Below are positions 1 through 64,000 of a stretch of 64,000 nucleotides of DNA, piece after piece (position 1 is the stretch's first letter; each line of letters starts with the position of its first letter). The stretch lies in the NCBI GenBank assembly GCA_022827275.1, contig JAJDTG010000022.1, positions 1-64,000 on the forward strand, given 5' to 3'. This DNA is from Candidatus Dadabacteria bacterium (lineage in GTDB: Bacteria > Desulfobacterota_D > UBA1144 > Nemesobacterales > Nemesobacteraceae). The position numbers were made by a program, and so were the translations under genes. Under the pieces are notes generated by a model, which saw only the letters and a program-made list of their open reading frames with translations, had not been told where the DNA came from and did not search any database.

Positions 1-55
1 AAGGGAAATGGACAGAAAGGAAGTAGTTGAGGTAGGGTAATGGACAAGGCCGGAG

Positions 56-91
56 TTCAGGATCAAAGACTCATGAGTCTTTGATCCTGAA
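56..91. repeat. 36-bp perfect palindrome
   Basis: The two 18-base halves, TTCAGGATCAAAGACTCA and TGAGTCTTTGATCCTGAA, are exact reverse complements with no spacer. There is no T-tract on either side, so it does not look like an ordinary intrinsic terminator. It lies about 170 bases downstream of the leftward DMT transporter gene. It could be a transcript-stabilising hairpin, a protein or recombination site, or a fold-back assembly artefact; the sequence alone does not decide. Confidence 0.75.
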
Positions 92-111
92 ACTGAAGAA
101 ATGCCGAAAAC

Positions 112-225
112 TTAAATTTGCGAAAAATTCCGAGCACTACCATTTTTTCCCAAAATCCCAAGCTTTTTGAGCTTTGCTTTTGCCTCTTCTTTCTTCTTTG
201 CTGCATCCTGAAGGAGCTTAAACAT
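112..225 (-). CDS. Possible small Lys-rich ORF or gene remnant
   Basis: A 37-residue frame (MFKLLQDAAKKKEEAKAKLK... ending in FSQI) is very rich in Lys, Ala and Glu and would form an amphipathic helix. The frame stays open for 13 more codons upstream of the ATG, to a TAG, and no Shine-Dalgarno sequence is visible. It may be the surviving end of a broken gene rather than an independent small protein. It lies directly downstream of the DMT transporter. I do not recognise the family. Confidence 0.2.
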   Translation of the reverse strand: MFKLLQDAAKKKEEAKAKLKKLGILGKNGSARNFSQI

Positions 226-262
226 TTCGGCGGTGAATCGAGGCCGTATTCGAATATCCGTA

Positions 263-1147
263 TCATTTCTCTACCTGTCCTTCTCTGCGCACTGACGCGA
301 ACAGCAGATCTTTTGCGGCCACCACGGCACCCCCGGTGATCAGGATGCAGGCAAGAGCGATCTGCCAGTCGGCTTGGCCGACACCTGATGCGACAAGGAT
401 CAAGGTTGAAAGCAGCGGCGCTACATAGCTTGCGGTGCCCAAGACCCGGATATCGCCGTGTTTGACACCAAAATCCCAAGCGTAAAATGCGGCGCCAACC
501 GGCAGCAGGCCGAGGCCGGCAACGGCGAGCCATTGTGCGGTTCCTTGCGGCCAGACTGTCTGTTCCAGCGCCAGATGGCAGATGAGCGAAAGAATGGCCG
601 TTATCGCGCAAAATCCGGTAATGATATCGGTTGGAACCGAGCCGAACCGCCGTGACAAGAGTGAATAGGCGGCCCAGGTAAAGGCGGAAAGCAGCGCCGC
701 GCCATAGCCGAAGGCAAAGCTGTCATCGAAAGAAAGGCTGTTTTTCGAAACAATCAGTACTGTCCCCGCCAGACCAGCCAGTACGCCTGTTATGTGGTGC
801 CAGCCGAGCCGCTCTCCGGGAAGGAACGCTGCCCCGACGACGATCAGCAGGGGCCAGAGATAGCCGATCAGGCTCGCCTCGACAGCCGGTGCGTTCCGCA
901 GGGCGGTGAAGTAGAAAAAGTGATAGCCGAACAGTCCTCCAACGCCAAGACACCATATGTGCAAGGGCTGGCGCAGGTTACGAAACCCCGACGGCTTTGC
1001 GGCAAGCGCTATCAGTCCGATTGTGGCGGCGATCGAAAAACACATCGCGGCGAGCTGGAAGGGAGGCACTTCCCCTGATGAGGCCGTCAGAAGGGCCAGT
1101 AGCGACCACATAAGGATTGCGCTAAATCCTATAAGTGTTGCTCGCAT
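263..1147 (-). CDS. DMT/EamA-family transporter
   Basis: This is a 294-residue inner-membrane protein with about ten hydrophobic segments in two EamA repeats, the usual size for the drug/metabolite transporter superfamily. Such proteins export amino acids or other small metabolites; the sequence resembles aromatic amino-acid exporters of the YddG type, but the substrate cannot be read from it. The frame is open further upstream to 1309, but the ATG at 1147 is preferred: a GGAAG Shine-Dalgarno lies just before it, and the extra 54 residues are polar and unlike the family. The gene stands alone, reading left. Confidence 0.85.
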   Translation of the reverse strand: MRATLIGFSAILMWSLLALLTASSGEVPPFQLAAMCFSIAATIGLIALAAKPSGFRNLRQPLHIWCLGVGGLFGYHFFYFTALRNAPAVEASLIGYLWPLLIVVGAAFLPGERLGWHHITGVLAGLAGTVLIVSKNSLSFDDSFAFGYGAALLSAFTWAAYSLLSRRFGSVPTDIITGFCAITAILSLICHLALEQTVWPQGTAQWLAVAGLGLLPVGAAFYAWDFGVKHGDIRVLGTASYVAPLLSTLILVASGVGQADWQIALACILITGGAVVAAKDLLFASVRREGQVEK

Positions 1148-1482
1148 TAAATATTTCTTCCGTTGTATGAGTGCAGGCCTGAAGGGTAGCGAAAACTGCC
1201 TTGGCTGTGATAACCCAGCTTCGACTTTGCCTTCCTTTAACCCCGCTTCGTGCTTGATGGAGATGTACAGGGTCAGGTTTACTATTACTTTACTTCTTTT
1301 ATTATGCAATACGGCTTTAAAGTTGCGGAAACACTTTTGGTAAAGACGAAGAAACTATCCGGGCGACCCGTGCTGTTCTCAAAAGCAGAAAGCGAGATTG
1401 CCAAAAAGCCCGAAGCGGTGCTTAGACCATTTGTCTGTCTGCTGTATACAGATGACAGAAAGTGTTTCCGTATTCCAGGAAC
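1148..1482. other. Intergenic region between divergent genes
   Basis: About 335 bases separate the divergent DMT transporter and flippase genes. The region must hold promoters for both, but no convincing -35/-10 pair was seen. Short overlapping frames on both strands here have no recognisable protein character. Confidence 0.5.
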
Positions 1483-2793
1483 ATGAGTGAACTCAGAGCA
1501 GAAAAAAGACAATTCATGAAAAATGTGTCCTGGCTTGTTGTCGCCAAATCCGTTCCCTCCGCTGCCAATATAGTTGAAATGATCGTTCTGGCGAGAGTGC
1601 TCGGCCTTGAGCTTTTCGGTCTGCTTACCCTTGTTATAGCCTACGTTAAGGTTGTGAGTTCGCTTGTGGATTTCAGGGTCTGGGAATCCGTCGTTAGATA
1701 TGTGGGTGAGTTCCTAGAAAAAAAAGAATCGGAACATGCCTTGTCGATGATAAAGTTCTCCTACATGGTCGATGCTGCGGCGGGTCTGCTGGCCTTCGGG
1801 GTATGTCTGCTGCTTGCCGGGGTGGCAAACGACATATTCATAAAGTCTCAGGACGGCTTCGATCTGGTTCTGATCTTTTCCCTGACTCTCGTGGTCGCAA
1901 GCGTCAACACCACGTCGGAAGCGCTTTTCAGGGTGTTTGACCGGTTCAAGACGATAGTTTTCGTGCAGTCGGCAAAAGCGGTTTTCAAACTTAGTTCCGT
2001 GCTTGCGGCGCTGTATATGGGTTACGGAATAAAGGGCGTGCTAGTTGCCTATGTGGCGGTTTCCTTCTTTGAATTTGTGCTTACCCAGATAGTTGTGAAC
2101 AGAATGCTTAGGGACAAGGGACTTCACACCTGGCTTTCCTCGAGAGTAGGACTTCTCTCCGGCAGGATGAGAGAGATAATCTGGTTTCTTCTTAACACGA
2201 GCTTCAATGCCACTCTTACTATTGCCAACGAGGGGAAGGTTGCCGTTTTGATCCTGGGTCACTTTTTCGGAAGCGGGGAAGCGGGCCTTTACAAAATCGC
2301 CCGGGCCGTGATCAAGGTGGTTAAGAGAATCACGGATCCCCTGCATGAGGCTATCTTCCCGAGACTTGTCAGCTTTTCCACCTCGAATCTCTACGACAGG
2401 TTTGCCGAGATCGTAAAGTTTTCCGTAAGGAGCCTGCTTAAAATCATAATCCCCGTGCTGATTATAGTGCTTCTGTTCACCGAGCAGATAATAGGGCTGG
2501 TTTTCGGCGGCCAGTACGTGCCGGCCTCTGATACGATGAGAGTGCTCGCCGTGGCGGTTTTGTTTGCGGGCAGTACGTTCTGGCTAACGCCGATGCTTCT
2601 CGCGATCGGAAAACCGGGACTCAGAACGGCGATCAGTACGTTTAAAGTACTAGTATATATCACATTCTTGCTCGTGCTGGTTCCGAAGTACTCATACCTT
2701 GGTGCTGGTATCGCCTACCTGATCGTTGAGTTCGTGCATTTTCTGGCGGCCCTCTACCTGGCTTACGGGCTGAACCGTAGGTACTTAGCGTGA
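1483..2793 (+). CDS. Oligosaccharide flippase family protein (Wzx-like)
   Basis: A roughly 436-residue polytopic membrane protein with 12-14 hydrophobic segments, matching polysaccharide flippases of the MATE/Wzx type. The N-terminal stretch (KNVSWLVVAKSVPSAANIVE) and a late segment (LAVAVLFAGSTFWLTPMLLA) are typical of these proteins. It would move lipid-linked sugar units across the inner membrane during surface polysaccharide assembly. The start is uncertain: GTG 1462, ATG 1483 and ATG 1516 are all in frame. ATG 1483 has AGGA close upstream, although the spacing is short. The neighbouring methyltransferase and glycosyltransferases support the role. Confidence 0.8.
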   Translation: MSELRAEKRQFMKNVSWLVVAKSVPSAANIVEMIVLARVLGLELFGLLTLVIAYVKVVSSLVDFRVWESVVRYVGEFLEKKESEHALSMIKFSYMVDAAAGLLAFGVCLLLAGVANDIFIKSQDGFDLVLIFSLTLVVASVNTTSEALFRVFDRFKTIVFVQSAKAVFKLSSVLAALYMGYGIKGVLVAYVAVSFFEFVLTQIVVNRMLRDKGLHTWLSSRVGLLSGRMREIIWFLLNTSFNATLTIANEGKVAVLILGHFFGSGEAGLYKIARAVIKVVKRITDPLHEAIFPRLVSFSTSNLYDRFAEIVKFSVRSLLKIIIPVLIIVLLFTEQIIGLVFGGQYVPASDTMRVLAVAVLFAGSTFWLTPMLLAIGKPGLRTAISTFKVLVYITFLLVLVPKYSYLGAGIAYLIVEFVHFLAALYLAYGLNRRYLA

Positions 2794-2887
2794 GTCTGTT
2801 AGAGCGGATTGCCTGCGACCGTCTGTCAGGTATAAAGAATCCGTCTATGATGCGGATGTAAAACAAGAAACAAGGTCGAATGGGCGC

Positions 2888-3679
2888 ATGAAGAAAACGG
2901 AATACGCGGAAAAATATTACCTCAGGCGAATGGACGAAAAGCTTCATTACTCCGCTGATAAGACTCTCTCGGTTGTTCTTCCGAAACTTCCTACCGTAAA
3001 TTCCGTTGTTGACGTGGGTTGCGGACTTGGCACTTGGCTTTCGAGCTTTCTTGAGCTTCGGAACCGAGAAGAAGCGGAGATACTCGGCATTGATGGGCCT
3101 TGGATCAACCCCGATCTACTGATGATTCCCAAAGACGATTTTCTGGCGGTGGATCTTTCCCTTGAAACGCCCCGAATCCGCAGGAAATTCGATCTTGCAC
3201 TCAGCCTTGAAGTCGCCGAACACCTGCCCCCCGAAAGGGCCGAAGAGTTCGTAAGTTTCCTGACTGACCTGTCGGACTTCGTGCTGTTCTCGGCTGCCAT
3301 TCCTTTTCAGGGTGGAACCAATCATTTCAACGAGCGGTGGCAAGGGTACTGGGCAGGCCTGTTTGAACGAAAGGGCTATATTCCCTTTGATTTCGTGAGG
3401 CCAGCTCTCTGGAATGACGACAAGATATCTTTTCACTACAGGCAGAATACGTTCTTGTACTCCGCGGAAGAAAGAATAGGGGAAATAGATTATCCAAGCC
3501 CGGTTGGCATGGGGGAGGGAATGCTTTCTTTATGCCATCCTGAGTATTACGCAAAGCACGTACATCCCGGAGTCAAGAGGGCTTTCAGGTTATTTCGGGG
3601 CAGCCTCGTGAGATTCATTGCCGGAAAGCTCAGCGGAAAAATGAGGAAAAGAGACGAAAATGTTTTTAAGGACTGGTAG
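2888..3679 (+). CDS. Class I SAM-dependent methyltransferase
   Basis: The 263-residue product has a Rossmann methyltransferase core. Motif I, VVDVGCGLGTW, lies near residue 40, followed by an acidic motif (ILGIDGPW) and an EVAEHLPPE segment near residue 115, which is typical of small-molecule and sugar methyltransferases. The acceptor is unknown; its place among polysaccharide genes suggests a glycan modification. The frame ends in TAG at 3677-3679 but stays open for 37 further codons to a TAA at 3791-3793, so the protein may be a truncated form of a longer one. The Shine-Dalgarno sequence is weak. Confidence 0.8.
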   Translation: MKKTEYAEKYYLRRMDEKLHYSADKTLSVVLPKLPTVNSVVDVGCGLGTWLSSFLELRNREEAEILGIDGPWINPDLLMIPKDDFLAVDLSLETPRIRRKFDLALSLEVAEHLPPERAEEFVSFLTDLSDFVLFSAAIPFQGGTNHFNERWQGYWAGLFERKGYIPFDFVRPALWNDDKISFHYRQNTFLYSAEERIGEIDYPSPVGMGEGMLSLCHPEYYAKHVHPGVKRAFRLFRGSLVRFIAGKLSGKMRKRDENVFKDW

Positions 3680-3793
3680 AAGAAACTGATTCAGGACATG
3701 GAATACGAATCTGACTTCACCTTGGACTTTAAAAGCTTCGTTCGTAAAGTTTACGGGGGACGGCTTGCGGATTTAAGGGAAAACCGAGCGTAA
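3680..3793 (+). pseudogene. In-frame open extension after the methyltransferase TAG
   Basis: Directly after the TAG of the methyltransferase, the same frame encodes 37 residues (beginning KKLIQDMEYESDF, ending LRENRA) before TAA. The composition is protein-like, with an alternating charged and aromatic pattern. It may be the original C-terminus cut off by a nonsense mutation or sequencing error. An internal ATG at 3698 could start a 31-residue peptide, but no ribosome site precedes it. Confidence 0.35.
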
Positions 3794-3794
3794 G

Positions 3795-3808
3795 GAAAAG
3801 CGCTTTTC
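3795..3808. terminator. Short palindrome between convergent genes
   Basis: GAAAAGCGCTTTTC is a perfect 14-base palindrome between the rightward methyltransferase and the leftward glycosyltransferase. The arm already ends in T's on either strand. It is a weak candidate for a bidirectional terminator. Confidence 0.3.
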
Positions 3809-3865
3809 TTTGCGGAGGGTTATGTGTTTTATAAGCACAACTGCGTAGTGTTGCGTTGCACTCAC

Positions 3866-4996
3866 TCAAATCTTGGCGACTTCCCGAAACAACTTTTCAT
3901 ATCCCGAAACCATTTTTTCAATTGTGAAATTCTGCGCCCTTTTCCGCGCATTGCGGGAAAGAGTTTCTGCATATTTCCGATCTTTTAAAACTCTCTCAAG
4001 CCCTGCCGCCATCGCTTCAGGGTCTGCAGTTGGAACAAGAATTCCGCTTACACCGTCCTCAATCATTTCATCCGCACCAAAGTCATGATCAGTACTGACA
4101 ATAGGAAGACCGAGGGCAAGTGCTTCAATCAATGAATTTGAAAACCCCTCGTAAATCGATGAAGAAACATAGACATCGGCTTCTTTCATAAAGGGATATG
4201 GATTGGCCTTATTCCCAACAAGCGATACAATTTCTCTAAGATTCAAGCTGTCAATCTTTTTTTGTAATTGCTTTTTGAGTTTTCCCCCACCAACTATCAA
4301 AAGACGAGCTTTTGTTGTTTGATTGAGTATTGCTATCGCTTCCAGCAAACTGAAAAAATCTTTTGACGGAACGAGTCTTCCAACTGACACGATTAACGGT
4401 GTTTCTTTGTTTAAAATCCACTTATGATTTAATGTCTCACAACTTTCTTTTTCTATCTGTTCAATATCTATCCCATTGTAAATGAAAAAAGGCTTGGAAT
4501 TTAACTTGAAAAACCTTTTAGATTCACGGGCAAGCCTGGATGAGTTTGCTACTACAAGCACGGCGAGTTTCCTGGCTATTTCTCCCGCATACATTCTGTA
4601 AATTTTTTTTAATTGCAAAAATTTATATTTTATTTCTAGACTTTTGCGCGGATTGTTTATCTCCGCAACGACCGTGGGAATACCAAGAATTTTCCCTGCA
4701 ACTGCTCCGGGAAATTCCATAAGACGACAATATATAACATTTGGCTTTTTGCTTCTTGCCGCCCGAATAATAGCCAAAACTTGGAAAATGACGCCCAAAA
4801 AAGGCATTCTTGATGCCAACCTAAAGCATGAAGCTATTTCTACTTCAGGAACTATCTTGTCTATCATCTCTCCCTTTTTTTTCACCACCAGCAAGGAAAC
4901 CTCTATATTTCTCCGGGAAAGATGGTTTGCCATATAGGCAATCTGTCTCTGCGCGCCACCCACCTCCATGCGTTCAACCACAAACATCACTTTCAT
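3866..4996 (-). CDS. Glycosyltransferase family 4 protein
   Basis: A 376-residue GT-B fold glycosyltransferase. The N-terminus has the acceptor-side motif VERMEVGGAQRQI near residue 7. The C-terminal half has IVSVGRLVPSKDF near residue 207 and the donor-binding ExxxxxxE region (SSIYEGFSNSLIEALALGLP) near residue 285, as in GT4 enzymes. It would transfer a nucleotide-activated sugar onto a lipid- or surface-linked glycan at the cytoplasmic face. The coding sequence is much richer in A and T than the flanking genes, suggesting a different origin. It follows the membrane protein gene at 5000 with a three-base gap, so the two are likely co-transcribed. Confidence 0.9.
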   Translation of the reverse strand: MKVMFVVERMEVGGAQRQIAYMANHLSRRNIEVSLLVVKKKGEMIDKIVPEVEIASCFRLASRMPFLGVIFQVLAIIRAARSKKPNVIYCRLMEFPGAVAGKILGIPTVVAEINNPRKSLEIKYKFLQLKKIYRMYAGEIARKLAVLVVANSSRLARESKRFFKLNSKPFFIYNGIDIEQIEKESCETLNHKWILNKETPLIVSVGRLVPSKDFFSLLEAIAILNQTTKARLLIVGGGKLKKQLQKKIDSLNLREIVSLVGNKANPYPFMKEADVYVSSSIYEGFSNSLIEALALGLPIVSTDHDFGADEMIEDGVSGILVPTADPEAMAAGLERVLKDRKYAETLSRNARKRAQNFTIEKMVSGYEKLFREVAKI

Positions 4997-4999
4997 TGA

Positions 5000-5707
5000 T
5001 TATTTCCCCGTAATTCTGAAGCTTTGCTCTTGTGTCCCAGCTTTTGAAGATTTCACTTGCATAAAGCACGAGTAAAAGACAAAGATAAAGAATGTTTCAG
5101 CAAGCAACTTGGAGCCTCCTTCAATTACAGGCAGGACTATGGCTAATTTTGAAACAAGTATTTCATCTGAAATTATTTTAGGAATCACATCATCTCTGTT
5201 AGTTATAAAATCAATCGAGATTCTGAGAAATAAAAACAAGAAACCCACTGCTAAGTAGGGTATGGATTTCGCAAATTTTATTAACTCATTCTTATATGAG
5301 TAAAGTACCGCGATTCCAAGCGTAGCGTAAATAAGAATTATCGCATCGTCTATTCTGTCTGTAAGACCTGTTTCCGGCATGTCGAGCACCTTATGGATCG
5401 CTTTGTCCACATTTTCATGTATTGATAACAATTCATCAAATGCTAAAAAAATAAATCCGCAAGCCACAATGAACCAGATTGAATGATCGTTATTGAAGCT
5501 AAAATTTCCACCGGGAGGTTTCCTCTCCGTGTAAATGTTCCAGCTGAGGTATGAAATTATCAAAAGCTTTATGAAGGAAATCCATGTGAATAAATTAAAT
5601 TCTTTGAAATATTCTTTGGGATTATCAGAGAAAATCGAGATGGAAACAATAAGAATTAGGTCAAACAACAGCAATAACAAGAGAACGGTGAACTTGCCTT
5701 TGTTCAT
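5000..5707 (-). CDS. Unknown integral membrane protein
   Basis: A 235-residue protein with about six hydrophobic segments, beginning MNKGKFTVLLLLLLFDLILI. I do not recognise a named family. A segment near residue 90 reads FLAFDELLSIHENVDKAIH: a conserved-looking acidic/His cluster (DE followed by HE) at a membrane boundary, seen in some uncharacterised membrane proteins and possibly binding metal. It is AT-rich like the glycosyltransferase downstream, which starts three bases after its stop, and it ends two bases before the permease at 5710 in the same direction. A role in glycan or lipid modification is a guess from position only. Confidence 0.65.
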   Translation of the reverse strand: MNKGKFTVLLLLLLFDLILIVSISIFSDNPKEYFKEFNLFTWISFIKLLIISYLSWNIYTERKPPGGNFSFNNDHSIWFIVACGFIFLAFDELLSIHENVDKAIHKVLDMPETGLTDRIDDAIILIYATLGIAVLYSYKNELIKFAKSIPYLAVGFLFLFLRISIDFITNRDDVIPKIISDEILVSKLAIVLPVIEGGSKLLAETFFIFVFYSCFMQVKSSKAGTQEQSFRITGK

Positions 5708-5709
5708 GC

Positions 5710-6924
5710 TTACTCGTATCTAAGAGCTTCTATCGGATTTAGTGCCGCCGCTTTTTTTGCGGGGTATATGCCGAAAACTATCCCGACAAGGGCCGAGAAC
5801 AGAAAAGCCACGATTATGGACAGCACGGATATCTCAGTAGGCCAGCCGGTTATTGTCGAAGCTACCTTGGAGATCAGTATTCCAATCGCCGTTCCTATCG
5901 CGCCGCCTACAAGGGAAAGAAGTACGGATTCGATCAGAAACTGGATCAGTATGTTTTTCTCCTTGGCCCCCACGGCGAGCCTGATGCCTATTTCCCTTGT
6001 TCTTTCCCCTACCGAAACGAGCATTATGTTCATTATCCCGATCCCTCCCACAACAAGCGAGATCGACGCTATGCTTCCGAGGAGCACTGTAAGGATCCTC
6101 GAGACGTTTTTTATGGTTTTTATCTGCGTCTGCTGAGTTCTTACGGAAAAATCGTCTTCCATTTTATCCTTGATTCCATGCTGTCTGCGCAGAACTTTTT
6201 CCACTTCCCCCTGGGCGAGAATCAGATCGTAGGCGGGGTCTACGAAAATCGTGATTCTGTCAAGCGATCTGGTGCCGACAAGCCTCTTCTGAACGGAGGT
6301 ATAGGGAAGCAGGACGATATCGTCCTGGTCTTTTCCGCTAGGAGTTGGGCCGATAGGGGACATAACCCCTATAACCCTGTAGGTGTATTTGCCGATTCTT
6401 ACGCTTTTTCCTATGGGGTTCTGGCTTCCAAACAGGTTTTCCTTCACGGTTTTCCCCAGTACGCAGACAAGGGCCGCTCCCCGTACGTCGATTTCATTAA
6501 AGAACGTCCCCCTCTCGGGAAACCAGTCGTTTATGAATATGAAATCTTTTCCTGTTCCTATCACGGCGGTAAAAACGTTTCTGTTTCCTGAGACCACGTT
6601 GGCGGTCGTGTTGGATATTGCTGAGACGTACTTGACAGCTTCGAGGTTTCCTATTGCTTTTACATCTTTACCGGTAAGCGGTTTTACGTTTCCCGCGAGG
6701 AGGGTTTTTCCGCTTTTTGTAATTTTTCCGCTCTTTACTGCCAAGGAATTAGCTCCGAGGGAAGCGAGCTGTCCTTCTATCATTTTCTTTGCGCCACCGG
6801 TTATCGATACGAGCGAAATCACGGCCGCGACCCCTATGATTATTCCTAGGGTGGTGAGAAACGATCTTACCTTGTTGCTCCTTATCGCCCTGTATGAGAT
6901 ATCGATCGAGAGAAGCGGGTTCAT
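5710..6924 (-). CDS. MacB/FtsX-type ABC transporter permease
   Basis: A 404-residue permease with an N-terminal membrane segment (SFLTTLGIIIGVAAVISLVS near residue 20), a large periplasmic MacB-type domain (about residues 45-270), and three C-terminal membrane helices with the FtsX signature GERTREIGIRLAVGAKE near residue 310. Such permeases work with a separate ATPase and often a membrane-fusion protein to push lipoproteins, peptides or drugs outward. No ATPase or fusion gene is adjacent: the upstream neighbour is divergent and the downstream ones are unrelated. The partner must be elsewhere. Base composition here is like the main chromosome, unlike the two genes that follow it. Confidence 0.88.
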   Translation of the reverse strand: MNPLLSIDISYRAIRSNKVRSFLTTLGIIIGVAAVISLVSITGGAKKMIEGQLASLGANSLAVKSGKITKSGKTLLAGNVKPLTGKDVKAIGNLEAVKYVSAISNTTANVVSGNRNVFTAVIGTGKDFIFINDWFPERGTFFNEIDVRGAALVCVLGKTVKENLFGSQNPIGKSVRIGKYTYRVIGVMSPIGPTPSGKDQDDIVLLPYTSVQKRLVGTRSLDRITIFVDPAYDLILAQGEVEKVLRRQHGIKDKMEDDFSVRTQQTQIKTIKNVSRILTVLLGSIASISLVVGGIGIMNIMLVSVGERTREIGIRLAVGAKEKNILIQFLIESVLLSLVGGAIGTAIGILISKVASTITGWPTEISVLSIIVAFLFSALVGIVFGIYPAKKAAALNPIEALRYE

Positions 6925-7116
6925 GAGGCTAATTCTAACTGATTGGTGCAGGCGTGGTGTCGGGAACAGTTCGGATTTAAGGATGGGCGGCGTTCAAGGT
7001 AAAATAGCCTCAAGCGAGCTTCTGATCCCGAAGCATCCGCTTTTTACGCAAGCAGTCCTCCCTAGGGTCGGTCGGGGTTATGAGTCAAGCCGAGGGAGAA
7101 GAAGGGTTAACTCCGC

Positions 7117-8274
7117 ATGAAGAAATACGAAGGACTAAGAGTGCTTTACGTGGGAAGCCACCCGCTTTTTACAGAAGGGGCAAGCGCCGTTCACATGCTC
7201 AAGATGTGCCAGGCGATGACTAACTTGGGAATCAAGGTTGAGTGCGTCCTGCCGGGGCGGGTTAACAAGGAAAAGCTTTTTTCGTATTACGGCATCAGGA
7301 CTCCTTTTCGCATAACCTCGATTGCGCTTTCGGGCGGGTTGGCCAGGCGGCCGCTACATGGTTTTTTAAGCTCTCTTTACGCTTGCGGAAAAAAAGAAAA
7401 TTTTGATCTTGTGCTCACCAGGGACCTTGTCTTTGCCTGGTTTGCGACCAAGGTTTTCGGGGTTCCGACGGTCTACGACGCTCACCACCCTCCGGTTAAC
7501 TGGGCAGCCGAAAGGATAATAAGTTCTTTTTCCCGATCAAAGAACCTGCTCGGGATGTCTTTTAACTCGCGGGGGTTACACGACATATACTTCTGCCTCG
7601 GGATGACGGGGCAAAACCCCATAGTGGCGCCGAACGGCTTCGAACGGGAGGCGTTCGAGGGAGAACACGACATTTCCTCGCTTCGGGAGCGCCTAGGCCT
7701 TCCGCTCGAGAGAAAAATAGTGTGCTACTGTGGAAACACATACAGGGGAAGAGGTCTTGAGATGCTGGCGCGTGCCGCGGTGCAGATGCCCGAGGTTGAA
7801 TTTCTCATCGTCGGGGGCAGGGAACGGGACAACGCGCTTTGGCGAGAGATGGCGAGACAGGAGGGATCGGCCAATTTCAGAATAGAGGGGTTTGTGCGAC
7901 AACGGGAAGTACCCTCTTACCTCCTTGCCTCAGATGTTTTGGTCATGCCCTATTCGTCCGGGGTAACTATAAGGGACGGTACGGAGGCCGGGAAGTTTAC
8001 CTCTCCGCTTAAGCTTTTCGAGTATATGGCTGCTGGAAAACCCATTGTTGCAACTGGAGTTCCGTCGGTTCTTGAGATACTGAGACCGGGGCAGAACTCG
8101 ATTGTTACTCCTCCTGATAACGGGGGGGAGTTTATTCAGGCGCTTGCCCTCGTGCTTGCTGATGCAGGGCTTTGCGCGCGGATTTCCGAGGGTGCCCGCT
8201 CGGACGCGGTCGAGTACACGTGGGAGAAGAGGGTTGAAAAAATAATTGAGGGAGTTGGAGCCACTGTCCAGTAA
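7117..8274 (+). CDS. Glycosyltransferase family 4 protein
   Basis: A 385-residue GT-B glycosyltransferase. The N-terminal domain starts LRVLYVGSHPLFTEGASAVH, with an acceptor-side GASAVH motif. The C-terminal domain has KIVCYCGNTYRGRGLEML near residue 195 and the donor-site region SPLKLFEYMAAGKPIVATG near residue 300. It probably adds a sugar in the same surface-glycan pathway as the flippase and the other GT4. It is transcribed divergently from the permease gene across about 190 bases. A GGAGAAGAAGG tract about ten bases before the ATG serves as ribosome site. Confidence 0.88.
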   Translation: MKKYEGLRVLYVGSHPLFTEGASAVHMLKMCQAMTNLGIKVECVLPGRVNKEKLFSYYGIRTPFRITSIALSGGLARRPLHGFLSSLYACGKKENFDLVLTRDLVFAWFATKVFGVPTVYDAHHPPVNWAAERIISSFSRSKNLLGMSFNSRGLHDIYFCLGMTGQNPIVAPNGFEREAFEGEHDISSLRERLGLPLERKIVCYCGNTYRGRGLEMLARAAVQMPEVEFLIVGGRERDNALWREMARQEGSANFRIEGFVRQREVPSYLLASDVLVMPYSSGVTIRDGTEAGKFTSPLKLFEYMAAGKPIVATGVPSVLEILRPGQNSIVTPPDNGGEFIQALALVLADAGLCARISEGARSDAVEYTWEKRVEKIIEGVGATVQ

Positions 8275-8454
8275 GTTCTTGGTCTCATGTAATGCTAGGG
8301 TCAGCTTAAATAGACCTTGAGAAGTGAACCCTAATTTTAGGACAGTTTTTTCGTTTTTTTTATGAATTATACTGTTCCCCCAAACACTTTTTCTCTTTCA
8401 TTCGTATAAACTTGTAAACTAGTTCTAAACTCATAAACCACATGGAGGTGCGTA

Positions 8455-8784
8455 ATGAGAAAAGTATTGATGTTTTCCGTACTGGCGGTTCTGTTCCTTG
8501 GTGGAGCGACACTTGCCTCGGCCCATTGCGGAGATTGTGATAAGAAAGCAGATTGCCCCAGAAAGTCCGCTAAAATGGACAGAATGTTCGAGAAAAAAGA
8601 CACAAACTCTGACGGGGCTATCTCAAAGGCTGAGTTTATGTCTCATGTGGAAAAAAAATTCGCCAAGATGGACGCTGACGGCAACGGCAGTCTTACAAAG
8701 GAAGAAGTAAAGAACTACTGGGCCGCCAAGAAAGAGAAGTATAAAGACAAGAAAAAAGATTCCGGGCAGTGCGCCGGCAAATAG
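8455..8784 (+). CDS. Secreted EF-hand calcium-binding protein
   Basis: A 109-residue protein with a signal peptide (MRKVLMFSVLAVLFLGGATLASA) and two canonical 12-residue EF-hand loops, DTNSDGAISKAE and DADGNGSLTKEE. Both have the expected Asp/Asn ligands, Gly at position 6 and Glu at position 12, so paired calcium binding in the periplasm is likely. A short Cys/His cluster after the signal (HCGDCDKKADC) could bind another metal. GGAGGT six bases before the ATG is a strong ribosome site. It precedes an ECF sigma operon by 46 bases and may be its first gene. Confidence 0.88.
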   Translation: MRKVLMFSVLAVLFLGGATLASAHCGDCDKKADCPRKSAKMDRMFEKKDTNSDGAISKAEFMSHVEKKFAKMDADGNGSLTKEEVKNYWAAKKEKYKDKKKDSGQCAGK

Positions 8785-8830
8785 CGCGGAAGCGGCAGTA
8801 GGATCGGTGGCGCTCTGCGGCCACGGCTAA

Positions 8831-9394
8831 ATGGAAACAGACCGCATGGCAAAAGAGTCACCGGACGATGAAAGCTTGCTTGAACGCGTAGGGGAAGGTG
8901 ATGGTACGGCGTTCGCCGTGCTTGTAAGAAGGCACAGCGACAGATATTACCGGCTTGCCTACCGCTACACTGCCAGGCGCGAGGAAGCAGAAGATATAGT
9001 GCAGGCGGCATTTATAAAACTGTGGGAGACCCCGGACATATGGAACCCTCGAAGGGGAGCAAGGTTCACCACCTGGTTTTACCGGGTGGTGGTGAACCTC
9101 TGTCTTGACAGCAGGAAAAAGCGCGGCGAGGCGGCGATCCCCGAATCTCTTGAACCAAAAGACGAGAATCCCGACTCGGAAAGTAAAGTTGCCGAGAGTG
9201 AGGCGAGGGCCCTGCTTGCAAGGGAGATCAAGAGGCTGCCTCCGAGGCAGAAAACCGCTTTGATTCTCTGCTTCTATGAGGAACTGAGACATGAGGATGC
9301 CGCCGGGATCATGAAGGTAAGCGTTTCTGCGCTTCGCTCTTTGCTAATGAGGGCCAAGGCGACACTCAGACGGGAGATGGACCGTTATCTTTGA
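8831..9394 (+). CDS. ECF-family RNA polymerase sigma factor
   Basis: A 187-residue sigma factor of the extracytoplasmic-function type. Region 2 runs about residues 25-90 (YRLAYRYTARREEAEDIVQAAF, then FTTWFYRVVVNLCLD), and region 4 about 125-180 (LPPRQKTALILCFYEELRHE, then VSVSALRSLLMRAKATLRRE). There is no region 3, as expected. It would direct RNA polymerase to a small stress regulon. The next two genes, a membrane protein and a metal-sensor-like protein, overlap it or each other, which is the layout of Cnr/RpoE-like signalling units. Confidence 0.92.
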   Translation: METDRMAKESPDDESLLERVGEGDGTAFAVLVRRHSDRYYRLAYRYTARREEAEDIVQAAFIKLWETPDIWNPRRGARFTTWFYRVVVNLCLDSRKKRGEAAIPESLEPKDENPDSESKVAESEARALLAREIKRLPPRQKTALILCFYEELRHEDAAGIMKVSVSALRSLLMRAKATLRREMDRYL

Positions 9395-9402
9395 GAAGGC
9401 AT

Positions 9403-9693
9403 ATGGATAAGGACAGAAAACTCGAGGAGTTGTTACGCTCGTATGACGTGCCCCCGGCCCCCGGCGACCTGGCCGGGAGAATAATAAGCGTGGCATCGCT
9501 CGTCCCGCAGAGACAGGGAGTCTTGAGATGGGTCCTCGGTGTGTTCTGGTCGCCTGTCCCCGCTTTCTGCCTTGCCTTGTTTCTTGCGGTCGGGTTTCTT
9601 GCGGGCGTGATGAACTACGGCGGGGCGGATTCCCATGCGGTCGCCGAGAGCGTTATCGAGCAGCTGCTTGGCGACGAGGAAGGATTGTTATGA
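9403..9693 (+). CDS. Small single-span membrane protein, probable anti-sigma factor
   Basis: A 96-residue protein with a charged N-terminal cytoplasmic part (MDKDRKLEELLRSYDVPPAP), one membrane segment near residues 48-68, and a short acidic tail. Position between an ECF sigma factor and a periplasmic sensor, with a four-base ATGA overlap into the latter, suggests a membrane anti-sigma factor like CnrY. There is no ZAS zinc motif. A TTG at 9391 would extend the frame by four residues and overlap the sigma gene; ATG 9403 after GAGAAGG is preferred. Confidence 0.6.
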   Translation: MDKDRKLEELLRSYDVPPAPGDLAGRIISVASLVPQRQGVLRWVLGVFWSPVPAFCLALFLAVGFLAGVMNYGGADSHAVAESVIEQLLGDEEGLL

Positions 9694-10136
9694 GAGACCC
9701 GATGAGATTATTGATACTGTTGTTGGTTGTTCTTGGAGTTGTCCTCATCGGTTTTACGGCGGGGAGAGGATGTGACCGTCATCAAGTGAAGAGGGGAGAG
9801 CGTATAACCGCCCTGCTTGACGGATCCTCCCTTCCGGAAGCAAGGCGCGCCGAGCTTAAGGAAAAACTGCGCGCTGCGCTTCCCGGTGCGGAAAGAAAAA
9901 AAGTAAGACGGCAGTTAAGCGGGGAGGTGATCGCTATTCTCGAGGCGGAGCAGTTCGATGCCGAAGCTTACCGGGAGAGCTTGGATAGGATGTTCTTGGA
10001 GCGCCAGAGGCAAAAGCAGCGGATGCTAGAAGTTATAGTGGAGGTAGCGTCCGAGCTTAACTGGGAGGAACGGAAAGCTCTTGCGGATATCTTTCGCCGG
10101 TCACCCAAGTTCAAGCATCTCCCGCGGACAAACTGA
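9690..10136 (+). CDS. Periplasmic heavy-metal sensor/resistance-like protein (CnrR/ZraP type)
   Basis: A 148-residue protein with one N-terminal membrane segment (LLILLLVVLGVVLIGF) followed by a long helical periplasmic domain. The pattern IAILEAEQFDAEAYRESLDR near residue 88 and ELNWEERKALADIFRR near residue 125 match the heavy-metal-resistance family that includes CnrR/NccX. In those systems the periplasmic protein senses metal and releases the sigma factor from its anti-sigma. ATG 9690 overlaps the upstream stop and follows AGGA; the longer GTG-started frame is unlikely. The metal, if any, is unknown. Confidence 0.78.
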   Translation: MRDPMRLLILLLVVLGVVLIGFTAGRGCDRHQVKRGERITALLDGSSLPEARRAELKEKLRAALPGAERKKVRRQLSGEVIAILEAEQFDAEAYRESLDRMFLERQRQKQRMLEVIVEVASELNWEERKALADIFRRSPKFKHLPRTN

Positions 10137-10348
10137 GGCAGGCACAGAAGGACTTCCCGTTTATCGATATTGTATGGGCGATTTTAAAAGACATCCGCAA
10201 GTCAGAGGATTAATCTTGCGCAAGAAGCGACCGTTTGACGTAAAGACAGGGCGATTTGCCGGGCTTTAACTGAACACTGCAATGGGTCTCGCCTATTCTA
10301 GGGCAGGAAAATTTGACTGTTTAGGAGTGGCGGTGGAGGGGAGTCTCC

Positions 10349-11512
10349 TCAGAGCTTGGAAACTGTTTCCATCATGTCCCGCAGGCTCAGAGCCTCGATT
10401 CCTTTGCCGACCGGGAAACTCTCGCTGCCACCGTGCACGACGAACCTGCGGGAGGGTTTTAAGTCTTCGCACGCTGCGTGAAAACCTTTTGACAGCTTCG
10501 GAACGGAACCGCGTTTTATTTCTATAGCCCATAATCCCCCCTTGCCCGAATCGATGATCAGGTCGATCTCGGCCCCGCCCTTGGAGCGGTAAAATCCCAT
10601 CGAACCGAGCTTAGGCATAGCCCCGGCCAGGTTTTCGATCACATAGCCTTCCCAGCTGCCTCCGGCTGCGGGATGACCGAGGAGATCGTTTACGGTTGTA
10701 ATGCCGAGCAGAGCGTGAGCCACTCCACTGTCGCGAACGTAGATCCTGGGTGTTTTGACGAGACGTTTCCCTTGGTTTGAGGTCCATGGCTTAAGACGGC
10801 GCACAAGCAGAAGGTCAACGAGCAGGTCGAGATACCGGCCAGCCGTCACGCTGGCGACGTCAAGCCCCCGGGCCAGCTCGGAGGCGTTCAGGAGTCCGCC
10901 CTGTCTGTGCGCAAGCATTGTCCAGAACCGCCGCAGGGTCTCCGCCGGAATGCGTGGACCGAACTGCGGAATATCCCGTTCCAGATACGTGCGGATGAAG
11001 TCCTCCCGCCACCTTGCGCTTTCATTGTCGTCGGGGGCGAGAAAACTCTCAGGGAAGCCACCTCTGTTCCAGAGCTTGAGGGTTTTTTCCTCATCAATCT
11101 CTCGTGCACTGAGAGGGCCGAGTTCCAGGTATGATACGCGGCCCGCGAGAGATTCGCCCGACTGCCTCAGCAGGTCGATCGAGGCGGATCCCAGCAGCAG
11201 GAAATGACCCGTTCTGAGTCCTCTCTGGCGGTAGCTGTCAATGATGACACGAAGCGTGGCGAACATCCCGGGTGCTCTCTGTACTTCATCGAAAACGATC
11301 AGCTTTCCCTCATTAAGTTCGCAGAACTGCTGAACGTCCTCAATTCTCGCCAAATCGCGCGGGTTCTCAAGATCCAAGTAGACCGCACTCCGCTTGCGGG
11401 CGATCTGGCGGGCCAGAGTGGTTTTCCCGACCTGCCTCGGACCCGTGAGAACCACGGCCGGGGCTCTGTTAAGCAGCCTTTCAAGTTCAGAGCTTATTGA
11501 CCTTTCTATCAT
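10349..11512 (-). CDS. AAA+ ATPase with DUF4143 domain (first copy)
   Basis: A 387-residue protein. The N-terminal ATPase has Walker A LTGPRQVGKTTLARQ near residue 22, Walker B LIVFDEVQ near residue 75 and a sensor-like LLGSAS near residue 110. The C-terminal half is the winged-helix/nuclease-like DUF4143 region, including a PD-(D/E)xK-like segment (KGGAEIDLIIDSGKGGLWAI...EIK) around residue 310. The family is widespread and mobile, and its function is not established. ATG 11512 is chosen because an inverted repeat lies immediately upstream and the family begins MIERxI; a GTG at 11551 would place that repeat inside the gene. A relative lies at 37091. Confidence 0.88.
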   Translation of the reverse strand: MIERSISSELERLLNRAPAVVLTGPRQVGKTTLARQIARKRSAVYLDLENPRDLARIEDVQQFCELNEGKLIVFDEVQRAPGMFATLRVIIDSYRQRGLRTGHFLLLGSASIDLLRQSGESLAGRVSYLELGPLSAREIDEEKTLKLWNRGGFPESFLAPDDNESARWREDFIRTYLERDIPQFGPRIPAETLRRFWTMLAHRQGGLLNASELARGLDVASVTAGRYLDLLVDLLLVRRLKPWTSNQGKRLVKTPRIYVRDSGVAHALLGITTVNDLLGHPAAGGSWEGYVIENLAGAMPKLGSMGFYRSKGGAEIDLIIDSGKGGLWAIEIKRGSVPKLSKGFHAACEDLKPSRRFVVHGGSESFPVGKGIEALSLRDMMETVSKL

Positions 11513-11517
11513 GTAGC

Positions 11518-11544
11518 CAAATTTAACACGACATATTAAATTTG
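11518..11544 (-). promoter_or_regulatory. Operator-like inverted repeat at first DUF4143 gene
   Basis: CAAATTTAA and TTAAATTTG are exact reverse complements separated by nine bases, ending six bases before the ATG. On the minus strand a TAATAT element, a possible -10, lies at the edge of the first arm. Position and spacing match the repeats at the second DUF4143 gene. Confidence 0.5.
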
Positions 11545-11708
11545 TCCACAAAACTAAAAGATTTTCTCTGTCATCTTCAGGTTGGATGATTCACTTCCTG
11601 CGAGAAAATCGATCGCTTCACTTGAAAAAACATGTCCTGGAGATTAAGCGTGCGAAGAGATATGCCAGCGCCGGGAATTTCCTGTAGACCCATGTCCGCA
11701 AAAAGGCT

Positions 11709-12404
11709 TTATTTCGTCTGTTGCGTGGTTTTGTTGTTGGTTGCCGGCACGAGATCATAAAAAAAGAAACCGTCCCTTTCCACTGTCTCACCGTGCGTGA
11801 ACTCAATCGACCGGGAGAATATCGGCCCGTCGAAAACAAACGTGTGGAATTCTCCGTTCTCCCCACAGGGGTCAACTCCACTTGGAAGGTCATCAAGAAA
11901 CGCTACGTCGAAAAGGCGTCCGGCGAAAGACTCATCCAGCACTTTGGAGTAAACGCAGACGGTTACCGCACGAAACCCTTCGTTTACAAAGGTTCGGGCT
12001 AAGGACTGAGTTGACTTCTTCCATAGGGGGAAGAGACAGGTTAATCCCGAGGCCGCAAGCTGCCGTTTCCTGTAATCCCTAAGGTCTTCCAAGAATATAT
12101 CGCCAAAGGCAATCCGGCGAATGCCCTTGTCGCGGATACTGGAGAACGCCTTTCCCATTTCCCGTTCGTAGACGGCGTTTGATGACTGAGGCGGCACTAC
12201 GACTTCCACAAGCGGCAGGCCCAGGGACTCCGCCTGTCTGCGAAGGAGCACGCGGCGCACTCCGTGCATGCTCACCCGGTCGTAAGCGTCAGTCACCGTC
12301 GTCACAAGTTCCGCCACCCGGTATTCTCCGCGCCTTCGGATTTCCCGAAGCGCCATGGTGCTGTCCTTGCCGCCGCTGAAGCAAAGGGCAATCGGTTCAC
12401 TCAA
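11709..12404 (-). CDS. Dph6-like PP-loop ATP pyrophosphatase
   Basis: A 231-residue enzyme of the adenine nucleotide alpha-hydrolase superfamily. The PP-loop SGGKDSTMAL is at residue 10. The FGDIFLEDLRDYRK segment near residue 100 and the GENGEFHTFVFDGPIF motif near residue 185 are hallmarks of the diphthine-ammonia-ligase-like group (the MJ0570-type domain). Bacteria lack diphthamide, so the bacterial members probably amidate or ligate a different small molecule; the substrate is unknown. Length is normal for the stand-alone domain. The gene is 53 bases upstream of the TerB-DnaJ region's left end but reads separately. Confidence 0.85.
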   Translation of the reverse strand: MSEPIALCFSGGKDSTMALREIRRRGEYRVAELVTTVTDAYDRVSMHGVRRVLLRRQAESLGLPLVEVVVPPQSSNAVYEREMGKAFSSIRDKGIRRIAFGDIFLEDLRDYRKRQLAASGLTCLFPLWKKSTQSLARTFVNEGFRAVTVCVYSKVLDESFAGRLFDVAFLDDLPSGVDPCGENGEFHTFVFDGPIFSRSIEFTHGETVERDGFFFYDLVPATNNKTTQQTK

Positions 12405-12457
12405 TGGGGCAATACTCCTTTCAGGGTGTTACAGGAAGATCGGTAAAGAAGCGGGTA

Positions 12458-13189
12458 TCAGACCGCTTTTCGCTCCTTCTCGATCCGATCGTAGGCGTCA
12501 TTTATCACTGAAAGCTTCTCGTTCGCCGCATCAACGAACTCCTGGGGAACGCCTTGGGCGATCAGTGTGTCGGGGTGGTGCGCCCGGACAAGTTCGCGGT
12601 ACTTGCTTTTGAGTTCCTGATCCGAGATGTTCCTATTCACTCCTAGGATTTCGTACGGATCCGGCTTGTCGACGCCGTGTGCGGCGCGGATCCGACGAAA
12701 CGCCGCCTCGCTAAGCCCGAATATCTCGGCCACGCTCCGAAGATACTCGTTTTCCTTGGGATGGTAGACGTTATCGGCCTTGGCGATGAGAAACAGGCAG
12801 TTTAAAAGCTCCTCGAGAACCGCGGGGTTGTCCCTGAACATCCCGGCAAGTTGCTGTGCGTAGGGCTCAAAGCCTTCTGAGTCTTCCTTAGCGATATTGA
12901 AGACTCGGGCGACCTCGGCCTCTTTTACCTCGTTTCTCAGGATCGGATGAAATACCTTTTGAAAAGCCTGGATTTCCTCTTCCCTTACTACCCCGTCGGC
13001 TTTGGCCATCTTGGCCGCCAGTACTATAACTCCGGCCGTGAAAGCGACCTGTTTTCTCGAGCGCGTGTCGGTCGGCCGCTCACCGGTATCCACGAACGCG
13101 TGGCCCGCCATAGCGCCGAGCAGTGCCCCGATAGGGCCGCCGAGAGCAAAGCCTGCCGCGCCGCCGATTATTTTTCCCCATATGCTCAT
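12458..13189 (-). CDS. TerB-DnaJ domain protein (DjlA-like co-chaperone)
   Basis: A 243-residue protein with a Gly/Ala-rich N-terminus (GGAAGFALGGPIGALLGAMAGH, probably membrane-associated), a TerB-like helical domain (about residues 45-165), and a C-terminal J domain. The J domain has PYEILGVNRNISDQELKSKY and the HPD tripeptide (VRAHHPDTL) required to stimulate DnaK ATPase. This order is that of DjlA. It follows the DUF4403 gene in the same direction with 81 bases between them. Confidence 0.88.
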   Translation of the reverse strand: MSIWGKIIGGAAGFALGGPIGALLGAMAGHAFVDTGERPTDTRSRKQVAFTAGVIVLAAKMAKADGVVREEEIQAFQKVFHPILRNEVKEAEVARVFNIAKEDSEGFEPYAQQLAGMFRDNPAVLEELLNCLFLIAKADNVYHPKENEYLRSVAEIFGLSEAAFRRIRAAHGVDKPDPYEILGVNRNISDQELKSKYRELVRAHHPDTLIAQGVPQEFVDAANEKLSVINDAYDRIEKERKAV

Positions 13190-13270
13190 ATGATTTTCTC
13201 CTCTAAAAAGTGTACCGGAAAAACTTCCCTTCGAAATTTCCCCCGGGATTCCCGAACGCAGAAAAATACG

Positions 13271-14701
13271 CTAGGGAATTGCCTGCACCCTTGCACTGAC
13301 CCTGCCTTCTGCCGTGAGGACTAAACGCAGGTATTCGGGCCCCACATCAAGGCGGTTTATGTGCACCCGGTGCACTTTGCCTGCAACTGAAACATTCTCC
13401 GATGAAAGTGCCAAAATTGCATCCTCGGCACTGTCTCGCAGTTCCTCGAGCTTAGGCCCGAGGTCAAATGGAAGGCGCTTCGAGACGGCTTCCAGCAGTC
13501 GCGGTTCCGCTGCCTTTCCCGCTATTGAGAAAAGCACGTTTTGCGAATCGACATCAAGCCTTACGTTTTCAAGCGTTATGGTCTGCGCCCTGGCGTCGAG
13601 TTTCGGTTCAGCGATAATGTAGATGGTCCCCTTCGCCGCCGAACCGGACAGGTAATCCGTCTCCACTGCCACCGTGGTTTCAAGCAGAAGCATTTTTTCA
13701 TAAGGGCGGATGCCGATCCCCTTTATGACTATGGAGATGTTTTTGCCCAGAGACTTCCCGACTGTTTCCTCGGCAAGTGTTCGCTCAAGGGTCTCGTAAT
13801 CGACTATGGTGGGCATAACGATTTCGAAGCTTCCCGGCTTCGGCTCTTCCAGGAGCAGGGTCTTAGGGAAGGGGCATTGGGGCTGTGTCTGTTCTGTCAG
13901 GATGCGTGTTTTTACTTCAACTCCAATCGTGGTGCGGATGTCTTTGCGGCCGATGCGGACCTGCGTTGCGCGCGCGACTACGGGGGTTGTTTCAAGCCAG
14001 AGCACCGAGTCTTCTCCAAGCGGTGTCGAACCGCAAAGCCTCTTCCAGCCTTTTCTTGCCGCCTGTTCAAAGAAATCGCTCCGGGACACGCTTCGGTTAA
14101 GTTGCGTGCGGAGCTTATCGGCGGTGATTTCAACTGCAGGCAGCATATGCCTTCTTACGTCAAGATTCCCAATGCGTCTTATCGTGAGATCGGCTCTTTG
14201 TATATCTACTTTTACCTCGGAGAGGTTCGGGGAGACGCGCCAGTTAGTTTCGAGGGTCGGACTCGCGGTGAGGGAGGCGCTTGCAAGTACGTCGCCGCTT
14301 GTGTTGAAGTCGATTTTCCTTGCCAGTTGAATGGCTCCTGCCGCACGGGCTTCTCCGTTAAGCTCGGTCGCTATGTTTAGCACATCCCTTTGGCTCGATA
14401 CCTGAAGGGGGGAACGGTTTAGGTTCCAGCTGAGTTCGCTTTCGGCGAAGGATCTTCCGAGGCTGTTTTTCCGTGAACCCGACTCCTGCTTCGGGGTCTT
14501 GCGCTCAAGTGCTTCCTCTACGGCAGCTATGGGAATGGAGACCGGGATAGTTGCTCTTGAGAGACGTTCCGCAAGCGGCTCAAGCTCCGGGGTCTTGGTA
14601 TCGGGTCTTTCGGCGTCATACCTCGACATGTTCTCGGACAGATAAACCCCCGCCGCGAGGATCACCCCGATCACCAGAATAACCAGTATTATCCTTCCCA
14701 T
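13271..14701 (-). CDS. DUF4403 family protein
   Basis: A 476-residue protein anchored by one N-terminal membrane helix (MGRIILVILVIGVILAAGVY) with the rest exported. The body is beta-rich, with a repeated pattern of strands and the family-like SWNLNRSPLQVS segment near residue 92, matching DUF4403, a periplasmic/envelope family of unknown role whose fold resembles lipid-binding SMP/TULIP-like domains. The length is typical. It probably shares a transcript with the DnaJ-like gene downstream. Confidence 0.75.
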   Translation of the reverse strand: MGRIILVILVIGVILAAGVYLSENMSRYDAERPDTKTPELEPLAERLSRATIPVSIPIAAVEEALERKTPKQESGSRKNSLGRSFAESELSWNLNRSPLQVSSQRDVLNIATELNGEARAAGAIQLARKIDFNTSGDVLASASLTASPTLETNWRVSPNLSEVKVDIQRADLTIRRIGNLDVRRHMLPAVEITADKLRTQLNRSVSRSDFFEQAARKGWKRLCGSTPLGEDSVLWLETTPVVARATQVRIGRKDIRTTIGVEVKTRILTEQTQPQCPFPKTLLLEEPKPGSFEIVMPTIVDYETLERTLAEETVGKSLGKNISIVIKGIGIRPYEKMLLLETTVAVETDYLSGSAAKGTIYIIAEPKLDARAQTITLENVRLDVDSQNVLFSIAGKAAEPRLLEAVSKRLPFDLGPKLEELRDSAEDAILALSSENVSVAGKVHRVHINRLDVGPEYLRLVLTAEGRVSARVQAIP

Positions 14702-15033
14702 TTGAAGATATATGGTAAGGGAATTTTCGTGAATTTAAAGATTTTGGTTCCCCCGGGAGATCTCATCTGGCGCGGAGCGGTGGAGGGGCTAAGCATTATA
14801 AAGCAGATCTTTTTATCGGCATGGGCGGTTTTCCTGTAAAGCTGATACCGGTATTTGCGGTCGGGGTTATTACGGTTTCCTTCTTCATTTCCGGCCGCGT
14901 GTTTTTATCCCTCGCTCGTGCTGTTTGCCGCATGGAGAGCGAGAATCACTCCACTGGAAAAAATTCTATTGGTATTTTCGCCGTGTTTCAAAAGCTCAAA
15001 ACGGTCCTGTTAATAACGACCCTAAATTTTTCC
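14702..15033. other. Intergenic region upstream of TetR promoter
   Basis: About 330 bases lie between the leftward DUF4403 gene and the TetR promoter. A 75-residue frame at 14821-15048 is hydrophobic, but it runs into the TetR promoter and has no ribosome site, so it is not called. No hairpin or RNA gene was recognised. Confidence 0.5.
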
Positions 15034-15062
15034 TTGACAATTTTTTAAGGACTTGTTAATCT
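15034..15062 (+). promoter_or_regulatory. Sigma-70-type promoter for TetR gene
   Basis: A perfect -35 box TTGACA (15034-15039) is followed after 17 bases by TAATCT (15057-15062) as the -10 box. The operator palindrome starts at the end of the -10 box, so a bound repressor would block transcription. Confidence 0.75.
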
Positions 15063-15080
15063 GACTGACGAGTCAGTCAG
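15061..15080. promoter_or_regulatory. TetR-type operator palindrome
   Basis: CTGACTGAC-GA-GTCAGTCAG is a perfect inverted repeat with nine-base arms. It overlaps the -10 box and transcription start region and ends just before the TetR ribosome site, the expected place for autorepression by a TetR-family dimer. Confidence 0.8.
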
Positions 15081-15092
15081 TGGGTGAGGAGT

Positions 15093-15722
15093 ATGGTTCA
15101 GACTAGCAGCGTTTCCGAGAGAAATACGCGCAGCACACAGAGATCCCGCAGATTCAGGCGTCGCGACGAGATATTGAGGGCCGCGACCGACCTTTTCTCC
15201 GAGAAGGGCTACCATGAAGTCACCATGGAAGAGATAGCCGAGGAGATGGGTGTATCGAAGGGAACCATCTACAACTACTTTTCCTCCAAGGAGAATCTCT
15301 ACCTCGAAATCCTTAAGGAAAGTTTCGAAGCCATAGAGGCGCTTCTTCATGAGGAAGTAGAGAATTCGGACCCCGCCCCCCTGAAGCTTCGCAAGCTGCT
15401 CGCTACCATATTCACTTTCTACAGACAGAACTTGAAGGTTCTTCGCATACTGAGCCGCGACGAGACACATCTTCTTAAGGAACACTTTGAGCTCACCGAG
15501 AAGTGGAGGACGCGGCGGGTTAGGCTCTACGAAAAAATAATAGAAAAAGGCATAGACGAAGGAAGCTTCGTGAGACAGAACCCGAGGCTTCGCGCCCTAA
15601 TGCTCTACGGGGCCGTGGGCGCGGTGATGGTTCACCACGATTTCTCTATGGACGCGGGAGAGGTGGCCGACGCGGTCTTCTCACAGCTTGCTTCCGGACT
15701 GCTGATAAACAAGGACTCTTAG
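15093..15722 (+). CDS. TetR/AcrR family transcriptional regulator
   Basis: A 209-residue regulator. The N-terminal helix-turn-helix spans about residues 18-62 (ILRAATDLFSEKGYHEVTME, then GVSKGTIYNYFSSKENLYLE), and an all-helical ligand-binding domain follows. It probably binds the palindrome at 15061-15080 and represses its own transcript, relieved by an unknown, perhaps fatty-acyl-like, ligand. A GTG at 15084 would add three residues; ATG 15093 with GAGG just upstream is preferred, though the spacing is tight. An aminotransferase follows after 33 bases and may be co-regulated. Confidence 0.9.
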   Translation: MVQTSSVSERNTRSTQRSRRFRRRDEILRAATDLFSEKGYHEVTMEEIAEEMGVSKGTIYNYFSSKENLYLEILKESFEAIEALLHEEVENSDPAPLKLRKLLATIFTFYRQNLKVLRILSRDETHLLKEHFELTEKWRTRRVRLYEKIIEKGIDEGSFVRQNPRLRALMLYGAVGAVMVHHDFSMDAGEVADAVFSQLASGLLINKDS

Positions 15723-15755
15723 CTTTTTGAAAAAAATTTAAGGAGGAGAGGAGTT

Positions 15756-16928
15756 ATGTCATCATATGGATACAGTTCACGCACCTCGCACTTTGTTCCG
15801 CCCAAGCAGTGGGCGAGCATGAGGGTCGCGAGGGAACTTGAGAGGAAAACGGGGAAAAAGATCATTCACTTTGAAAAGGGTGATTATCAGGGACCCGATT
15901 TCGATACGCCGGAGCATGTTCTTGACGCTACGGAGAAGGCGCTTAGAGACGGTTACGTAAGGTACGATCCAGGGCCGGGACTTCCCGAGCTTCGGGAGGC
16001 CATAGCGGAGAAGATGGGAGAGCGGGGAAGACCCACCGAGCCCGACGAGGTCATAGTGACGGCGGGAGCTAAGCACTCCCTTACGATGAACCTTCTTACC
16101 TTTCTTGAGGACGGGGACGAGGTGATATTTCCGAACCCGGGATATCCCCCCGATGAGGTATGGGCCAAGTACGCAAACGCGGTGATAAAGCACACCCCGC
16201 TTACAAAGCCCGACTGGCAGTTCGACGTTGAGAAGCTGGAAGAACTCATCACCCCGAAAACGAAGCTCGTGATCATAAACACACCCCAGAGGCCGAACGG
16301 CCACCTGGTGGAGAACCCCCAGGAGATAGCCGACATGCTTGAGCGCCATCCCCAGGTGATGATCATATCGGACGAGATATTCTCCCAGGTAACCTTCGGG
16401 AAGCCGCATCTCTCGATCTCATCGATAGAGAGCATACGCGACAGGGTGATCTGCATAGACACGTTCTCAAAGACATGGGCGATGACGGGCTGGAGAATAG
16501 GTTGGACCGTGGCCCCGAGACCGGTTATCGAGCAGCTCTCGATATTCCTTCAGGACTCGATCACAAACGTGGCTGCGTTCATACAGAAAGCAGCGCACGC
16601 CGCTCTCACGGGACCCCAGGACTGGGTCGAGAACAAGCTGGTTCTGCTCGAGCAGAAAAGGGACCGCATGGTCGCCGGGCTAAACAGTGTCGACGGGATA
16701 ACCTGCGATACCCCCGACGGAGCGTTCTACGCCTTTGCAGATATCTCGGGCACGGGACTCACCTCTCAGGAGTTCACCGACAGACTGGTTGAGCGCGCGG
16801 CGGTTGCCGTAGTAGCCGGCACGGCCTTCGGAAGCCAGGGAGAGGGCTACGTGAGAGTCACCTACGCGTGTTCTGACGACGATATAGACGAAGGAATGAA
16901 GAGGATGAGGGAAGCGGATCTTTCCTGA
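15756..16928 (+). CDS. Class I/II PLP-dependent aminotransferase (aspartate aminotransferase-like)
   Basis: A 390-residue fold-type I aminotransferase. The PLP lysine is K239 in DTFSKTWAMTGWRIGW. Upstream are the cofactor-site segments VTAGAKHSLTMNL (near 97) and INTPQRPNG (near 173); the second normally reads NPxNP(T/S)G, so the Gln-Arg variant hints at a changed substrate. The arginine of the carboxylate-binding motif is present near the end (YVRVTYA). AAGGAGGAGAGGAG gives a strong ribosome site. It is probably in one operon with the TetR gene. The exact amino donor is not readable. Confidence 0.88.
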   Translation: MSSYGYSSRTSHFVPPKQWASMRVARELERKTGKKIIHFEKGDYQGPDFDTPEHVLDATEKALRDGYVRYDPGPGLPELREAIAEKMGERGRPTEPDEVIVTAGAKHSLTMNLLTFLEDGDEVIFPNPGYPPDEVWAKYANAVIKHTPLTKPDWQFDVEKLEELITPKTKLVIINTPQRPNGHLVENPQEIADMLERHPQVMIISDEIFSQVTFGKPHLSISSIESIRDRVICIDTFSKTWAMTGWRIGWTVAPRPVIEQLSIFLQDSITNVAAFIQKAAHAALTGPQDWVENKLVLLEQKRDRMVAGLNSVDGITCDTPDGAFYAFADISGTGLTSQEFTDRLVERAAVAVVAGTAFGSQGEGYVRVTYACSDDDIDEGMKRMREADLS

Positions 16929-16965
16929 GTCCATTAGCATAGGAAGTTAGGCTTTTTACTTGACT

Positions 16966-16991
16966 CCGGGACCGCAGGCTTGCGGTCCCGG
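16966..16991. terminator. Strong hairpin after aminotransferase gene
   Basis: CCGGGACCGCA-GGCT-TGCGGTCCCGG forms an 11-bp GC-rich stem with a four-base loop. No T-tract follows, so it may be a Rho-type pause, a transcript-protecting hairpin or a weak terminator. Confidence 0.45.
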
Positions 16992-17005
16992 GGAGCTAAC
17001 GGAAA

Positions 17006-17848
17006 TTGAGGTCGATATTTAAAAGAAAAAGTCTTTTTCCGGCCGGGGTTCTGCTTTTTCTGCTCCTCATTGTCGCATGCGCCAAGGCCCCGATCACCAA
17101 CAGGACGCAGTTTATACTTCTTCCCCAGGCCTTTGAAATGCAGCTCGGCGCAAGCGCGTACGCGAACCTGCTTGAGACCGAGAAGGTCTCGCGCGACGCG
17201 CACTACAACGGGGTCGTGAGGAGGGTCGGGCAGCGCATAGCCGCAGTTTCCCACACCCCCAACCTCAGGTGGCAGTACACAGTTTTTGACAGCAAACAGG
17301 TAAACGCCTTCGCGCTTCCCGGGGGGAAAATCGGGGTTTACACCGGGATGATGCCCGTTGCCAAAACCGAGGCGGGGCTTGCTACCGTGATGGCCCACGA
17401 GGTTGCCCACGCGACGGCGCGCCACGGAGGGGAGAGACTTACTCTCGGAATCCTGCTCGAGATGGGCTCCGCGGCGCTCGCGTCGGCCATGAAGAAAAAA
17501 GACAAAAAAACCACAGGCAGGGTTCTTGCCGCCTACGGACTCGGGAGCGCGCTTGTGGTCGCCTTGCCGTTTTCAAGAAAGCAGGAATCAGAGGCCGACA
17601 GGATAGGTCTCATATACATGGCAAAAGCGGGCTATGACCCCCGCGAAGCCATTCCCTTCTGGGAGAGGATGGGGACTTCGGGCAGGGGCGCTCCGCCCGA
17701 GTTTCTCTCTACCCACCCCGGGTACAGGACGAGGATAAAAAACATCCGCAAGTGGATGCCCGAGGCACTTGAATACTACGAGACGAGCCAGAAAGCTCCC
17801 AACGGGCGGATCGTAATTGCCGAGGAAACCGGACGCTCACGCAGATGA
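17006..17848 (+). CDS. M48-family metalloprotease lipoprotein (BepA/LoiP-like)
   Basis: A 280-residue protein with a lipoprotein signal ending LLIVAC, so the mature protein is probably lipid-anchored in the periplasm. The zinc-binding HExxH is present in VMAHEVAHATARHGG near residue 131, and the third ligand Glu lies in RKQESEADRIGLIYM near residue 193. These are the marks of M48 peptidases involved in outer-membrane protein quality control. The start is TTG at 17006 with GGAG about nine bases upstream; no ATG fits before the signal sequence. No tetratricopeptide region follows, so it is the short form. Confidence 0.88.
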   Translation: MRSIFKRKSLFPAGVLLFLLLIVACAKAPITNRTQFILLPQAFEMQLGASAYANLLETEKVSRDAHYNGVVRRVGQRIAAVSHTPNLRWQYTVFDSKQVNAFALPGGKIGVYTGMMPVAKTEAGLATVMAHEVAHATARHGGERLTLGILLEMGSAALASAMKKKDKKTTGRVLAAYGLGSALVVALPFSRKQESEADRIGLIYMAKAGYDPREAIPFWERMGTSGRGAPPEFLSTHPGYRTRIKNIRKWMPEALEYYETSQKAPNGRIVIAEETGRSRR

Positions 17849-17885
17849 GAGGCCCGTTTCTTCTCGAATTCTTTTTTACCCCTTT

Positions 17886-17913
17886 TTAATTGCTTCTTAA
17901 CACCCTCTTAACC
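17886..17913 (+). promoter_or_regulatory. Pho-box array upstream of pstS
   Basis: Three direct repeats with exact 11-base period, TTAATT-N5-TTAACA-N5-TTAACC, lie 66 bases before the pstS ATG. A TAAATT element at 17924-17929, ten bases after the array, fits as the -10 box. This is the TTAACA-N5 layout known for PhoP boxes, with the same period as E. coli PhoB sites. Confidence 0.7.
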
Positions 17914-17979
17914 TTTCAGGGTTTAAATTAACTCAAATTGTTTGATTTGCTTTCCACTATCTTAAGGAGGATTCTCGTA

Positions 17980-18972
17980 ATGAAGTATTTGAGTGTTAAG
18001 TCGAGTTTTGTGCTTTTTGCGATCGTTTGTGCGCTTACCTTCGGCCAGGTTGCCGGAGCTCAGACGGTCAAGGTTGACCCAGGCATACCTTCCTACACGA
18101 AGGTTACTGGTGTTTCCGGAAACATAAACAGCGTGGGTTCCGACACCATGAACAACCTTATGACGTTCTGGTGCGAGGGATTCGCCAAGTTCTACCCCAA
18201 CGTTAAATGCCAGATAGAGGGCAAGGGTTCAAGCACTGCTCCTCCGGCTCTTATAGAGGGGACCTCGCAGTTCGGACCCATGTCCAGAATGATGAAGTCA
18301 AAAGAAGTTGACGCCTTCGAAAAGGTAGCCGGCTACAAGCCGACCGCGGTTCCGACGTCAATTGACGCGCTAGCGGTTTACGTTAACAAGGACAACCCGA
18401 TCAAGTGTCTGTCGATAAAGCAGGTCGACGCAATCTTCTCGAAGAACAGGAAGTGCGGCGGTGGAAGCGACATCAACACGTGGGGAGCCGCGGGTCTCGC
18501 CGGCGACTGGTCCGGTAAGCCGATAAGCGTCTACGGAAGAAACTCCGCGTCGGGGACCTACGGGTACTTCAAGAAGAAGGCCCTCTGTAAGGGTGACTAC
18601 AAGGATACCGTTAAGGAGCAGCCAGGATCCTCCGCCGTTGTACAGGGAATCACCGAGGACCTTCAGGGCGTTGGCTACAGCGGTATCGGGTACAAAACTT
18701 CCGGGGTAAAGGCGATCAAGCTTGCCAAAACTGTTGAGAAGGGCTGCTTTGGACCCGATCTTGCAAACGTCGTCAGCGGGAACTATCCGCTCGGAAGATA
18801 CCTTTTCCTCTACGTTAACAAGAAGCCGAACGAAGCTCTCGATCCGCTTCGCCTCGAGTTCTTGAAGTACGTTCTGAGTAAGCAGGGACAGGAAATAGTC
18901 ATAAAAGACGGCTATCTCCCGCTTCCTGCCGCCAAGGTCTCTGAGCTTAGAGGCCTGATAGGCGCTAACTGA
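17980..18972 (+). CDS. pstS: Phosphate ABC transporter substrate-binding protein PstS
   Basis: A 330-residue periplasmic binding protein with a signal peptide (KSSFVLFAIVCALTFGQVAG). SVGSDTMNNLM near residue 47, GKGSSTAPPAL and the GRNSASGTYGYF loop near residue 187 are phosphate-ligand loops of the PstS fold. It captures periplasmic phosphate and delivers it to PstCA. Several Cys residues (WCEGF, VKCQ, KCLS, RKCGG, ALCKG, KGCFG) suggest disulfides. AAGGAGG nine bases before ATG 17980 decides the start over the GTG-led frame at 17938. It begins the pst operon and is preceded by Pho boxes. Confidence 0.95.
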   Translation: MKYLSVKSSFVLFAIVCALTFGQVAGAQTVKVDPGIPSYTKVTGVSGNINSVGSDTMNNLMTFWCEGFAKFYPNVKCQIEGKGSSTAPPALIEGTSQFGPMSRMMKSKEVDAFEKVAGYKPTAVPTSIDALAVYVNKDNPIKCLSIKQVDAIFSKNRKCGGGSDINTWGAAGLAGDWSGKPISVYGRNSASGTYGYFKKKALCKGDYKDTVKEQPGSSAVVQGITEDLQGVGYSGIGYKTSGVKAIKLAKTVEKGCFGPDLANVVSGNYPLGRYLFLYVNKKPNEALDPLRLEFLKYVLSKQGQEIVIKDGYLPLPAAKVSELRGLIGAN

Positions 18973-18997
18973 TAAACTGGTTATACGGCTTATGCGT

Positions 18998-19029
18998 GCT
19001 CACGGACCCCGTAATCGGGATTCGTGAGC
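18998..19029 (+). terminator. Hairpin between pstS and pstC
   Basis: GCTCACG and CGTGAGC pair, enclosing an inner CCCG-TAAT-CGGG stem. There is no T-tract, so it looks like a partial terminator or 3'-end protecting hairpin that would let pstS be expressed above the permease genes. Confidence 0.5.
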
Positions 19030-19057
19030 GCCTGCCGTTTTCCACGGACGAAATTAG

Positions 19058-19087
19058 TTGAAAATTGCCTTTTAACTCTGCTATATT
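19058..19087 (+). promoter_or_regulatory. Possible internal promoter before pstC
   Basis: TTGAAA (19058-19063) and TATATT (19082-19087) are separated by 18 bases, about 20 bases before the pstC start. It may give Pho-independent basal expression of pstCAB-phoU. Confidence 0.45.
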
Positions 19088-19108
19088 TCACTCTGAAGGT
19101 AGCTTCCA

Positions 19109-21406
19109 TTGCCAAACGATACCCCTGACCCGCTAGGAACAACTGAAAGTTCAAAGCAAAAACAGATACGAAGAAGAAAGTTCTACGACAAGCTGGCAAG
19201 GCACGTTGTGTTTGTCGGCGGCATTGGAATCATTTTCTGCATAATAGGAATACTTTTTTTCATAGGGATCGAGACAGTTCCTCTCTGGAAAAGCCCGGAG
19301 AAAAATCTTGAAAGCGTCTCGAAAATGGAAGATGGTCTCGTTTCCGGGACGTCGGCCGGGCAGGTGAGCATTTTTGCTCTCGGGGTTGATGAGTACAGGG
19401 AGCAGATATTCACTATAGACTCCCTTGGATCCGTCCGCTTTTTCACGCTTGAAGAGGAACCGAAACATCTGAAGACCCACACGATTTCACACGAAACATC
19501 GGGTTACACGTTCCTCTACAACTCTAAAACCAACACTTCCTATGCCATTGCCGACAGCGAAGGTCGCGTCGTTCCTTTCGAAGTCAGCTTCAGGGTCGAG
19601 TTCCGTGAAGGGACCGAAAGAACCATAGTGTCTAAGGTTGCCGAGGAGAAAGCTATCCGGGTAACCGAGGAGCCGATAGAAATCTTCGCCTACCAGAGTT
19701 CGCCCGAGACGGGATCCCCCATAATTGCGGCATACACGGCTTCTGGGCGCCTTATAACCTACGTCGAAACCGAGAGTGAAGGGGGGTTTTTGGGTGAGAG
19801 CGAAACCGAGATTTTCACCACCGATCTTACCGGGCAGCTTGAAGGGGCCAAGGTCACCGGGGTACAGGTCGATTCCTCAACGGAGAATCTCTATGTCTCC
19901 ACGGCAAACGGAAAGCTTTATCACTGGTCGCTTTATTATCCATCTTCTCCCGAGTTAAAATCGGTGCTCACGGCTACCGCGGATCCCGGGGTGGCAGTTA
20001 CCGAGATAGGGTTTCTTCTGGGTCACCGTTCGCTTATCGTCGGTGACGCCGCGGGAAACGTGAGCGTCTGGTTTGAGACCAGAAGCGAAGGTGAAGGAAG
20101 CAAGCTCACTAAAGTGCACACCCTGCCTCCACTTCCGGGCCAGGTCGACAAATTCTCCGCATCACAGAGGGGAAGAGGATTTCTGGCTTCCGACACCGCA
20201 GGGAACATTTCTCTTTATCAGGCGACTTCCGCGATAAAACAGCTTGATTTTCCGGGTGAGGGAAGGCCTTACATGGGTCTTGTCTTTTCTCCCAAGGCAA
20301 ACGGTGTCGTGGCCGTGGATTCCGACATGGTGCTTTCAAACTACTATCTTGACAACCCGCACCCCGAGACGAATTTCCGCACCCTTTTCGGAAAGATATG
20401 GTATGAGGGCTACGACAGGCCCCAGTACGTTTGGCAGTCAACTGGGGGGACGGACGAGTTCGAGCCCAAGTTCAGCCTGACGCCCCTTGCCTACGGCACC
20501 TTAAAAGGCGCCATATACGCGATGATACTCTCGATTCCGCTTGCTATCCTAGCGGCCATCTGCGTCTCGCAGTTTCTCCATCCCTCTATAAGGAATGTGG
20601 TGAAGCCCGTTATAGAGATAATGGCCGCGCTTCCGAGCGTCGTGCTCGGATTCCTTGCGGGTCTCTGGCTCGCGCCGCTGCTTGAGAAGATTTTCGTCGC
20701 GACGATTATAATGCCGTTTATAGTGCTCGGGCTCACTCTGCTCGCGCTTTTCCTCTGGCACCGTCTTCCGGTTGCTTTTTCCGGAAGGTTCCGGGTGGGA
20801 GCCGAGCTTTTCACCATAGTGGGCGTGATAGGGGGCGCGGCCGCGCTTTCCCTGTGGTTAAACGCTCCGATTGAGAGCCTTGTTTTCGCTGGGGACTTCA
20901 AGGACTGGTTCTTCAGGATATTCGATCTTCGCTACGACCAGAGAAACATGCTGGTTGTGGGATTCGCCATGGGCTTTACGGTGATACCGATCATATTCAC
21001 CATCTCCGAAGACGCGCTCTCAAGCGTCCCGAGGATACTGTCTGCGGGTTCCCTGGCCCTCGGGGCTAACAGGTGGCAGACCGCGGTGAGGATAGTTCTT
21101 CCTTCCGCGAGCGCCGGAATATTCTCGGCCGTCATGATAGGTTTTGGAAGAGCTGTGGGAGAAACGATGATCGTGCTTATGGCCACGGGTAACACACCGG
21201 TTATGGACTTGAGCTTTTTTAACGGTTTTCGGGCTCTTTCGGCCAACATCGCGGTCGAACTTCCCGAGGCTCCGCACGGGGGAACCCTTTACAGGGTGCT
21301 TTTCCTCGCGGCGATCCTGCTGTTTCTGGCAACGTTTTTACTTAACACCCTGGCGGAAATTCTTCGCCAGAGACTAAGAAGGAAATACGCTCAGTCCGAT
21401 GCCTAG
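19109..21406 (+). CDS. pstC: Phosphate ABC transporter permease PstC, enlarged form
   Basis: A 765-residue protein, over twice the length of E. coli PstC. One membrane helix (about residues 35-55) is followed by about 380 exported residues with repeated beta-strand blocks (for example VTGVQVDSSTENLYVSTANG, VTEIGFLLGHRSLIVGDAAG) resembling a beta-propeller. The six-helix permease part starts near residue 460 (TLKGAIYAMILSIPLAILAA) and has the EAA-type loop SLALGANRWQTAVRIVLPSA near residue 650. Enlarged PstC is known in some Proteobacteria. The start is TTG after GAAGGT. Its end overlaps pstA by eight bases, indicating coupled translation. Confidence 0.93.
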   Translation: MPNDTPDPLGTTESSKQKQIRRRKFYDKLARHVVFVGGIGIIFCIIGILFFIGIETVPLWKSPEKNLESVSKMEDGLVSGTSAGQVSIFALGVDEYREQIFTIDSLGSVRFFTLEEEPKHLKTHTISHETSGYTFLYNSKTNTSYAIADSEGRVVPFEVSFRVEFREGTERTIVSKVAEEKAIRVTEEPIEIFAYQSSPETGSPIIAAYTASGRLITYVETESEGGFLGESETEIFTTDLTGQLEGAKVTGVQVDSSTENLYVSTANGKLYHWSLYYPSSPELKSVLTATADPGVAVTEIGFLLGHRSLIVGDAAGNVSVWFETRSEGEGSKLTKVHTLPPLPGQVDKFSASQRGRGFLASDTAGNISLYQATSAIKQLDFPGEGRPYMGLVFSPKANGVVAVDSDMVLSNYYLDNPHPETNFRTLFGKIWYEGYDRPQYVWQSTGGTDEFEPKFSLTPLAYGTLKGAIYAMILSIPLAILAAICVSQFLHPSIRNVVKPVIEIMAALPSVVLGFLAGLWLAPLLEKIFVATIIMPFIVLGLTLLALFLWHRLPVAFSGRFRVGAELFTIVGVIGGAAALSLWLNAPIESLVFAGDFKDWFFRIFDLRYDQRNMLVVGFAMGFTVIPIIFTISEDALSSVPRILSAGSLALGANRWQTAVRIVLPSASAGIFSAVMIGFGRAVGETMIVLMATGNTPVMDLSFFNGFRALSANIAVELPEAPHGGTLYRVLFLAAILLFLATFLLNTLAEILRQRLRRKYAQSDA

Positions 21407-23018
21407 ACTCTGGAAACCAGGCGACGCCTACGTGTGGATATCGGGCCTTGCCCTCATGGTCACGCTCGTGATGATAGGGGGGCTCCTGTTCTTGATAGCG
21501 ACAAAGGGACTGGGTTCTCTGTGGCCGGTTGATATAGGGCGCTATACGCTTACCGACGGCTCGACCTACCTCGGGCAGCTTCAGGGCAGGGAATCGGTGC
21601 GCGGAGCACATGGGGTAAAAAGCGAATCCGAGTTTCGCGTGAAGCTCAAGATAGGAAACAGGGACCTCTACGGTCTTGATTTTAAGTGGATAGACGAGGC
21701 GGACATAGCTTCGATTGACTACCCTCGGGACGCCGTGATCCTTGAGCGGCACGAGTGGGGAAATTACCACGGATTCTTAAAAGAAATAAGGAAAAATGGA
21801 CAGATCATCCCGGGTGGAGATCCACAGGCTTTCTCGGTGCTAAAGGATCTTGTACGCGATGCCAACAAGATACACGACGAGATACTCAAGATAGAAAAGG
21901 GTGAGATAGGGGACGTAAACTACGGAATTGAAAAGCAGCGCCTAAAGCTCCGGGGCCTTTCCATGCGCGGCGAGGACAATCCGGCCAAGGAGGCCGAGGC
22001 CCGCCTGAAAATAGAGCAATACGAAGCACGCTACAAGATAAGCGAGGCCGAGCTTGGGAAGCTCTACACGGAGCTTACAAGAAACGAGGTGGTGATGCTC
22101 TCCGCTGCGGGGGATGAGAAGGTGATGCCGCTTGGGAAGATCGTCATGGCGTTTCGCCCGAACGACATGGGATTCGCCCAGAAAGCGGGATTTTATGTCG
22201 AGCGATTCTGGGGATTCATCGTCGATGAACCCAGAGAGGCGAACACAGAGGGCGGAATCTTCCCCGCCATTTTCGGCACGGTTCTCATGGTGTTTATCAT
22301 GAGCATAGTGGTCATGCCTTTCGGAATCCTAGCCGCGCTTTACCTGCGTGAGTACGCAAAGCAGGGGCTCATGGTCAGGATAGTCAGGATATGCGTTAAT
22401 AACCTAGCCGGTGTTCCGTCGATCGTCTTCGGAGTTTTCGGAGTCGGGTTCTTTCTCTACGGCATAGGAGGCATAATCGACTCCGTCTTTTTCAAGGAAG
22501 CGCTTCCAAACCCAACTTTCGGCACGGGTGGCATACTGTGGGCGTCGCTTACTCTGGCGCTTCTTACGGTTCCTGTTGTAATAGTTGCGACGGAGGAAGG
22601 GCTTGCGTCTGTTCCGAGAAACATAAGGGAAGGCTCTCTAGCGCTTGGGGCCACGAAATTCGAAACCACATGGAAGGTCGTTATACCGAGCGCGCTTCCC
22701 GCCATACTGACGGGTCTTATACTCGCAATTGCCCGGGCCACTGGAGAGGTTGCGCCGCTTATGATAACCGGAGTCGTGAAGCTCGCCCCGGATCTTCCCA
22801 TAGACGGGCACTTTCCTTTTCTTCACTTAGAGCGCAAGTTTATGCACCTAGGATTTCACATATACGATCTTGGCTTTCAGTCTCCAAACGCAGAAGCCGC
22901 AAAGCCCATGGTGTTCATGACGGCGTTTCTGCTCATACTGATAGTGGTTATACTCAACATAACAGCAATAATAATAAGAAACAGGCTAAGGAAAAAATAT
23001 GCGACTTCCGCGGTATAA
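21399..23018 (+). CDS. pstA: Phosphate ABC transporter permease PstA, enlarged form
   Basis: A 539-residue permease against about 300 in E. coli. After the first membrane helix (residues 15-38), an exported insertion runs to about residue 280. It includes a charged coiled-coil stretch (residues 145-225) rich in Glu and Lys. The transport domain begins at GGIFPAIFGTVLMVFIMSIV, and the EAA loop reads GSLALGATKFETTWKVVIPS near residue 412. The matched enlargement of PstC and PstA suggests the two insertions meet outside the membrane. It overlaps pstC and is followed after 37 bases by pstB. Confidence 0.93.
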   Translation: MPRLWKPGDAYVWISGLALMVTLVMIGGLLFLIATKGLGSLWPVDIGRYTLTDGSTYLGQLQGRESVRGAHGVKSESEFRVKLKIGNRDLYGLDFKWIDEADIASIDYPRDAVILERHEWGNYHGFLKEIRKNGQIIPGGDPQAFSVLKDLVRDANKIHDEILKIEKGEIGDVNYGIEKQRLKLRGLSMRGEDNPAKEAEARLKIEQYEARYKISEAELGKLYTELTRNEVVMLSAAGDEKVMPLGKIVMAFRPNDMGFAQKAGFYVERFWGFIVDEPREANTEGGIFPAIFGTVLMVFIMSIVVMPFGILAALYLREYAKQGLMVRIVRICVNNLAGVPSIVFGVFGVGFFLYGIGGIIDSVFFKEALPNPTFGTGGILWASLTLALLTVPVVIVATEEGLASVPRNIREGSLALGATKFETTWKVVIPSALPAILTGLILAIARATGEVAPLMITGVVKLAPDLPIDGHFPFLHLERKFMHLGFHIYDLGFQSPNAEAAKPMVFMTAFLLILIVVILNITAIIIRNRLRKKYATSAV

Positions 23019-23055
23019 TGTAGCAAAGTGATGGCAGTAGTGGGAGGAAGATTAA

Positions 23056-23922
23056 ATGACAACTGGAGAAGCAATGGTACAGCAACAGGAATTTAATGTT
23101 CCGGGGACAAACGGCGTTTCCCCGGCACCCGAGCAACCCAGGAAATCGGAGAAGGCGAAGACCGTTCCCGCCCCCTTGGTAGAAGTGGAAAACGTGAGCC
23201 TTTTTTACGGTGAGAAGCAGGCGCTTCGGGAAATCAACATGAACATACCGAGGAAAAAGGCTACGGCTTTTATCGGTCCTTCGGGATGTGGAAAGTCAAC
23301 GTTGCTTCGCTGTTTTAACCGCTTAAACGACCTTGTTGACGGCTGCAGGATCGAGGGGAACATATCCATTAACCGCAAAAGCATATTCGACCCGGATGTC
23401 GACATTACCGATCTTAGAAAAAGGGTCGGCATGGTGTTTCAGAAATCAAATCCGTTTCCAAAGTCGATCTACGAGAATGTCGCTTACGGGGCGAGGATAG
23501 CGGGCGTAAACAAGAAATCGGTTCTTGACAATATTGTTGAGAAGAACCTAAAGCGCGCCGCCCTCTGGAACGAGGTGAGCGACAGGCTGAATGACAGCGC
23601 CATGGGGCTCTCAGGAGGACAGCAGCAGAGGCTCTGCATCGCGAGGGCCATTGCTGTGGAACCCGACGTGCTCTTGATGGACGAGCCGTGCTCGGCGCTT
23701 GACCCGATAGCCACGGCGAAGATAGAGGACCTGATAACTGAACTGAAAGAGAAGTTCACCATAGTGATCGTTACCCATAACATGCAGCAGGCTTCCAGAG
23801 TTTCGGATTACACCGCTTTTATGTACATAGGCGACATAGTGGAGTTTGACACCACGGAGAAGATATTCCTTAATCCTGCCAAAAAGCACACCGAAGACTA
23901 CGTCTCTGGTAAGTTCGGCTAA
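23056..23922 (+). CDS. pstB: Phosphate ABC transporter ATP-binding protein PstB
   Basis: A 288-residue ABC ATPase with a 40-residue polar N-terminal extension. Walker [10 protein letters not shown] is near residue 76, the Q-loop [19 protein letters not shown] near 122, the signature LSGGQQQR near 182 and Walker [14 protein letters not shown] near 205. It powers phosphate uptake through PstCA. GGGAGGAAG precedes the ATG. It lies between pstA and phoU in the standard order. Confidence 0.95.
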
Positions 23923-23947
23923 GCATCCCCCGGAGGAACAGTTACAG

Positions 23948-24613
23948 ATGATAAAATACCAAGGGGAACTTGTAGTTCTCAACAAGCAGCTGCTTGAGAT
24001 GGCATCGCTTGTCGAGACCATGATCGCAAAGAGCGTGAAAGCCCTTCGCGAGGGCAACATGATTCTTGCTCAGGAGGTCATCGGCACGGACGAGCAGGTA
24101 AACGCCATGGAGGTCGAGATAGATAATCTCTGCATTAAGATACTGGCTCTTTACCAGCCCGAGGCCACGGATCTTCGGACCGTCACCATGATAATGAAGG
24201 TTAACAACGATCTTGAGAGAATAGGGGACCATGCCTCAAGCATCTCGAGAATGGCTATTTTCATGGCGGAGTACCCGCCGATAAAGCCGCTTGTCGACAT
24301 TCCCAAGATGGCAGACAAGGCGATGGAGATGCTCCGCGAGTCCCTTGACGCGTTCATAAGACAGGACGAGAAGCTTGCCGTTGAGGTCTGCCGTAAAGAC
24401 GACGAGGTCGATAACTACGAGCCCCAGATAGTAAGAGAACTTATAACCTTCATGATGTCGGATCCCTCGACGCTTAACCGAGCCCTTCGCTACATATACG
24501 TCGCAAGGCATCTTGAAAGAGTGGCGGACCTAGCCACTAACATAGCAGAGAATGCCTATTACATAGCCACCGGAGAGATGCTGAAGCACCAGCACACTTC
24601 GGAGATGAACTGA
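23948..24613 (+). CDS. phoU: Phosphate signalling protein PhoU
   Basis: A 221-residue all-helical protein made of two PhoU repeats, with the metal-binding E/DxxxD-type motifs NNDLERIGDHASSISR near residue 83 and ARHLERVADLATNIAE near residue 188. PhoU links the Pst transporter to PhoR, keeping the Pho regulon off when phosphate is ample. The true start is ATG 23948, with GGAGG 11 bases upstream; a longer frame overlapping pstB is not family-like. It ends eight bases from the convergent phoR stop. Confidence 0.94.
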   Translation: MIKYQGELVVLNKQLLEMASLVETMIAKSVKALREGNMILAQEVIGTDEQVNAMEVEIDNLCIKILALYQPEATDLRTVTMIMKVNNDLERIGDHASSISRMAIFMAEYPPIKPLVDIPKMADKAMEMLRESLDAFIRQDEKLAVEVCRKDDEVDNYEPQIVRELITFMMSDPSTLNRALRYIYVARHLERVADLATNIAENAYYIATGEMLKHQHTSEMN

Positions 24614-24621
24614 CCGCCGTT

Positions 24622-25992
24622 TTACTGCTCGGTCCGCGGAAGTTCAACCGTAAAAGTGCTTCCCTCTCTTTCCGTGCTTCTAACTTCTATGGTTCCCCCG
24701 TGCTGTATGACTATGTGCTTCACTATGCTGAGGCCAAGCCCCGTCCCGCCTATTTCTCTTGAGCGGTTCTTATCCACCCTGTAAAACCTCTCGAATATCC
24801 TCTCGTGGTGCTCCTGGGGAATTCCGATCCCGTTGTCTTCAACTTCTATGCGCAGGGCGCCGTTTTGGGCCGAGGCACGAACCGACACCGAACCGTTTTG
24901 CGGGGTGTACTTGGCCGAGTTCTCAACAAGATTTATGATCATGCGCTCCACGAGGAATCTGTTTGCCCTGTAGGGGGGCATGCCGTCCTCAATTTCAAGC
25001 GAGAGAGCGACTCTGTTCTTTGAGAAAAGAGAGCCAAGCGAGCCCACGGAGCGGACAATTGTTTTCTCTATGTCGATCTCTTCGTATCCTTTCCTTGAGT
25101 CCCGGGGGTCTGCCTCCCCGCTTTCAAGTTCCGAGAGCACCAGCAGGTCGGAGGCTATTGCTATCAGCCTGTCGGTGTTTTCCTCTATTATCTCGAGAAA
25201 TTCCTTTTTCTCCTCGTCTGTGTCATAGCTTTTGTCAAGGAGCGTTTCTATGTACCCCTTTATGGACGTAAGCGGGGTTCTTAGCTCGTGGGAGACGTTC
25301 GCCACGAAATCCGCCTTTATCCGCTCAAGGTTCTTGAATTCCGTTATGTCGAAGATGACCACTATGATTTCCCTGTAGCGGGGACTTACTCTGACGCTTA
25401 CAAGATACGATCTTTCCTTGGGATAGAGAACGGAGATTTCCTGAGTAGCCGATTTCTTATTTCGCTGCATGCGGGAGATGAGTCCCTGGAGGTCCGGGTT
25501 TCTCACGGTCTCCATGTAGGGGCGGCCGATTGCTGCGTCGTCTATCGTGAACATTTCTTTTGCGGTGTCGTTTACGAGCAGGAGATTCTCTTCCCTTGAT
25601 ATCACTATAACCCCCTCCCTCATGGATTCGATTATGCTTTTGAACTGGTTTCCCTCCCTCTCGGTTTCGCGCATCTGAAGGGATATTCTCTCTGAGAGTT
25701 CGCTTATGGAGATCGAGACCCCCGTGTCGAAGTCTGTTACCTTGCGGCCCGTCTTGCGGGCCTTTTTCTGTTTTTCAGGCAGAAGCTCAAGCGCCTTGGA
25801 TATTCTTGAGAAGTCCTTCAGAATATCCCTTTCTATTATCCACGAGAGGGCGAGCCCGAAAGCCACGAAAACGGCCACATAGGCGACGTAGCCGAGTGCT
25901 CCGCGCTCGGGGGAAAACAGCACTACCGCAAGCAGAGACGCAACTGCGGCCAAGCAGAGCAGGTAAAGAAAATGTTTTCTGAATATCTTCAA
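24622..25992 (-). CDS. phoR: Phosphate-regulon sensor histidine kinase PhoR
   Basis: A 456-residue kinase with two N-terminal membrane helices (about residues 8-55) and little periplasmic sequence, a PAS-like domain (about 110-220), a HisKA domain with the phospho-acceptor in VSHELRTPLTSIKGY near residue 234, and a catalytic domain with NLVENSAKYTPQNG, DNGIGIP and GGTGLGLSIVKHI. Lack of a sensing loop fits PhoR, which reads Pst/PhoU state rather than an outside ligand. It overlaps phoB by four bases (ATGA), so the two are co-translated. Confidence 0.92.
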   Translation of the reverse strand: MKIFRKHFLYLLCLAAVASLLAVVLFSPERGALGYVAYVAVFVAFGLALSWIIERDILKDFSRISKALELLPEKQKKARKTGRKVTDFDTGVSISISELSERISLQMRETEREGNQFKSIIESMREGVIVISREENLLLVNDTAKEMFTIDDAAIGRPYMETVRNPDLQGLISRMQRNKKSATQEISVLYPKERSYLVSVRVSPRYREIIVVIFDITEFKNLERIKADFVANVSHELRTPLTSIKGYIETLLDKSYDTDEEKKEFLEIIEENTDRLIAIASDLLVLSELESGEADPRDSRKGYEEIDIEKTIVRSVGSLGSLFSKNRVALSLEIEDGMPPYRANRFLVERMIINLVENSAKYTPQNGSVSVRASAQNGALRIEVEDNGIGIPQEHHERIFERFYRVDKNRSREIGGTGLGLSIVKHIVIQHGGTIEVRSTEREGSTFTVELPRTEQ

Positions 25993-26687
25993 ACCAGTTG
26001 GATCTCTTCTAGCTTGTAACCGATTCCCCTGACGGTCTTTATCATCTTGCCGGCGGAACCGAGTTTTTCTCTCAGGTTTTTGATGTGGACGTCTATCGTT
26101 CTGTCAAAAACCACCCTTTCGTCTCCCCAGAGGGTTTTTCTTTTGAGCAACTGATCACGGGTGAACACTTTTCCTTCCGCCTCCCCGAGGGTCTCTAGTA
26201 TCCTGAACTCGGTCGTGGTGAGGTCTATTTTCCGCGAGTTGACCGACACCTCGTAGCTTGCAGGGTCTATTCTGAGAGGGCCGATCCGAAGTGATCCGTC
26301 CACCGGGTTTTTCATTGCGTATCTTCTCAAGATGCTCTTTACCCTGGCGACAAGCTCCCGGGTCCGGAAAGGCTTTACTATGTAGTCGTCGGCACCCAAC
26401 TCAAGACCCACTACTATGTCGGCCTCCGTGGATTTCGCTGTGATCATGATTATCGGTATGGACTCTGTTGAAGGCTTGCTTTTTAGGATCCTGCAGAGCT
26501 CAAGGCCATCCATTCCGGGCAGCATTATGTCGAGCAGCACAAGGTCCGGCGGGACGGAATTTATGTAGAGCAGAAAGTCCTTTCCGCTCTGAAAGGGCTT
26601 TACCTGGTATCCCTCGCGCTTGAGGTGGTGGGTTATCAGGTTGAGTATGTCTTTTTCGTCATCAACTACCGCTACGAGCTTTTTCAT
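25989..26687 (-). CDS. phoB: Phosphate-regulon response regulator PhoB
   Basis: A 232-residue OmpR/PhoB-type regulator. The receiver domain has the acidic pair VVDDEKD at residues 7-13, phospho-acceptor D53 in LLDIMLPG, and K103 in the switch region VKPF. The C-terminal winged helix (about 135-228) ends with the recognition-helix segment RTIDVHIKNLREKL. Phosphorylated PhoB would bind the TTAACA-N5 arrays in front of pstS and the porin. Its own start is about 60 bases from the porin-side array, so it may be autoregulated. AGAGGAAC lies just before the ATG. Confidence 0.93.
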   Translation of the reverse strand: MKKLVAVVDDEKDILNLITHHLKREGYQVKPFQSGKDFLLYINSVPPDLVLLDIMLPGMDGLELCRILKSKPSTESIPIIMITAKSTEADIVVGLELGADDYIVKPFRTRELVARVKSILRRYAMKNPVDGSLRIGPLRIDPASYEVSVNSRKIDLTTTEFRILETLGEAEGKVFTRDQLLKRKTLWGDERVVFDRTIDVHIKNLREKLGSAGKMIKTVRGIGYKLEEIQLV

Positions 26688-26747
26688 CTGTGTTCCTCTT
26701 TAATTTACAGAATACAAAACTGTACATCAATTCCCCACCGAAGGCTC

Positions 26748-26801
26748 TTAACATAAAATTAACAGTTCATTTATTTTGAATTAACCATTCACGCATATCA
26801 T
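26748..26801 (+). promoter_or_regulatory. Pho-box array and -10 box of the phosphate porin promoter
   Basis: Four units at exact 11-base period, TTAACA-N5-TTAACA-N5-TTTATT-N5-TTAACC (26748-26786), are followed nine bases later by TATCAT (26796-26801), a good -10 box. The third unit is degenerate. The array lies between divergent phoB and porin genes and is oriented toward the porin. Confidence 0.75.
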
Positions 26802-26853
26802 TAGGCCAGAGTTGTTCAAAGTACAGCAATAAACACACCAAGGAGGACGTGAG

Positions 26854-28134
26854 ATGAGAATTTTAGCAGTTTTAGCTGTTTCTTTTTTCACTCTGCTTCC
26901 CTTTATGTCACTTCCCGCCCAGGCTGGCGGCGACCAGAGCATAAGGGAACAGATCGAGGAACTGAAGCAGCAGATAGAGAGGCTGGAGGAGCAGAGCCAG
27001 CAGATGAACATGAAGGTGTACGAGGCCACGGCAAAAGATTCTAAGGCTTGGTACAACAAGATAAAGGTCAAAACCAAAAAAGGCACCGGTCTTACTTTCC
27101 AGACCGCGGACAAGAACTACAAGCTTAGGATGAGGCTTCGCGGCCAGTTCCTCGCCAACTACATAAACCCTGACGGAGACGATGACGAAGGTCTCGGTTT
27201 CAGGGTAAGAAGGCTCAGGGTAACTTGGGACGGTAACGCTTTTGCTCCTTGGATGAAATACAAGGTTCAGTATGATTTCTCAAGGGGTGGAGAGCTCAAG
27301 GACATGAAGCTTTCGTTTGCCAAGAACAAGATGTTCGTTCCCACGGTGGGTCAGTACAAGGTTCCGTTTAACAGAGAGGTTCTTAACTCCTCATCCGCCC
27401 TTCAGGTTGTAGGCCGCTCGATCATAAGCGATTACTTTGAGTACGACAGGGATATCGGTGGCGGTGTTTACGGTCTTCTCGGCGACGGGATGATTCGCTA
27501 CGATTTCGGTCTTTTCCAGGGAGAAGGCACAAATACCAAGAACGACAAGGGTGACACCGGTATGCTCTGGGCAGGAAGGGTTCAGGCGGCCATTATCGGA
27601 GGAAAAGCCAAGAAGGTAAAAGAGAATTTCGCCAAAAAACCCACTCTTATGGTTGGAGCCGCTGTAGCGGGCATAGATGTTGAGGATGGAAATGACGGCA
27701 ATATAGGGATTCCATCTGAAGAGAGAGAGCTTGAAAGCGGTACAGTTACTTCCTTTACGGCGGATATAAACTACAGGGACCCGAGGTTCAACCTTACCGG
27801 TGAGTATATCGGAAGGTGGGTGAATCCCGACGATGCCGGCGTAAGTACTGCCTACGACTCCGGTTTCAGGGTTCAGGGTGGTTTCTTCGTAGTTCCGAAA
27901 AAGGTTGAGCTTGCCTCTAGGTATGCGATGGTCATCTTTGACGATGACCCCAACGTTCTCGGGGGAAATGACCTTGACAACGTATGGACGTTCACACAGG
28001 GACTTAACTACTACCTCGGCGGCAGTCACAAGTGGAAAGTGCAGGTTGACTACACGTTCCAGAGAGAAGAGGATCTCGCTGGCGCAGAGTCTGATGAGTC
28101 GATGGTAAGAGCGCAGGTTCAGGCCTACTTCTAG
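26854..28134 (+). CDS. Phosphate-selective outer-membrane porin (OprP/OprO-like)
   Basis: A 426-residue exported protein: signal peptide (VSFFTLLPFMSLPAQAG), a short coiled coil (residues 30-60, IREQIEELKQQIERLEEQSQ), then a beta-barrel with many alternating strands ending in an aromatic residue (QAYF), the usual C-terminus for outer-membrane insertion. The strand RMRLRGQFLANYINPDGDDD and the later YKVQYDFS pattern resemble Porin_O_P members, which form anion channels induced by phosphate starvation. The Pho boxes upstream and the divergent phoB support the role. AAGGAGGACG precedes the ATG, and a strong terminator follows. Confidence 0.88.
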   Translation: MRILAVLAVSFFTLLPFMSLPAQAGGDQSIREQIEELKQQIERLEEQSQQMNMKVYEATAKDSKAWYNKIKVKTKKGTGLTFQTADKNYKLRMRLRGQFLANYINPDGDDDEGLGFRVRRLRVTWDGNAFAPWMKYKVQYDFSRGGELKDMKLSFAKNKMFVPTVGQYKVPFNREVLNSSSALQVVGRSIISDYFEYDRDIGGGVYGLLGDGMIRYDFGLFQGEGTNTKNDKGDTGMLWAGRVQAAIIGGKAKKVKENFAKKPTLMVGAAVAGIDVEDGNDGNIGIPSEERELESGTVTSFTADINYRDPRFNLTGEYIGRWVNPDDAGVSTAYDSGFRVQGGFFVVPKKVELASRYAMVIFDDDPNVLGGNDLDNVWTFTQGLNYYLGGSHKWKVQVDYTFQREEDLAGAESDESMVRAQVQAYF

Positions 28135-28186
28135 GACCCGCGCGAAGGAACAAGTTTTTTTCTCCTTCCTTTTAATCTGTTAGGCC

Positions 28187-28226
28187 AAAGCCCCTCGCGT
28201 TGGAAACGGCGCGAGGGGCTTTTTTC
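28187..28226 (+). terminator. Rho-independent terminator after the porin gene
   Basis: AAAGCCCCTCGCG pairs perfectly with CGCGAGGGGCTTT across a ten-base loop and runs into a T-tract. It separates the porin from the trp genes. Confidence 0.93.
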
Positions 28227-28262
28227 TTCGCACTCTGATACGGTTAATTAATTCTTTCGCAT

Positions 28263-28278
28263 CGGTTAGGATTAACCG
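28263..28278 (+). promoter_or_regulatory. Small inverted repeat just before trpF
   Basis: CGGTTA-GGAT-TAACCG ends three bases before the trpF ATG, and CGGTTA also occurs about 23 bases further upstream. The only Shine-Dalgarno-like GGA is inside the loop, so the repeat could be an operator or affect ribosome access. There is no leader peptide with Trp codons. Confidence 0.35.
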
Positions 28279-28281
28279 CAA

Positions 28282-28902
28282 ATGACGAGAGTAAAGGTGT
28301 GCGGAATAACTAACTCCGAGGACGCGCTCTGCGCGGTGCGGCTGGGAGCAATGGCGCTCGGTTTTGTTTTCTACCAAAAAAGCCCGAGGTTCATTAGCCC
28401 CGAAGAGGCGGGAGAAGTAATAAGACAGATCCCCCCATTTGTAAGCAAGGTGGGGGTTTTCGTAAACGCCGAGGCGGATTATCTGAGGGAAGCAAGGGAA
28501 GTTGCAGGTTTTGACGTCTATCAGTTTCACGGGGACGAGACCCCGGAGTTCTGCGCCGCGTTCGGGGAGAATTACATAAAGGCCATAAGGGTTAAGGACG
28601 TGGGAAGTCTTGACGCCGTAGATCTCTACGATACGGACGCCTTTCTTTTCGATACATACTCGCCTGATGCCTACGGGGGCACGGGAGAGAATTTCTCGTG
28701 GGATGTTCTTTCCGGCCGGAAACTTGAGGGTAAATTCGTTATACTTTCCGGAGGTCTTAATTCGGATAATGTGCGCGACGCCATACGGGCGGTGAATCCC
28801 TACGCCGTCGATGTGAGTTCCGGGGTTGAAAGCTCCCCGGGGGTAAAAGATCACCTTAAGCTTGAGCGATTTATGGAGGCCGCGATTTATGGGCAAGACT
28901 AA
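28282..28902 (+). CDS. trpF: Phosphoribosylanthranilate isomerase TrpF
   Basis: A 206-residue TIM barrel catalysing the Amadori rearrangement of N-(5-phosphoribosyl)anthranilate in tryptophan synthesis. The catalytic Cys is in [13 protein letters not shown] (residue 7), QFHGDE is near residue 92, and the general-acid Asp lies in [14 protein letters not shown] near residue 128. The C-terminal phosphate site [16 protein letters not shown] is complete. Length is normal. It overlaps trpB by 14 bases. No trpC, D or E is in the window. Confidence 0.95.
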
Positions 28903-30088
28903 CCGGAAATACAGCTATCCTGACGCGGGAGGTCATTTCGGAGACTTCGGCGGCCGCTACGTCTCAGAAACACTCATGCCCGCTTTGATCGAGCTCCAAA
29001 AGGCCTACGATGAGGCCGCGGCTGACGAGACTTTTCACGAGGAGATCGACTACTATCTCAAGCAGTACGCGGGGAGACCCACTCCGCTTTATTACGCCCG
29101 TGCGATGACGGAGAGCCTCGGCGGCGCCAAGATTTACCTTAAAAGAGAGGATCTTGCCCACACCGGAGCGCACAAGATAAACAACACGATAGGCCAGGGG
29201 GTTCTCTGCGGAAGGATGGGCAAGGACAGGATAATAGCCGAGACCGGGGCGGGACAGCACGGGGTCGCCACAGCCACGGTTGCCGCGCTTCTGAACAAGG
29301 AGTGCGTGATATACATGGGGGAGGAGGACACGAAGCGCCAAGAGCTTAACGTCTTCCGCATGAAGCTTCTGGGTGCCGAGGTAAGGCCCGTGGTCTCGGG
29401 CACGAAAACACTCAAAGATGCCATGAACGAGGCCATGAGAGACTGGGTTACGAACGTGAGGAACACCTTCTATATAATAGGAAGCGTCGCAGGTCCCCAC
29501 CCTTATCCCATGATGGTAAGGGATTTCCAGTCCGTGATCGGATGCGAGGCGATGGAACAGATACTCGTCGCGGAAGGAAAGCTTCCCGACACCCTGGTCG
29601 CCTGTGTCGGCGGCGGTTCAAACGCCATGGGCCTTTTCTTTCCCTTCATACAGGAATCCGGGGTAAGAAAGATCGGCGTGGAAGCGGCGGGCCACGGTGT
29701 TGAGAGCGGTCTTCACTCCGCAACCATAACCGCGGGTTCAGTAGGGGTCCTTCACGGAAGCAAAACCTACCTGCTTCAGGACGAAGACGGTCAGGTACAG
29801 GGCGCTCATTCCGTCGCCGCGGGTCTAGACTATCCGGGCGTGGGTCCCGAGCATTCGTATTTCCAGGATGCGGGCGAGGTCGATTACGTCTCCGTAACGG
29901 ATGAAGAGGCGCTCTCGGCGTTTTCCTTCCTTTCTGAAGTCGAGGGGATAATACCCGCGCTTGAAACTGCCCACGCAATAGCACATGTACGCAAAATCGC
30001 TCCGACCATGTCCCCCGAGCAAATTATAGTGATCTGCCTCTCCGGCAGGGGGGATAAGGACATACATACAGCTTCCTCTCTTATATGA
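28889..30088 (+). CDS. trpB: Tryptophan synthase beta subunit TrpB
   Basis: A 399-residue PLP enzyme joining indole and serine. The PLP lysine is K96 in [13 protein letters not shown]; the catalytic Glu lies in [11 protein letters not shown] and the phosphate-binding loop is [10 protein letters not shown] near residue 235. The sequence is of the standard TrpB1 type that pairs with TrpA. ATG 28889 follows GGAGG by nine bases inside trpF; the longer frame from 28862 lacks support. Translation is probably coupled to trpF. Confidence 0.96.
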
Positions 30089-30124
30089 AGCGGCTTGGAC
30101 CGGTTTTTCTCACCAGCCGCGTGC

Positions 30125-30153
30125 TTGACAATACCTATACGCGCGTATATAAA
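30125..30153 (+). promoter_or_regulatory. Strong sigma-70-type promoter in the trpB-trpA gap
   Basis: TTGACA (30125-30130), 17 bases, then TATAAA (30148-30153): near-consensus. The spacer contains the palindrome TATACGCGCGTATA (30136-30149), possibly an operator. It would drive trpA with a leader of about 75 bases. Confidence 0.75.
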
Positions 30154-30237
30154 GCTTCCGAAGGTTGGAGGTTCGTTTTTTACTCTGTTTGCTTGCGATT
30201 TCTGCGTTTCCAGACTGCCGGCTTCTTATAAAAGCAC

Positions 30238-31038
30238 ATGGGAAGGATAAAGGAAAAATTCCGCGAACTTCGGGAGAAAAACAAGGCGGCTTTAATCTGC
30301 TATGTTACCGCCGGGGATCCTGATATTGACTTGACCGAGCAGATCATTGATCACATGGAGGCAAGCGGTGTCGACATGGTGGAAATTGGCATACCCTTCT
30401 CGGACCCCATGGCGGACGGGCCGGTGATCCAAGCGGCCTCGGAACGGGCTCTTGCTAGCTCGACGTCGCTTTCAGACGTGCTTTCGCTTGTAAGAAGGAT
30501 AAGGTCCCGCTCGGATATTCCCGTCATACTTTTCGGCTATTACAATCCTTTTTTCTCCTATGGTGCCGAGCGCTTTGCGCGCGATGCCCGCGAGGCGGGA
30601 GCGGACGGGGTTCTGGTCGTTGATCTTCCGCCCGAGGAAGCCGGGGAACTTAGTGTCCATGCCGAACGGGAGGGGCTTGACCGCATCTTTCTGCTTGCCC
30701 CTACGAGTACCGAAGAAAGGATAGAGATGGTGTCGCAAAACGCCTCGGGTTTTATCTACGTGGTTTCGGTCACCGGGGTTACGGGAGCGCGTCCTGACAT
30801 GGACTACAATCTCGAGGATCTGGTGGAAAGAATAAAGCGCCGCTCGGAACTTCCCGTCGGGGTGGGTTTCGGGGTGTCTTCCGCCCGCCAGGCCGCGGCG
30901 ATAGCTTCTTTTTCCGATGCCGTTATCGTGGGAAGCGCCCTTGTGAGAATAATCGAGAGCGGTGGAGAGGAAAGGCAAGAAGTGCTGGGTAGGATTTCAA
31001 GTTTCACGGAGGAACTTAGCGCCGCCTGCTACAGGTAA
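30238..31038 (+). CDS. trpA: Tryptophan synthase alpha subunit TrpA
   Basis: A 266-residue TIM barrel that cleaves indole-3-glycerol phosphate and passes indole to TrpB. The catalytic Glu is in VEIGIPFSDPMADGP near residue 48, the catalytic Asp in FGYYNPFF and the following segment, and the phosphate site in VGFGVSSARQA near residue 210. Length is normal. It is 149 bases from trpB with its own promoter between, unlike the usual tight trpBA coupling. The DHH phosphoesterase gene follows 21 bases later. Confidence 0.95.
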   Translation: MGRIKEKFRELREKNKAALICYVTAGDPDIDLTEQIIDHMEASGVDMVEIGIPFSDPMADGPVIQAASERALASSTSLSDVLSLVRRIRSRSDIPVILFGYYNPFFSYGAERFARDAREAGADGVLVVDLPPEEAGELSVHAEREGLDRIFLLAPTSTEERIEMVSQNASGFIYVVSVTGVTGARPDMDYNLEDLVERIKRRSELPVGVGFGVSSARQAAAIASFSDAVIVGSALVRIIESGGEERQEVLGRISSFTEELSAACYR

Positions 31039-31059
31039 ACGTTCTGCATTCCGGATACG

Positions 31060-32376
31060 ATGAGTACGAACGGGGAAAGGCGATATATGTTCATCGGAGA
31101 ATTTGACATTCTCCTGATGAGTCTTTTTAAGAACAGGGGTCAGGTAACAGAACTTGATTCTCCTGATGACGCATTTAACCAGAAGGGGACCTTTACGCTC
31201 ATAGTCGTAAACAACGAGTTTGCAACCAAGAAGTTTCTGGCATCCATTGCTCGCAGTTATCCCACGAGTCCGATAGTTGTTTCCGCTGACGGTGAGCAGC
31301 GAAAGGATGGCTATATAGCGAGATACGTGAGATTCGACGAAGTCGCAACCAACCAGATATCTTTTGAGGAGAAGCTTGCTAGGTCCGATATCTCCGTAAG
31401 AATGATAAGAGAGGTTCACCGCGACGCGAAAAGACTTCTTATACTCGTTCATAACCAGCCCGACCCGGATGCGATCGCGAGCGCCATGGCCCTTCGGACC
31501 CTTCTTAGAAGAAACAGGAAAACGGCGACCATAGGCTACCTCGGGGAGAAAATTTCAAGACCCGAGAACGTGGCCATGGTGGAGCTTATGGACATAGACT
31601 TGCAGGTGGTCTCCCACAATGACATAAGGAATTTCGATTCCATAGCGCTTGTCGATGTGCAGCCTTCTTATTTCAGAGGTGAGATTACGGATATCGATTC
31701 GGTGATCGACCATCACCCGATAACTCCCGAGTGCGACGCGAAATTCACCGAGATAAGCTCTGAAGAAGGAGCTACCGCGACGATCATGACCCGCCTTCTC
31801 AGGGCCGCCCAGGTTGAGATTTCCGCAAAGCTCTCTACCGCGCTTCTCTACGGCATAAAAACCGACACTATGATTCTTAACAGGGGTGCTGATCTTGACG
31901 ACCTCGAAGCGTTCACATATCTGTACGGTCAAGCCGACTTGGCTTTGCTCAGGAAGATAGAGTCCAAAACCCTGTATTCAGAAGAGATCAAACATTACGG
32001 CCAGGCGCTCTCAAGACACTGGATAAATGACGGAATAATTTTCATGAATCTGGGCAGGATAAAAAAGGAACATCTTATTTCCCAAGTGGCTGACATGGGG
32101 ATGAAAGTGGATGGGGTCAACTGGTCTGTTGCCTTCGGGATTGTTTCCGGTTCCCATGTGGTTATGTCCGTAAGGAACAGCGGGTCTGTCAAAAGCGCCG
32201 GGCGGTTGCTTTTCGAGCTTTTTGACGAAATAGGAAGTGCCGGGGGACACAGATCCTACGCCAAAGCCGTGATTCCCATGCAAGAGGTGAGGAAGCTAAT
32301 AGGGAAGACCTCGCGCAAGAACATAGAGCAGTGGATTGACAGGGTATTTAGAACCGCGACCGCTCAGAACGCCTGA
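31060..32376 (+). CDS. DHH-family phosphoesterase with extra N-terminal domain
   Basis: A 438-residue protein. Residues 1-110 form an alpha/beta domain (RYMFIGEFDILLMSLFKNRG... TLIVVNNEFATKKFL) that resembles a degenerate Rossmann/RCK fold. The DHH domain has NQPDPDAIASAMAL near residue 133, DVQPSY near 205 and VIDHHP near 215; the DHHA1 part ends with the GGH motif SAGGHRSYAKA near 394. DHH/DHHA1 enzymes of this type (NrnA-like) degrade oligoribonucleotides, cyclic dinucleotide products or pAp. Manganese would be the cofactor. The N-terminal part may sense a nucleotide. It probably shares the trpA transcript. Confidence 0.83.
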   Translation: MSTNGERRYMFIGEFDILLMSLFKNRGQVTELDSPDDAFNQKGTFTLIVVNNEFATKKFLASIARSYPTSPIVVSADGEQRKDGYIARYVRFDEVATNQISFEEKLARSDISVRMIREVHRDAKRLLILVHNQPDPDAIASAMALRTLLRRNRKTATIGYLGEKISRPENVAMVELMDIDLQVVSHNDIRNFDSIALVDVQPSYFRGEITDIDSVIDHHPITPECDAKFTEISSEEGATATIMTRLLRAAQVEISAKLSTALLYGIKTDTMILNRGADLDDLEAFTYLYGQADLALLRKIESKTLYSEEIKHYGQALSRHWINDGIIFMNLGRIKKEHLISQVADMGMKVDGVNWSVAFGIVSGSHVVMSVRNSGSVKSAGRLLFELFDEIGSAGGHRSYAKAVIPMQEVRKLIGKTSRKNIEQWIDRVFRTATAQNA

Positions 32377-32511
32377 GGACGGAAGCCAGTCTCTTTTTTC
32401 CTCCGTACCCGGTTTTTCCCCCGTCCGCTTTTAAAGCTATATTAATGGTAGGAAGTCCCATATTCATCAAGAGGGATTCGCGGAGAACAGGTTATTCCCC
32501 CCGAAACTAAG

Positions 32512-33537
32512 ATGAAACTTAAGACTGCAATTCTGGGAGTTACGGGCTATGTCGGCCAGCAGCTGCTTTCCCTTCTGGCGAGCCACCCTAATGTTGACCT
32601 GCGTGTGCTTACGTCTGAGAAATTCTCGGGTAAGAGGGTGGATGAGGCGTTTCCGCATCTTTTGGGCTACTCGGATCTTATCCTAAGCCCTGTATCGAAA
32701 ATCCCCGGCTCAGAACCTCTCGATCTTCTGTTTTCCTGCCTTCCCGGAGGCACTTCTTCTGTTTTCGTCCGGAGGTTCTTCGAGAAAGGCGTACGGGTGA
32801 TCGATCTGAGCTCCGACTTAAGATTCTCAGATCCCGCGGACTATTCCCTGGCTCACGGCGTGGCGCCGCGCTTCCCCGAACTTCTCTCCCAAGCGGTCTA
32901 CGGACTTAGCGAGCTTAACCGCGAGAGGATAAAAAACGCCCCGTTAGTCGCTAACGCGGGCTGCTATGCTACATGCGTTTCACTCGCCGTGGCTCCTCTT
33001 CTTAAAAAGTATGAAGTGGAAAATGACATTATAGTGGACATAAAGTCTTCTCTTTCGACTACGGGACGGGCTCCGAAACCCGAGAGTCACTACACCGAGG
33101 TAAAGGAAGACGTCTCCGCCCGTGGAACGGGAGGGGATGACCAGAAACATGAGATTCTTCGCGTGTTCTCCGATTTCTGCGACGTGAAGAAGCTCCTTTT
33201 CTTCAATACGCGCGTTCCGGTTAAAAGAGGCATAATGGCCGCTTCGTATCTCAGGCTCCGCTCGGAGATTTCCCCCGATGAGGCAAGGGAATTTTACGCC
33301 GGGTTCTACGGAAATGATATTTTCGTCCGGGTCTGCGACGATCTGCCCGGGATGGCATCTGTTTCCGGTTCCAACTACATCTCTTTGGGCTTCTGCGAGC
33401 GGGAAGGGCACCTTGTCATCGTATCGGTTCTTGACAATCTCATGAAGGGTGCCGCGGGTCAGGCTGTTCAGAACATGAACATCGTCTTCGGGTTTCCCGA
33501 GGATACCGGGCTCGGACAAGTTCCCCTTTTCCCGTGA
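32512..33537 (+). CDS. argC: N-acetyl-gamma-glutamyl-phosphate reductase ArgC
   Basis: A 341-residue NADPH-dependent reductase of arginine synthesis. The Rossmann motif ILGVTGYVGQQLL is at residue 7, the catalytic Cys is C151 in ANAGCYAT, and the substrate-binding region SSLSTTGRAPKPESHY near residue 178 is of the ArgC family. Length is typical. No other arg gene is adjacent; an adenylating ligase begins seven bases after its stop, so the two probably share a transcript although their pathways differ. Confidence 0.93.
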   Translation: MKLKTAILGVTGYVGQQLLSLLASHPNVDLRVLTSEKFSGKRVDEAFPHLLGYSDLILSPVSKIPGSEPLDLLFSCLPGGTSSVFVRRFFEKGVRVIDLSSDLRFSDPADYSLAHGVAPRFPELLSQAVYGLSELNRERIKNAPLVANAGCYATCVSLAVAPLLKKYEVENDIIVDIKSSLSTTGRAPKPESHYTEVKEDVSARGTGGDDQKHEILRVFSDFCDVKKLLFFNTRVPVKRGIMAASYLRLRSEISPDEAREFYAGFYGNDIFVRVCDDLPGMASVSGSNYISLGFCEREGHLVIVSVLDNLMKGAAGQAVQNMNIVFGFPEDTGLGQVPLFP

Positions 33538-33544
33538 CGGGGCG

Positions 33545-34990
33545 ATGAGAAACTACTGCGAAATACTTTATTCGAACCTCGAGCGAAATCCCCGGGGAGC
33601 GGCCATCTGGTACGAGGGAGAAACCTACAGTTACGCGCAGCTCTGCGGCTTTGTTGACGGTTTTTCCTCGTTTCTTTCCAGCCAGGAGGTGTCACGGAGA
33701 GATAAGGTGTGCGTTTTCCTTCCCAATTCGCTTTCGCTTGCAGTATCGGTTTTCTCGATAGCGAGACTCGGAGCCGCCTGCGTTCCGATCGACAGCGCAT
33801 CTGGAACCGAGGAGATAAGACACTGCCTTGAATTCTCAAAGCCGGCCCTGATTGTTACGGACGAATCTCTTGCGCATACAATAGACGCCGTTTCTGGAAA
33901 CATAAACACCGTTTGCGTGACCCGGAACGATTTTCTCGACGATACTCCCGTGGATCCGCCCGGAAGCCATCCTTCGGAGAAAGCCATCTATCTTTTTTCC
34001 ACGGGCTCAACGGGGAAGCCCAAATGCGTTGCGAGAAGCCACGCCAACATGATCGCTCTTGCCCGTAATCACACGGCCACAATAAACTGGGATAGCGGGG
34101 ACAGAATCCTTTTTTCGATTCCGATATCGCATACCTATGGTCTCGGGAACTTCGTAAGCGCCGTAAGCGTCGGGGCGTGCTGCTATTTCCTCCCGAGATT
34201 TAACAGAAAAGAGGTTCTCAGAGTGTTAGAGGAAGAACAGATAACGATCTTTCCCGCCGTCCCGTTCATGCTTGATACCCTCGCTCGAAGCGCGAGCCGC
34301 GGGGATTATGATTTCCCGCAGCTAAAGCATGTTATCTCCGCCGGGGCTCCCCTGCCCGAGGAAACCTTTTTTTCCTTCCACAAGGCTTTCGGCGTTTATC
34401 CCCGCCAGCTCTACGGTTCCTCTGAGACCGGGGTGATGGCAATCAATATTGCGGAGAACGTAGAGGGAAAACGTCTTTCAGTCGGAGTGCCGGTCGAAAA
34501 TGTCATTATCAGGGTAGTTTCTGAAACCGGGAGCGAACTTCCGGTCGGGCAGATCGGCGAGATAATAATAAGTAGCCCCTCAATGACGGATGGCTACGTT
34601 GATTTTCCGGAAGAGACCGAGAGGGTTTTTGTAGATGGTTTTTACCACACGGGCGATCTCGGAATGTTCGATGGTGACGGGTATCTTTTCATTCGGGGAA
34701 GAAAGAAGCTTTTCATCAATATCTCCGGGAATAAGGTTGACCCGTTCGAAGTTGAAAACCTGCTTATGACTCATGGGAAAATAAAGGAAGCCGCAGTGAT
34801 CGGCGCCCAGGGAGCCGGGGGCAGGGAAGAGATAAAGGCCTTTATCGTTGCGGATGGCTTGACGAGGAGGGACATCGTTAGTTTCTGCAGGGGGAAGGTA
34901 TCTGATTACAAGATTCCTGCGAAAATGGAATTTGTGGATGCGCTTCCGAGAAGCCCGGCGGGCAAGGTGCTTAGGGAGAAACTGAAGTGA
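33545..34990 (+). CDS. AMP-dependent acyl/aryl ligase (ANL superfamily)
   Basis: A 481-residue adenylating enzyme. The P-loop-like motif YLFSTGSTGKPKCVARSH is near residue 150, the aromatic-rich LYGSSETG near residue 292 binds adenylate, FYHTGDLGMFDGDGYL near 365 holds the ribose-binding Asp, and the catalytic lysine is in RSPAGKVLREKLK at the C-terminus. It would activate a carboxylic acid and load it on the carrier protein encoded next, whose GTG start overlaps its stop. The acid is not identifiable. It follows argC by seven bases. Confidence 0.88.
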   Translation: MRNYCEILYSNLERNPRGAAIWYEGETYSYAQLCGFVDGFSSFLSSQEVSRRDKVCVFLPNSLSLAVSVFSIARLGAACVPIDSASGTEEIRHCLEFSKPALIVTDESLAHTIDAVSGNINTVCVTRNDFLDDTPVDPPGSHPSEKAIYLFSTGSTGKPKCVARSHANMIALARNHTATINWDSGDRILFSIPISHTYGLGNFVSAVSVGACCYFLPRFNRKEVLRVLEEEQITIFPAVPFMLDTLARSASRGDYDFPQLKHVISAGAPLPEETFFSFHKAFGVYPRQLYGSSETGVMAINIAENVEGKRLSVGVPVENVIIRVVSETGSELPVGQIGEIIISSPSMTDGYVDFPEETERVFVDGFYHTGDLGMFDGDGYLFIRGRKKLFINISGNKVDPFEVENLLMTHGKIKEAAVIGAQGAGGREEIKAFIVADGLTRRDIVSFCRGKVSDYKIPAKMEFVDALPRSPAGKVLREKLK

Positions 34991-35247
34991 CCGAGCGAAA
35001 AGAAGTTCTCAGGGAGCAAGTAAGGCGGCTTGTCGTAGACAAGTTCAATCTCGACATCGAACCTCAGGATATATCGGCCGAGCAGTCCCTGATTGAACTT
35101 GGAGTCGGGGTTGATTCCGTTTCGACTCTTGAATTCATTATGGAGCTTGAAGAGGAGTTCGGGGTTTCAATTGACGAATCCGAAGTTGATCCCGGGGTTC
35201 TTGAGACTGTTGAGAGCCTCTCTGAGTTTATTCTCTCGCTTAAGTGA
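34987..35247 (+). CDS. Acyl carrier protein
   Basis: An 86-residue four-helix carrier protein with phosphopantetheine attachment at S44 in GVGVDSVSTLEF. Acidic helix II (EFIMELEEEFGVSID) is typical of carrier proteins that dock ligases and synthases. The start is GTG 34987, overlapping the ligase stop as GTGA, so the two are translationally coupled and presumably act together. It is not next to fab genes, so it is likely a dedicated carrier for the ligase rather than the fatty-acid ACP. Confidence 0.9.
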   Translation: MTERKEVLREQVRRLVVDKFNLDIEPQDISAEQSLIELGVGVDSVSTLEFIMELEEEFGVSIDESEVDPGVLETVESLSEFILSLK

Positions 35248-35256
35248 TTTGCCCTT

Positions 35257-36996
35257 TTATTTCTTGTAGAGGTTGGTTATCGGGAAGCGGCGGTCCTTTC
35301 CGAAGGCAAGCGACGTTATTTTGACCCCCGGGGCGCTCTGTCTTCTTTTGTATTCGTTCATGTTGACCATCTTGATTATTCTTCGCACTACGCTTTTTTT
35401 CTCCCCGAGCTCTACTATGTCATCGACCCCGAGGCCGTCTTCCACATAGGCTTTCAGTATCCTGTCGAGCGTATCGTATTCGGGAAGCGAATCTGTGTCT
35501 TTCTGGCCGGGGCGAAGCTCGGCTGAAGGGGGTTTTTCAATTACCGATTCTGGTATTATCTGTTTTCCCCGAAAGCGGTTGTAATAGTGAGAAAGCTCGT
35601 AAACCATGGCCTTGGGCACATCCTTTATCACCGCGAATCCCCCTGACATGTCCCCGTAGAGAGTCGAGTAGCCTACGGCGAGTTCGCTTTTGTTCGAGGT
35701 GGCGAGTACAAGCCACCCGAACTTGTTTGAAAGCGCCATTAGGACATTCCCCCTTATTCTCGCCTGGATGTTTTCTTCCGTGACGTCGGCGTCCATTCCG
35801 GAGAAAAGATCGGCGAACATTCCCTCATAGCATCTGAAAGCGTCTTCTATGGGAATGCTGAGAAGCTCGATTCCGAGATTGCGCGCGAGCTTCTCAGCGT
35901 CTGTAACGCTTCCCTCGGAGCTGTACATCGAAGGCATCGAGACTCCAACGACTTTTTTGGGTCCGACGGCTTCTGCGGCAATTACGGCGGTAAGCGAGGA
36001 ATCTATCCCTCCGCTTAACCCGAGCACTACTTTTTTAAAGCCGTTTTTCCTTATGTAGTCACCGGTGCCTAGCACAAGCGCGGAGAAGGCGCATTTCAGA
36101 GGATCTTCTGAGGGAGCATCATGCTTTTCGGGGATTTTCACTTTCCGCTTTGTTTTAACTGGCTTAAGCGTGAATGCTTCTAGCTGGTTTTCCTCGAAGG
36201 AGAGCTCGTACCTTGTCTTTCTTATAGTCGGAGTGTTTAGTCTTGATTTGTAAACCCTTTCGGTGTTCACGTCGCAGACCAGCAGGTCTTCCTCGAAGTT
36301 CCGGGCGGTGGCGACAACATCCCCTTTTTCATCTATGAACATGCTGTTTCCGTCAAACACGAGTTCGTCCTGACCCCCAACCACGTTGCAGTAGGCTATT
36401 ATGGTGTTGTAGTCAACCGCCCTTGTGGCCAGCATCCTCTCCCTCGCCAGGGGTTTCCCCATGTAGTAAGGAGACGCGGAGAGGTTGAATATGATCTGGG
36501 CGTTTCCCAGCAGAACCTGGCTTCTTATTGGTTCTCCGGGGTACCATATGTCTTCGCAGATCGTAACCCCGAAAGTCATTTTTCCCATGGAGTAAACGGG
36601 AAACCGTCTTTCTGACTGGAAGTAGCGGTTTTCGTCGAACACCCCGTAGTTAGGGAGGCGGAGTTTATGGTATACGTCGATTATCTCTCCTCTCTGGATT
36701 ACGGCCGCCGAGTTGAATATATCGTCCTTTTTATCGACAAACCCCACTATGACGACCATGTTGTCCGTGCAGTGTTTTTTTATTTCGTCAAGCGCCCGGA
36801 TGTTGTCGTCAATGAATTCGGTCTTAAGAAGAAGATCCTCGGGAGGGTAGCCTGTCACTGCAAGCTCGGGGAGACACAGAATATCTATATCGAGGCCTCG
36901 CGCCGCCTCGATCGCTTCTGTTATTTTCTTCGTGTTTCCGGTTATATCCCCCACGCTCGGGTTGATCTGGGAGAGCCCGGCCCGCAACTGCTTCAT
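35257..36996 (-). CDS. nadE: Glutamine-dependent NAD+ synthetase NadE
   Basis: A 579-residue two-domain enzyme making NAD+ from nicotinate adenine dinucleotide. The N-terminal nitrilase-type glutaminase domain (residues 1-265) has the Glu of LCLPELAVTGYPPEDLL, the Lys of YHKLRLPNYGVFDE, and the Cys in GVTICEDIWYPG. The C-terminal synthetase has the PP-loop GLSGGIDSSLTAVIAAEA near residue 330 and a late KPPSAELRPGQKDTDSL segment. Its start and the next gene are separated by about 90 bases. It converges with the carrier protein gene, stops only nine bases apart. Confidence 0.95.
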   Translation of the reverse strand: MKQLRAGLSQINPSVGDITGNTKKITEAIEAARGLDIDILCLPELAVTGYPPEDLLLKTEFIDDNIRALDEIKKHCTDNMVVIVGFVDKKDDIFNSAAVIQRGEIIDVYHKLRLPNYGVFDENRYFQSERRFPVYSMGKMTFGVTICEDIWYPGEPIRSQVLLGNAQIIFNLSASPYYMGKPLARERMLATRAVDYNTIIAYCNVVGGQDELVFDGNSMFIDEKGDVVATARNFEEDLLVCDVNTERVYKSRLNTPTIRKTRYELSFEENQLEAFTLKPVKTKRKVKIPEKHDAPSEDPLKCAFSALVLGTGDYIRKNGFKKVVLGLSGGIDSSLTAVIAAEAVGPKKVVGVSMPSMYSSEGSVTDAEKLARNLGIELLSIPIEDAFRCYEGMFADLFSGMDADVTEENIQARIRGNVLMALSNKFGWLVLATSNKSELAVGYSTLYGDMSGGFAVIKDVPKAMVYELSHYYNRFRGKQIIPESVIEKPPSAELRPGQKDTDSLPEYDTLDRILKAYVEDGLGVDDIVELGEKKSVVRRIIKMVNMNEYKRRQSAPGVKITSLAFGKDRRFPITNLYKK

Positions 36997-37090
36997 CTAG
37001 AAACTATACTCGTAACCGCGGGATATTTCGAGAATTCTATGGCTTGCAGGTTGCGACGCAGCAGTCCGTTATTGACGTAATGAAGGATCG

Positions 37091-38326
37091 TTAGAGGTAG
37101 CCGACAGGGATTGCGGTAACGTCTTCTGACAGCACGACGTCCTGTTCAACGAAGCAGAAAACCGCTCCGTGTCCCACTTTTTTGCCCAATTTTTCAAGCA
37201 GGTGAAAATGCTTGGAAGCCGTGGAAGATGGCGTCGCAGTTTTTTTGAACTCCACGGGATAAAGACTGTCACCCGTTTCAATCACAAGGTCGACTTCCTT
37301 TTGGTCAAGGTCGCGATAGTAATAAAAATATGGCTCGACTCCGTTGTGGTAGTAGCTTTTGAGAATCTCGGAAAACAAATATGTCTCAAGAATAGCGCCT
37401 GACATGGCTCCGGCCTCAAGAGAATCCGGCGTCGGCCACTTGGTAAGATAAGTGCACAATCCGGTGTCAAGAAAATACAGTTTCGGGGATTTCACGAGAC
37501 GCTTGGTCACGTTGCGATGATAGGGTTTTAACAGATACACAAGGCCCGATGTTTCGAGAACCGAAAGCCATGATTTGGCCGTTTTGTTGTCAATTGCCGT
37601 GTCTCTTGCCAAATCCGCGTAATTAAGCAGTTGTCCTGTTCTTGCAGCGACCGCTCCTAGGAAACTGTAAAACAGGGTTTCATCCGAAATCGACAGAATA
37701 TCTTTCACGTCTCGTCGGATATAGGTTTGAATGTAGGATTGGTAAAAAAGGTTGCGTACGGAGTCTGTTGCTTCAACGACTCTCGGAAACGTCCCTTGCC
37801 AAATCCGCTTATACGTCTCCGTTAGGGTCTTGGGGTTTTCAATTGTTCTTTTCGCGTTGTCAATCCAACCGGGTGACGGCAGAAAAGGTGTCAGGCTCTC
37901 CCAGCGCTCGTCTATTTCCGCTTGGGACAATCCTAAAAGATCGATTATTGCGACCCGGCCGGCTAGGCTTTCGGTAATGCCTTTCATTAGGTGAAATTTC
38001 TGGGAACCGGTAAGCCAGAACAATCCATTAGTTTTTTCCCTATCTACAATTATCTTGATATAGCTGAATAAATTAGGTGCGTACTGCACTTCGTCAATGA
38101 TCAGTGGAGGCTTGTGAGTTTGCACGAATAGCCCCGGATCGTTTTGGGCTAGGGTACGGGCTTCTAAATTGTCCAGAGTCACGTAATTTCTGTTTCCCTC
38201 CGCACACATTTCCAGAAGAGTCGTTTTACCTACCTGTCGCGGCCCGGTCACCAAAAGAACCGGGAAATTGTCATTAACCTCTTTTATAATACTGGCTAGT
38301 GTACGTTGATACATGATCAATCTCAT
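37091..38326 (-). CDS. AAA+ ATPase with DUF4143 domain (second copy)
   Basis: A 411-residue relative of the protein at 10349-11512. Walker A is LVTGPRQVGKTTLLE near residue 25, Walker B LIIDEVQYAPN near residue 75, then WLTGSQKFHLMKG. The C-terminal DUF4143 region has a PD-(D/E)xK-like segment (RDLDQKEVDLVIETGDSLYP...EFKK) near residue 345. Function is unknown; these genes move between genomes. ATG 38326 and ATG 38314 are both possible starts; the latter has GAG about seven bases upstream. Two operator-like palindromes and a promoter are packed into the 95 bases upstream. Confidence 0.88.
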   Translation of the reverse strand: MRLIMYQRTLASIIKEVNDNFPVLLVTGPRQVGKTTLLEMCAEGNRNYVTLDNLEARTLAQNDPGLFVQTHKPPLIIDEVQYAPNLFSYIKIIVDREKTNGLFWLTGSQKFHLMKGITESLAGRVAIIDLLGLSQAEIDERWESLTPFLPSPGWIDNAKRTIENPKTLTETYKRIWQGTFPRVVEATDSVRNLFYQSYIQTYIRRDVKDILSISDETLFYSFLGAVAARTGQLLNYADLARDTAIDNKTAKSWLSVLETSGLVYLLKPYHRNVTKRLVKSPKLYFLDTGLCTYLTKWPTPDSLEAGAMSGAILETYLFSEILKSYYHNGVEPYFYYYRDLDQKEVDLVIETGDSLYPVEFKKTATPSSTASKHFHLLEKLGKKVGHGAVFCFVEQDVVLSEDVTAIPVGYL

Positions 38327-38356
38327 TAATTATGGATTACTATTCCAATATAAACG
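38324..38356 (-). promoter_or_regulatory. Imperfect operator-like repeat overlapping start and -10 box
   Basis: On the plus strand, CATTAATTATGG and CCAATATAAACG flank a nine-base spacer; nine of twelve positions of the right arm match the perfect site at 38382-38420. The right arm contains the minus-strand -10 box TATATT and the left arm contains the ATG at 38326. Confidence 0.55.
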
Positions 38357-38375
38357 AGAAAATGGGATATGGCAA
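38347..38375 (-). promoter_or_regulatory. Promoter of second DUF4143 gene
   Basis: Read on the minus strand, TTGCCA (38370-38375) and TATATT (38347-38352) are exactly 17 bases apart. The predicted start of transcription leaves a leader of only about 15-30 bases. The promoter sits between the two palindromes. Confidence 0.6.
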
Positions 38376-38381
38376 TAAAAA

Positions 38382-38420
38382 TTTCGTTAATTATGGGTGC
38401 ATAGTCCATAATTAACGAAA
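38382..38420. promoter_or_regulatory. Perfect operator-like palindrome upstream of second DUF4143 gene
   Basis: TTTCGTTAATTATGG and CCATAATTAACGAAA are exact reverse complements (15-base arms) with a nine-base spacer. Its centre is 61 bases from that of the imperfect copy at 38324-38356. A dimeric DNA-binding protein is the likely ligand. Confidence 0.7.
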
Positions 38421-38509
38421 AAACATTCAGCTTAAAGACGACATGGGGAATTTTCTGAAGCTTTGTTTGCGGAAAAATTAATACATTATTCCTGTTGTGG
38501 CGATTCGGG

Positions 38510-39115
38510 CTATGCGACCCTGAAAGACAGGTAGACGATATTTGCGGCGAAGTGAAAGAAAACGCTTGACCATATGGTTCCGGTTCTCATGTATAGATAT
38601 CCCATCAGGAGAGAGGGAAAAAACGTAAGGGCGTTCTGCCCGCAGGCACTCCCGCCGGTAAACACGCAGATCACAAGAAGGTGCGCTGCGGCAAAAAGCA
38701 CGCTTGCCGCGATAATCGCGCCCCACCCGCCGCCGAGTGTTCTCTGAAGATATCCCCTGAAGAAGAATTCCTCGGGAAACGCGATGGCCACAAGGTGCGT
38801 GAGCACGAAAAGCGCACTCGGCTCAACGAACTTAACCGTCCTTCCCAAGTAGGTTGAGAAGAGATAGAGGCAGGCGAGGTACAAAAAAAGCACCGCAACA
38901 GAAATTCCCGCTCCCCGGAGCAGCCCCCGCGGATCAAACCTCAAGACATTTACCGAAGCGTGGTCAAGCAGAAATGGAACCCAGAGCATGAGTCCCGCTG
39001 AGAGCAAAAGGGCATGCTCGCGGTCAATCACGGTTCTTGAGATGATTATTGCCGCTATAACCGCCCCGTAGGAGGCAAGCGGTATCGCAAGGTTTTTCGA
39101 GGGAAGTCGTTTCAC
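38510..39115 (-). CDS. CPBP-family intramembrane glutamic endopeptidase
   Basis: A 201-residue polytopic membrane protein with the EExxxR motif in FPEEFFFRGYLQRTL near residue 115, followed by two His-containing helices (VLFAAAHLLVI and FFHFAANIVYL). These are the catalytic motifs of CPBP/Abi proteases (the CAAX-processing enzyme superfamily). Bacterial members cut membrane-bound peptides or protein tails; the substrate here is unknown. The gene is divergent from birA across 76 bases. Confidence 0.88.
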   Translation of the reverse strand: MKRLPSKNLAIPLASYGAVIAAIIISRTVIDREHALLLSAGLMLWVPFLLDHASVNVLRFDPRGLLRGAGISVAVLFLYLACLYLFSTYLGRTVKFVEPSALFVLTHLVAIAFPEEFFFRGYLQRTLGGGWGAIIAASVLFAAAHLLVICVFTGGSACGQNALTFFPSLLMGYLYMRTGTIWSSVFFHFAANIVYLSFRVA

Positions 39116-39191
39116 GGAACCGGGTTTTTTCTCTTGAATCAGGGTTCCGACTATAATACTTGAATATCAAGCAAAAGGGGGCTTCGTTTTC

Positions 39192-39977
39192 ATGGAGATC
39201 TCAGAAATAAAAAAACATCTCAGCGCGGAGATAGTAGGAGAAAAACTTTTTATCTACGACGAGGTGGGTTCTACAAACGATGTCCTCCGTGAACTCATAG
39301 GCGACGGTCTGGCCGCAGACGGGGCGGTTGTGGTTTCTGACTCGCAGACCATGGGCAGGGGGCGGCTGGGACGAAAGTGGTTGTCTCCCGGGGGCATGAA
39401 TCTTTATCTCTCCGCATTGTTTTGCCCGGAGATCTCCCCGAGGAGATCTTCCGTCTTTACCTTTCTTGCGTCCTGCGCCCTTGTCGAGGTTTTCTCGGGT
39501 TATGGGGTGGAAGCTGCGATAAAGTGGCCGAACGATATTCTTGTCGGCGGGAAGAAAATCTCGGGGGTGCTCACGGAACTCGGCACCTCGGACGGCGCTG
39601 TCGATTACCTCCTGATCGGCGTTGGGGTAAATCTCAATTTGCCTGCGGAATTCATACGCTGTGAAATGGAGGATATTTCAGAGAAAACCACTTCTCTTTC
39701 TGTGCTGCTCGGAGGGGAAGTCAGCAGGGAGAGGTTCTGCGCGGAGCTTATTAACGCCCTTGACCGGTTCTATGGGGAGTTCCGCCGCCGCGGGACAGGG
39801 GCAATTGTGGATATGTGGATCGAGGTGTGGGGATTTCTGGGAAAGGAGATATCAGTAGATGTATCGGGGGATGTTGTAAGCGGAGTCGTGGAGCGCGTCG
39901 ATGCAAACGGATTTCTTTATCTGAGAACGGATGAGGGCGAGCTTCGCAAGATAATTACGGGAGATACGGTCTTTTAG
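39192..39977 (+). CDS. birA: Biotin-[acetyl-CoA-carboxylase] ligase, monofunctional
   Basis: A 261-residue biotin-protein ligase that attaches biotin to the carboxylase carrier domain. Motifs are YDEVGSTNDVLREL near residue 19, the biotinyl-AMP loop GRGRLGRKW near 56, and KWPNDILVGGKKISGVLTE near 113, with the C-terminal SH3-like cap. The N-terminal DNA-binding domain of E. coli BirA is missing, so it is an enzyme only. TATAAT at 39152-39157 may be its -10 box but the -35 is poor. Its stop codon overlaps the stop of the convergent gene at 39974. Confidence 0.92.
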   Translation: MEISEIKKHLSAEIVGEKLFIYDEVGSTNDVLRELIGDGLAADGAVVVSDSQTMGRGRLGRKWLSPGGMNLYLSALFCPEISPRRSSVFTFLASCALVEVFSGYGVEAAIKWPNDILVGGKKISGVLTELGTSDGAVDYLLIGVGVNLNLPAEFIRCEMEDISEKTTSLSVLLGGEVSRERFCAELINALDRFYGEFRRRGTGAIVDMWIEVWGFLGKEISVDVSGDVVSGVVERVDANGFLYLRTDEGELRKIITGDTVF

Positions 39978-40315
39978 AGAACCCCGATTATTTCGTGGCG
40001 AAGCCTGCGCATCAGGTCCATCCACTCGTTTATAGTTTCCTCGGTCTCGTCGCTCACGTCTTTTTTTATGACTATTCCGTAAACCCTGGGTTCTACGGCG
40101 CACTTTCCGTATCTTTCCGCGACCATGGAGCCGAATCTGTAGAGTATCTCGAGGGCTTTTCTGCTCTTTCCCTCGAATCTGCTCACAAGGACCATTTCGG
40201 AGGAAAAACCCTCGAATATCCTGTTCCACAGGGTTGCGCTTGACTCCATGTGGAAAGAGAGGATTATGCTTTCCGGGTCTTTTTCCCTCTTGGTTTTTTC
40301 AGTATTGGCAGTCAT
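39974..40315 (-). CDS. Small conserved-looking protein of unknown function
   Basis: A 113-residue soluble protein: a polar N-terminus, then a mixed alpha/beta body ([34 protein letters not shown]), ending in a helix ([18 protein letters not shown]-like). I do not recognise the family. The ATG at 40315 directly follows GGGAG with almost no spacing, so an earlier or later start is possible. It sits between birA and gltB, converging on birA with overlapping stop codons. Confidence 0.55.
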
Positions 40316-40462
40316 CTCCCTTTGTTTATTATAACCATGGGCGCAGCGTGTGCGGAGTTCCTGATTTATGTTATAATTACGGGAAGGCGTCTGAAGAGGT
40401 TGCTTACGCCGCATCAGTTCTCGCGTTGTTTTTTCATAAAAACACAACAGGCGGACAGTTAT

Positions 40463-43400
40463 ATGAATTTGAAGAAACTTCCCGAAAAAAGGGGGCTTTA
40501 CGATCCTGCGCTTGAGCACGATTCCTGCGGAATAGGATTCGTCGTTAACGTTAAGGGAGTGAAGTCAAACACCATAATACGTCAGGCCATAACCGTGCTC
40601 AAAAATCTCGAGCACCGCGGAGCCTGCGGGTGCGAGCCGAACACGGGAGACGGAGCCGGAATACTGTTCCAAAAACCCCACGCGTTCTTTGTCGATGCCT
40701 TGGGGGCCGAGGGAATCACCCTGCCGGCGGAGGAAGATTACGGAGTCGGAATGATATTCCTCTCTCCGGATCCGTCCGTTGAGAAGAAAACGAAAAAGAG
40801 AATTGAGGATATAGTCACCGAGGAGGGCCAGACCGTTTTAGGCTGGCGGGTCGTTCCGACCGACAATTCCTCTCTGGGCGCGACCGCTCTTGGGTGCGAG
40901 CCCGGAATAAGGCAGATATTCATCGGCCGGGGAGACGGCACCCCTGCCGGGGACGATTTTGAGAGAAGACTCTACATAATAAGAAAACGCGCGGAGAACG
41001 AAATAAAGGCTGCGGGGCGCGACGAGCATTTCTACGTGACCAGCCTTTCATCGAGGACGATAGTTTACAAGGGAATGCTTGTCACCTGGCAGCTTGAGCC
41101 CTATTTCCCGGACCTTGCTTCCGATCTCATGGAAAGTGCGATAGCCCTTGTGCACTCGCGTTTCAGCACAAACACCTTTCCGAGCTGGGACAGGGCCCAC
41201 CCCTACAGATACGTGATACACAACGGCGAGATAAACACGCTTCGGGGCAACATAAACTGGATGCACTCAAGGCAGGCCGTCTTGGAATCCGAGTTCTACG
41301 GCGATGACATAGAAAAAATCTTCCCGGTGATAGCTCCCGAGGGAAGCGACTCCGCTTCCTTTGATAACGCAATGGAGTTTCTGTGCCTCTCGGGCTACTC
41401 GATAGAGCACGCCGCGATGATGATGATTCCCGAACCGTGGTCAAAGCACGAGAGCATGTCCGAGGAGAAAAAGGATTTCTACAGGTTCCACAGCTGCCTT
41501 ATGGAACCTTGGGACGGTCCCGCTTCCATAGCTTTTACAGACGGCGAGAAAGTGGGAGCGGTGCTTGACAGAAACGGACTTCGTCCCACGAGATACTACG
41601 TCACAAAGGACGACACCGTGGTGCTGGGCTCAGAAGTGGGAGTCCTTGACATACCGCCCGAGAGGGTGAGCTACAAGGGTCGCCTGCTCCCGGGAAGGAT
41701 GCTCCTCATAGACACGCGCGAAGGCCGCATCGTTGGTGACATGGAACTCAAGAAAAGACTTTCAACGGAAAAACCCTACGGAAAATGGCTCGGGGAGAAC
41801 ATGGAGAGTTTCTCCGGAATTATGGAGGGAGAGTCCGCCGAGACTCCGCCCGAGTATGACCCCGAGAAGCTTCTTGCGAGACAGAGGGTATTCGGCTACA
41901 CCTTTGAGGATCTGCGCATTCTCCTTGGTCCAATGTCGAAAAATGCGGTTGAGCCCGTAGGAGCCATGGGGGTTGATACCCCGCTTGCGGCGCTCTCTGA
42001 TGAATCGAAGCTTCTTTACAACTATTTCAAGCAAATGTTCGCCCAGGTCACAAATCCCGCTATCGACGCCATACGTGAGGAACTCATAACCGGGACCATG
42101 GTCACGCTGGGGATGACGGCCAACATACTGCGCCCCGAAGCGAAAAGCTGCGAGAAGCTGGAGCTTGAGACCCCGTTTCTCACGAACCCGGAAATCGAGA
42201 AGCTGAAAACCATTCGCGAGGGGAGATTCCGCTGTGAAGTGATCCCCACCCTCTTTGATCCCGGAAAGGGAACTGAGGGGGTCGAGGAAGCGCTCTCCGG
42301 GATATTCGACCGCGCCGATGAATTCATAGAAGAGGGTGCCAACATCCTGGTCCTCTCGGACAGGGGCTTTGACGCCGAGAACGCCCCCATTCCCGCCTTG
42401 CTCGCGGTCTCGGGGCTTCACCACCACCTGATAAGAAACGGAAACAGGATGCGCGCGGCGCTCGTTGTAGAGTCGGGCGAACCTAGGGAGACCCATCACA
42501 TGGCGCTTCTTATAGGCTATGGCGCAAGTGCCATAGCTCCCTACATGGCTTATGAAACCATAAACGGCATGATCCACCAGAACATGCTTGTGGGCATATC
42601 TTACGAGGAAGCGGTCTCGGGGTACGTGAAAAGTCTTGTTAAGGGCATAGTGAAGATAATGTCCAAAATAGGCATCTCCACGGTACAGAGTTACCACGGG
42701 GCCCAGATATTCGAGGCCCTCGGGCTAAACACCGAGTTTATTGACAGGTACTTCACCTGGACGGCTTCCCGTATACAGGGAGTGGGAATCGACGTTATAG
42801 CGGAGGAGTCGATAAAGCGCCACTCCAAGGCTTACGCCGAAAGGGACGTTGAGACTGCGACGCTTGAGACCGGAGGGGTTTACAGGTGGAGGCCCGACGG
42901 GGAGCGTCACATGTACCACCCGCGCACTGTGCACAAGCTCCAGGAAGCCTGCCAGACGGGGAGCTACGAAAGATTCAAGGAATACACAAAGCTTGCAAAC
43001 AACGAGGAAAAGGAGCATTTTACGCTCCGCGGCCTGATGGAGCTTAAATACTCGGACAATCCCGTGCCGCTTGAAGAGGTGGAGTCGGTCGAGAGCATAT
43101 GCAGAAGGTTCAAGACAGGGGCCATGTCCTACGGGGCGATAAGTAAGGAGGCCCACGAGAGCCTCGCGATCGCGATGAACCGCATAGGGGCCAAAAGCAA
43201 CACGGGCGAAGGTGGGGAAGATACAGACAGGTTCACCGCCGATCCGAACGGGGATCTCAGAAGAAGCTCCATAAAGCAGGTTGCTTCTGGCCGTTTCGGG
43301 GTCACGAGTGAATACCTGGTGAACTCTGACGAGATACAGATAAAGATAGCCCAGGGGGCAAAGCCGGGAGAAGGGGGACAGCTTCCGGGAAGAAAGGTCT

Positions 43401-45061
43401 ACCCGTGGATAGCCAAGGTGAGGCTCTCGACTCCGGGAGTGGGCCTGATATCGCCGCCCCCGCACCACGACATCTATTCGATTGAAGACCTTGCGCAGCT
43501 CATCTACGATCTTAAAAACGCGAACAAGCATGCGAGGATAAACGTCAAGCTGGTTTCCGAGGTCGGTGTCGGGACCATAGCCGCCGGCGTGGCGAAAGGT
43601 CATGCGGACGTGATACTCATAAGCGGAACCTCGGGGGGAACGGGAGCATCTCCGCAAAGCAGCATACAGCACGCAGGGCTTCCCTGGGAACTTGGGATAG
43701 CCGAGACGCACCAGACGCTTCTCCTTAACAATCTTAGAAGCAGGGTGGTTCTCGAGACGGACGGTCAGATGAAAACTGGTAGGGATGTTGCCATCGCGGC
43801 CCTTCTGGGCGCCGAGGAGTACGGCTTTTCCACGGCTCCGCTCATAGTGCTTGGATGCATAATGATGAGGGTCTGCCACCTCGACACCTGTCCCGTCGGA
43901 GTCGCCACGCAGAATCCCGAACTTCGAAAGAAATACACTGGAGATCCGGCGCACGTGGTTGATTTCATGCGGTTTGTTGCTACTGAGTTCCGCGAGATAA
44001 TGGCGAAGATGGGTTTCCGGACAGTAGACGAGATGATAGGCAGAACGGATCGCCTCGAGATGAGAAAATCGCTTGATCACTGGAAGGCCAAAGGCATAGA
44101 TATAAGCAGCATCCTCTTCCGCCCCGAAGTTCCCGGGGACTGGGGAACCTACTGCCAGATCGAACAGGACCACGGCATACAGGACTCCCTTGATGAAACC
44201 GTCCTGATGGATATATGCCGCCCGGCGATTGAGAGAGGAGAGCGTGTCCGCGCCGACGTTCCGATAAAGAACGTTAACAGGACCGTGGGAACCATAGTCG
44301 GAAGCGAGCTTACGAGAAGATACGGCCTTGACGGGCTTGAGGAGGATACGGTAAGGCTTCATTTCTCGGGTTCCGCGGGCCAGAGCTTCGGAGCCTTCGT
44401 TCCAAAGAGCATGACCCTTATTCTCGAGGGTGACTCGAACGACTATACGGGGAAAGGAATCTCCGGAGGGAAAATGATCATTTATCCGCCGAAGGAGTCC
44501 ACCTTCGTTGCGGAGGAGAATATAATAATCGGGAATGTAGCGTTCTATGGGGCCACTGGAGGGGAAGCCTACGTGAGAGGGATTGCCGGGGAGAGGTTCT
44601 GCGTGAGAAACAGCGGGGTCCGTGCCGTGGTGGAATCTGTCGGGGATCACTGCTGCGAATATATGACCGGGGGCCGCGTCGTGGTACTGGGTCCGACCGG
44701 GAGGAATTTCGCGGCCGGAATGTCAGGGGGCATAGCGTATGTTTACGATCCCGAGGGGGATTTCGAGGGAAGGTGCAATACCGACTCCGTGTTCCTTGAA
44801 TTCGTGGAGGATGACGACGAAGCGGAACTCCTTGGAATGATAAAAAACCACCTTGAGTACACCGGAAGCGAGGTAGCGCAGCGGATATTGGAGAACTGGT
44901 CCGGGAATCTTCCCAGATTCGTTAAGGTGATACCGAAAGACTACAAGAGAATGCTCGAACACATAAACCGCGCGCAACAGAGCGGTCTTTCGGGTGACGA
45001 GGCCCTTATGGCTGCCTTTGAGGAAAACAAGCGAGATCTCGCGCGCGTAAGCGGAAACTGA
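40463..45061 (+). CDS. gltB: Glutamate synthase large subunit GltB
   Basis: A 1532-residue enzyme of ammonia assimilation. A 21-residue propeptide precedes the N-terminal nucleophile C22 in EHDSCGIGF of the glutaminase domain (to about residue 420). A central domain follows, then the FMN/synthase domain with [10 protein letters not shown] near 920 and [11 protein letters not shown] near 1060. The [3Fe-4S] cysteines are in [16 protein letters not shown] near 1135, and a C-terminal GXGXG beta-helix ends the protein. ATG 40463 is chosen because it gives the right propeptide; the open frame upstream to 40250 is unlikely. gltD follows after 32 bases. Confidence 0.96.
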
Positions 45062-45093
45062 CACGGAAGCTCTGACGGAGGAGAAGTTTTTCA

Positions 45094-46578
45094 ATGGGTG
45101 ATCCCACAGGTTTTATGAATTACAAAAGGAAGCTCGGGCCTGACAGGGATCCTGCCCGCAGAATCGCCGACTGGGACGAATTCCACGGCCATCTCCCGGA
45201 AAAAGAGCTTGCTACCCAGGGCGCAAGGTGCATGGACTGCGGGGTCCCCTTCTGCCAGACGGGCCAGATAATCGGCGGTCTGACCGCGGGATGTCCCATA
45301 AACAACCTCATACCCGAGTGGAACGACCTGATTTACTCGGGACTCTGGAGGGAGGCCCTCGAGAGGCTTCACAAGACGAACAACTTCCCCGAGTTCACGG
45401 GCCGGATATGCCCCGCTCCCTGCGAGGGATCGTGCGTTCTCGGCATTAACGAACCCGCGGTCACCATAAAGAGCATAGAGTGCGCAATAGTCGACAGGGG
45501 TTTTGAGGAGGGATGGATAACCCCCGAGCCTCCCGAGATCAGAACCGGCAAGAAAGTCGCCGTCATAGGTTCCGGGCCCGCGGGGCTTTCCTGCGCCGCG
45601 CAGCTTAACAAGGCGGGACACCTGGTCACGGTGTTTGAAAGGGATGACCGTATTGGCGGACTGCTCATGTACGGAATTCCCAACCCTCACCTCGATAAGA
45701 AAATAGTTGACCGCCGTGTCGATATACTCGCGGAGGAGGGGATCGAGTTTGTCACCAACACGGAAGTTGGAGTGGATATCGACGGAAACGAACTCGTGGA
45801 AAACTTCGACGCGGTCGTGATATGCACGGGAGCTACGAAACCCAGGGACCTTCCGATTGAGGGAAGGGATCTTGGTGGAATCCACTTCGCGATGGAGTTC
45901 CTGAGGGCCAACACAAAAAGCCTCCTTGATAGTGGCCTCGATGACGGCCGCTACATCTCCGCCGCGGACAAGGATGTCGTTGTTCTCGGGGGCGGCGACA
46001 CTGGAACCGACTGCGTCGCGACTTCCATGAGACACGGATGCAGGAGTCTTCTTCAGTTCGAAATACTTCCCAAGCCTCCGATCGAGAGGGCCGTGGATAA
46101 CCCGTGGCCGCAATGGCCCAGGGTGTACAGGCTTGATTACGGCCAGCAGGAGGCCATGGCGGTTTTCGGAGAGGACCCGAGAAGGTACCAGGTTCTTACC
46201 AAGAGGTTCGTAGGAGACGCGAAGGGCAGGGTGGCGGAACTTGAGACCGTGCGCATTGAGTGGTACAGAGGAGACGACGGAAGGATGTCGTTTCGGGAAG
46301 TTGAAGGTTCCGAGCAGCGCTGGCCGTGCGGGCTAGTGCTTCTGGCTCTCGGATTTCTGGGACCTGAACAGGAGCTTTTGCAGCAGATGAACATACGTAC
46401 CGACGAGCGCTCAAACGCCATGGCGGAATACGGAAAGTACATGACGAACATCGAGGGAGTCTTCGCCGCAGGGGACTCGCGCAGGGGACAAAGCCTTGTG
46501 GTGTGGGCTATAAACGAGGGAAGAGAAGCCGCAAGAGAGTGCGACAGGTACCTTATGGGATCGACCGATCTTCCGTAA
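45094..46578 (+). CDS. gltD: Glutamate synthase small subunit GltD
   Basis: A 494-residue flavoprotein passing NADPH electrons to GltB. The N-terminal cysteines for two [4Fe-4S] clusters are in [11 protein letters not shown] and [14 protein letters not shown]. The FAD site is [12 protein letters not shown] near residue 155 and the NADPH site [11 protein letters not shown] near residue 297; a late [19 protein letters not shown] helix closes the FAD domain. Length is normal. It is in one operon with gltB, and tyrS follows 34 bases later. Confidence 0.95.
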
Positions 46579-46612
46579 ATAGGCTAAACCTGCTGCGAGG
46601 AGGAATTTCCAG

Positions 46613-47812
46613 ATGGCCTTCGCTGATCCTGAAGAACAATTAAAGGTAATAAGAAGGGGAACCGAGGCGATAATTCCCGAAGAGGAGCTTCTTTTGAAGC
46701 TCGAAGCTTCAAGGGAGAATGACCGCCCCCTTAAGGTAAAGGCAGGGTTTGACCCCACCTCTCCCGATCTGCATCTGGGTCACGGGATAATTCTCAAGAA
46801 ACTCCGCGATTTTCAGACCTTGGGTCATGAGGTTCTTTTCCTCGTAGGGGATTTCACCGCCTATATAGGAGACCCATCGGGCAGGAGCGAAACCCGCCCG
46901 TCGATTTCAAAAGAAGAGATAATCAAGAACTCGAGGACTTACGAGCGCCAGGTTTTTAAGGTTCTTGACAGAAAAAAGACTCAGGTTCTTTCAAACTCCC
47001 GCTGGCTCAGCAAACTCGATCCGGAAGAGTTCCTCGGGCTTACCTCTCTGGTTAACGTTTCGCGGATACTTGACCGGGACGATTTCTCAAAGAGGTACAG
47101 GGAGGGGGTATCCATTTCTCTCATGGAGTTCATATATCCCTTGGTGCAGGCTTACGACTCGGTGCAGATGCGCTGCGATGTTGAACTCGGCGGCACGGAT
47201 CAGACCTTCAACATACTGCTCGGCCGCGATTTCCAGAGACATTACGGACAGTCCCCCCAAGTAGGAGTTTTTCTTCCGATACTTGAGGGAACAGACGGGG
47301 TAAAGAAGATGTCGAAGTCGCTTGGAAACTATATAGGTCTTGACGAATCTCCGCAGGATATATATGGAAAAATGATGTCGATCTCTGATGACCTTATGTG
47401 GAGATACTACCTTCTTTTAAGTGCCTGCAGTGAAAAAAAGATACGAAAGTTAAAAGCCGGGCATCCTATGGATGCGAAAAAAGCACTTGCCAGGGAAATT
47501 GTTTCCTGGCTTCATGACTCCCAAGACGCCCTTGAAGCCGAACGGGATTTCGAAACCAAGTTCTCAAAGAGATCTTTTCCAGAAGATGCGAAGGAAAAGG
47601 ATTACGTTGCTGGTTCCCGCAAGGTAGTTGATCTTGTTTTGGAAGTGTCTGATTCTGTCGACACTAAGGGGGGAGCTAAAAGGCTCATATCTCAGGGAGG
47701 GCTTGTCATAGACGGGGAGAAGTACACCGATCCGAATTCTGAGTTTCCCGAGAAAGCCGCTTTCGAGGTTAAGATCGGGAAAAAAGAGTTCCTGAAAGTC
47801 GTTATCAGGTAG
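46613..47812 (+). CDS. tyrS: Tyrosyl-tRNA synthetase
   Basis: A 399-residue class I synthetase charging tRNA-Tyr. The HIGH-type motif is HLGHG in FDPTSPDLHLGHGIILKK near residue 46, the KMSKS loop is KKMSKSLGNY near residue 230, and a C-terminal S4-like RNA-binding domain (KRLISQGGLVIDGEKY) is present. GAGGAGGAA precedes the ATG by seven bases. It lies just behind gltBD, which need not mean a functional link. Confidence 0.95.
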   Translation: MAFADPEEQLKVIRRGTEAIIPEEELLLKLEASRENDRPLKVKAGFDPTSPDLHLGHGIILKKLRDFQTLGHEVLFLVGDFTAYIGDPSGRSETRPSISKEEIIKNSRTYERQVFKVLDRKKTQVLSNSRWLSKLDPEEFLGLTSLVNVSRILDRDDFSKRYREGVSISLMEFIYPLVQAYDSVQMRCDVELGGTDQTFNILLGRDFQRHYGQSPQVGVFLPILEGTDGVKKMSKSLGNYIGLDESPQDIYGKMMSISDDLMWRYYLLLSACSEKKIRKLKAGHPMDAKKALAREIVSWLHDSQDALEAERDFETKFSKRSFPEDAKEKDYVAGSRKVVDLVLEVSDSVDTKGGAKRLISQGGLVIDGEKYTDPNSEFPEKAAFEVKIGKKEFLKVVIR

Positions 47813-47907
47813 TCCGTCCCGACTTTTCCTTTTTGCAGATGGCTCTTACCATGCCGCCTCTCACTATGCGGAAGTATGAGTTCTAAAACCGTCCTGTTGT
47901 CTTATCA

Positions 47908-48153
47908 GTGTGGTGGCCGCTGTACGAGCGTGGTGACCCGAGCCGAGTGCGTGCGGACCAAGCAGCGCTTGCGTTGGCGGATCTTGACGATGCTCACACG
48001 CCCTCGGATCTCGATTTGCCTGGTTACCGTCTTCACTCGTTAAAAGGGAGTCTGAAGGGATTTTGGAGCATTTCGATTTCCGGTAACTGGCGGATCATCT
48101 TCCGCTTTGACGATGGCGATGCCTACGATGTCGACTTGGTTGACTACCGCTAG
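47908..48153 (+). pseudogene. HigB-like toxin (RelE/ParE fold), 5'-truncated
   Basis: The 81-residue frame matches the HigB toxin family from LYERGD onward, including LPGYRLHSLKG and [26 protein letters not shown], but it lacks the first strand (normally about ten residues of the MIKSFRHKGL type). The sequence before LYERGD is unrelated (WWP), and no ribosome site precedes the GTG at 47908. HigB cuts mRNA on the ribosome; without its first strand it may be inactive. The antitoxin gene follows after 14 bases and looks intact. Confidence 0.7.
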
Positions 48154-48167
48154 GAGGAAGCAGCAAC

Positions 48168-48470
48168 ATGACGATGAACAATCCGCCGCATCCCGGCCGT
48201 AGCATTAGGGAGAACTGCTTGATCCCGCTTGGTCTGAACGTTACCGAAGCGGCGAAGGTGTTAGGCGTTGCCCGTCACACGCTTTCGCGCGTATTGAACG
48301 GCCACGCGGCAATTTCACCGGAGATGGCCATTAGGCTGGAGAAGGCGGGATGGTCCAATGCCGAGTTCTGGCTGCGTCGCCAGACCACCTACGATCTGGT
48401 ACAAGCACGCAAGGGCGAAGACCGGATCAATGTCGAGCGCTACCGATCACAGCAGACGGAGCGGGAATGA
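48168..48470 (+). CDS. higA: HigA-family antitoxin (XRE helix-turn-helix)
   Basis: A 100-residue DNA-binding antitoxin. The HTH lies about residues 25-60 ([20 protein letters not shown]), followed by [20 protein letters not shown], characteristic of HigA/VapI. It would neutralise HigB and repress the operon. AGGAGG eight to thirteen bases before the ATG gives good translation. Its partner upstream appears truncated, so it may be an orphan antitoxin. Confidence 0.9.
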
Positions 48471-48538
48471 AGGCCGAATCCTCAAGAAACCCGTAGCAAC
48501 ATGTAGTCGGACTTGAATCCGGGTGCGAGGGTAAAAAA

Positions 48539-48905
48539 AGCGAGTCGGCCTGTAAGCCGAGTTCTGTCAAGTACGGTCATCCATCTGAGATACCTGTTGC
48601 CAGGATACCTTAAGCGACTACCCGAAAACCAGGACGGGCCGCCCTGACCGGACAGTTGTCCGGGTGTTTTCCTATTTGTCTTTCTTCAGGCGGGGTTTAC
48701 CTTGCCTCCTCCATCACTTTCGGAGCGGTGGTCTCTTACACCACCTTTTCACCCTTACCGGGACGCCTGAGGCGCCCAGGCGGTATACTTTCTGCTGCAC
48801 TCTCCGTTGTCTCGCGACACCTGGTCGTTAACCAGCGCCCTGCCCTGCGAAGCTCGGACTTTCCTCCCGCGGACAAGCCGCGGGCGACCGAACGGCCGAC
48901 TCGCT
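48539..48905 (-). ncRNA. rnpB: RNase P RNA
   Basis: Read on the minus strand, the RNA begins AGCGAGTCGGCC and ends GGCCGACTCGCT, a perfect P1 helix, followed by seven T's. Inside are the conserved GAGGAAAGTCCGAGCTTCGCA near the 5' end, the GTGCAGCAGAAAG-type and GGTAAGGGTGAAAAGGTG core segments, and the AGACAGAACTCGGCTTACAG-like 3' end, all typical of type A bacterial RNase P RNA. About 367 bases is the normal size. It matures tRNA 5' ends. Its 5' end abuts the stop codon of rnhA, which reads in the same direction. Confidence 0.95.
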
Positions 48906-49320
48906 AATCATTAAAATATCTATCGATAGCCTCATTCGCAAGACCGTCAGCTTCTGAGTTGCTCTCTCTGGGTATATATTCTATTTCGAGTGCCGGAAGG
49001 GATGAAGCGAGTTTTTTCGCTTCCGAGTGAAGAATTCTGAGCTTCGGATCCTTTACTTTCCAGAGTCCGTTCATCTGGTTTGCGACGAGCTGGGAGTCGG
49101 TGTGGATTTTCACCTCGGTGCTTCCTTCAGCCACGAGATAACCGAGTGCTCTTATGAGCGCCTTATATTCCGCCTCGTTGTTCGTTCCCCTCCCTATATA
49201 CTCTCTTATTTCCTCTCTTATTCCGTCTGGGCAGATAACAAGAACCCCGATGCCGGATTCTCCCGGGTTTCCTCTCGACGCTCCGTCTATATAGACTTCG
49301 GTTGTTTTTTCTTGGGACAT
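48904..49320 (-). CDS. rnhA: Ribonuclease HI family protein
   Basis: A 138-residue RNase H fold. Catalytic acids are visible: Asp in YIDGASRGNPGESG near residue 12, Glu in NNEAEYKALIRAL near 48, Asp in IHTDSQLVANQ near 71, and Asp in ESNSEADGLANEAI near 125. It would remove RNA from RNA-DNA hybrids. It lacks the basic protrusion of E. coli RNase HI and resembles the short RnhA/YpdQ-like group. Its TAG (48904-48906) overlaps the first bases of rnpB, so both may come from one transcript. The zinc-ribbon gene lies 28 bases upstream. Confidence 0.92.
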   Translation of the reverse strand: MSQEKTTEVYIDGASRGNPGESGIGVLVICPDGIREEIREYIGRGTNNEAEYKALIRALGYLVAEGSTEVKIHTDSQLVANQMNGLWKVKDPKLRILHSEAKKLASSLPALEIEYIPRESNSEADGLANEAIDRYFND

Positions 49321-49348
49321 GTCTCAACTTGAATAACCGCTTGGGCGG

Positions 49349-50050
49349 TTACGATTTTGTGTAAAGAATCTTTTTGCAGTTCGGGCACTGAACCAGTTTT
49401 GTCTGTTTCAGTATCTCGTTGTAGAGCTGAGGCGGGATGTTTATGTTGCAGCTTGTGCATTTCTCGTTTTCGGCAAGCGCAAGCGCCCTGCCGTTTCTTT
49501 TGAAGATTCTTTCGTAAAGCGGGAGTATTTTCGGGTCTATAGTGGACAGGATTTCACTTTTTTCCTTCTCTGCCGGTTTGCGGGAAATTTCGAGTTCTTC
49601 AATCTTTTTTTCTTTTTCCGCGATCTGCTCCGAGTATTGCTCTTCTAGGGTCGCGTAGTTTTCCTTTTCTTCGGCAAGCGCCGCTTCTGTCTCTTCGATT
49701 TCCGTCATTACCGAGATGGTACGGTCCTCTATCTCGAGGTTCTCCTTTCTTGTATCGGTTATTTCCTTCTGGAGCGCTTCGTATTCCTTATGGGTCTTTA
49801 TTGCAAACAGCCTTTCCTCGGCCTTCTTTATGGATTCCTGATTGGAGTTAAGGGAGGATTCAAGTCCCTCTCTTTGCGTCCTGAGTTCCGAGAGGGTGGT
49901 TTCCTTGAGATTTATTGATCCTTCTTTTTCAAGGAGGTCTTTTTTAAGGTCATTGATTTCATTCGGGTATTTTTCCAGTCCTTCAGTTAACTCTCTGATT
50001 CTTAAGTCAACTGTCTGAAGCTTCTGGAGGCTTTCAATATGCTGTTGCAT
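49349..50050 (-). CDS. Coiled-coil protein with C-terminal C4 zinc ribbon
   Basis: A 233-residue protein, mostly a long coiled coil (about residues 5-175, heptads rich in Leu, Glu and Lys), ending in a zinc ribbon with CTSC near residue 200 and CPNC near residue 224. This is the DUF164/C4-type zinc-ribbon family often found beside rnhA and rnpB. A role in nucleic-acid or nucleotide metabolism is inferred in the literature from context, not proven. The arrangement zinc ribbon-rnhA-rnpB here fits that pattern. Confidence 0.85.
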   Translation of the reverse strand: MQQHIESLQKLQTVDLRIRELTEGLEKYPNEINDLKKDLLEKEGSINLKETTLSELRTQREGLESSLNSNQESIKKAEERLFAIKTHKEYEALQKEITDTRKENLEIEDRTISVMTEIEETEAALAEEKENYATLEEQYSEQIAEKEKKIEELEISRKPAEKEKSEILSTIDPKILPLYERIFKRNGRALALAENEKCTSCNINIPPQLYNEILKQTKLVQCPNCKKILYTKS

Positions 50051-50181
50051 AATTTTTTACTTCAGACGAAGCAGTCCCGATGCGCTTTTTATGGAGAAAA
50101 ATGGTATTTCGGGGGCTTTGGTTGGGGGGAGTTGCTTCGGCTTTGTCTATGTTGACCTTCATGGTCTCTATTTCTCAATTC

Positions 50182-50255
<74 letters not shown>

Positions 50256-50348
50256 TAATAAAGCTAGGCAACAGAATATAGTTAATCGAATTTTTTTGTC
50301 AAATTATCGGTTACAAAATGTAAAAAACGGTTTTCAGACCCCCTGAAT

Positions 50349-51116
50349 TCACCGGAAAACGAGAAGATTTCCCCTTCCGGGATCCCAGGAACCTCTTACC
50401 TTGAATACCGACGAGAGAAGCTCTTTGGAAAGTGTGTGCGACGGTTCTCCCAGGGCGGAAACTCGCCCGTTTTCAAGCACGAGGATCCTATCGCAGAACC
50501 TGCTTGCAAGATCAAGGTCGTGGAGAACGGCCGCGACTCCTTTTCCTTCTCGCGCAAGCGACCCAAGCAGTTCCATAAGGGCGAACTTGTGATGTATGTC
50601 AAGGTGGGAGGAGGGCTCGTCAAGGAAAATAAAATCGGTTCCCTGCGCAAGCACCCTTGCGATCGACGCTCTCTGCTGCTCTCCTCCCGAGAGCGTCGTT
50701 ATTTTTCTTCGAGAAAACCCTTTCATGTCCACGAGCGAAAGACAGTCCTCGGCACGCCTTATGTCTTCTTCGCTCTCGCTCTCGAAAATTCCCAGGTACG
50801 GATATCTCCCCGTAAGCACTACCTCAAGTACGCTCAGCGGAAAATCGAAATACGAGGTCTGGGGGAGGAACGATATTTTTCTGTAAAGCTCTTTTGCTTC
50901 GTGTTTCGAGATATCCTCTCCGTCAAGCAGGATGTGGCCCGCGGTGGGATTGATTATGCGGGCAAGAAGCCTGAGAAGCGTGGATTTCCCCGCGCCGTTT
51001 GGGCCGACTATGCATAGAAACTCGTTTCTTTTAATTTCGAAGCTTACGTCGTCAACTATGGTTTTTCCGTTTACGCCGTAACTTAGGCCCGATATTTTTA
51101 TTGATCCTTTCTCCAT
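50349..51116 (-). CDS. ABC transporter ATP-binding protein (BtuD/FecE type)
   Basis: A 255-residue ATPase. Walker A is VGPNGAGKSTLLRLLA near residue 38, the Q-loop SFLPQTSYFDFPLSVLEVVL near 87, the signature TLSGGEQQRASIARVL near 138 and Walker B FIFLDEPSSHLDIHHK near 158. It belongs to the group driving import of vitamin B12, ferric siderophores or heme through BtuC/FecD-type permeases. The permease gene ends one base upstream, so the two are co-transcribed. Confidence 0.93.
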   Translation of the reverse strand: MEKGSIKISGLSYGVNGKTIVDDVSFEIKRNEFLCIVGPNGAGKSTLLRLLARIINPTAGHILLDGEDISKHEAKELYRKISFLPQTSYFDFPLSVLEVVLTGRYPYLGIFESESEEDIRRAEDCLSLVDMKGFSRRKITTLSGGEQQRASIARVLAQGTDFIFLDEPSSHLDIHHKFALMELLGSLAREGKGVAAVLHDLDLASRFCDRILVLENGRVSALGEPSHTLSKELLSSVFKVRGSWDPGRGNLLVFR

Positions 51117-51117
51117 T

Positions 51118-52155
51118 CTACAAGATTTCCCTCCCGCTGAAATTTCTCCTCAGCAGAAACACGAAGAAAGGAACCCCGATGAAGGAGGTGATTATTCCGA
51201 GGCGAAGTTCCTGGGGGCTCATGACGGTTCTTGCTATGAGGTCCGCTGCGGGCAGAAATATGGCCCCGGCTATGAAGCTCGCGGGCAGAAGCCGGCGGTG
51301 ATCCACCCCGATCAGCAGCCTTACCGAGTGCGGAATTATAAGTCCGACGAACCCCACTATGCCGCTTACCGCCACGCTTGCTCCGACTATGAAGGAACTG
51401 AGGATTATCAGATGCTTGGTCGTTTTCTCTATGTCGATGCCGACGGTCTTTGCAGTCTCGTAGCCCAGGAGTCTTGCGTTTAGGTTCTTCGCGTAGAAAA
51501 GCAGCATTGCCGAGGCGGCAAGCACGGGCACGGCGGACATTGCGAAATGCGTCCAGGTGCGCGAGTCGACCCCGCCCATTATCCAGAAGAGCATTTCCTT
51601 CATTGACCACGCGTTTGATATCGAAAGCACGAAAGTCGTTAGGGAAACGAAAAGCGTTCCGAGAGCTACACCGCAGAGAAGAAGCGTCGTGTTCTCGACA
51701 AAGCCCCTGTAGCGCGATATCCCGTAGACCGCGTATGCCGTGAGAAGAGTGCCCGCGAACGCAGCGAGTGGGAGCAGGAGAAACCACTTCTGATGAATAC
51801 CGGTGTAGATTGCCAGAACGGCGAAAAAGGCTCCTCCGCTTGACCAGCCCAGTATTCCGGGTTCGGCCAGGGGATTTCTGAACATCGCCTGCATTACGGC
51901 TCCCACAATTGAGAGTCCCCCTCCTATTGTGGCGGCGAGCAGAACCCTCGGGAGTCTCACGTCCCAGACGATAAGTTCCTGCGATTTTCCGATTTCCGCC
52001 CCGGTATCGAGCCAGAGCAGCTTGCCGGCTATTATGCGGATTACCTCGTCAAACGGAACGCTCACCGCCCCAATCGATACGCACGCGACAACAGTCAGCA
52101 CGAGCAGTGAGGCGAGTGCTGCGTATACGGAAAGTGTTTTCTTACCGGCCGGCAT
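51118..52155 (-). CDS. FecCD/BtuC-family ABC transporter permease
   Basis: A 345-residue permease with about ten membrane helices. The GDGLSIVGAVMQAMFRNPLAEPGILGWS-type segment near residue 75 (visible as AVMQAMFRNPLAEPGILG) and the coupling helix AVSGIVGFVGLIIPHSVRLL near residue 270 are family hallmarks. It imports a metal chelate such as cobalamin, siderophore or heme. It starts 14 bases inside the end of the binding-protein gene, indicating coupled translation. Confidence 0.93.
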   Translation of the reverse strand: MPAGKKTLSVYAALASLLVLTVVACVSIGAVSVPFDEVIRIIAGKLLWLDTGAEIGKSQELIVWDVRLPRVLLAATIGGGLSIVGAVMQAMFRNPLAEPGILGWSSGGAFFAVLAIYTGIHQKWFLLLPLAAFAGTLLTAYAVYGISRYRGFVENTTLLLCGVALGTLFVSLTTFVLSISNAWSMKEMLFWIMGGVDSRTWTHFAMSAVPVLAASAMLLFYAKNLNARLLGYETAKTVGIDIEKTTKHLIILSSFIVGASVAVSGIVGFVGLIIPHSVRLLIGVDHRRLLPASFIAGAIFLPAADLIARTVMSPQELRLGIITSFIGVPFFVFLLRRNFSGREIL

Positions 52156-52996
52156 CGTTTTCTGTTCCGAATATCAGGTTCACCAGATCAACTACGGCCT
52201 GTGCCGCGTAATGAGACGCGGCGTCTAGATGTTTTCCCGCGACGACTATGATCTTTTTGTCTCTGAAGGCGGAATTTTTGAACATCTGGCCGATAAAATC
52301 CGGGTGAGATGGATTATAACTACTTGTAAGCACTAGGTCAGGGTTGTTCTGGATTACATATTCGGTGGATATGTTGCTGTGTCCGTTCAGCCCGAGGCGG
52401 GCCGGGAGATTAATGCCCCCGGAACTCTCTATTATGTCGTTTATGGTTGAGCCTTTGCCGACCGTGAACCCGGGAGCTCCATAAAAAAGGACCTTCGGGG
52501 CTTTTACGTGAGGCGGAATCTTTGCCTTGGCATCTGCGATCTGGCTTTCCATTTTCCCTACGAGGCTTTTTGCCGAGGCTTTCTCGCAGACGGCTTCTCC
52601 AATAAGTTCTATATTTTCTTTTATGCTCTCAAGCGAAACGATTTCGTGGAGCACCAGCACCTTTATCCCTGCCGACTCAAGATGCGTGCGTATATTGGGG
52701 TTGGTGTGGCCCGCGACTATCACTAGATCCGGGGATTTTGCGATTATCTGCTCAAGGTTTGCCCTGACTTGGGGAATTCCCCGCGCTTTTTCAACCACGT
52801 TTGAAATAAGCGGGTCGGTCGAGAAATAGGTGAGCGCGGCTATCTTTTTCCTTTCACGGACTGTGTCGACCAGGATCTCGTCTGAAGCCAAGGTGAGCGA
52901 TATTATACTCTCGGGGCAGGGCGGTTTCGCCAGGCACACTACTGGCACGGCGGCCAGAGCAAGCAGAAGTGCCGCGAACAGATTTTTGATGCTCAC
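52142..52996 (-). CDS. Periplasmic metal-chelate binding protein (BtuF-like)
   Basis: A 284-residue exported protein with a signal peptide (LFAALLLALAAVPVVCLA) and the two-lobe helical-backbone fold of BtuF/FepB: IISLTLASDEILVDTV near residue 30, IAKSPDLVIVAGHTNPN near residue 85, and a C-terminal lobe with NNPDLVLTSSYNPSHP. It captures the chelate for the permease and ATPase downstream. Cobalamin is favoured by overall similarity, but no cobalamin riboswitch or TonB receptor is nearby, so the ligand is open. Confidence 0.87.
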   Translation of the reverse strand: MSIKNLFAALLLALAAVPVVCLAKPPCPESIISLTLASDEILVDTVRERKKIAALTYFSTDPLISNVVEKARGIPQVRANLEQIIAKSPDLVIVAGHTNPNIRTHLESAGIKVLVLHEIVSLESIKENIELIGEAVCEKASAKSLVGKMESQIADAKAKIPPHVKAPKVLFYGAPGFTVGKGSTINDIIESSGGINLPARLGLNGHSNISTEYVIQNNPDLVLTSSYNPSHPDFIGQMFKNSAFRDKKIIVVAGKHLDAASHYAAQAVVDLVNLIFGTENDAGR

Positions 52997-53016
52997 CTTG
53001 AAAATCAGGCTTTTCC

Positions 53017-54012
53017 TTACGGGTTCAGGATGACTTTTCCGAACTGCTGGCGGTCTTCGAGAATTTTCTGGGCCGCCGCCGCTTCGCTCAGGTGAAACCT
53101 GCTGTGTATGGAAGGTTTCAAAGCACCTTCCTCGGCAAGCTGCGCGACTTTCTCAAAATGCTCCGCCCGGGCGTTAAACACCGTTACTCCCAGCACGGAG
53201 AGATCTTTCATGATAAGCGGCCCGAGGGCAGCTTCCGTAGCGCCTCCTCCCGCGACTCCTATCAGCAGAAGTTTTCCCCCTGGGGCTAGATACTGCGTGT
53301 TCTCTTTCCACACCGAGGCTCCCACGGGATCGAAGATCATGTTTATTTTATGCTTCTTGGTAACCTGCTTGAGTTCCTCTCCAAGGTCAGAAGAGTTGTA
53401 GTTTATTGTGACGTCGGCACCGATTTCTTTTGCCTTCTCAAGTTTTTCATCGCTTCCCGCTGTAGCTATCACGAAGGAATCGAAAAGCTTGGCTACCTGA
53501 ATCGCCGCGCTTCCCGTTCCACTTCCCGCCGCGTGCACAAGCACCGTTTCTCCCTTGGTGATATTCCCTCTTTCGCAGAAGGCGTACCAGGCGGTAACGT
53601 AGCAGGTTGGAAGGGTCGCCGCATCATCAAAGGAAAGCCCTTCGGGAATCGAGACCACATTGGATGAAGGTATCTTTATGTATTCGGCGAATCCTCCGTG
53701 GAGATTGACCCCGACTATTTCAAGGCCTCTATCCGAGCGCACGGCAGGCATAACCATAACCCGATCGCCTATTTCCACGTCGGATACGTCATCGCTTTTG
53801 TCGCAGACAATTCCAGCTACGTCCACTCCCCCCACGTGCGGCAAGGGCACCGGACGGGGTGATTTTCCGCTTCTGAGCCTGAGGTCGACGAAGTTTATAG
53901 AGGAGGATTTTATCTCTACAAGTATCTCTCCTGGTCCCGGTTCCGGTTTGTCCACATCCTCATACTTAAGAACATCGGTTTCTCCGAATTCGTGATAGAT
54001 AATGGCTTTCAT
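53017..54012 (-). CDS. Zinc-free MDR oxidoreductase (quinone oxidoreductase-like)
   Basis: A 331-residue medium-chain dehydrogenase/reductase. The N-terminal catalytic domain opens MKAIIYHEFGETDVLKYEDV, and the Rossmann domain has VLVHAAGSGTGSAAIQVAKL near residue 145 with the AXXGXXXG-type nucleotide site and a basic NADPH-preferring stretch after it. Structural-zinc cysteines are absent, as in NADPH:quinone or crotonyl-type reductases. It ends 20 bases before the BtuF-like gene and may be on the same transcript. The substrate is unknown. Confidence 0.88.
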   Translation of the reverse strand: MKAIIYHEFGETDVLKYEDVDKPEPGPGEILVEIKSSSINFVDLRLRSGKSPRPVPLPHVGGVDVAGIVCDKSDDVSDVEIGDRVMVMPAVRSDRGLEIVGVNLHGGFAEYIKIPSSNVVSIPEGLSFDDAATLPTCYVTAWYAFCERGNITKGETVLVHAAGSGTGSAAIQVAKLFDSFVIATAGSDEKLEKAKEIGADVTINYNSSDLGEELKQVTKKHKINMIFDPVGASVWKENTQYLAPGGKLLLIGVAGGGATEAALGPLIMKDLSVLGVTVFNARAEHFEKVAQLAEEGALKPSIHSRFHLSEAAAAQKILEDRQQFGKVILNP

Positions 54013-54130
54013 TGTGCTTGCTCCTGTGAATAGTTGTCAGATTAAGTTACTTGGCTCTGATTGTTTGGCAATAACGAAAAATCAACACGTGGCAAGTGTT
54101 GTTGGAACCCCCGGCAAGATCAAAACGCCT

Positions 54131-55411
54131 TTATAGAACGGGGGCGGGGAATAATAAACCGCCGAAGAGAATCCACGCCACGATCAGTGTCCAGACGATG
54201 TTCATCCCCTGTGCTATGAGAAACGCATAGGCTGGGCGGCCTTCTTCCATGCTGACCAAAGTGGAAAGGCGAGTCTCAAGACCTATGCAGACAAAGGCTA
54301 GGGCGAACCACCAGCCGCGAAGCCCCTTCATGAGCCCCTTTGTCTGTGAGACGAGGTCTTCTCCCACGACGAAGGAAAAAAGAAGCGACGCTGCCATGAA
54401 ACCCAGAATGAACTTTGGAAAGCGATCCCAGATTACTCCTGCCGACGGCTTTACCCCTTCATCCGCGCCTTGGCGGAATGTCCACCAAAGGGAAAGAGCA
54501 AACGCCGCGAGACCCAGCATGGCGTTCTGTGAGAACTTCACCACTACGGCGGCGTTCATAGCCGACTCTCCCACCAGTTCCCCCGCTGCCACAACTGCTC
54601 CGGTGGTGTCAATGGTTCCTCCTATCCACGCTCCTCCGATTGCTGCGGGGATCTGGAAATGCTCTATGGCCCAGGGCATGATCAGCATCATCGGGACGGC
54701 TACTATGAGGACGATGGAAGTTACGTAGGAGAGCTTTTTCCTGTCTCCTCCTATGGCCCCGCAGGCTGCAATGGCGGCCGACACTCCGCAGATGGAAACG
54801 GCCGTGGAAAGCATGGCGGCAAACTCAGAATCCACGGCAAGCTTCCTGCAGACCCAGTAGCAGGCATACCAGATGACCAGCACAACGAACAGGGCTTGTA
54901 GAATCCCCGCCGACCCCGCGGAGAGTATTTTGCCGAACAGGATGCTGGAACCCAGAATAATGAGTCCGATCTTGATATAGTACTCGGTGCGGACTGCCTC
55001 CCGGAAGCGGTTGGGGAAAACATTGCCGACCAGCATTCCGATGAAAAGGGCGAAGATGACATAGCTTACGCCCCATTCCTTGGCCATTGCGTTTCCGGCG
55101 AGAAACTTGGACGCCCACGCAAGGGCGAAGACTATGGGGAAGCCCGCTATATAGCGGACGACCGACCCGCCCATCATACGAATGCCGAAGCTTGAGAAAA
55201 ATAAAAAGACCGCTCCCAGCGAGAGGGAAAGAGAGATGTTCTCTGCGCTGAGAATTTTGCCTACGGAATCAGGGGTCCACGAAAACTTTGGAAGAGAGAT
55301 ATAGGGAAAAAGAAGCCCGAGAGCGATGAGGATGAAAGCCGGTCCGAAAACCACCCAGTCTTCGGAAAATCCGTTACTCTCTTCGGGGGAGCTTTCAGCT
55401 TCGTTTTCCAT
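54131..55411 (-). CDS. YeiH-family putative sulfate exporter
   Basis: A 426-residue membrane protein with about ten hydrophobic helices. VSICGVSAAIAACGAIGGDR near residue 205 and the later GGTIDTTGAVVAAGELVGE near residue 255 match the UPF0324/YeiH family. Members are annotated as sulfate or sulfite-related exporters; evidence for the substrate is limited. It carries an N-terminal extension of about 70 residues with two extra hydrophobic segments. It is a single gene, with about 120 bases on the left before the oxidoreductase. Confidence 0.83.
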   Translation of the reverse strand: MENEAESSPEESNGFSEDWVVFGPAFILIALGLLFPYISLPKFSWTPDSVGKILSAENISLSLSLGAVFLFFSSFGIRMMGGSVVRYIAGFPIVFALAWASKFLAGNAMAKEWGVSYVIFALFIGMLVGNVFPNRFREAVRTEYYIKIGLIILGSSILFGKILSAGSAGILQALFVVLVIWYACYWVCRKLAVDSEFAAMLSTAVSICGVSAAIAACGAIGGDRKKLSYVTSIVLIVAVPMMLIMPWAIEHFQIPAAIGGAWIGGTIDTTGAVVAAGELVGESAMNAAVVVKFSQNAMLGLAAFALSLWWTFRQGADEGVKPSAGVIWDRFPKFILGFMAASLLFSFVVGEDLVSQTKGLMKGLRGWWFALAFVCIGLETRLSTLVSMEEGRPAYAFLIAQGMNIVWTLIVAWILFGGLLFPAPVL

Positions 55412-55477
55412 TTAACTAAACTTGACATAGATTCCAAGGTTTTTCAACGATTTGCTGCCGATTCACTGACCAGGCGG

Positions 55478-56005
55478 TTAGGGAGTGGTCGTGAGTCGTT
55501 CTCCTTTTCGCCAGTTCCATGGAGCGACGAATTTCCCGGCCCACAGGCCGCGGCTGTTTTCACGGGCCTCTTGCTCGGCGGAGATGTAACGGTGCGAGTA
55601 GCGAGAATAGGCGAGAGCGTAACCGTTTCGGACCATCCAGCCGTTTAAGTCGAGTGTATTCAGGTAGCAGATCCCGAGAAAGCGTCCGTAGCGGTCGCGT
55701 TTTGTTCCCTCGCACGTAATGGAATTACGCCCTATTTTGTTTCTAAGAGCCGCGGTTGAGACAATACCGCAGTCATAGCCTTTTCCAGACGTGTTTTTGC
55801 ATCGTTGATTCCGCTCCGGCGCGTCGATTCCTTCAAGCCTGATCCTCTCCCCCGAGATTTTGACCGTATCGCCGTCTGTCACGTAAGGCTTGCCTGTCAG
55901 GGTCTCAGCTTCTGCCGAGGTCAGGCAAAGCAGGGAAAGAAGCGTTAAGCACAATAATTGACAGACCAATCCGGGATTGTACTTTGAATCAGGGGTCTTT
56001 TTCAT
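55478..56005 (-). CDS. Secreted thermonuclease-like protein (SNase fold)
   Basis: A 175-residue exported nuclease: signal peptide (LLCLTLLSLLCLTSAEA), then the staphylococcal-nuclease fold with YVTDGDTVKISGERIRLEGID and APERNQ, and later TKRDRYGRFLGICYL. Catalytic Asp, Arg and Glu positions are present. Cysteines (QRCKN, YDCG, ITCEG, GICYL) may form disulfides. It probably degrades extracellular nucleic acids, perhaps for phosphate. The start is taken at ATG 56005 before the signal peptide; the longer frame to 56050 would overlap the next gene. Confidence 0.87.
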   Translation of the reverse strand: MKKTPDSKYNPGLVCQLLCLTLLSLLCLTSAEAETLTGKPYVTDGDTVKISGERIRLEGIDAPERNQRCKNTSGKGYDCGIVSTAALRNKIGRNSITCEGTKRDRYGRFLGICYLNTLDLNGWMVRNGYALAYSRYSHRYISAEQEARENSRGLWAGKFVAPWNWRKGERLTTTP

Positions 56006-56030
56006 TACACACTCAACAGCTGGCGGTTTA

Positions 56031-56408
56031 TCACTGGACGTTTCCGTCATCCTCGGCGAGCTTTTTCGCCGTTTTTCTTTTCCTTCTTTTTTTCTGTTTT
56101 ATTATTTTCTGTGCTTTTTTTCTTTCCGCGGAGTCTTCTCCGTGAACCTGCGTCGCGATTTTCTCGGCGAGACTTCTCCTCGCGAGGAATCTGTTAAGCG
56201 CTTGGGAGCGCTCCCTCATAACCTTCACGGCAATGCCGCTTGGGCGGTGTCGCAGATGGACGCAGGTGGCCAGCTTGTTTACGTTTTGTCCGCCGGGTCC
56301 CGAAGATCTCGTGAAAGTTTCCTCTAAGTCTTCTTCCCTTATGCCAAGACGCTCCATTTCCCGCCAAAGCGCCTCGTGCTTTTGCTTTGAGACTCCGAAA
56401 TTCTTCAT
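56031..56408 (-). CDS. Peptide chain release factor-like protein (ArfB type)
   Basis: A 125-residue protein with the release-factor catalytic GGQ motif in TRSSGPGGQNVNKLAT near residue 30, then a RF-1 domain, and a long Lys/Arg-rich tail (KIIKQKKRRKRKTAKKLAED) that would enter the mRNA channel of a stalled ribosome. There is no codon-recognition domain, as in ArfB/YaeJ. It would hydrolyse peptidyl-tRNA to rescue stalled ribosomes. It lies between the nuclease gene and the CBS gene, all reading left. Confidence 0.88.
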   Translation of the reverse strand: MKNFGVSKQKHEALWREMERLGIREEDLEETFTRSSGPGGQNVNKLATCVHLRHRPSGIAVKVMRERSQALNRFLARRSLAEKIATQVHGEDSAERKKAQKIIKQKKRRKRKTAKKLAEDDGNVQ

Positions 56409-56433
56409 GATGGTACGGCGGGCCGAAGGCGGA

Positions 56434-56877
56434 TTATCTTACGATTAATTTGAGAAAATCGGATACCGAGACAAGCCCCACGGGTTTTTCCTCTTCAACC
56501 ACTACAATGCTGTGGATACCAGTTCCGGCTAATTCTTCGAATACTTCTTTTACAGATGCGTCCGAGTCGATGGATATGGCCGGTCTACTCATTACTTCCT
56601 TCACCACGATACGCCCGGCATCCTCGTATATTTTCTCAATTTCTCCTTGGTCGAACCACTGTCCGAAGAGCTCGAGGATTTCGGTTCTCGAGAAGGAAAC
56701 GGTGGTTTTTTTGGCGATAAAGTCGCTTGCGGCCACGAATCCTGTGAGCACTCCGTCATCGTTAACCACGGGAAGCTGGGCAATTCTGAGTTCAAGCATC
56801 TTGCGCGCGCACTGCTCAAGCGAGTCGTTCTCGTTGGCGGTAACCACGGGGCTGTTCATTATTTCTTTTACTCTCAT
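56434..56877 (-). CDS. CBS-domain protein
   Basis: A 147-residue protein made of a CBS pair: residues 1-60 (VKEIMNSPVVTANENDSLEQ, VVNDDGVLTGFVAASDF) and 85-147 (VKEVMSRPAISIDSDASVKE, VVEEEKPVGLVSVSDFLKL). Such pairs bind adenine nucleotides and act as energy or redox sensors for partner proteins. There is no attached catalytic domain, so the partner is unknown. The next gene in the same direction encodes the ArfB-like factor, 25 bases on. Confidence 0.9.
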   Translation of the reverse strand: MRVKEIMNSPVVTANENDSLEQCARKMLELRIAQLPVVNDDGVLTGFVAASDFIAKKTTVSFSRTEILELFGQWFDQGEIEKIYEDAGRIVVKEVMSRPAISIDSDASVKEVFEELAGTGIHSIVVVEEEKPVGLVSVSDFLKLIVR

Positions 56878-56962
56878 CTGCGTATTGGACCTCTTTTTTC
56901 AAACAAATTAAGGATAAGACAGCCGGGGATTTTTTCAAGGCGGATTGTGCCACCGCCTTTTC

Positions 56963-56991
56963 TTGGAAACGTACTGATATGCGTATATAAT
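56963..56991 (+). promoter_or_regulatory. Promoter of bolA-grxD
   Basis: TTGGAA (56963-56968) and TATAAT (56986-56991) are 17 bases apart. The predicted transcription start is only about five bases before the bolA start codon, so the mRNA would be nearly leaderless. Confidence 0.65.
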
Positions 56992-57002
56992 TCCCCGCTG
57001 TG

Positions 57003-57242
57003 ATGGAAACGCAGCGGATTCGCGAAATGATAGAGCAGGGCATTTCAACGTCGTTTGTCGAGGTTGAAGGGGACGGAACGCACTTTCAGGCGGTCGTCGT
57101 ATCAGAGCAGTTCAGGGGTAAGCCGCCTATTGAGCGTCACAAGCTTGTCTACGCGGCGCTTGGAGACGCCATGGAGTCCGAGATTCATGCCATCTCGATA
57201 AAGACCTATACGGACGATCAGTGGGAGAAACTTAAAAAGTAA
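57003..57242 (+). CDS. BolA-family protein
   Basis: A 79-residue BolA fold with the conserved HxxxY segment ERHKLVYAALGDAME near residue 45 and HAISIKTYTDDQW near the end. BolA proteins bind monothiol glutaredoxins through a shared [2Fe-2S] cluster and help in iron-sulfur trafficking. The adjacent grxD gene is the expected partner. A GTG one codon upstream (57000) is also possible. No Shine-Dalgarno is visible, in keeping with a near-leaderless transcript. Confidence 0.9.
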   Translation: METQRIREMIEQGISTSFVEVEGDGTHFQAVVVSEQFRGKPPIERHKLVYAALGDAMESEIHAISIKTYTDDQWEKLKK

Positions 57243-57253
57243 GGAGCGGGACA

Positions 57254-57568
57254 ATGTCGGATATACAGAAAAAAATAGGGCGCCAGATCGAAGAGAACCC
57301 TATTATCCTTTACATGAAGGGGTCAAAAGAGATGCCGCAGTGCGGTTTTTCGGCGCAGGTGGTAAACATTCTCAACTACTACAAGGTGGATTACGAAACC
57401 GTCGATGTTCTTTCGGATCCGGAGATCCGCCAGGGGGTAAAGGATTACTCGCAGTGGCCGACCCTTCCGCAGCTCTACGTTAACGGCAATTTCGTAGGCG
57501 GATGCGATATATGTACCGAGATGCACTTAAATGGAGAGCTTGGCGAAATCCTTGAGGGAGACGCGTAG
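57254..57568 (+). CDS. grxD: Monothiol glutaredoxin, Grx4 family
   Basis: A 104-residue thioredoxin-fold protein with the CGFS active site (C30 in KEMPQCGFSAQVVNIL), the WPTLPQLYVNGNF cis-Pro segment, and the GGCDICTEM glutathione-binding end. CGFS glutaredoxins carry [2Fe-2S] clusters rather than reduce disulfides. It is 11 bases after bolA, with AAGGAGCGGG as ribosome site, so the pair is a co-transcribed iron-sulfur unit. Confidence 0.94.
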   Translation: MSDIQKKIGRQIEENPIILYMKGSKEMPQCGFSAQVVNILNYYKVDYETVDVLSDPEIRQGVKDYSQWPTLPQLYVNGNFVGGCDICTEMHLNGELGEILEGDA

Positions 57569-57610
57569 GACTGAGAAACCTGAGTGGTGCCGGTCCCGTG
57601 CAAAGGGGTA

Positions 57611-57638
57611 TTAACATTTCTCGGGGATTTGGTATAAT
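57611..57638 (+). promoter_or_regulatory. Promoter of ilvN-ilvC-psd-pssA
   Basis: TTAACA (57611-57616) and a consensus TATAAT (57633-57638) are 16 bases apart, about 39 bases before the ilvN ATG. No attenuator or T-box is visible in the leader. Confidence 0.7.
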
Positions 57639-57676
57639 CACGGTTTCTGATAATTTTTCACCACTTTGGAGGTTCC

Positions 57677-58171
57677 ATGAAATCGAGACACACCATATCC
57701 ATAACGGTAGACAATGAAGCCGGAGTACTCTCAAGAATCGCTGGGCTTTTCAGCGCGAGGGATTTTAACATTGAGAGTCTTAACGTCGCGGAAACTCAGG
57801 AACCGGGGACGTCCAGAATAACTCTGGTCACAACCGGTGATGAAGCCATAATTCAGCAGATAATCAAAAGGTTCAACAACATGGTCAACGTGATCAAGGT
57901 TGTTGACATGACCGAACTTGACCGCGTGGAAAGAGAGATGATTCTCGTCAAGGTCGATGCAAAGGCCGATTCCAAGCCGGAGATTCTGCGGATTGCCGAC
58001 ATATTCCGGGCCAAGGTTGTCGACGTGTCTCCAAGGTCATACACGTTTGAGGTTACCGGGGATGAACAGAAGGTCCAGGCCTTCGTTGAACTTCAAAGAC
58101 CTTTCGGGATAAAGGAAATTGCGAGAACGGGAACCGTCGCCATGTCCCGGGCGAACAAGAAGAGCAAGTAA
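57677..58171 (+). CDS. ilvN: Acetolactate synthase small (regulatory) subunit
   Basis: A 164-residue ACT-domain protein: residues 3-75 (HTISITVDNEAGVLSRIAGLF, FNIESLNV) bind the feedback inhibitor valine, and the C-terminal half (about 80-160) activates the large subunit. Length is of the IlvH/IlvN type from non-enteric bacteria. The large subunit gene ilvB is not next to it, unusually; upstream is grxD and a promoter. ilvC follows 15 bases later. Confidence 0.93.
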   Translation: MKSRHTISITVDNEAGVLSRIAGLFSARDFNIESLNVAETQEPGTSRITLVTTGDEAIIQQIIKRFNNMVNVIKVVDMTELDRVEREMILVKVDAKADSKPEILRIADIFRAKVVDVSPRSYTFEVTGDEQKVQAFVELQRPFGIKEIARTGTVAMSRANKKSK

Positions 58172-58186
58172 AGGAGGATATAACCG

Positions 58187-59203
58187 GTGAAAGTTTACTA
58201 CGATGAGGATATTGATTCGTCTAAGCTTAAGAAAAAGAAGATTACGATCATAGGCTACGGAAGCCAGGGTCACGCCCATGCCCAGAACCTAAGAGAAAGC
58301 GGACTCTCGGTTACGGTCGCGGACATTAAGGACAGTGCCAACTGGAAAAAGGCCAAGGAGGCCGGTTTTAACGTGAAGTCGGTTTCTGCTGCTTCCAAAT
58401 CTGCGGACATCGTGGTTATGCTGGCTCCGGACACTTACCAGCCAGCGATATACCATGAGCATGTCGAAAAGAACCTGGTTGCCGGGAACGCGCTTATGTT
58501 CAGTCATGGTTTTAATATTCACTACGGACAGATCAAACCGCCCGCGGGTGTGGATGTGTTCATGGTCGCTCCCAAGGCTCCGGGGCACACGGTAAGAGAC
58601 CAGTACGTCGGAGGCGCCGGTGTGCCGGGACTCGTGGCCGTTCATCAGAATCCCACAGGCAACGCCAAAGACCTTGCTCTTGCTTACGCCAGGGCCATCG
58701 GATGCTCGAGAGCGGGAGTTATAGAGACGACTTTTAAGGACGAGACGGAAACCGATCTTTTCGGGGAGCAGTCAGTTCTCTGCGGGGGACTCACGGCCCT
58801 TATCTTGGCCGGGTACGAGACGCTTGTTGAGGCCGGTTATCCGCCCGAGATGGCTTATTTCGAGTGCTGCCACGAAGTCAAGCTTATAGTTGACCTCATA
58901 TACGAGGGTGGGATAGCCAACATGCGTTACTCGGTGAGTGATACGGCCAAATACGGAGACATAACCAGGGGCCCGAGGCTTATAAACGACTCCGTAAAAC
59001 AGGAAATGAAAAAGATAATCGGGGAAATTCAGTCCGGGCAGTTCGCCTCGGAGTGGATACTGGAGAATCAAGCCGGAAGGCCTTCGTATAACGCGCTTCT
59101 CAGGCAGGGTGAAGAGCATCCGATCGAAAAAGTCGGCTCCGAACTCAGGGGAATGATGAGCTCGCTTTTCCAGAAGAAACTGGTCGACAAAGACAAGAAT
59201 TGA
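58187..59203 (+). CDS. ilvC: Ketol-acid reductoisomerase
   Basis: A 338-residue class I KARI converting acetolactate to dihydroxyisovalerate in branched-chain amino-acid synthesis. The Rossmann site is [19 protein letters not shown] near residue 20, the catalytic acids lie in [18 protein letters not shown] near residue 184 and [18 protein letters not shown] near 225. The start is GTG 58187 after AAGGAGG. Its TGA overlaps the psd ATG by one base. Confidence 0.96.
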
Positions 59204-59850
59204 TGGACTTCCGGTTTGTGAGGGTCGCAAGCGAGGGGCTCGGTATAATTTACGTTTCAGCCGCGCTTTGTATTCTCCTCGCACTTTTCGGTTCTTTCTC
59301 TTTATTCTTAGTGTTTCTCCTGCTTACCGCCTTTTTCGTCTTCTTTTTCAGGGACCCCGAAAGGGAGATCCCTCCGCTTGATCCCGGTTCCGTGATCTGT
59401 CCCGCGGACGGCAAAATAATAGATATCTCGGAGACCTTTGAAGATAATTATCTTAAGCGTAACACCAGAAGGATAAGCATCTTTCTCTCCATCTTCGACT
59501 GCCATATAAACAGATTTCCCGTTTCCGGCAAGGTCGTCGGGACCACTTATTACCCCGGGAAATTCAAAATGGCTTTTGAGGGAGATTCGTCCGAGTCCAA
59601 CGAGCGGCTTGTGACCCTGATTGAGTGCGAGGACGGGGTCCGGGTGATCATAGTCCAGGTGGCAGGTTTTCTCGCGAGAAGGATCGTATCGCGCGCGAAA
59701 TTCGGCGACGTATTGGAAATCGGGGAAAAATTCGGGATTATAAAGTTTGGTTCAAGGGTGGATGTCTACCTGCCCGAGGATGTTAAGGTGGGTGTTGAAG
59801 TGGGGCAGAAAGTGGTAGCCGGCAGGACGGTTATAGCGTGGCTAACTTGA
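59203..59850 (+). CDS. psd: Phosphatidylserine decarboxylase proenzyme
   Basis: A 215-residue membrane-associated enzyme making phosphatidylethanolamine. Two hydrophobic stretches (residues 12-50, ALCILLALFGSFSLFLVFLL) are followed by FFRDPEREIP, SIFDCHINRFP with the catalytic His, and the self-cleavage site in IIKFGSRVDVYLP near residue 182, where Ser becomes the pyruvoyl group. The short form (PSD-A like) is common with PssA in this order. ATG 59203 overlaps the ilvC stop (TGATG); pssA overlaps its end by 13 bases. Confidence 0.94.
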   Translation: MDFRFVRVASEGLGIIYVSAALCILLALFGSFSLFLVFLLLTAFFVFFFRDPEREIPPLDPGSVICPADGKIIDISETFEDNYLKRNTRRISIFLSIFDCHINRFPVSGKVVGTTYYPGKFKMAFEGDSSESNERLVTLIECEDGVRVIIVQVAGFLARRIVSRAKFGDVLEIGEKFGIIKFGSRVDVYLPEDVKVGVEVGQKVVAGRTVIAWLT

Positions 59851-60671
59851 GAAGAAAAAGAAGGAGAAAGTCTCCCCGCCCGGGTAGGGTTATTCCCCTG
59901 CTGCCGAGCATGCTCACGACTGTGGGTCTTGCGTTCGGGCTTGCGTCCATAGCGACTTCGATTTCCATTTACGGAGACCGCGCCTCGGCCACAGTCTCTG
60001 AGCAGTGGCTTTTTAATCGCTTCTGGTGGGCAGCGGGATTTATCGGCATGGCAGTTCTTGTTGACATGCTTGACGGCAGAATAGCAAGAGCCCTTAACTC
60101 GGAGAGCCACTTCGGTGCCTCCTATGATTCGCTCTGCGATCTTGTCTCGTTCGGGGTCGCCCCGGCGGTGCTTCTTTATGTGTGTGGGCTCTCGGAATAC
60201 GGAAACCCTGGACTGATGGCTATGCTTTTTTACGTGGTCTGCGCAGCGCTCAGGCTCGCGCGTTTTAACGTGCAGTTTACGACCAAGGAAAAGCGCATGT
60301 TCACGGGTCTTCCGAGTCCTATGGCCGCAGGACTTATCCTCTCTCCGATACTTCTTCTCTCCGAGTTTCAGATCATCGCTACGCCACTTATGAAATCTTT
60401 TTATCTTTTCTTCGTTCCTGTTGTGGGGCTTGTTATGGTTAGCGAGGTTCCATACAGGAAGTTCCCGCGAATCGCCAGATTTGGACCTTTCAGCACCCTT
60501 GTAGCGGGCTCCATCATAATTGCGGCGCTTATTACCAATCCCGGAGTGGTCGCGGTCGCCATAACTTACTGCTATTTTGTCCTCGGCCTCGGACGTTGTG
60601 CTTGGAAGCTTCTCGCGAAGGCTACATCGCGGGACAAAGAGTCAGAAGCCCTGGCCGGCGACGAATCCTAG
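59838..60671 (+). CDS. pssA: CDP-diacylglycerol-serine O-phosphatidyltransferase
   Basis: A 277-residue CDP-alcohol phosphatidyltransferase making phosphatidylserine, the substrate of Psd. The family motif D-G-x2-A-R-x8-G-x3-D-x3-D is complete in DMLDGRIARALNSES followed by GASYDSLCDLVSFG near residue 80. About seven membrane helices follow a basic N-terminus (NLRRKRRRKSPRPGR). The start is GTG 59838 within psd, so translation is coupled. Confidence 0.94.
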   Translation: MANLRRKRRRKSPRPGRVIPLLPSMLTTVGLAFGLASIATSISIYGDRASATVSEQWLFNRFWWAAGFIGMAVLVDMLDGRIARALNSESHFGASYDSLCDLVSFGVAPAVLLYVCGLSEYGNPGLMAMLFYVVCAALRLARFNVQFTTKEKRMFTGLPSPMAAGLILSPILLLSEFQIIATPLMKSFYLFFVPVVGLVMVSEVPYRKFPRIARFGPFSTLVAGSIIIAALITNPGVVAVAITYCYFVLGLGRCAWKLLAKATSRDKESEALAGDES

Positions 60672-60698
60672 GGGTTTTTCCTCTGGAGGCTCGAGTCG

Positions 60699-63368
60699 AT
60701 GAAAGGGGTTTTCAAATTACTTTTTTGGTTCGTTCTGATTACGGGAGCAAGTCTTATGAGTTTAAATGCGCAGACTCTGGCGGGTGGCGGCGGAGTAACG
60801 AAATACAGCCTTTCTAACGGCATGACCGTGCTTCTTGAGAGAAACAACTCTTCTCCGGTCGTTGCCGTTAACGTGTGGGTGAAGACCGGAAGCGCGTGCG
60901 AGGTAGAGGGCGAATACGGCCTCGCGCACGTGCACGAACACATGCTTTTCAAGGGGACGGAAAGAAGACAGGTCGGCGAGATAGCCGGGATGGTCGAGGC
61001 TGGGGGCGGAGATATAAACGCGTTTACTTCCTTTGACGAGACGGTTTACTACATCGTAAGCGCGCGGCGCTTTCTGCCCATGGCTCTTGACGTGCTCTCG
61101 GACGTAATGGAGAACTCGACTTTTGACCCCGCGGAGCTTGAGAAGGAGCTTGAAGTTGTTCAGGAAGAGATTAGAAGGGGAGAGGATTCTCCCTCAAGGG
61201 TTCTCAGCCAGAAGCTTTTTTCCACGGCCTACAGTACTCATGCCTATGGAAGGCCCATAATAGGAACCAAGCAGAGCGTGGGGAGCTTCACCAGAGACGG
61301 AATACTGAATTTCTACAAAAAGTGGTATTCCCCGGACAACATGATTCTCGTTGTGGTCGGGGATTTTGATCCCGGGGAAATAAAGGACGCGGTGGCCCGG
61401 ACTTTCGGAAGGATAAAGAAAAGGGAAACTCCTGAGTGCGAACTTCCCCCAGAGCCCGAGCAGAAACGCACAAGAACCTTCGTTATAGGCCGCGACGTAA
61501 ACACGGGGTACTTCAGTCTTGGTTTTCACACCCCCTCGGCGAGCCACGCTGACACTCCTGTTCTTGACGTTATAAGCGGTGTACTAGGCACCGGGGAAAG
61601 CTCCAGGCTCTACAGAAAGCTAAAGGAGCAAAATGCCACCGTAAACGACATATACGCCTACGCCTACAGCCTCAAGGAAAGCGGTCTTTTCCTCGTGGGG
61701 GGAGTGCTTGATCCCGGGAAAGTGGAGAAAGCTTCAAGGGAGATAGTGGCTGAGATAGAGCTTATGAAAAACGAACCCGTCGGGACCGAGGAGCTTGCCC
61801 GCGCCAAAACTAACATAGAAAGGGACTTTATCCGCGCCAAGGAGACCATGCAGGGACAGGCTAGGAAGCTTGGTTACTTCGAGCTTGAAACAGGAGATTA
61901 CGGTTACGAACGCTTCTACCTTGAGAGGGTGAGGAATGTTACCCCGGAGGACATCTTACGCGTGGCCAGAAAATACCTCGTGCAGAGAAATCTCACCGCA
62001 GGAGTGCTGCTTCCGAAAGACAAGACCAAGGGGGTTGAGCAGAAGTTCAGAAAGGCTCTTGTCTTTCCTGGAGGGATCCAGAAAAAAGAAAAGAACAAGG
62101 TTTCCTCAACGCAGGCAGACTTTAAGAAGTACAAGCTCTCAAACGGAATCCGGGTTCTTTTGAAACGCAATCCGGCTGTTCCGCTTTTCTCCGTTCACGC
62201 GGCATTTTTGGGCGGCCTCAGGTATGAGGACGAAACCACAAACGGAGTTTCGAACTTCATGTCCGGGATGTTCACCCGTGGCACCTCGAACCGCTCCGCA
62301 GAAGATATAGCCACTCAAATAGAAGGGCTAGGGGGAACGGTTGACGGCTTTTCCGGGAAAAACAGCGTCGGGGTGACTCTCTCTGCCTTAAGCGAGAACT
62401 TTGAGGGGGCAGTGGATATTTTCTCAGACGTGATACTTAATCCTTCTTTTTCCGATGAGGAAATGGAGAGGGAGAGAAGGGAGATCCTGGCCGCCTTGGA
62501 AAAGCAGAAGGATAATCTCACGGGAAAGACGGTCAGGAATTTTCTGAAGACCCTTTTTCTGAAGCATCCCTACAGGCTCAACGTTCTGGGAACCGAGGAA
62601 AGCGTAGGCGGGTTTACCTCGGCCGATGTCCGGAGATTTTATAAAAAAGTCATAAGGCCCGAAAACATGGTTATCTCCGTTGCGGGCGACATTGACGCGG
62701 AGAAAACCCTCGGCATTCTTGAGAAGCTGTTTGGCGGAATGAAGCAGGGCGGCTTTGAAAAGACCCGGCCGCCCCGTGAATCTTTGCTTTCTGCCATGAG
62801 AGAAACGACCGAGTTTGAGAGAGACAAGGCTCAGACCCACATTATCGCGGGCTATCACGCACCGTCTTTTAAAAGCCGGGATCGCTATGCGTTCGAGGTG
62901 CTGAATTCGGTGCTCTCAGGTCAGGGGGGAAGACTCTTCATCGAGCTTAGGGACAAAAAAAGCCTTGCCTACGCCGTCACTTCGTTCTATGTCCCCGGGA
63001 TGGAAGGCGGCTATTTCGGCGTCTATATAGGAACTGCCCCACAAAAGGAAAAAGAGGCGCTCGGAGCGATAAAGGAACAGCTCCAGCTTATCTTGGAGGG
63101 TGTCGAGGAGTGGGAACTTGAGAGGGCGAAAAACTACATAGTCGGCAGTTTCGAGATAGGGCTTCAGAGAAATTCCGCTCAGGCGTCCACCGTCGGGTTT
63201 GACGAGCTTTACGGAATAGGTACTTACGAATACAGGAAGTTCCCGGAGAAGATTCTTTCCGTTACTGCTGAGGATGTAGCCAAGGTGGCTAGGAAGTACA
63301 TAAATCCCGATGCGGCCGCGGTCTCCATTCTTAAACCTGAGGAAGATTCCTCAGGGAACAAGCAGTAG
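60699..63368 (+). CDS. Two-domain M16 (pitrilysin-type) zinc protease
   Basis: An 889-residue exported protease with a signal peptide (FKLLFWFVLITGASLMSLNA). The N-terminal M16 half carries the inverted zinc motif HxxEH in LAHVHEHMLFKGTE near residue 77, with the third ligand Glu downstream (ELEVVQEEIRRGED near 152). The C-terminal half is a second M16 unit without HxxEH (TTNGVSNFMSGMFTRGT), so it is the inactive partner that closes the chamber. It probably degrades peptides in the periplasm. GGAGG precedes the ATG, and a terminator follows. Confidence 0.92.
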   Translation: MKGVFKLLFWFVLITGASLMSLNAQTLAGGGGVTKYSLSNGMTVLLERNNSSPVVAVNVWVKTGSACEVEGEYGLAHVHEHMLFKGTERRQVGEIAGMVEAGGGDINAFTSFDETVYYIVSARRFLPMALDVLSDVMENSTFDPAELEKELEVVQEEIRRGEDSPSRVLSQKLFSTAYSTHAYGRPIIGTKQSVGSFTRDGILNFYKKWYSPDNMILVVVGDFDPGEIKDAVARTFGRIKKRETPECELPPEPEQKRTRTFVIGRDVNTGYFSLGFHTPSASHADTPVLDVISGVLGTGESSRLYRKLKEQNATVNDIYAYAYSLKESGLFLVGGVLDPGKVEKASREIVAEIELMKNEPVGTEELARAKTNIERDFIRAKETMQGQARKLGYFELETGDYGYERFYLERVRNVTPEDILRVARKYLVQRNLTAGVLLPKDKTKGVEQKFRKALVFPGGIQKKEKNKVSSTQADFKKYKLSNGIRVLLKRNPAVPLFSVHAAFLGGLRYEDETTNGVSNFMSGMFTRGTSNRSAEDIATQIEGLGGTVDGFSGKNSVGVTLSALSENFEGAVDIFSDVILNPSFSDEEMERERREILAALEKQKDNLTGKTVRNFLKTLFLKHPYRLNVLGTEESVGGFTSADVRRFYKKVIRPENMVISVAGDIDAEKTLGILEKLFGGMKQGGFEKTRPPRESLLSAMRETTEFERDKAQTHIIAGYHAPSFKSRDRYAFEVLNSVLSGQGGRLFIELRDKKSLAYAVTSFYVPGMEGGYFGVYIGTAPQKEKEALGAIKEQLQLILEGVEEWELERAKNYIVGSFEIGLQRNSAQASTVGFDELYGIGTYEYRKFPEKILSVTAEDVAKVARKYINPDAAAVSILKPEEDSSGNKQ

Positions 63369-63370
63369 GG

Positions 63371-63407
63371 AACCCGTTTTGCCCTGATTCAGGGAGCGGG
63401 TTTTTTT
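63371..63407 (+). terminator. Rho-independent terminator after M16 protease
   Basis: AACCCG pairs with CGGGTT, with an inner CCCTGA-T-TCAGGG stem, followed by seven T's. It ends between the convergent M16 and MscS genes. Confidence 0.88.
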
Positions 63408-64000
63408 AAGGACTCTTAGTCGGAGCATAAAAACGCGTCGTCGGGTAAGCGAGATTGATATTGGGATGCTTTTCAAACTCGGCCAGTATTGCTTCCCAGA
63501 TAGTTTGCTCCGAGCCCCTTTTCTCTCTCGGGTTTATTATGTATCTCATCGAGAACAGCACTCCGCTGTCTCTTGTCGACATGTAAATCGCCGGGGTGAG
63601 CTTCGAGAAATGTATCATGTATCTCTCGGCGGCTAGGTGGAGTTGTTGTTCAGCCTGCTTTGAGGAGGATTCGATTTTTTCTTTAGCTATCCTCTCAAGG
63701 ATTTCGCGGGCCTTTCTCCAGTCGCTCTCAAACGTTATGAGGACCTGTATCTCATTCCATATGTAGTTAAAAGCACCATGGTAATTGGCGGTTCTTTCCT
63801 TCAGCACGTGGCTGTTGGGAATATGTATGATTCTTCCCGTGCTCTGCTCCGCTTCAACCCAGTTTCCGATCTCTACTATGCTGAACTGAAACAGCCTTAG
63901 GTCTATTACGTCTCCCTTTGTGTCTCCTATCTGTATGCGGTCCCCTATTACGAAAGGTTTTCTCCAGAGGATAAAGAACCAGCCGGCAATATTGGCTATG
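63406..64000 (-). CDS. MscS-family mechanosensitive channel, C-terminal part
   Basis: The minus-strand frame is open from the window edge to TAA at 63406 and is partial at its 5' end. The visible 198 codons begin in the pore-to-beta domain region (AGWFFILWRKPFVIGDRIQIGDTKGDVIDL), characteristic of MscS, and continue with IHIPNSHVLKE and a soluble C-terminal vestibule region. Such channels release solutes on hypo-osmotic shock. The transmembrane part lies outside the window, so its size and subclass are unknown. An ATG at 63807 is internal. Confidence 0.88.
   Translation of the reverse strand, partial: IANIAGWFFILWRKPFVIGDRIQIGDTKGDVIDLRLFQFSIVEIGNWVEAEQSTGRIIHIPNSHVLKERTANYHGAFNYIWNEIQVLITFESDWRKAREILERIAKEKIESSSKQAEQQLHLAAERYMIHFSKLTPAIYMSTRDSGVLFSMRYIINPREKRGSEQTIWEAILAEFEKHPNINLAYPTTRFYAPTKSP

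Follow-up and report, generated by a model that had tools for sequence, protein, structure and literature searches.

A conserved promoter-overlapping palindrome as putative private operator of a mobile single-gene AAA_14-DUF4143 module

Restriction-modification systems employ small, separate HTH proteins as their controller (C) proteins. The module described here resembles those systems in being mobile and apparently self-regulating, with operators over its own promoter and expression that would be timed in a new host, but the ATPase-nuclease would be its own regulator. Autoregulated toxin-antitoxin operons are similar in having system-specific, palindromic operators over the promoter of a mobile and possibly harmful gene, whereas the present module has no second gene and one protein would serve as both effector and repressor. 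Iteron-binding plasmid initiators offer a further parallel in their winged helix, in direct repeats two helical turns apart and in autorepression from an operator in their own promoter; in contrast, the protein studied here is an AAA+ protein with a nuclease-like domain, encoded on a chromosome. Transcriptional repression of defence genes is also known from RptR-type repressors, which are reported to act on genes of defence islands as separate proteins and thus differ from a module whose proposed regulator is the effector protein (PMC12255303).

The closest described system is PDC-S01, in which an ATPase and a PD-(D/E)XK domain are fused. A 2026 survey ranked it fourth in frequency among the defence systems of prokaryotes and counted about 39,500 copies; validation is still pending for most candidates of this kind (PMC12988326). 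PDC-S01 is therefore treated here as a candidate, unvalidated defence gene with a putative anti-phage role. The papers found on it give its distribution only, without operator or regulation. The open literature on DUF4143, COG1373, AAA_14 and PF13635 likewise yielded no account of regulation or of an operator, and no description of the mechanism of PDC-S01 was found there.

The gene product and its promoter

The window, i.e. the whole stretch of 64,000 nucleotides of a Candidatus Dadabacteria contig that was analysed, holds an AAA_14-DUF4143 gene (Table 1) whose product belongs to the PDC-S01 family by PADLOC assignment (E 5.9e-114), by its combination of PF13173 and PF13635 and by the same PD-(D/E)XK fusion (PMC12988326). 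Both Pfam domains score above their curated cut-offs, AAA_14 with 99.8 bits (cut-off 27) and DUF4143 with 160.1 bits (cut-off 28.1). A confident AlphaFold2 model (pLDDT 93, pTM 0.93) consists of an AAA+ core, a winged helix (helices 212-224, 232-239 and 243-255) and a C-terminal PD-(D/E)XK-like domain, in which E310, D342, E355 and K357, nearly invariant among 68 sequences, lie on the expected strands. Foldseek matched the model to AAA+, STAND and initiator ATPases, with low TM-scores; sequence searches for relatives in the PDB returned none with the single protein and mostly P-loop-level matches with a profile.

Upstream of the gene, the original prediction had described a perfect 15+9+15 palindrome with an imperfect copy 61 bases away, and both were confirmed. 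The perfect palindrome, O2, reads TTTCGTTAATTATGG-N9-CCATAATTAACGAAA, and its imperfect copy, O1, is spaced from it by 61 bp, start to start. With up to three mismatches allowed, these are the two sites of the 64 kb, as against none in 100 dinucleotide-preserving shuffles, and they are also the sole matches of a degenerate search of the whole 1.77-Mb genome. The operator is accordingly private to one promoter, both genomic copies sitting before the AAA_14-DUF4143 gene.

The sigma-70-like promoter TTGCCA-N17-TATATT was found as predicted, on the minus strand (38375-38347). Its -10 box falls inside the left arm of O1, so that the operator overlaps the gene's own promoter, an arrangement kept across orthologues; that this arm also has to spell the -10 box accounts for the imperfection of O1. 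The imperfect copy had been expected to cover the start codon as well as the -10 box, and only the latter stood. The one start codon that O1 overlaps is ATG 38326 of the longest open reading frame, and since homologues begin with M-Y-x-R-x-L, the real start is ATG 38314, about 7 nt past O1.

Long perfect inverted repeats near a start codon could in principle act as a hairpin of the leader RNA. This explanation was rejected as having next to no probability: the left arm, being the -10 box, would not be transcribed, the predicted leader is unstructured (z = 0.31) and one clade of the family carries direct repeats instead.

Table 1. Coordinates of the features discussed, as positions in the window
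Feature	Position	Strand	Remarks
AAA_14-DUF4143 gene, 407 aa, PDC-S01	37091..38314	-	Pfam, PADLOC; start ATG 38314 from homologues
Winged-helix region, residues 212-281, proposed operator reader	37472..37681	-	AlphaFold2 model; putative role
PD-(D/E)XK nuclease-like domain, residues 305-403	37106..37402	-	E310, D342, E355, K357 nearly invariant
O1, imperfect palindrome	38321..38359		35-bp core 38323-38357 kept across phyla; spans -10 box and expected transcription start
O2, perfect 15+9+15 palindrome, auxiliary copy	38382..38420		Upstream of -35 box; retained in sister genome
-35 box TTGCCA	38370..38375	-	16-18 bp spacing conserved in orthologues
-10 box TATATT	38347..38352	-	In left arm of O1
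Insert, operators and one gene, approximate extent	37050..38500	-	Missing in seven sister genomes; upstream border not sharp
Palindrome of the other DUF4143 gene in the window (L005, 10349-11512, minus strand)	11518..11544		CAAATTTAA-N9-TTAAATTTG, unrelated sequence

Conservation and divergence of the operator

Fifty relatives of the window protein were recovered from 84,980 species genomes, and the upstream regions of those with at least 55% identity were compared together with that of the window, 34 regions in total. They are filed under Dadabacteria, Nitrospirales, TM6, alpha-, beta- and gammaproteobacteria, Bacteroidia, Deferribacteraceae, Chlorobiota, Planctomycetota and Spirochaetes. An element of the form TCGTTTATATTGGAAT-NNN-ATTCCATAATAAACGA is present upstream in 33 of the 34, the sole exception being L036, and spans about eight phyla, a count to be read with the uncertain assignment of the many loci on MAG contigs (L021 and L023, for example, are filed in different phyla and have near-identical flanks). 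It lies 37-54 bp before the start codon (74 in one case) and matches at 21-31 of 32 positions, the 99.9th percentile in shuffles being 21. The comparison of close homologues, which had been proposed as a check on the palindrome, thus came out in its favour, and it identifies the evolutionarily conserved element as the imperfect copy O1, not the perfect O2.

The surrounding promoter is conserved with it. A -35 box (at least four of six positions) stands 16-18 bp from the -10 box in 62% of orthologues, compared with 14% at shifted offsets. Moreover, changes in the outer boxes of the site are mostly mirrored in both arms (GGC/GGC in six, GTG/GTG in three and GTA/GTA in two). O2 is rare: besides the window genome, it occurs only in a sister genome, which retains the arms with a diverged spacer, and in one orthologue from an alphaproteobacterium. 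An identical operator of the window type, TCGTTTAATGTGGAAT-TGT-ATTCCATAATAAACGA, was observed in a TM6 bacterium (L018) and in a locus from the phylum of genome G059 (L283).

Intergenic DNA does contain inverted repeats, and 10 of 275 control genes reached the palindrome threshold applied to the wider family below. Chance as the origin of the window sites is nevertheless refuted by the orthologue comparison and retains a negligible probability, given the conservation across phyla, the empty window shuffles and the lack of any other genomic copy.

Sites and proteins diverge together. Mean half-site identity is 0.89, 0.77, 0.72 and 0.60 at protein identities of >0.75, 0.65-0.75, 0.55-0.65 and 0.45-0.55, respectively, and falls to the shuffled level (0.51) below 0.45. 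A motif served to locate the sites in the orthologue set, unlike those of the other subfamilies, and this raises the upper bins somewhat. Within the protein, similarity of the recognition helix was no better a predictor of operator similarity than that of the remaining sequence, and no set of residues in that helix explained the operator type, the independent switches being few in both comparisons. Such joint movement and divergence of the gene and its switch, from phylum to phylum, points to a protein that governs its own expression.

Mobility of the module and proposed autoregulation

Genomes of the same genus have 0-20 DUF4143 matches each. At the window locus, seven sister genomes are empty, with the CAAX-protease and NAD-synthetase genes about 75-110 bp apart, whereas the window genome and G004 carry the operators and a single gene between these two. 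Three other sister genomes (G001, G006 and G012) have other, differing DNA at this spot (window 36997-38509), which may therefore be an insertion hot spot. Homologues are present in 389 records of plasmids and 9 of phages; the window locus itself is chromosomal, on a 194-kb contig and between housekeeping genes.

Among 32 loci, a flanking gene was common to 15 of 496 pairs, 11 of them between close relatives and four with weak matches, which indicates that the operator moves with one gene only. A toxin-antitoxin module was rejected as an identity for the locus, the insert having a single gene and no co-travelling adjacent antitoxin gene. The end of a mobile element was also discarded, as the other border of the insert has no second operator copy and no target duplication was seen.

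A symmetrical operator is what ordinary dimeric repressors use, and a regulator encoded by the host could bind the palindrome with the ATPase gene as a mere target. The privacy of the operator and its conservation across phyla make this quite unlikely: about eight phyla retain the identical type of site with no companion gene beside it, no other gene of the genome is under its control, and each paralogue has a different site. The same features, i.e. a module found across phyla without a companion gene, an operator confined to one promoter, co-divergence of site and protein and sites of their own in most paralogues, favour the protein's own winged helix as the regulator.

On this sequence evidence, we consider it likely that the palindromes are the private operators of a self-regulating, single-gene mobile module, bound by the winged helix and probably serving repression. 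The AAA+/winged-helix/PD-(D/E)XK-like protein would bind O1, and O2 where present, through the winged helix of its DUF4143 part. As O1 spans the -10 box together with the presumed start of transcription, the bound protein would block RNA polymerase and could hold its own amount at a low set level, to which O2 might add cooperative binding or looping. Since switch and reader move together, the module would regulate itself in any new host. We infer that the protein itself is the binder, that repression is the sign of control and that the benefit would lie in limiting the level of a costly ATPase-nuclease until a trigger arrives.

In Thermus, the AAA_14-DUF4143 gene TT_P0211 was up 6.6-fold with a plasmid present together with Argonaute, a state which is a possible inducing condition (PMC4406477).

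Sites of other DUF4143 subfamilies

The other DUF4143 gene of the window has a palindrome of its own, unrelated in sequence (Table 1); this type of palindrome is longer in the relative L121. Several further DUF4143 genes of the window genome have long perfect palindromes in the same place, again unrelated in sequence, and each of the three paralogue palindromes tested is unique in the genome. A further 110 DUF4143 loci were fetched from relatives, and the resulting 122 genes form 38 subfamilies at 60% identity, with palindromes that are unlike between subfamilies and mostly kept within each. Outside this set, among plasmid genes of cultured bacteria, perfect palindromes directly precede the DUF4143 genes of a Moraxella bovis plasmid (L229; 21+3+21) and of the Treponema succinifaciens plasmid pTRESU01 (L230; 19+1+19).

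A second layout, with direct repeats about 22 bp apart, was recognised by eye in plasmid homologues of Sulfitobacter, Rhizobium, Mesorhizobium and Asticcacaulis. When all repeat distances between 10 and 40 bp were scanned in Dadabacteria genes poor in palindromes, an excess emerged solely at 22 and 23 bp. The genes L118, L124, L171, L102 and L002 have two to four copies of direct repeats with this period in place of the palindrome, the repeat unit differing per subfamily. On the protein tree, the direct-repeat genes cluster mostly in a single clade, their distribution requiring 6 changes where shuffles gave 10.6.

Either layout is present in 22 of the 38 subfamily representatives compared with 12 of 275 control genes (Fisher p 1.9e-15), the thresholds for this count having been fixed on the set in which the 22/23-bp excess was found. 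Backgrounds for the same test were 0.8% of shuffles, 5/37 for a stretch far upstream and 0/38 for the coding start. With unchanged thresholds, genes of other phyla scored 18 of 35, a few of these 35 being related above 60% identity, against 2.7% of shuffles. At the thresholds applied, eight of the 38 subfamilies lack both layouts.

With a spacing of exactly 22-23 bp, i.e. two helical turns, the direct repeats look iteron-like, and a mobile module whose protein combines AAA+, winged helix and PD-(D/E)XK could use such sites mainly as a DNA substrate or docking place for its ATPase-nuclease (for iteron-like loading, as a self-target or as the recognition site for moving the module), their position at the promoter being incidental. 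We regard this as unlikely, because the operator is locked to the promoter, with its left arm forming the -10 box and the distance to the -35 box conserved from phylum to phylum, and because the other border of the insert lacks a second copy.

The sign of regulation is a separate matter. From its place upstream of the -35 box, O2 could serve activation, and in some subfamilies (L051-L054) the palindrome lies upstream of the promoter, so the protein might bind its operator and activate, or alternate between activation and repression. The position of the conserved site over the -10 box and start region is typical of repression and renders this reading very improbable.

Autorepression from a private operator may extend beyond the window gene. 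Tentatively, and at rather less than even confidence, most PDC-S01 subfamilies may have a private, co-evolving DNA address, either a palindrome or direct repeats with a 22-23-bp period, read by their own ATPase-winged-helix-nuclease protein; this address would be both autorepressor site and sensor, an infection-triggered change of the protein freeing promoter and effector together. A private and predictable operator before most PDC-S01 members would make their DNA target predictable from sequence and open the way to simple binding and reporter tests for the family. Such operators would explain how a single-gene ATPase-nuclease spreads between phyla and how up to 20 copies per genome coexist without cross-talk; in turn, the operator-protein sets would supply many naturally orthogonal operator-regulator pairs.

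Two further loci show traces of rearrangement. Upstream of L009 (G000:C21:28064-28516) there is a diverged second copy of the gene's own 5' end and leader, perhaps the remnant of an earlier copy. In L012 and L013 (G000:C8:163891-164363), a DUF4143 gene is split over two overlapping frames, probably as a frameshifted copy, and its promoter has an imperfect palindrome with 11-bp arms.
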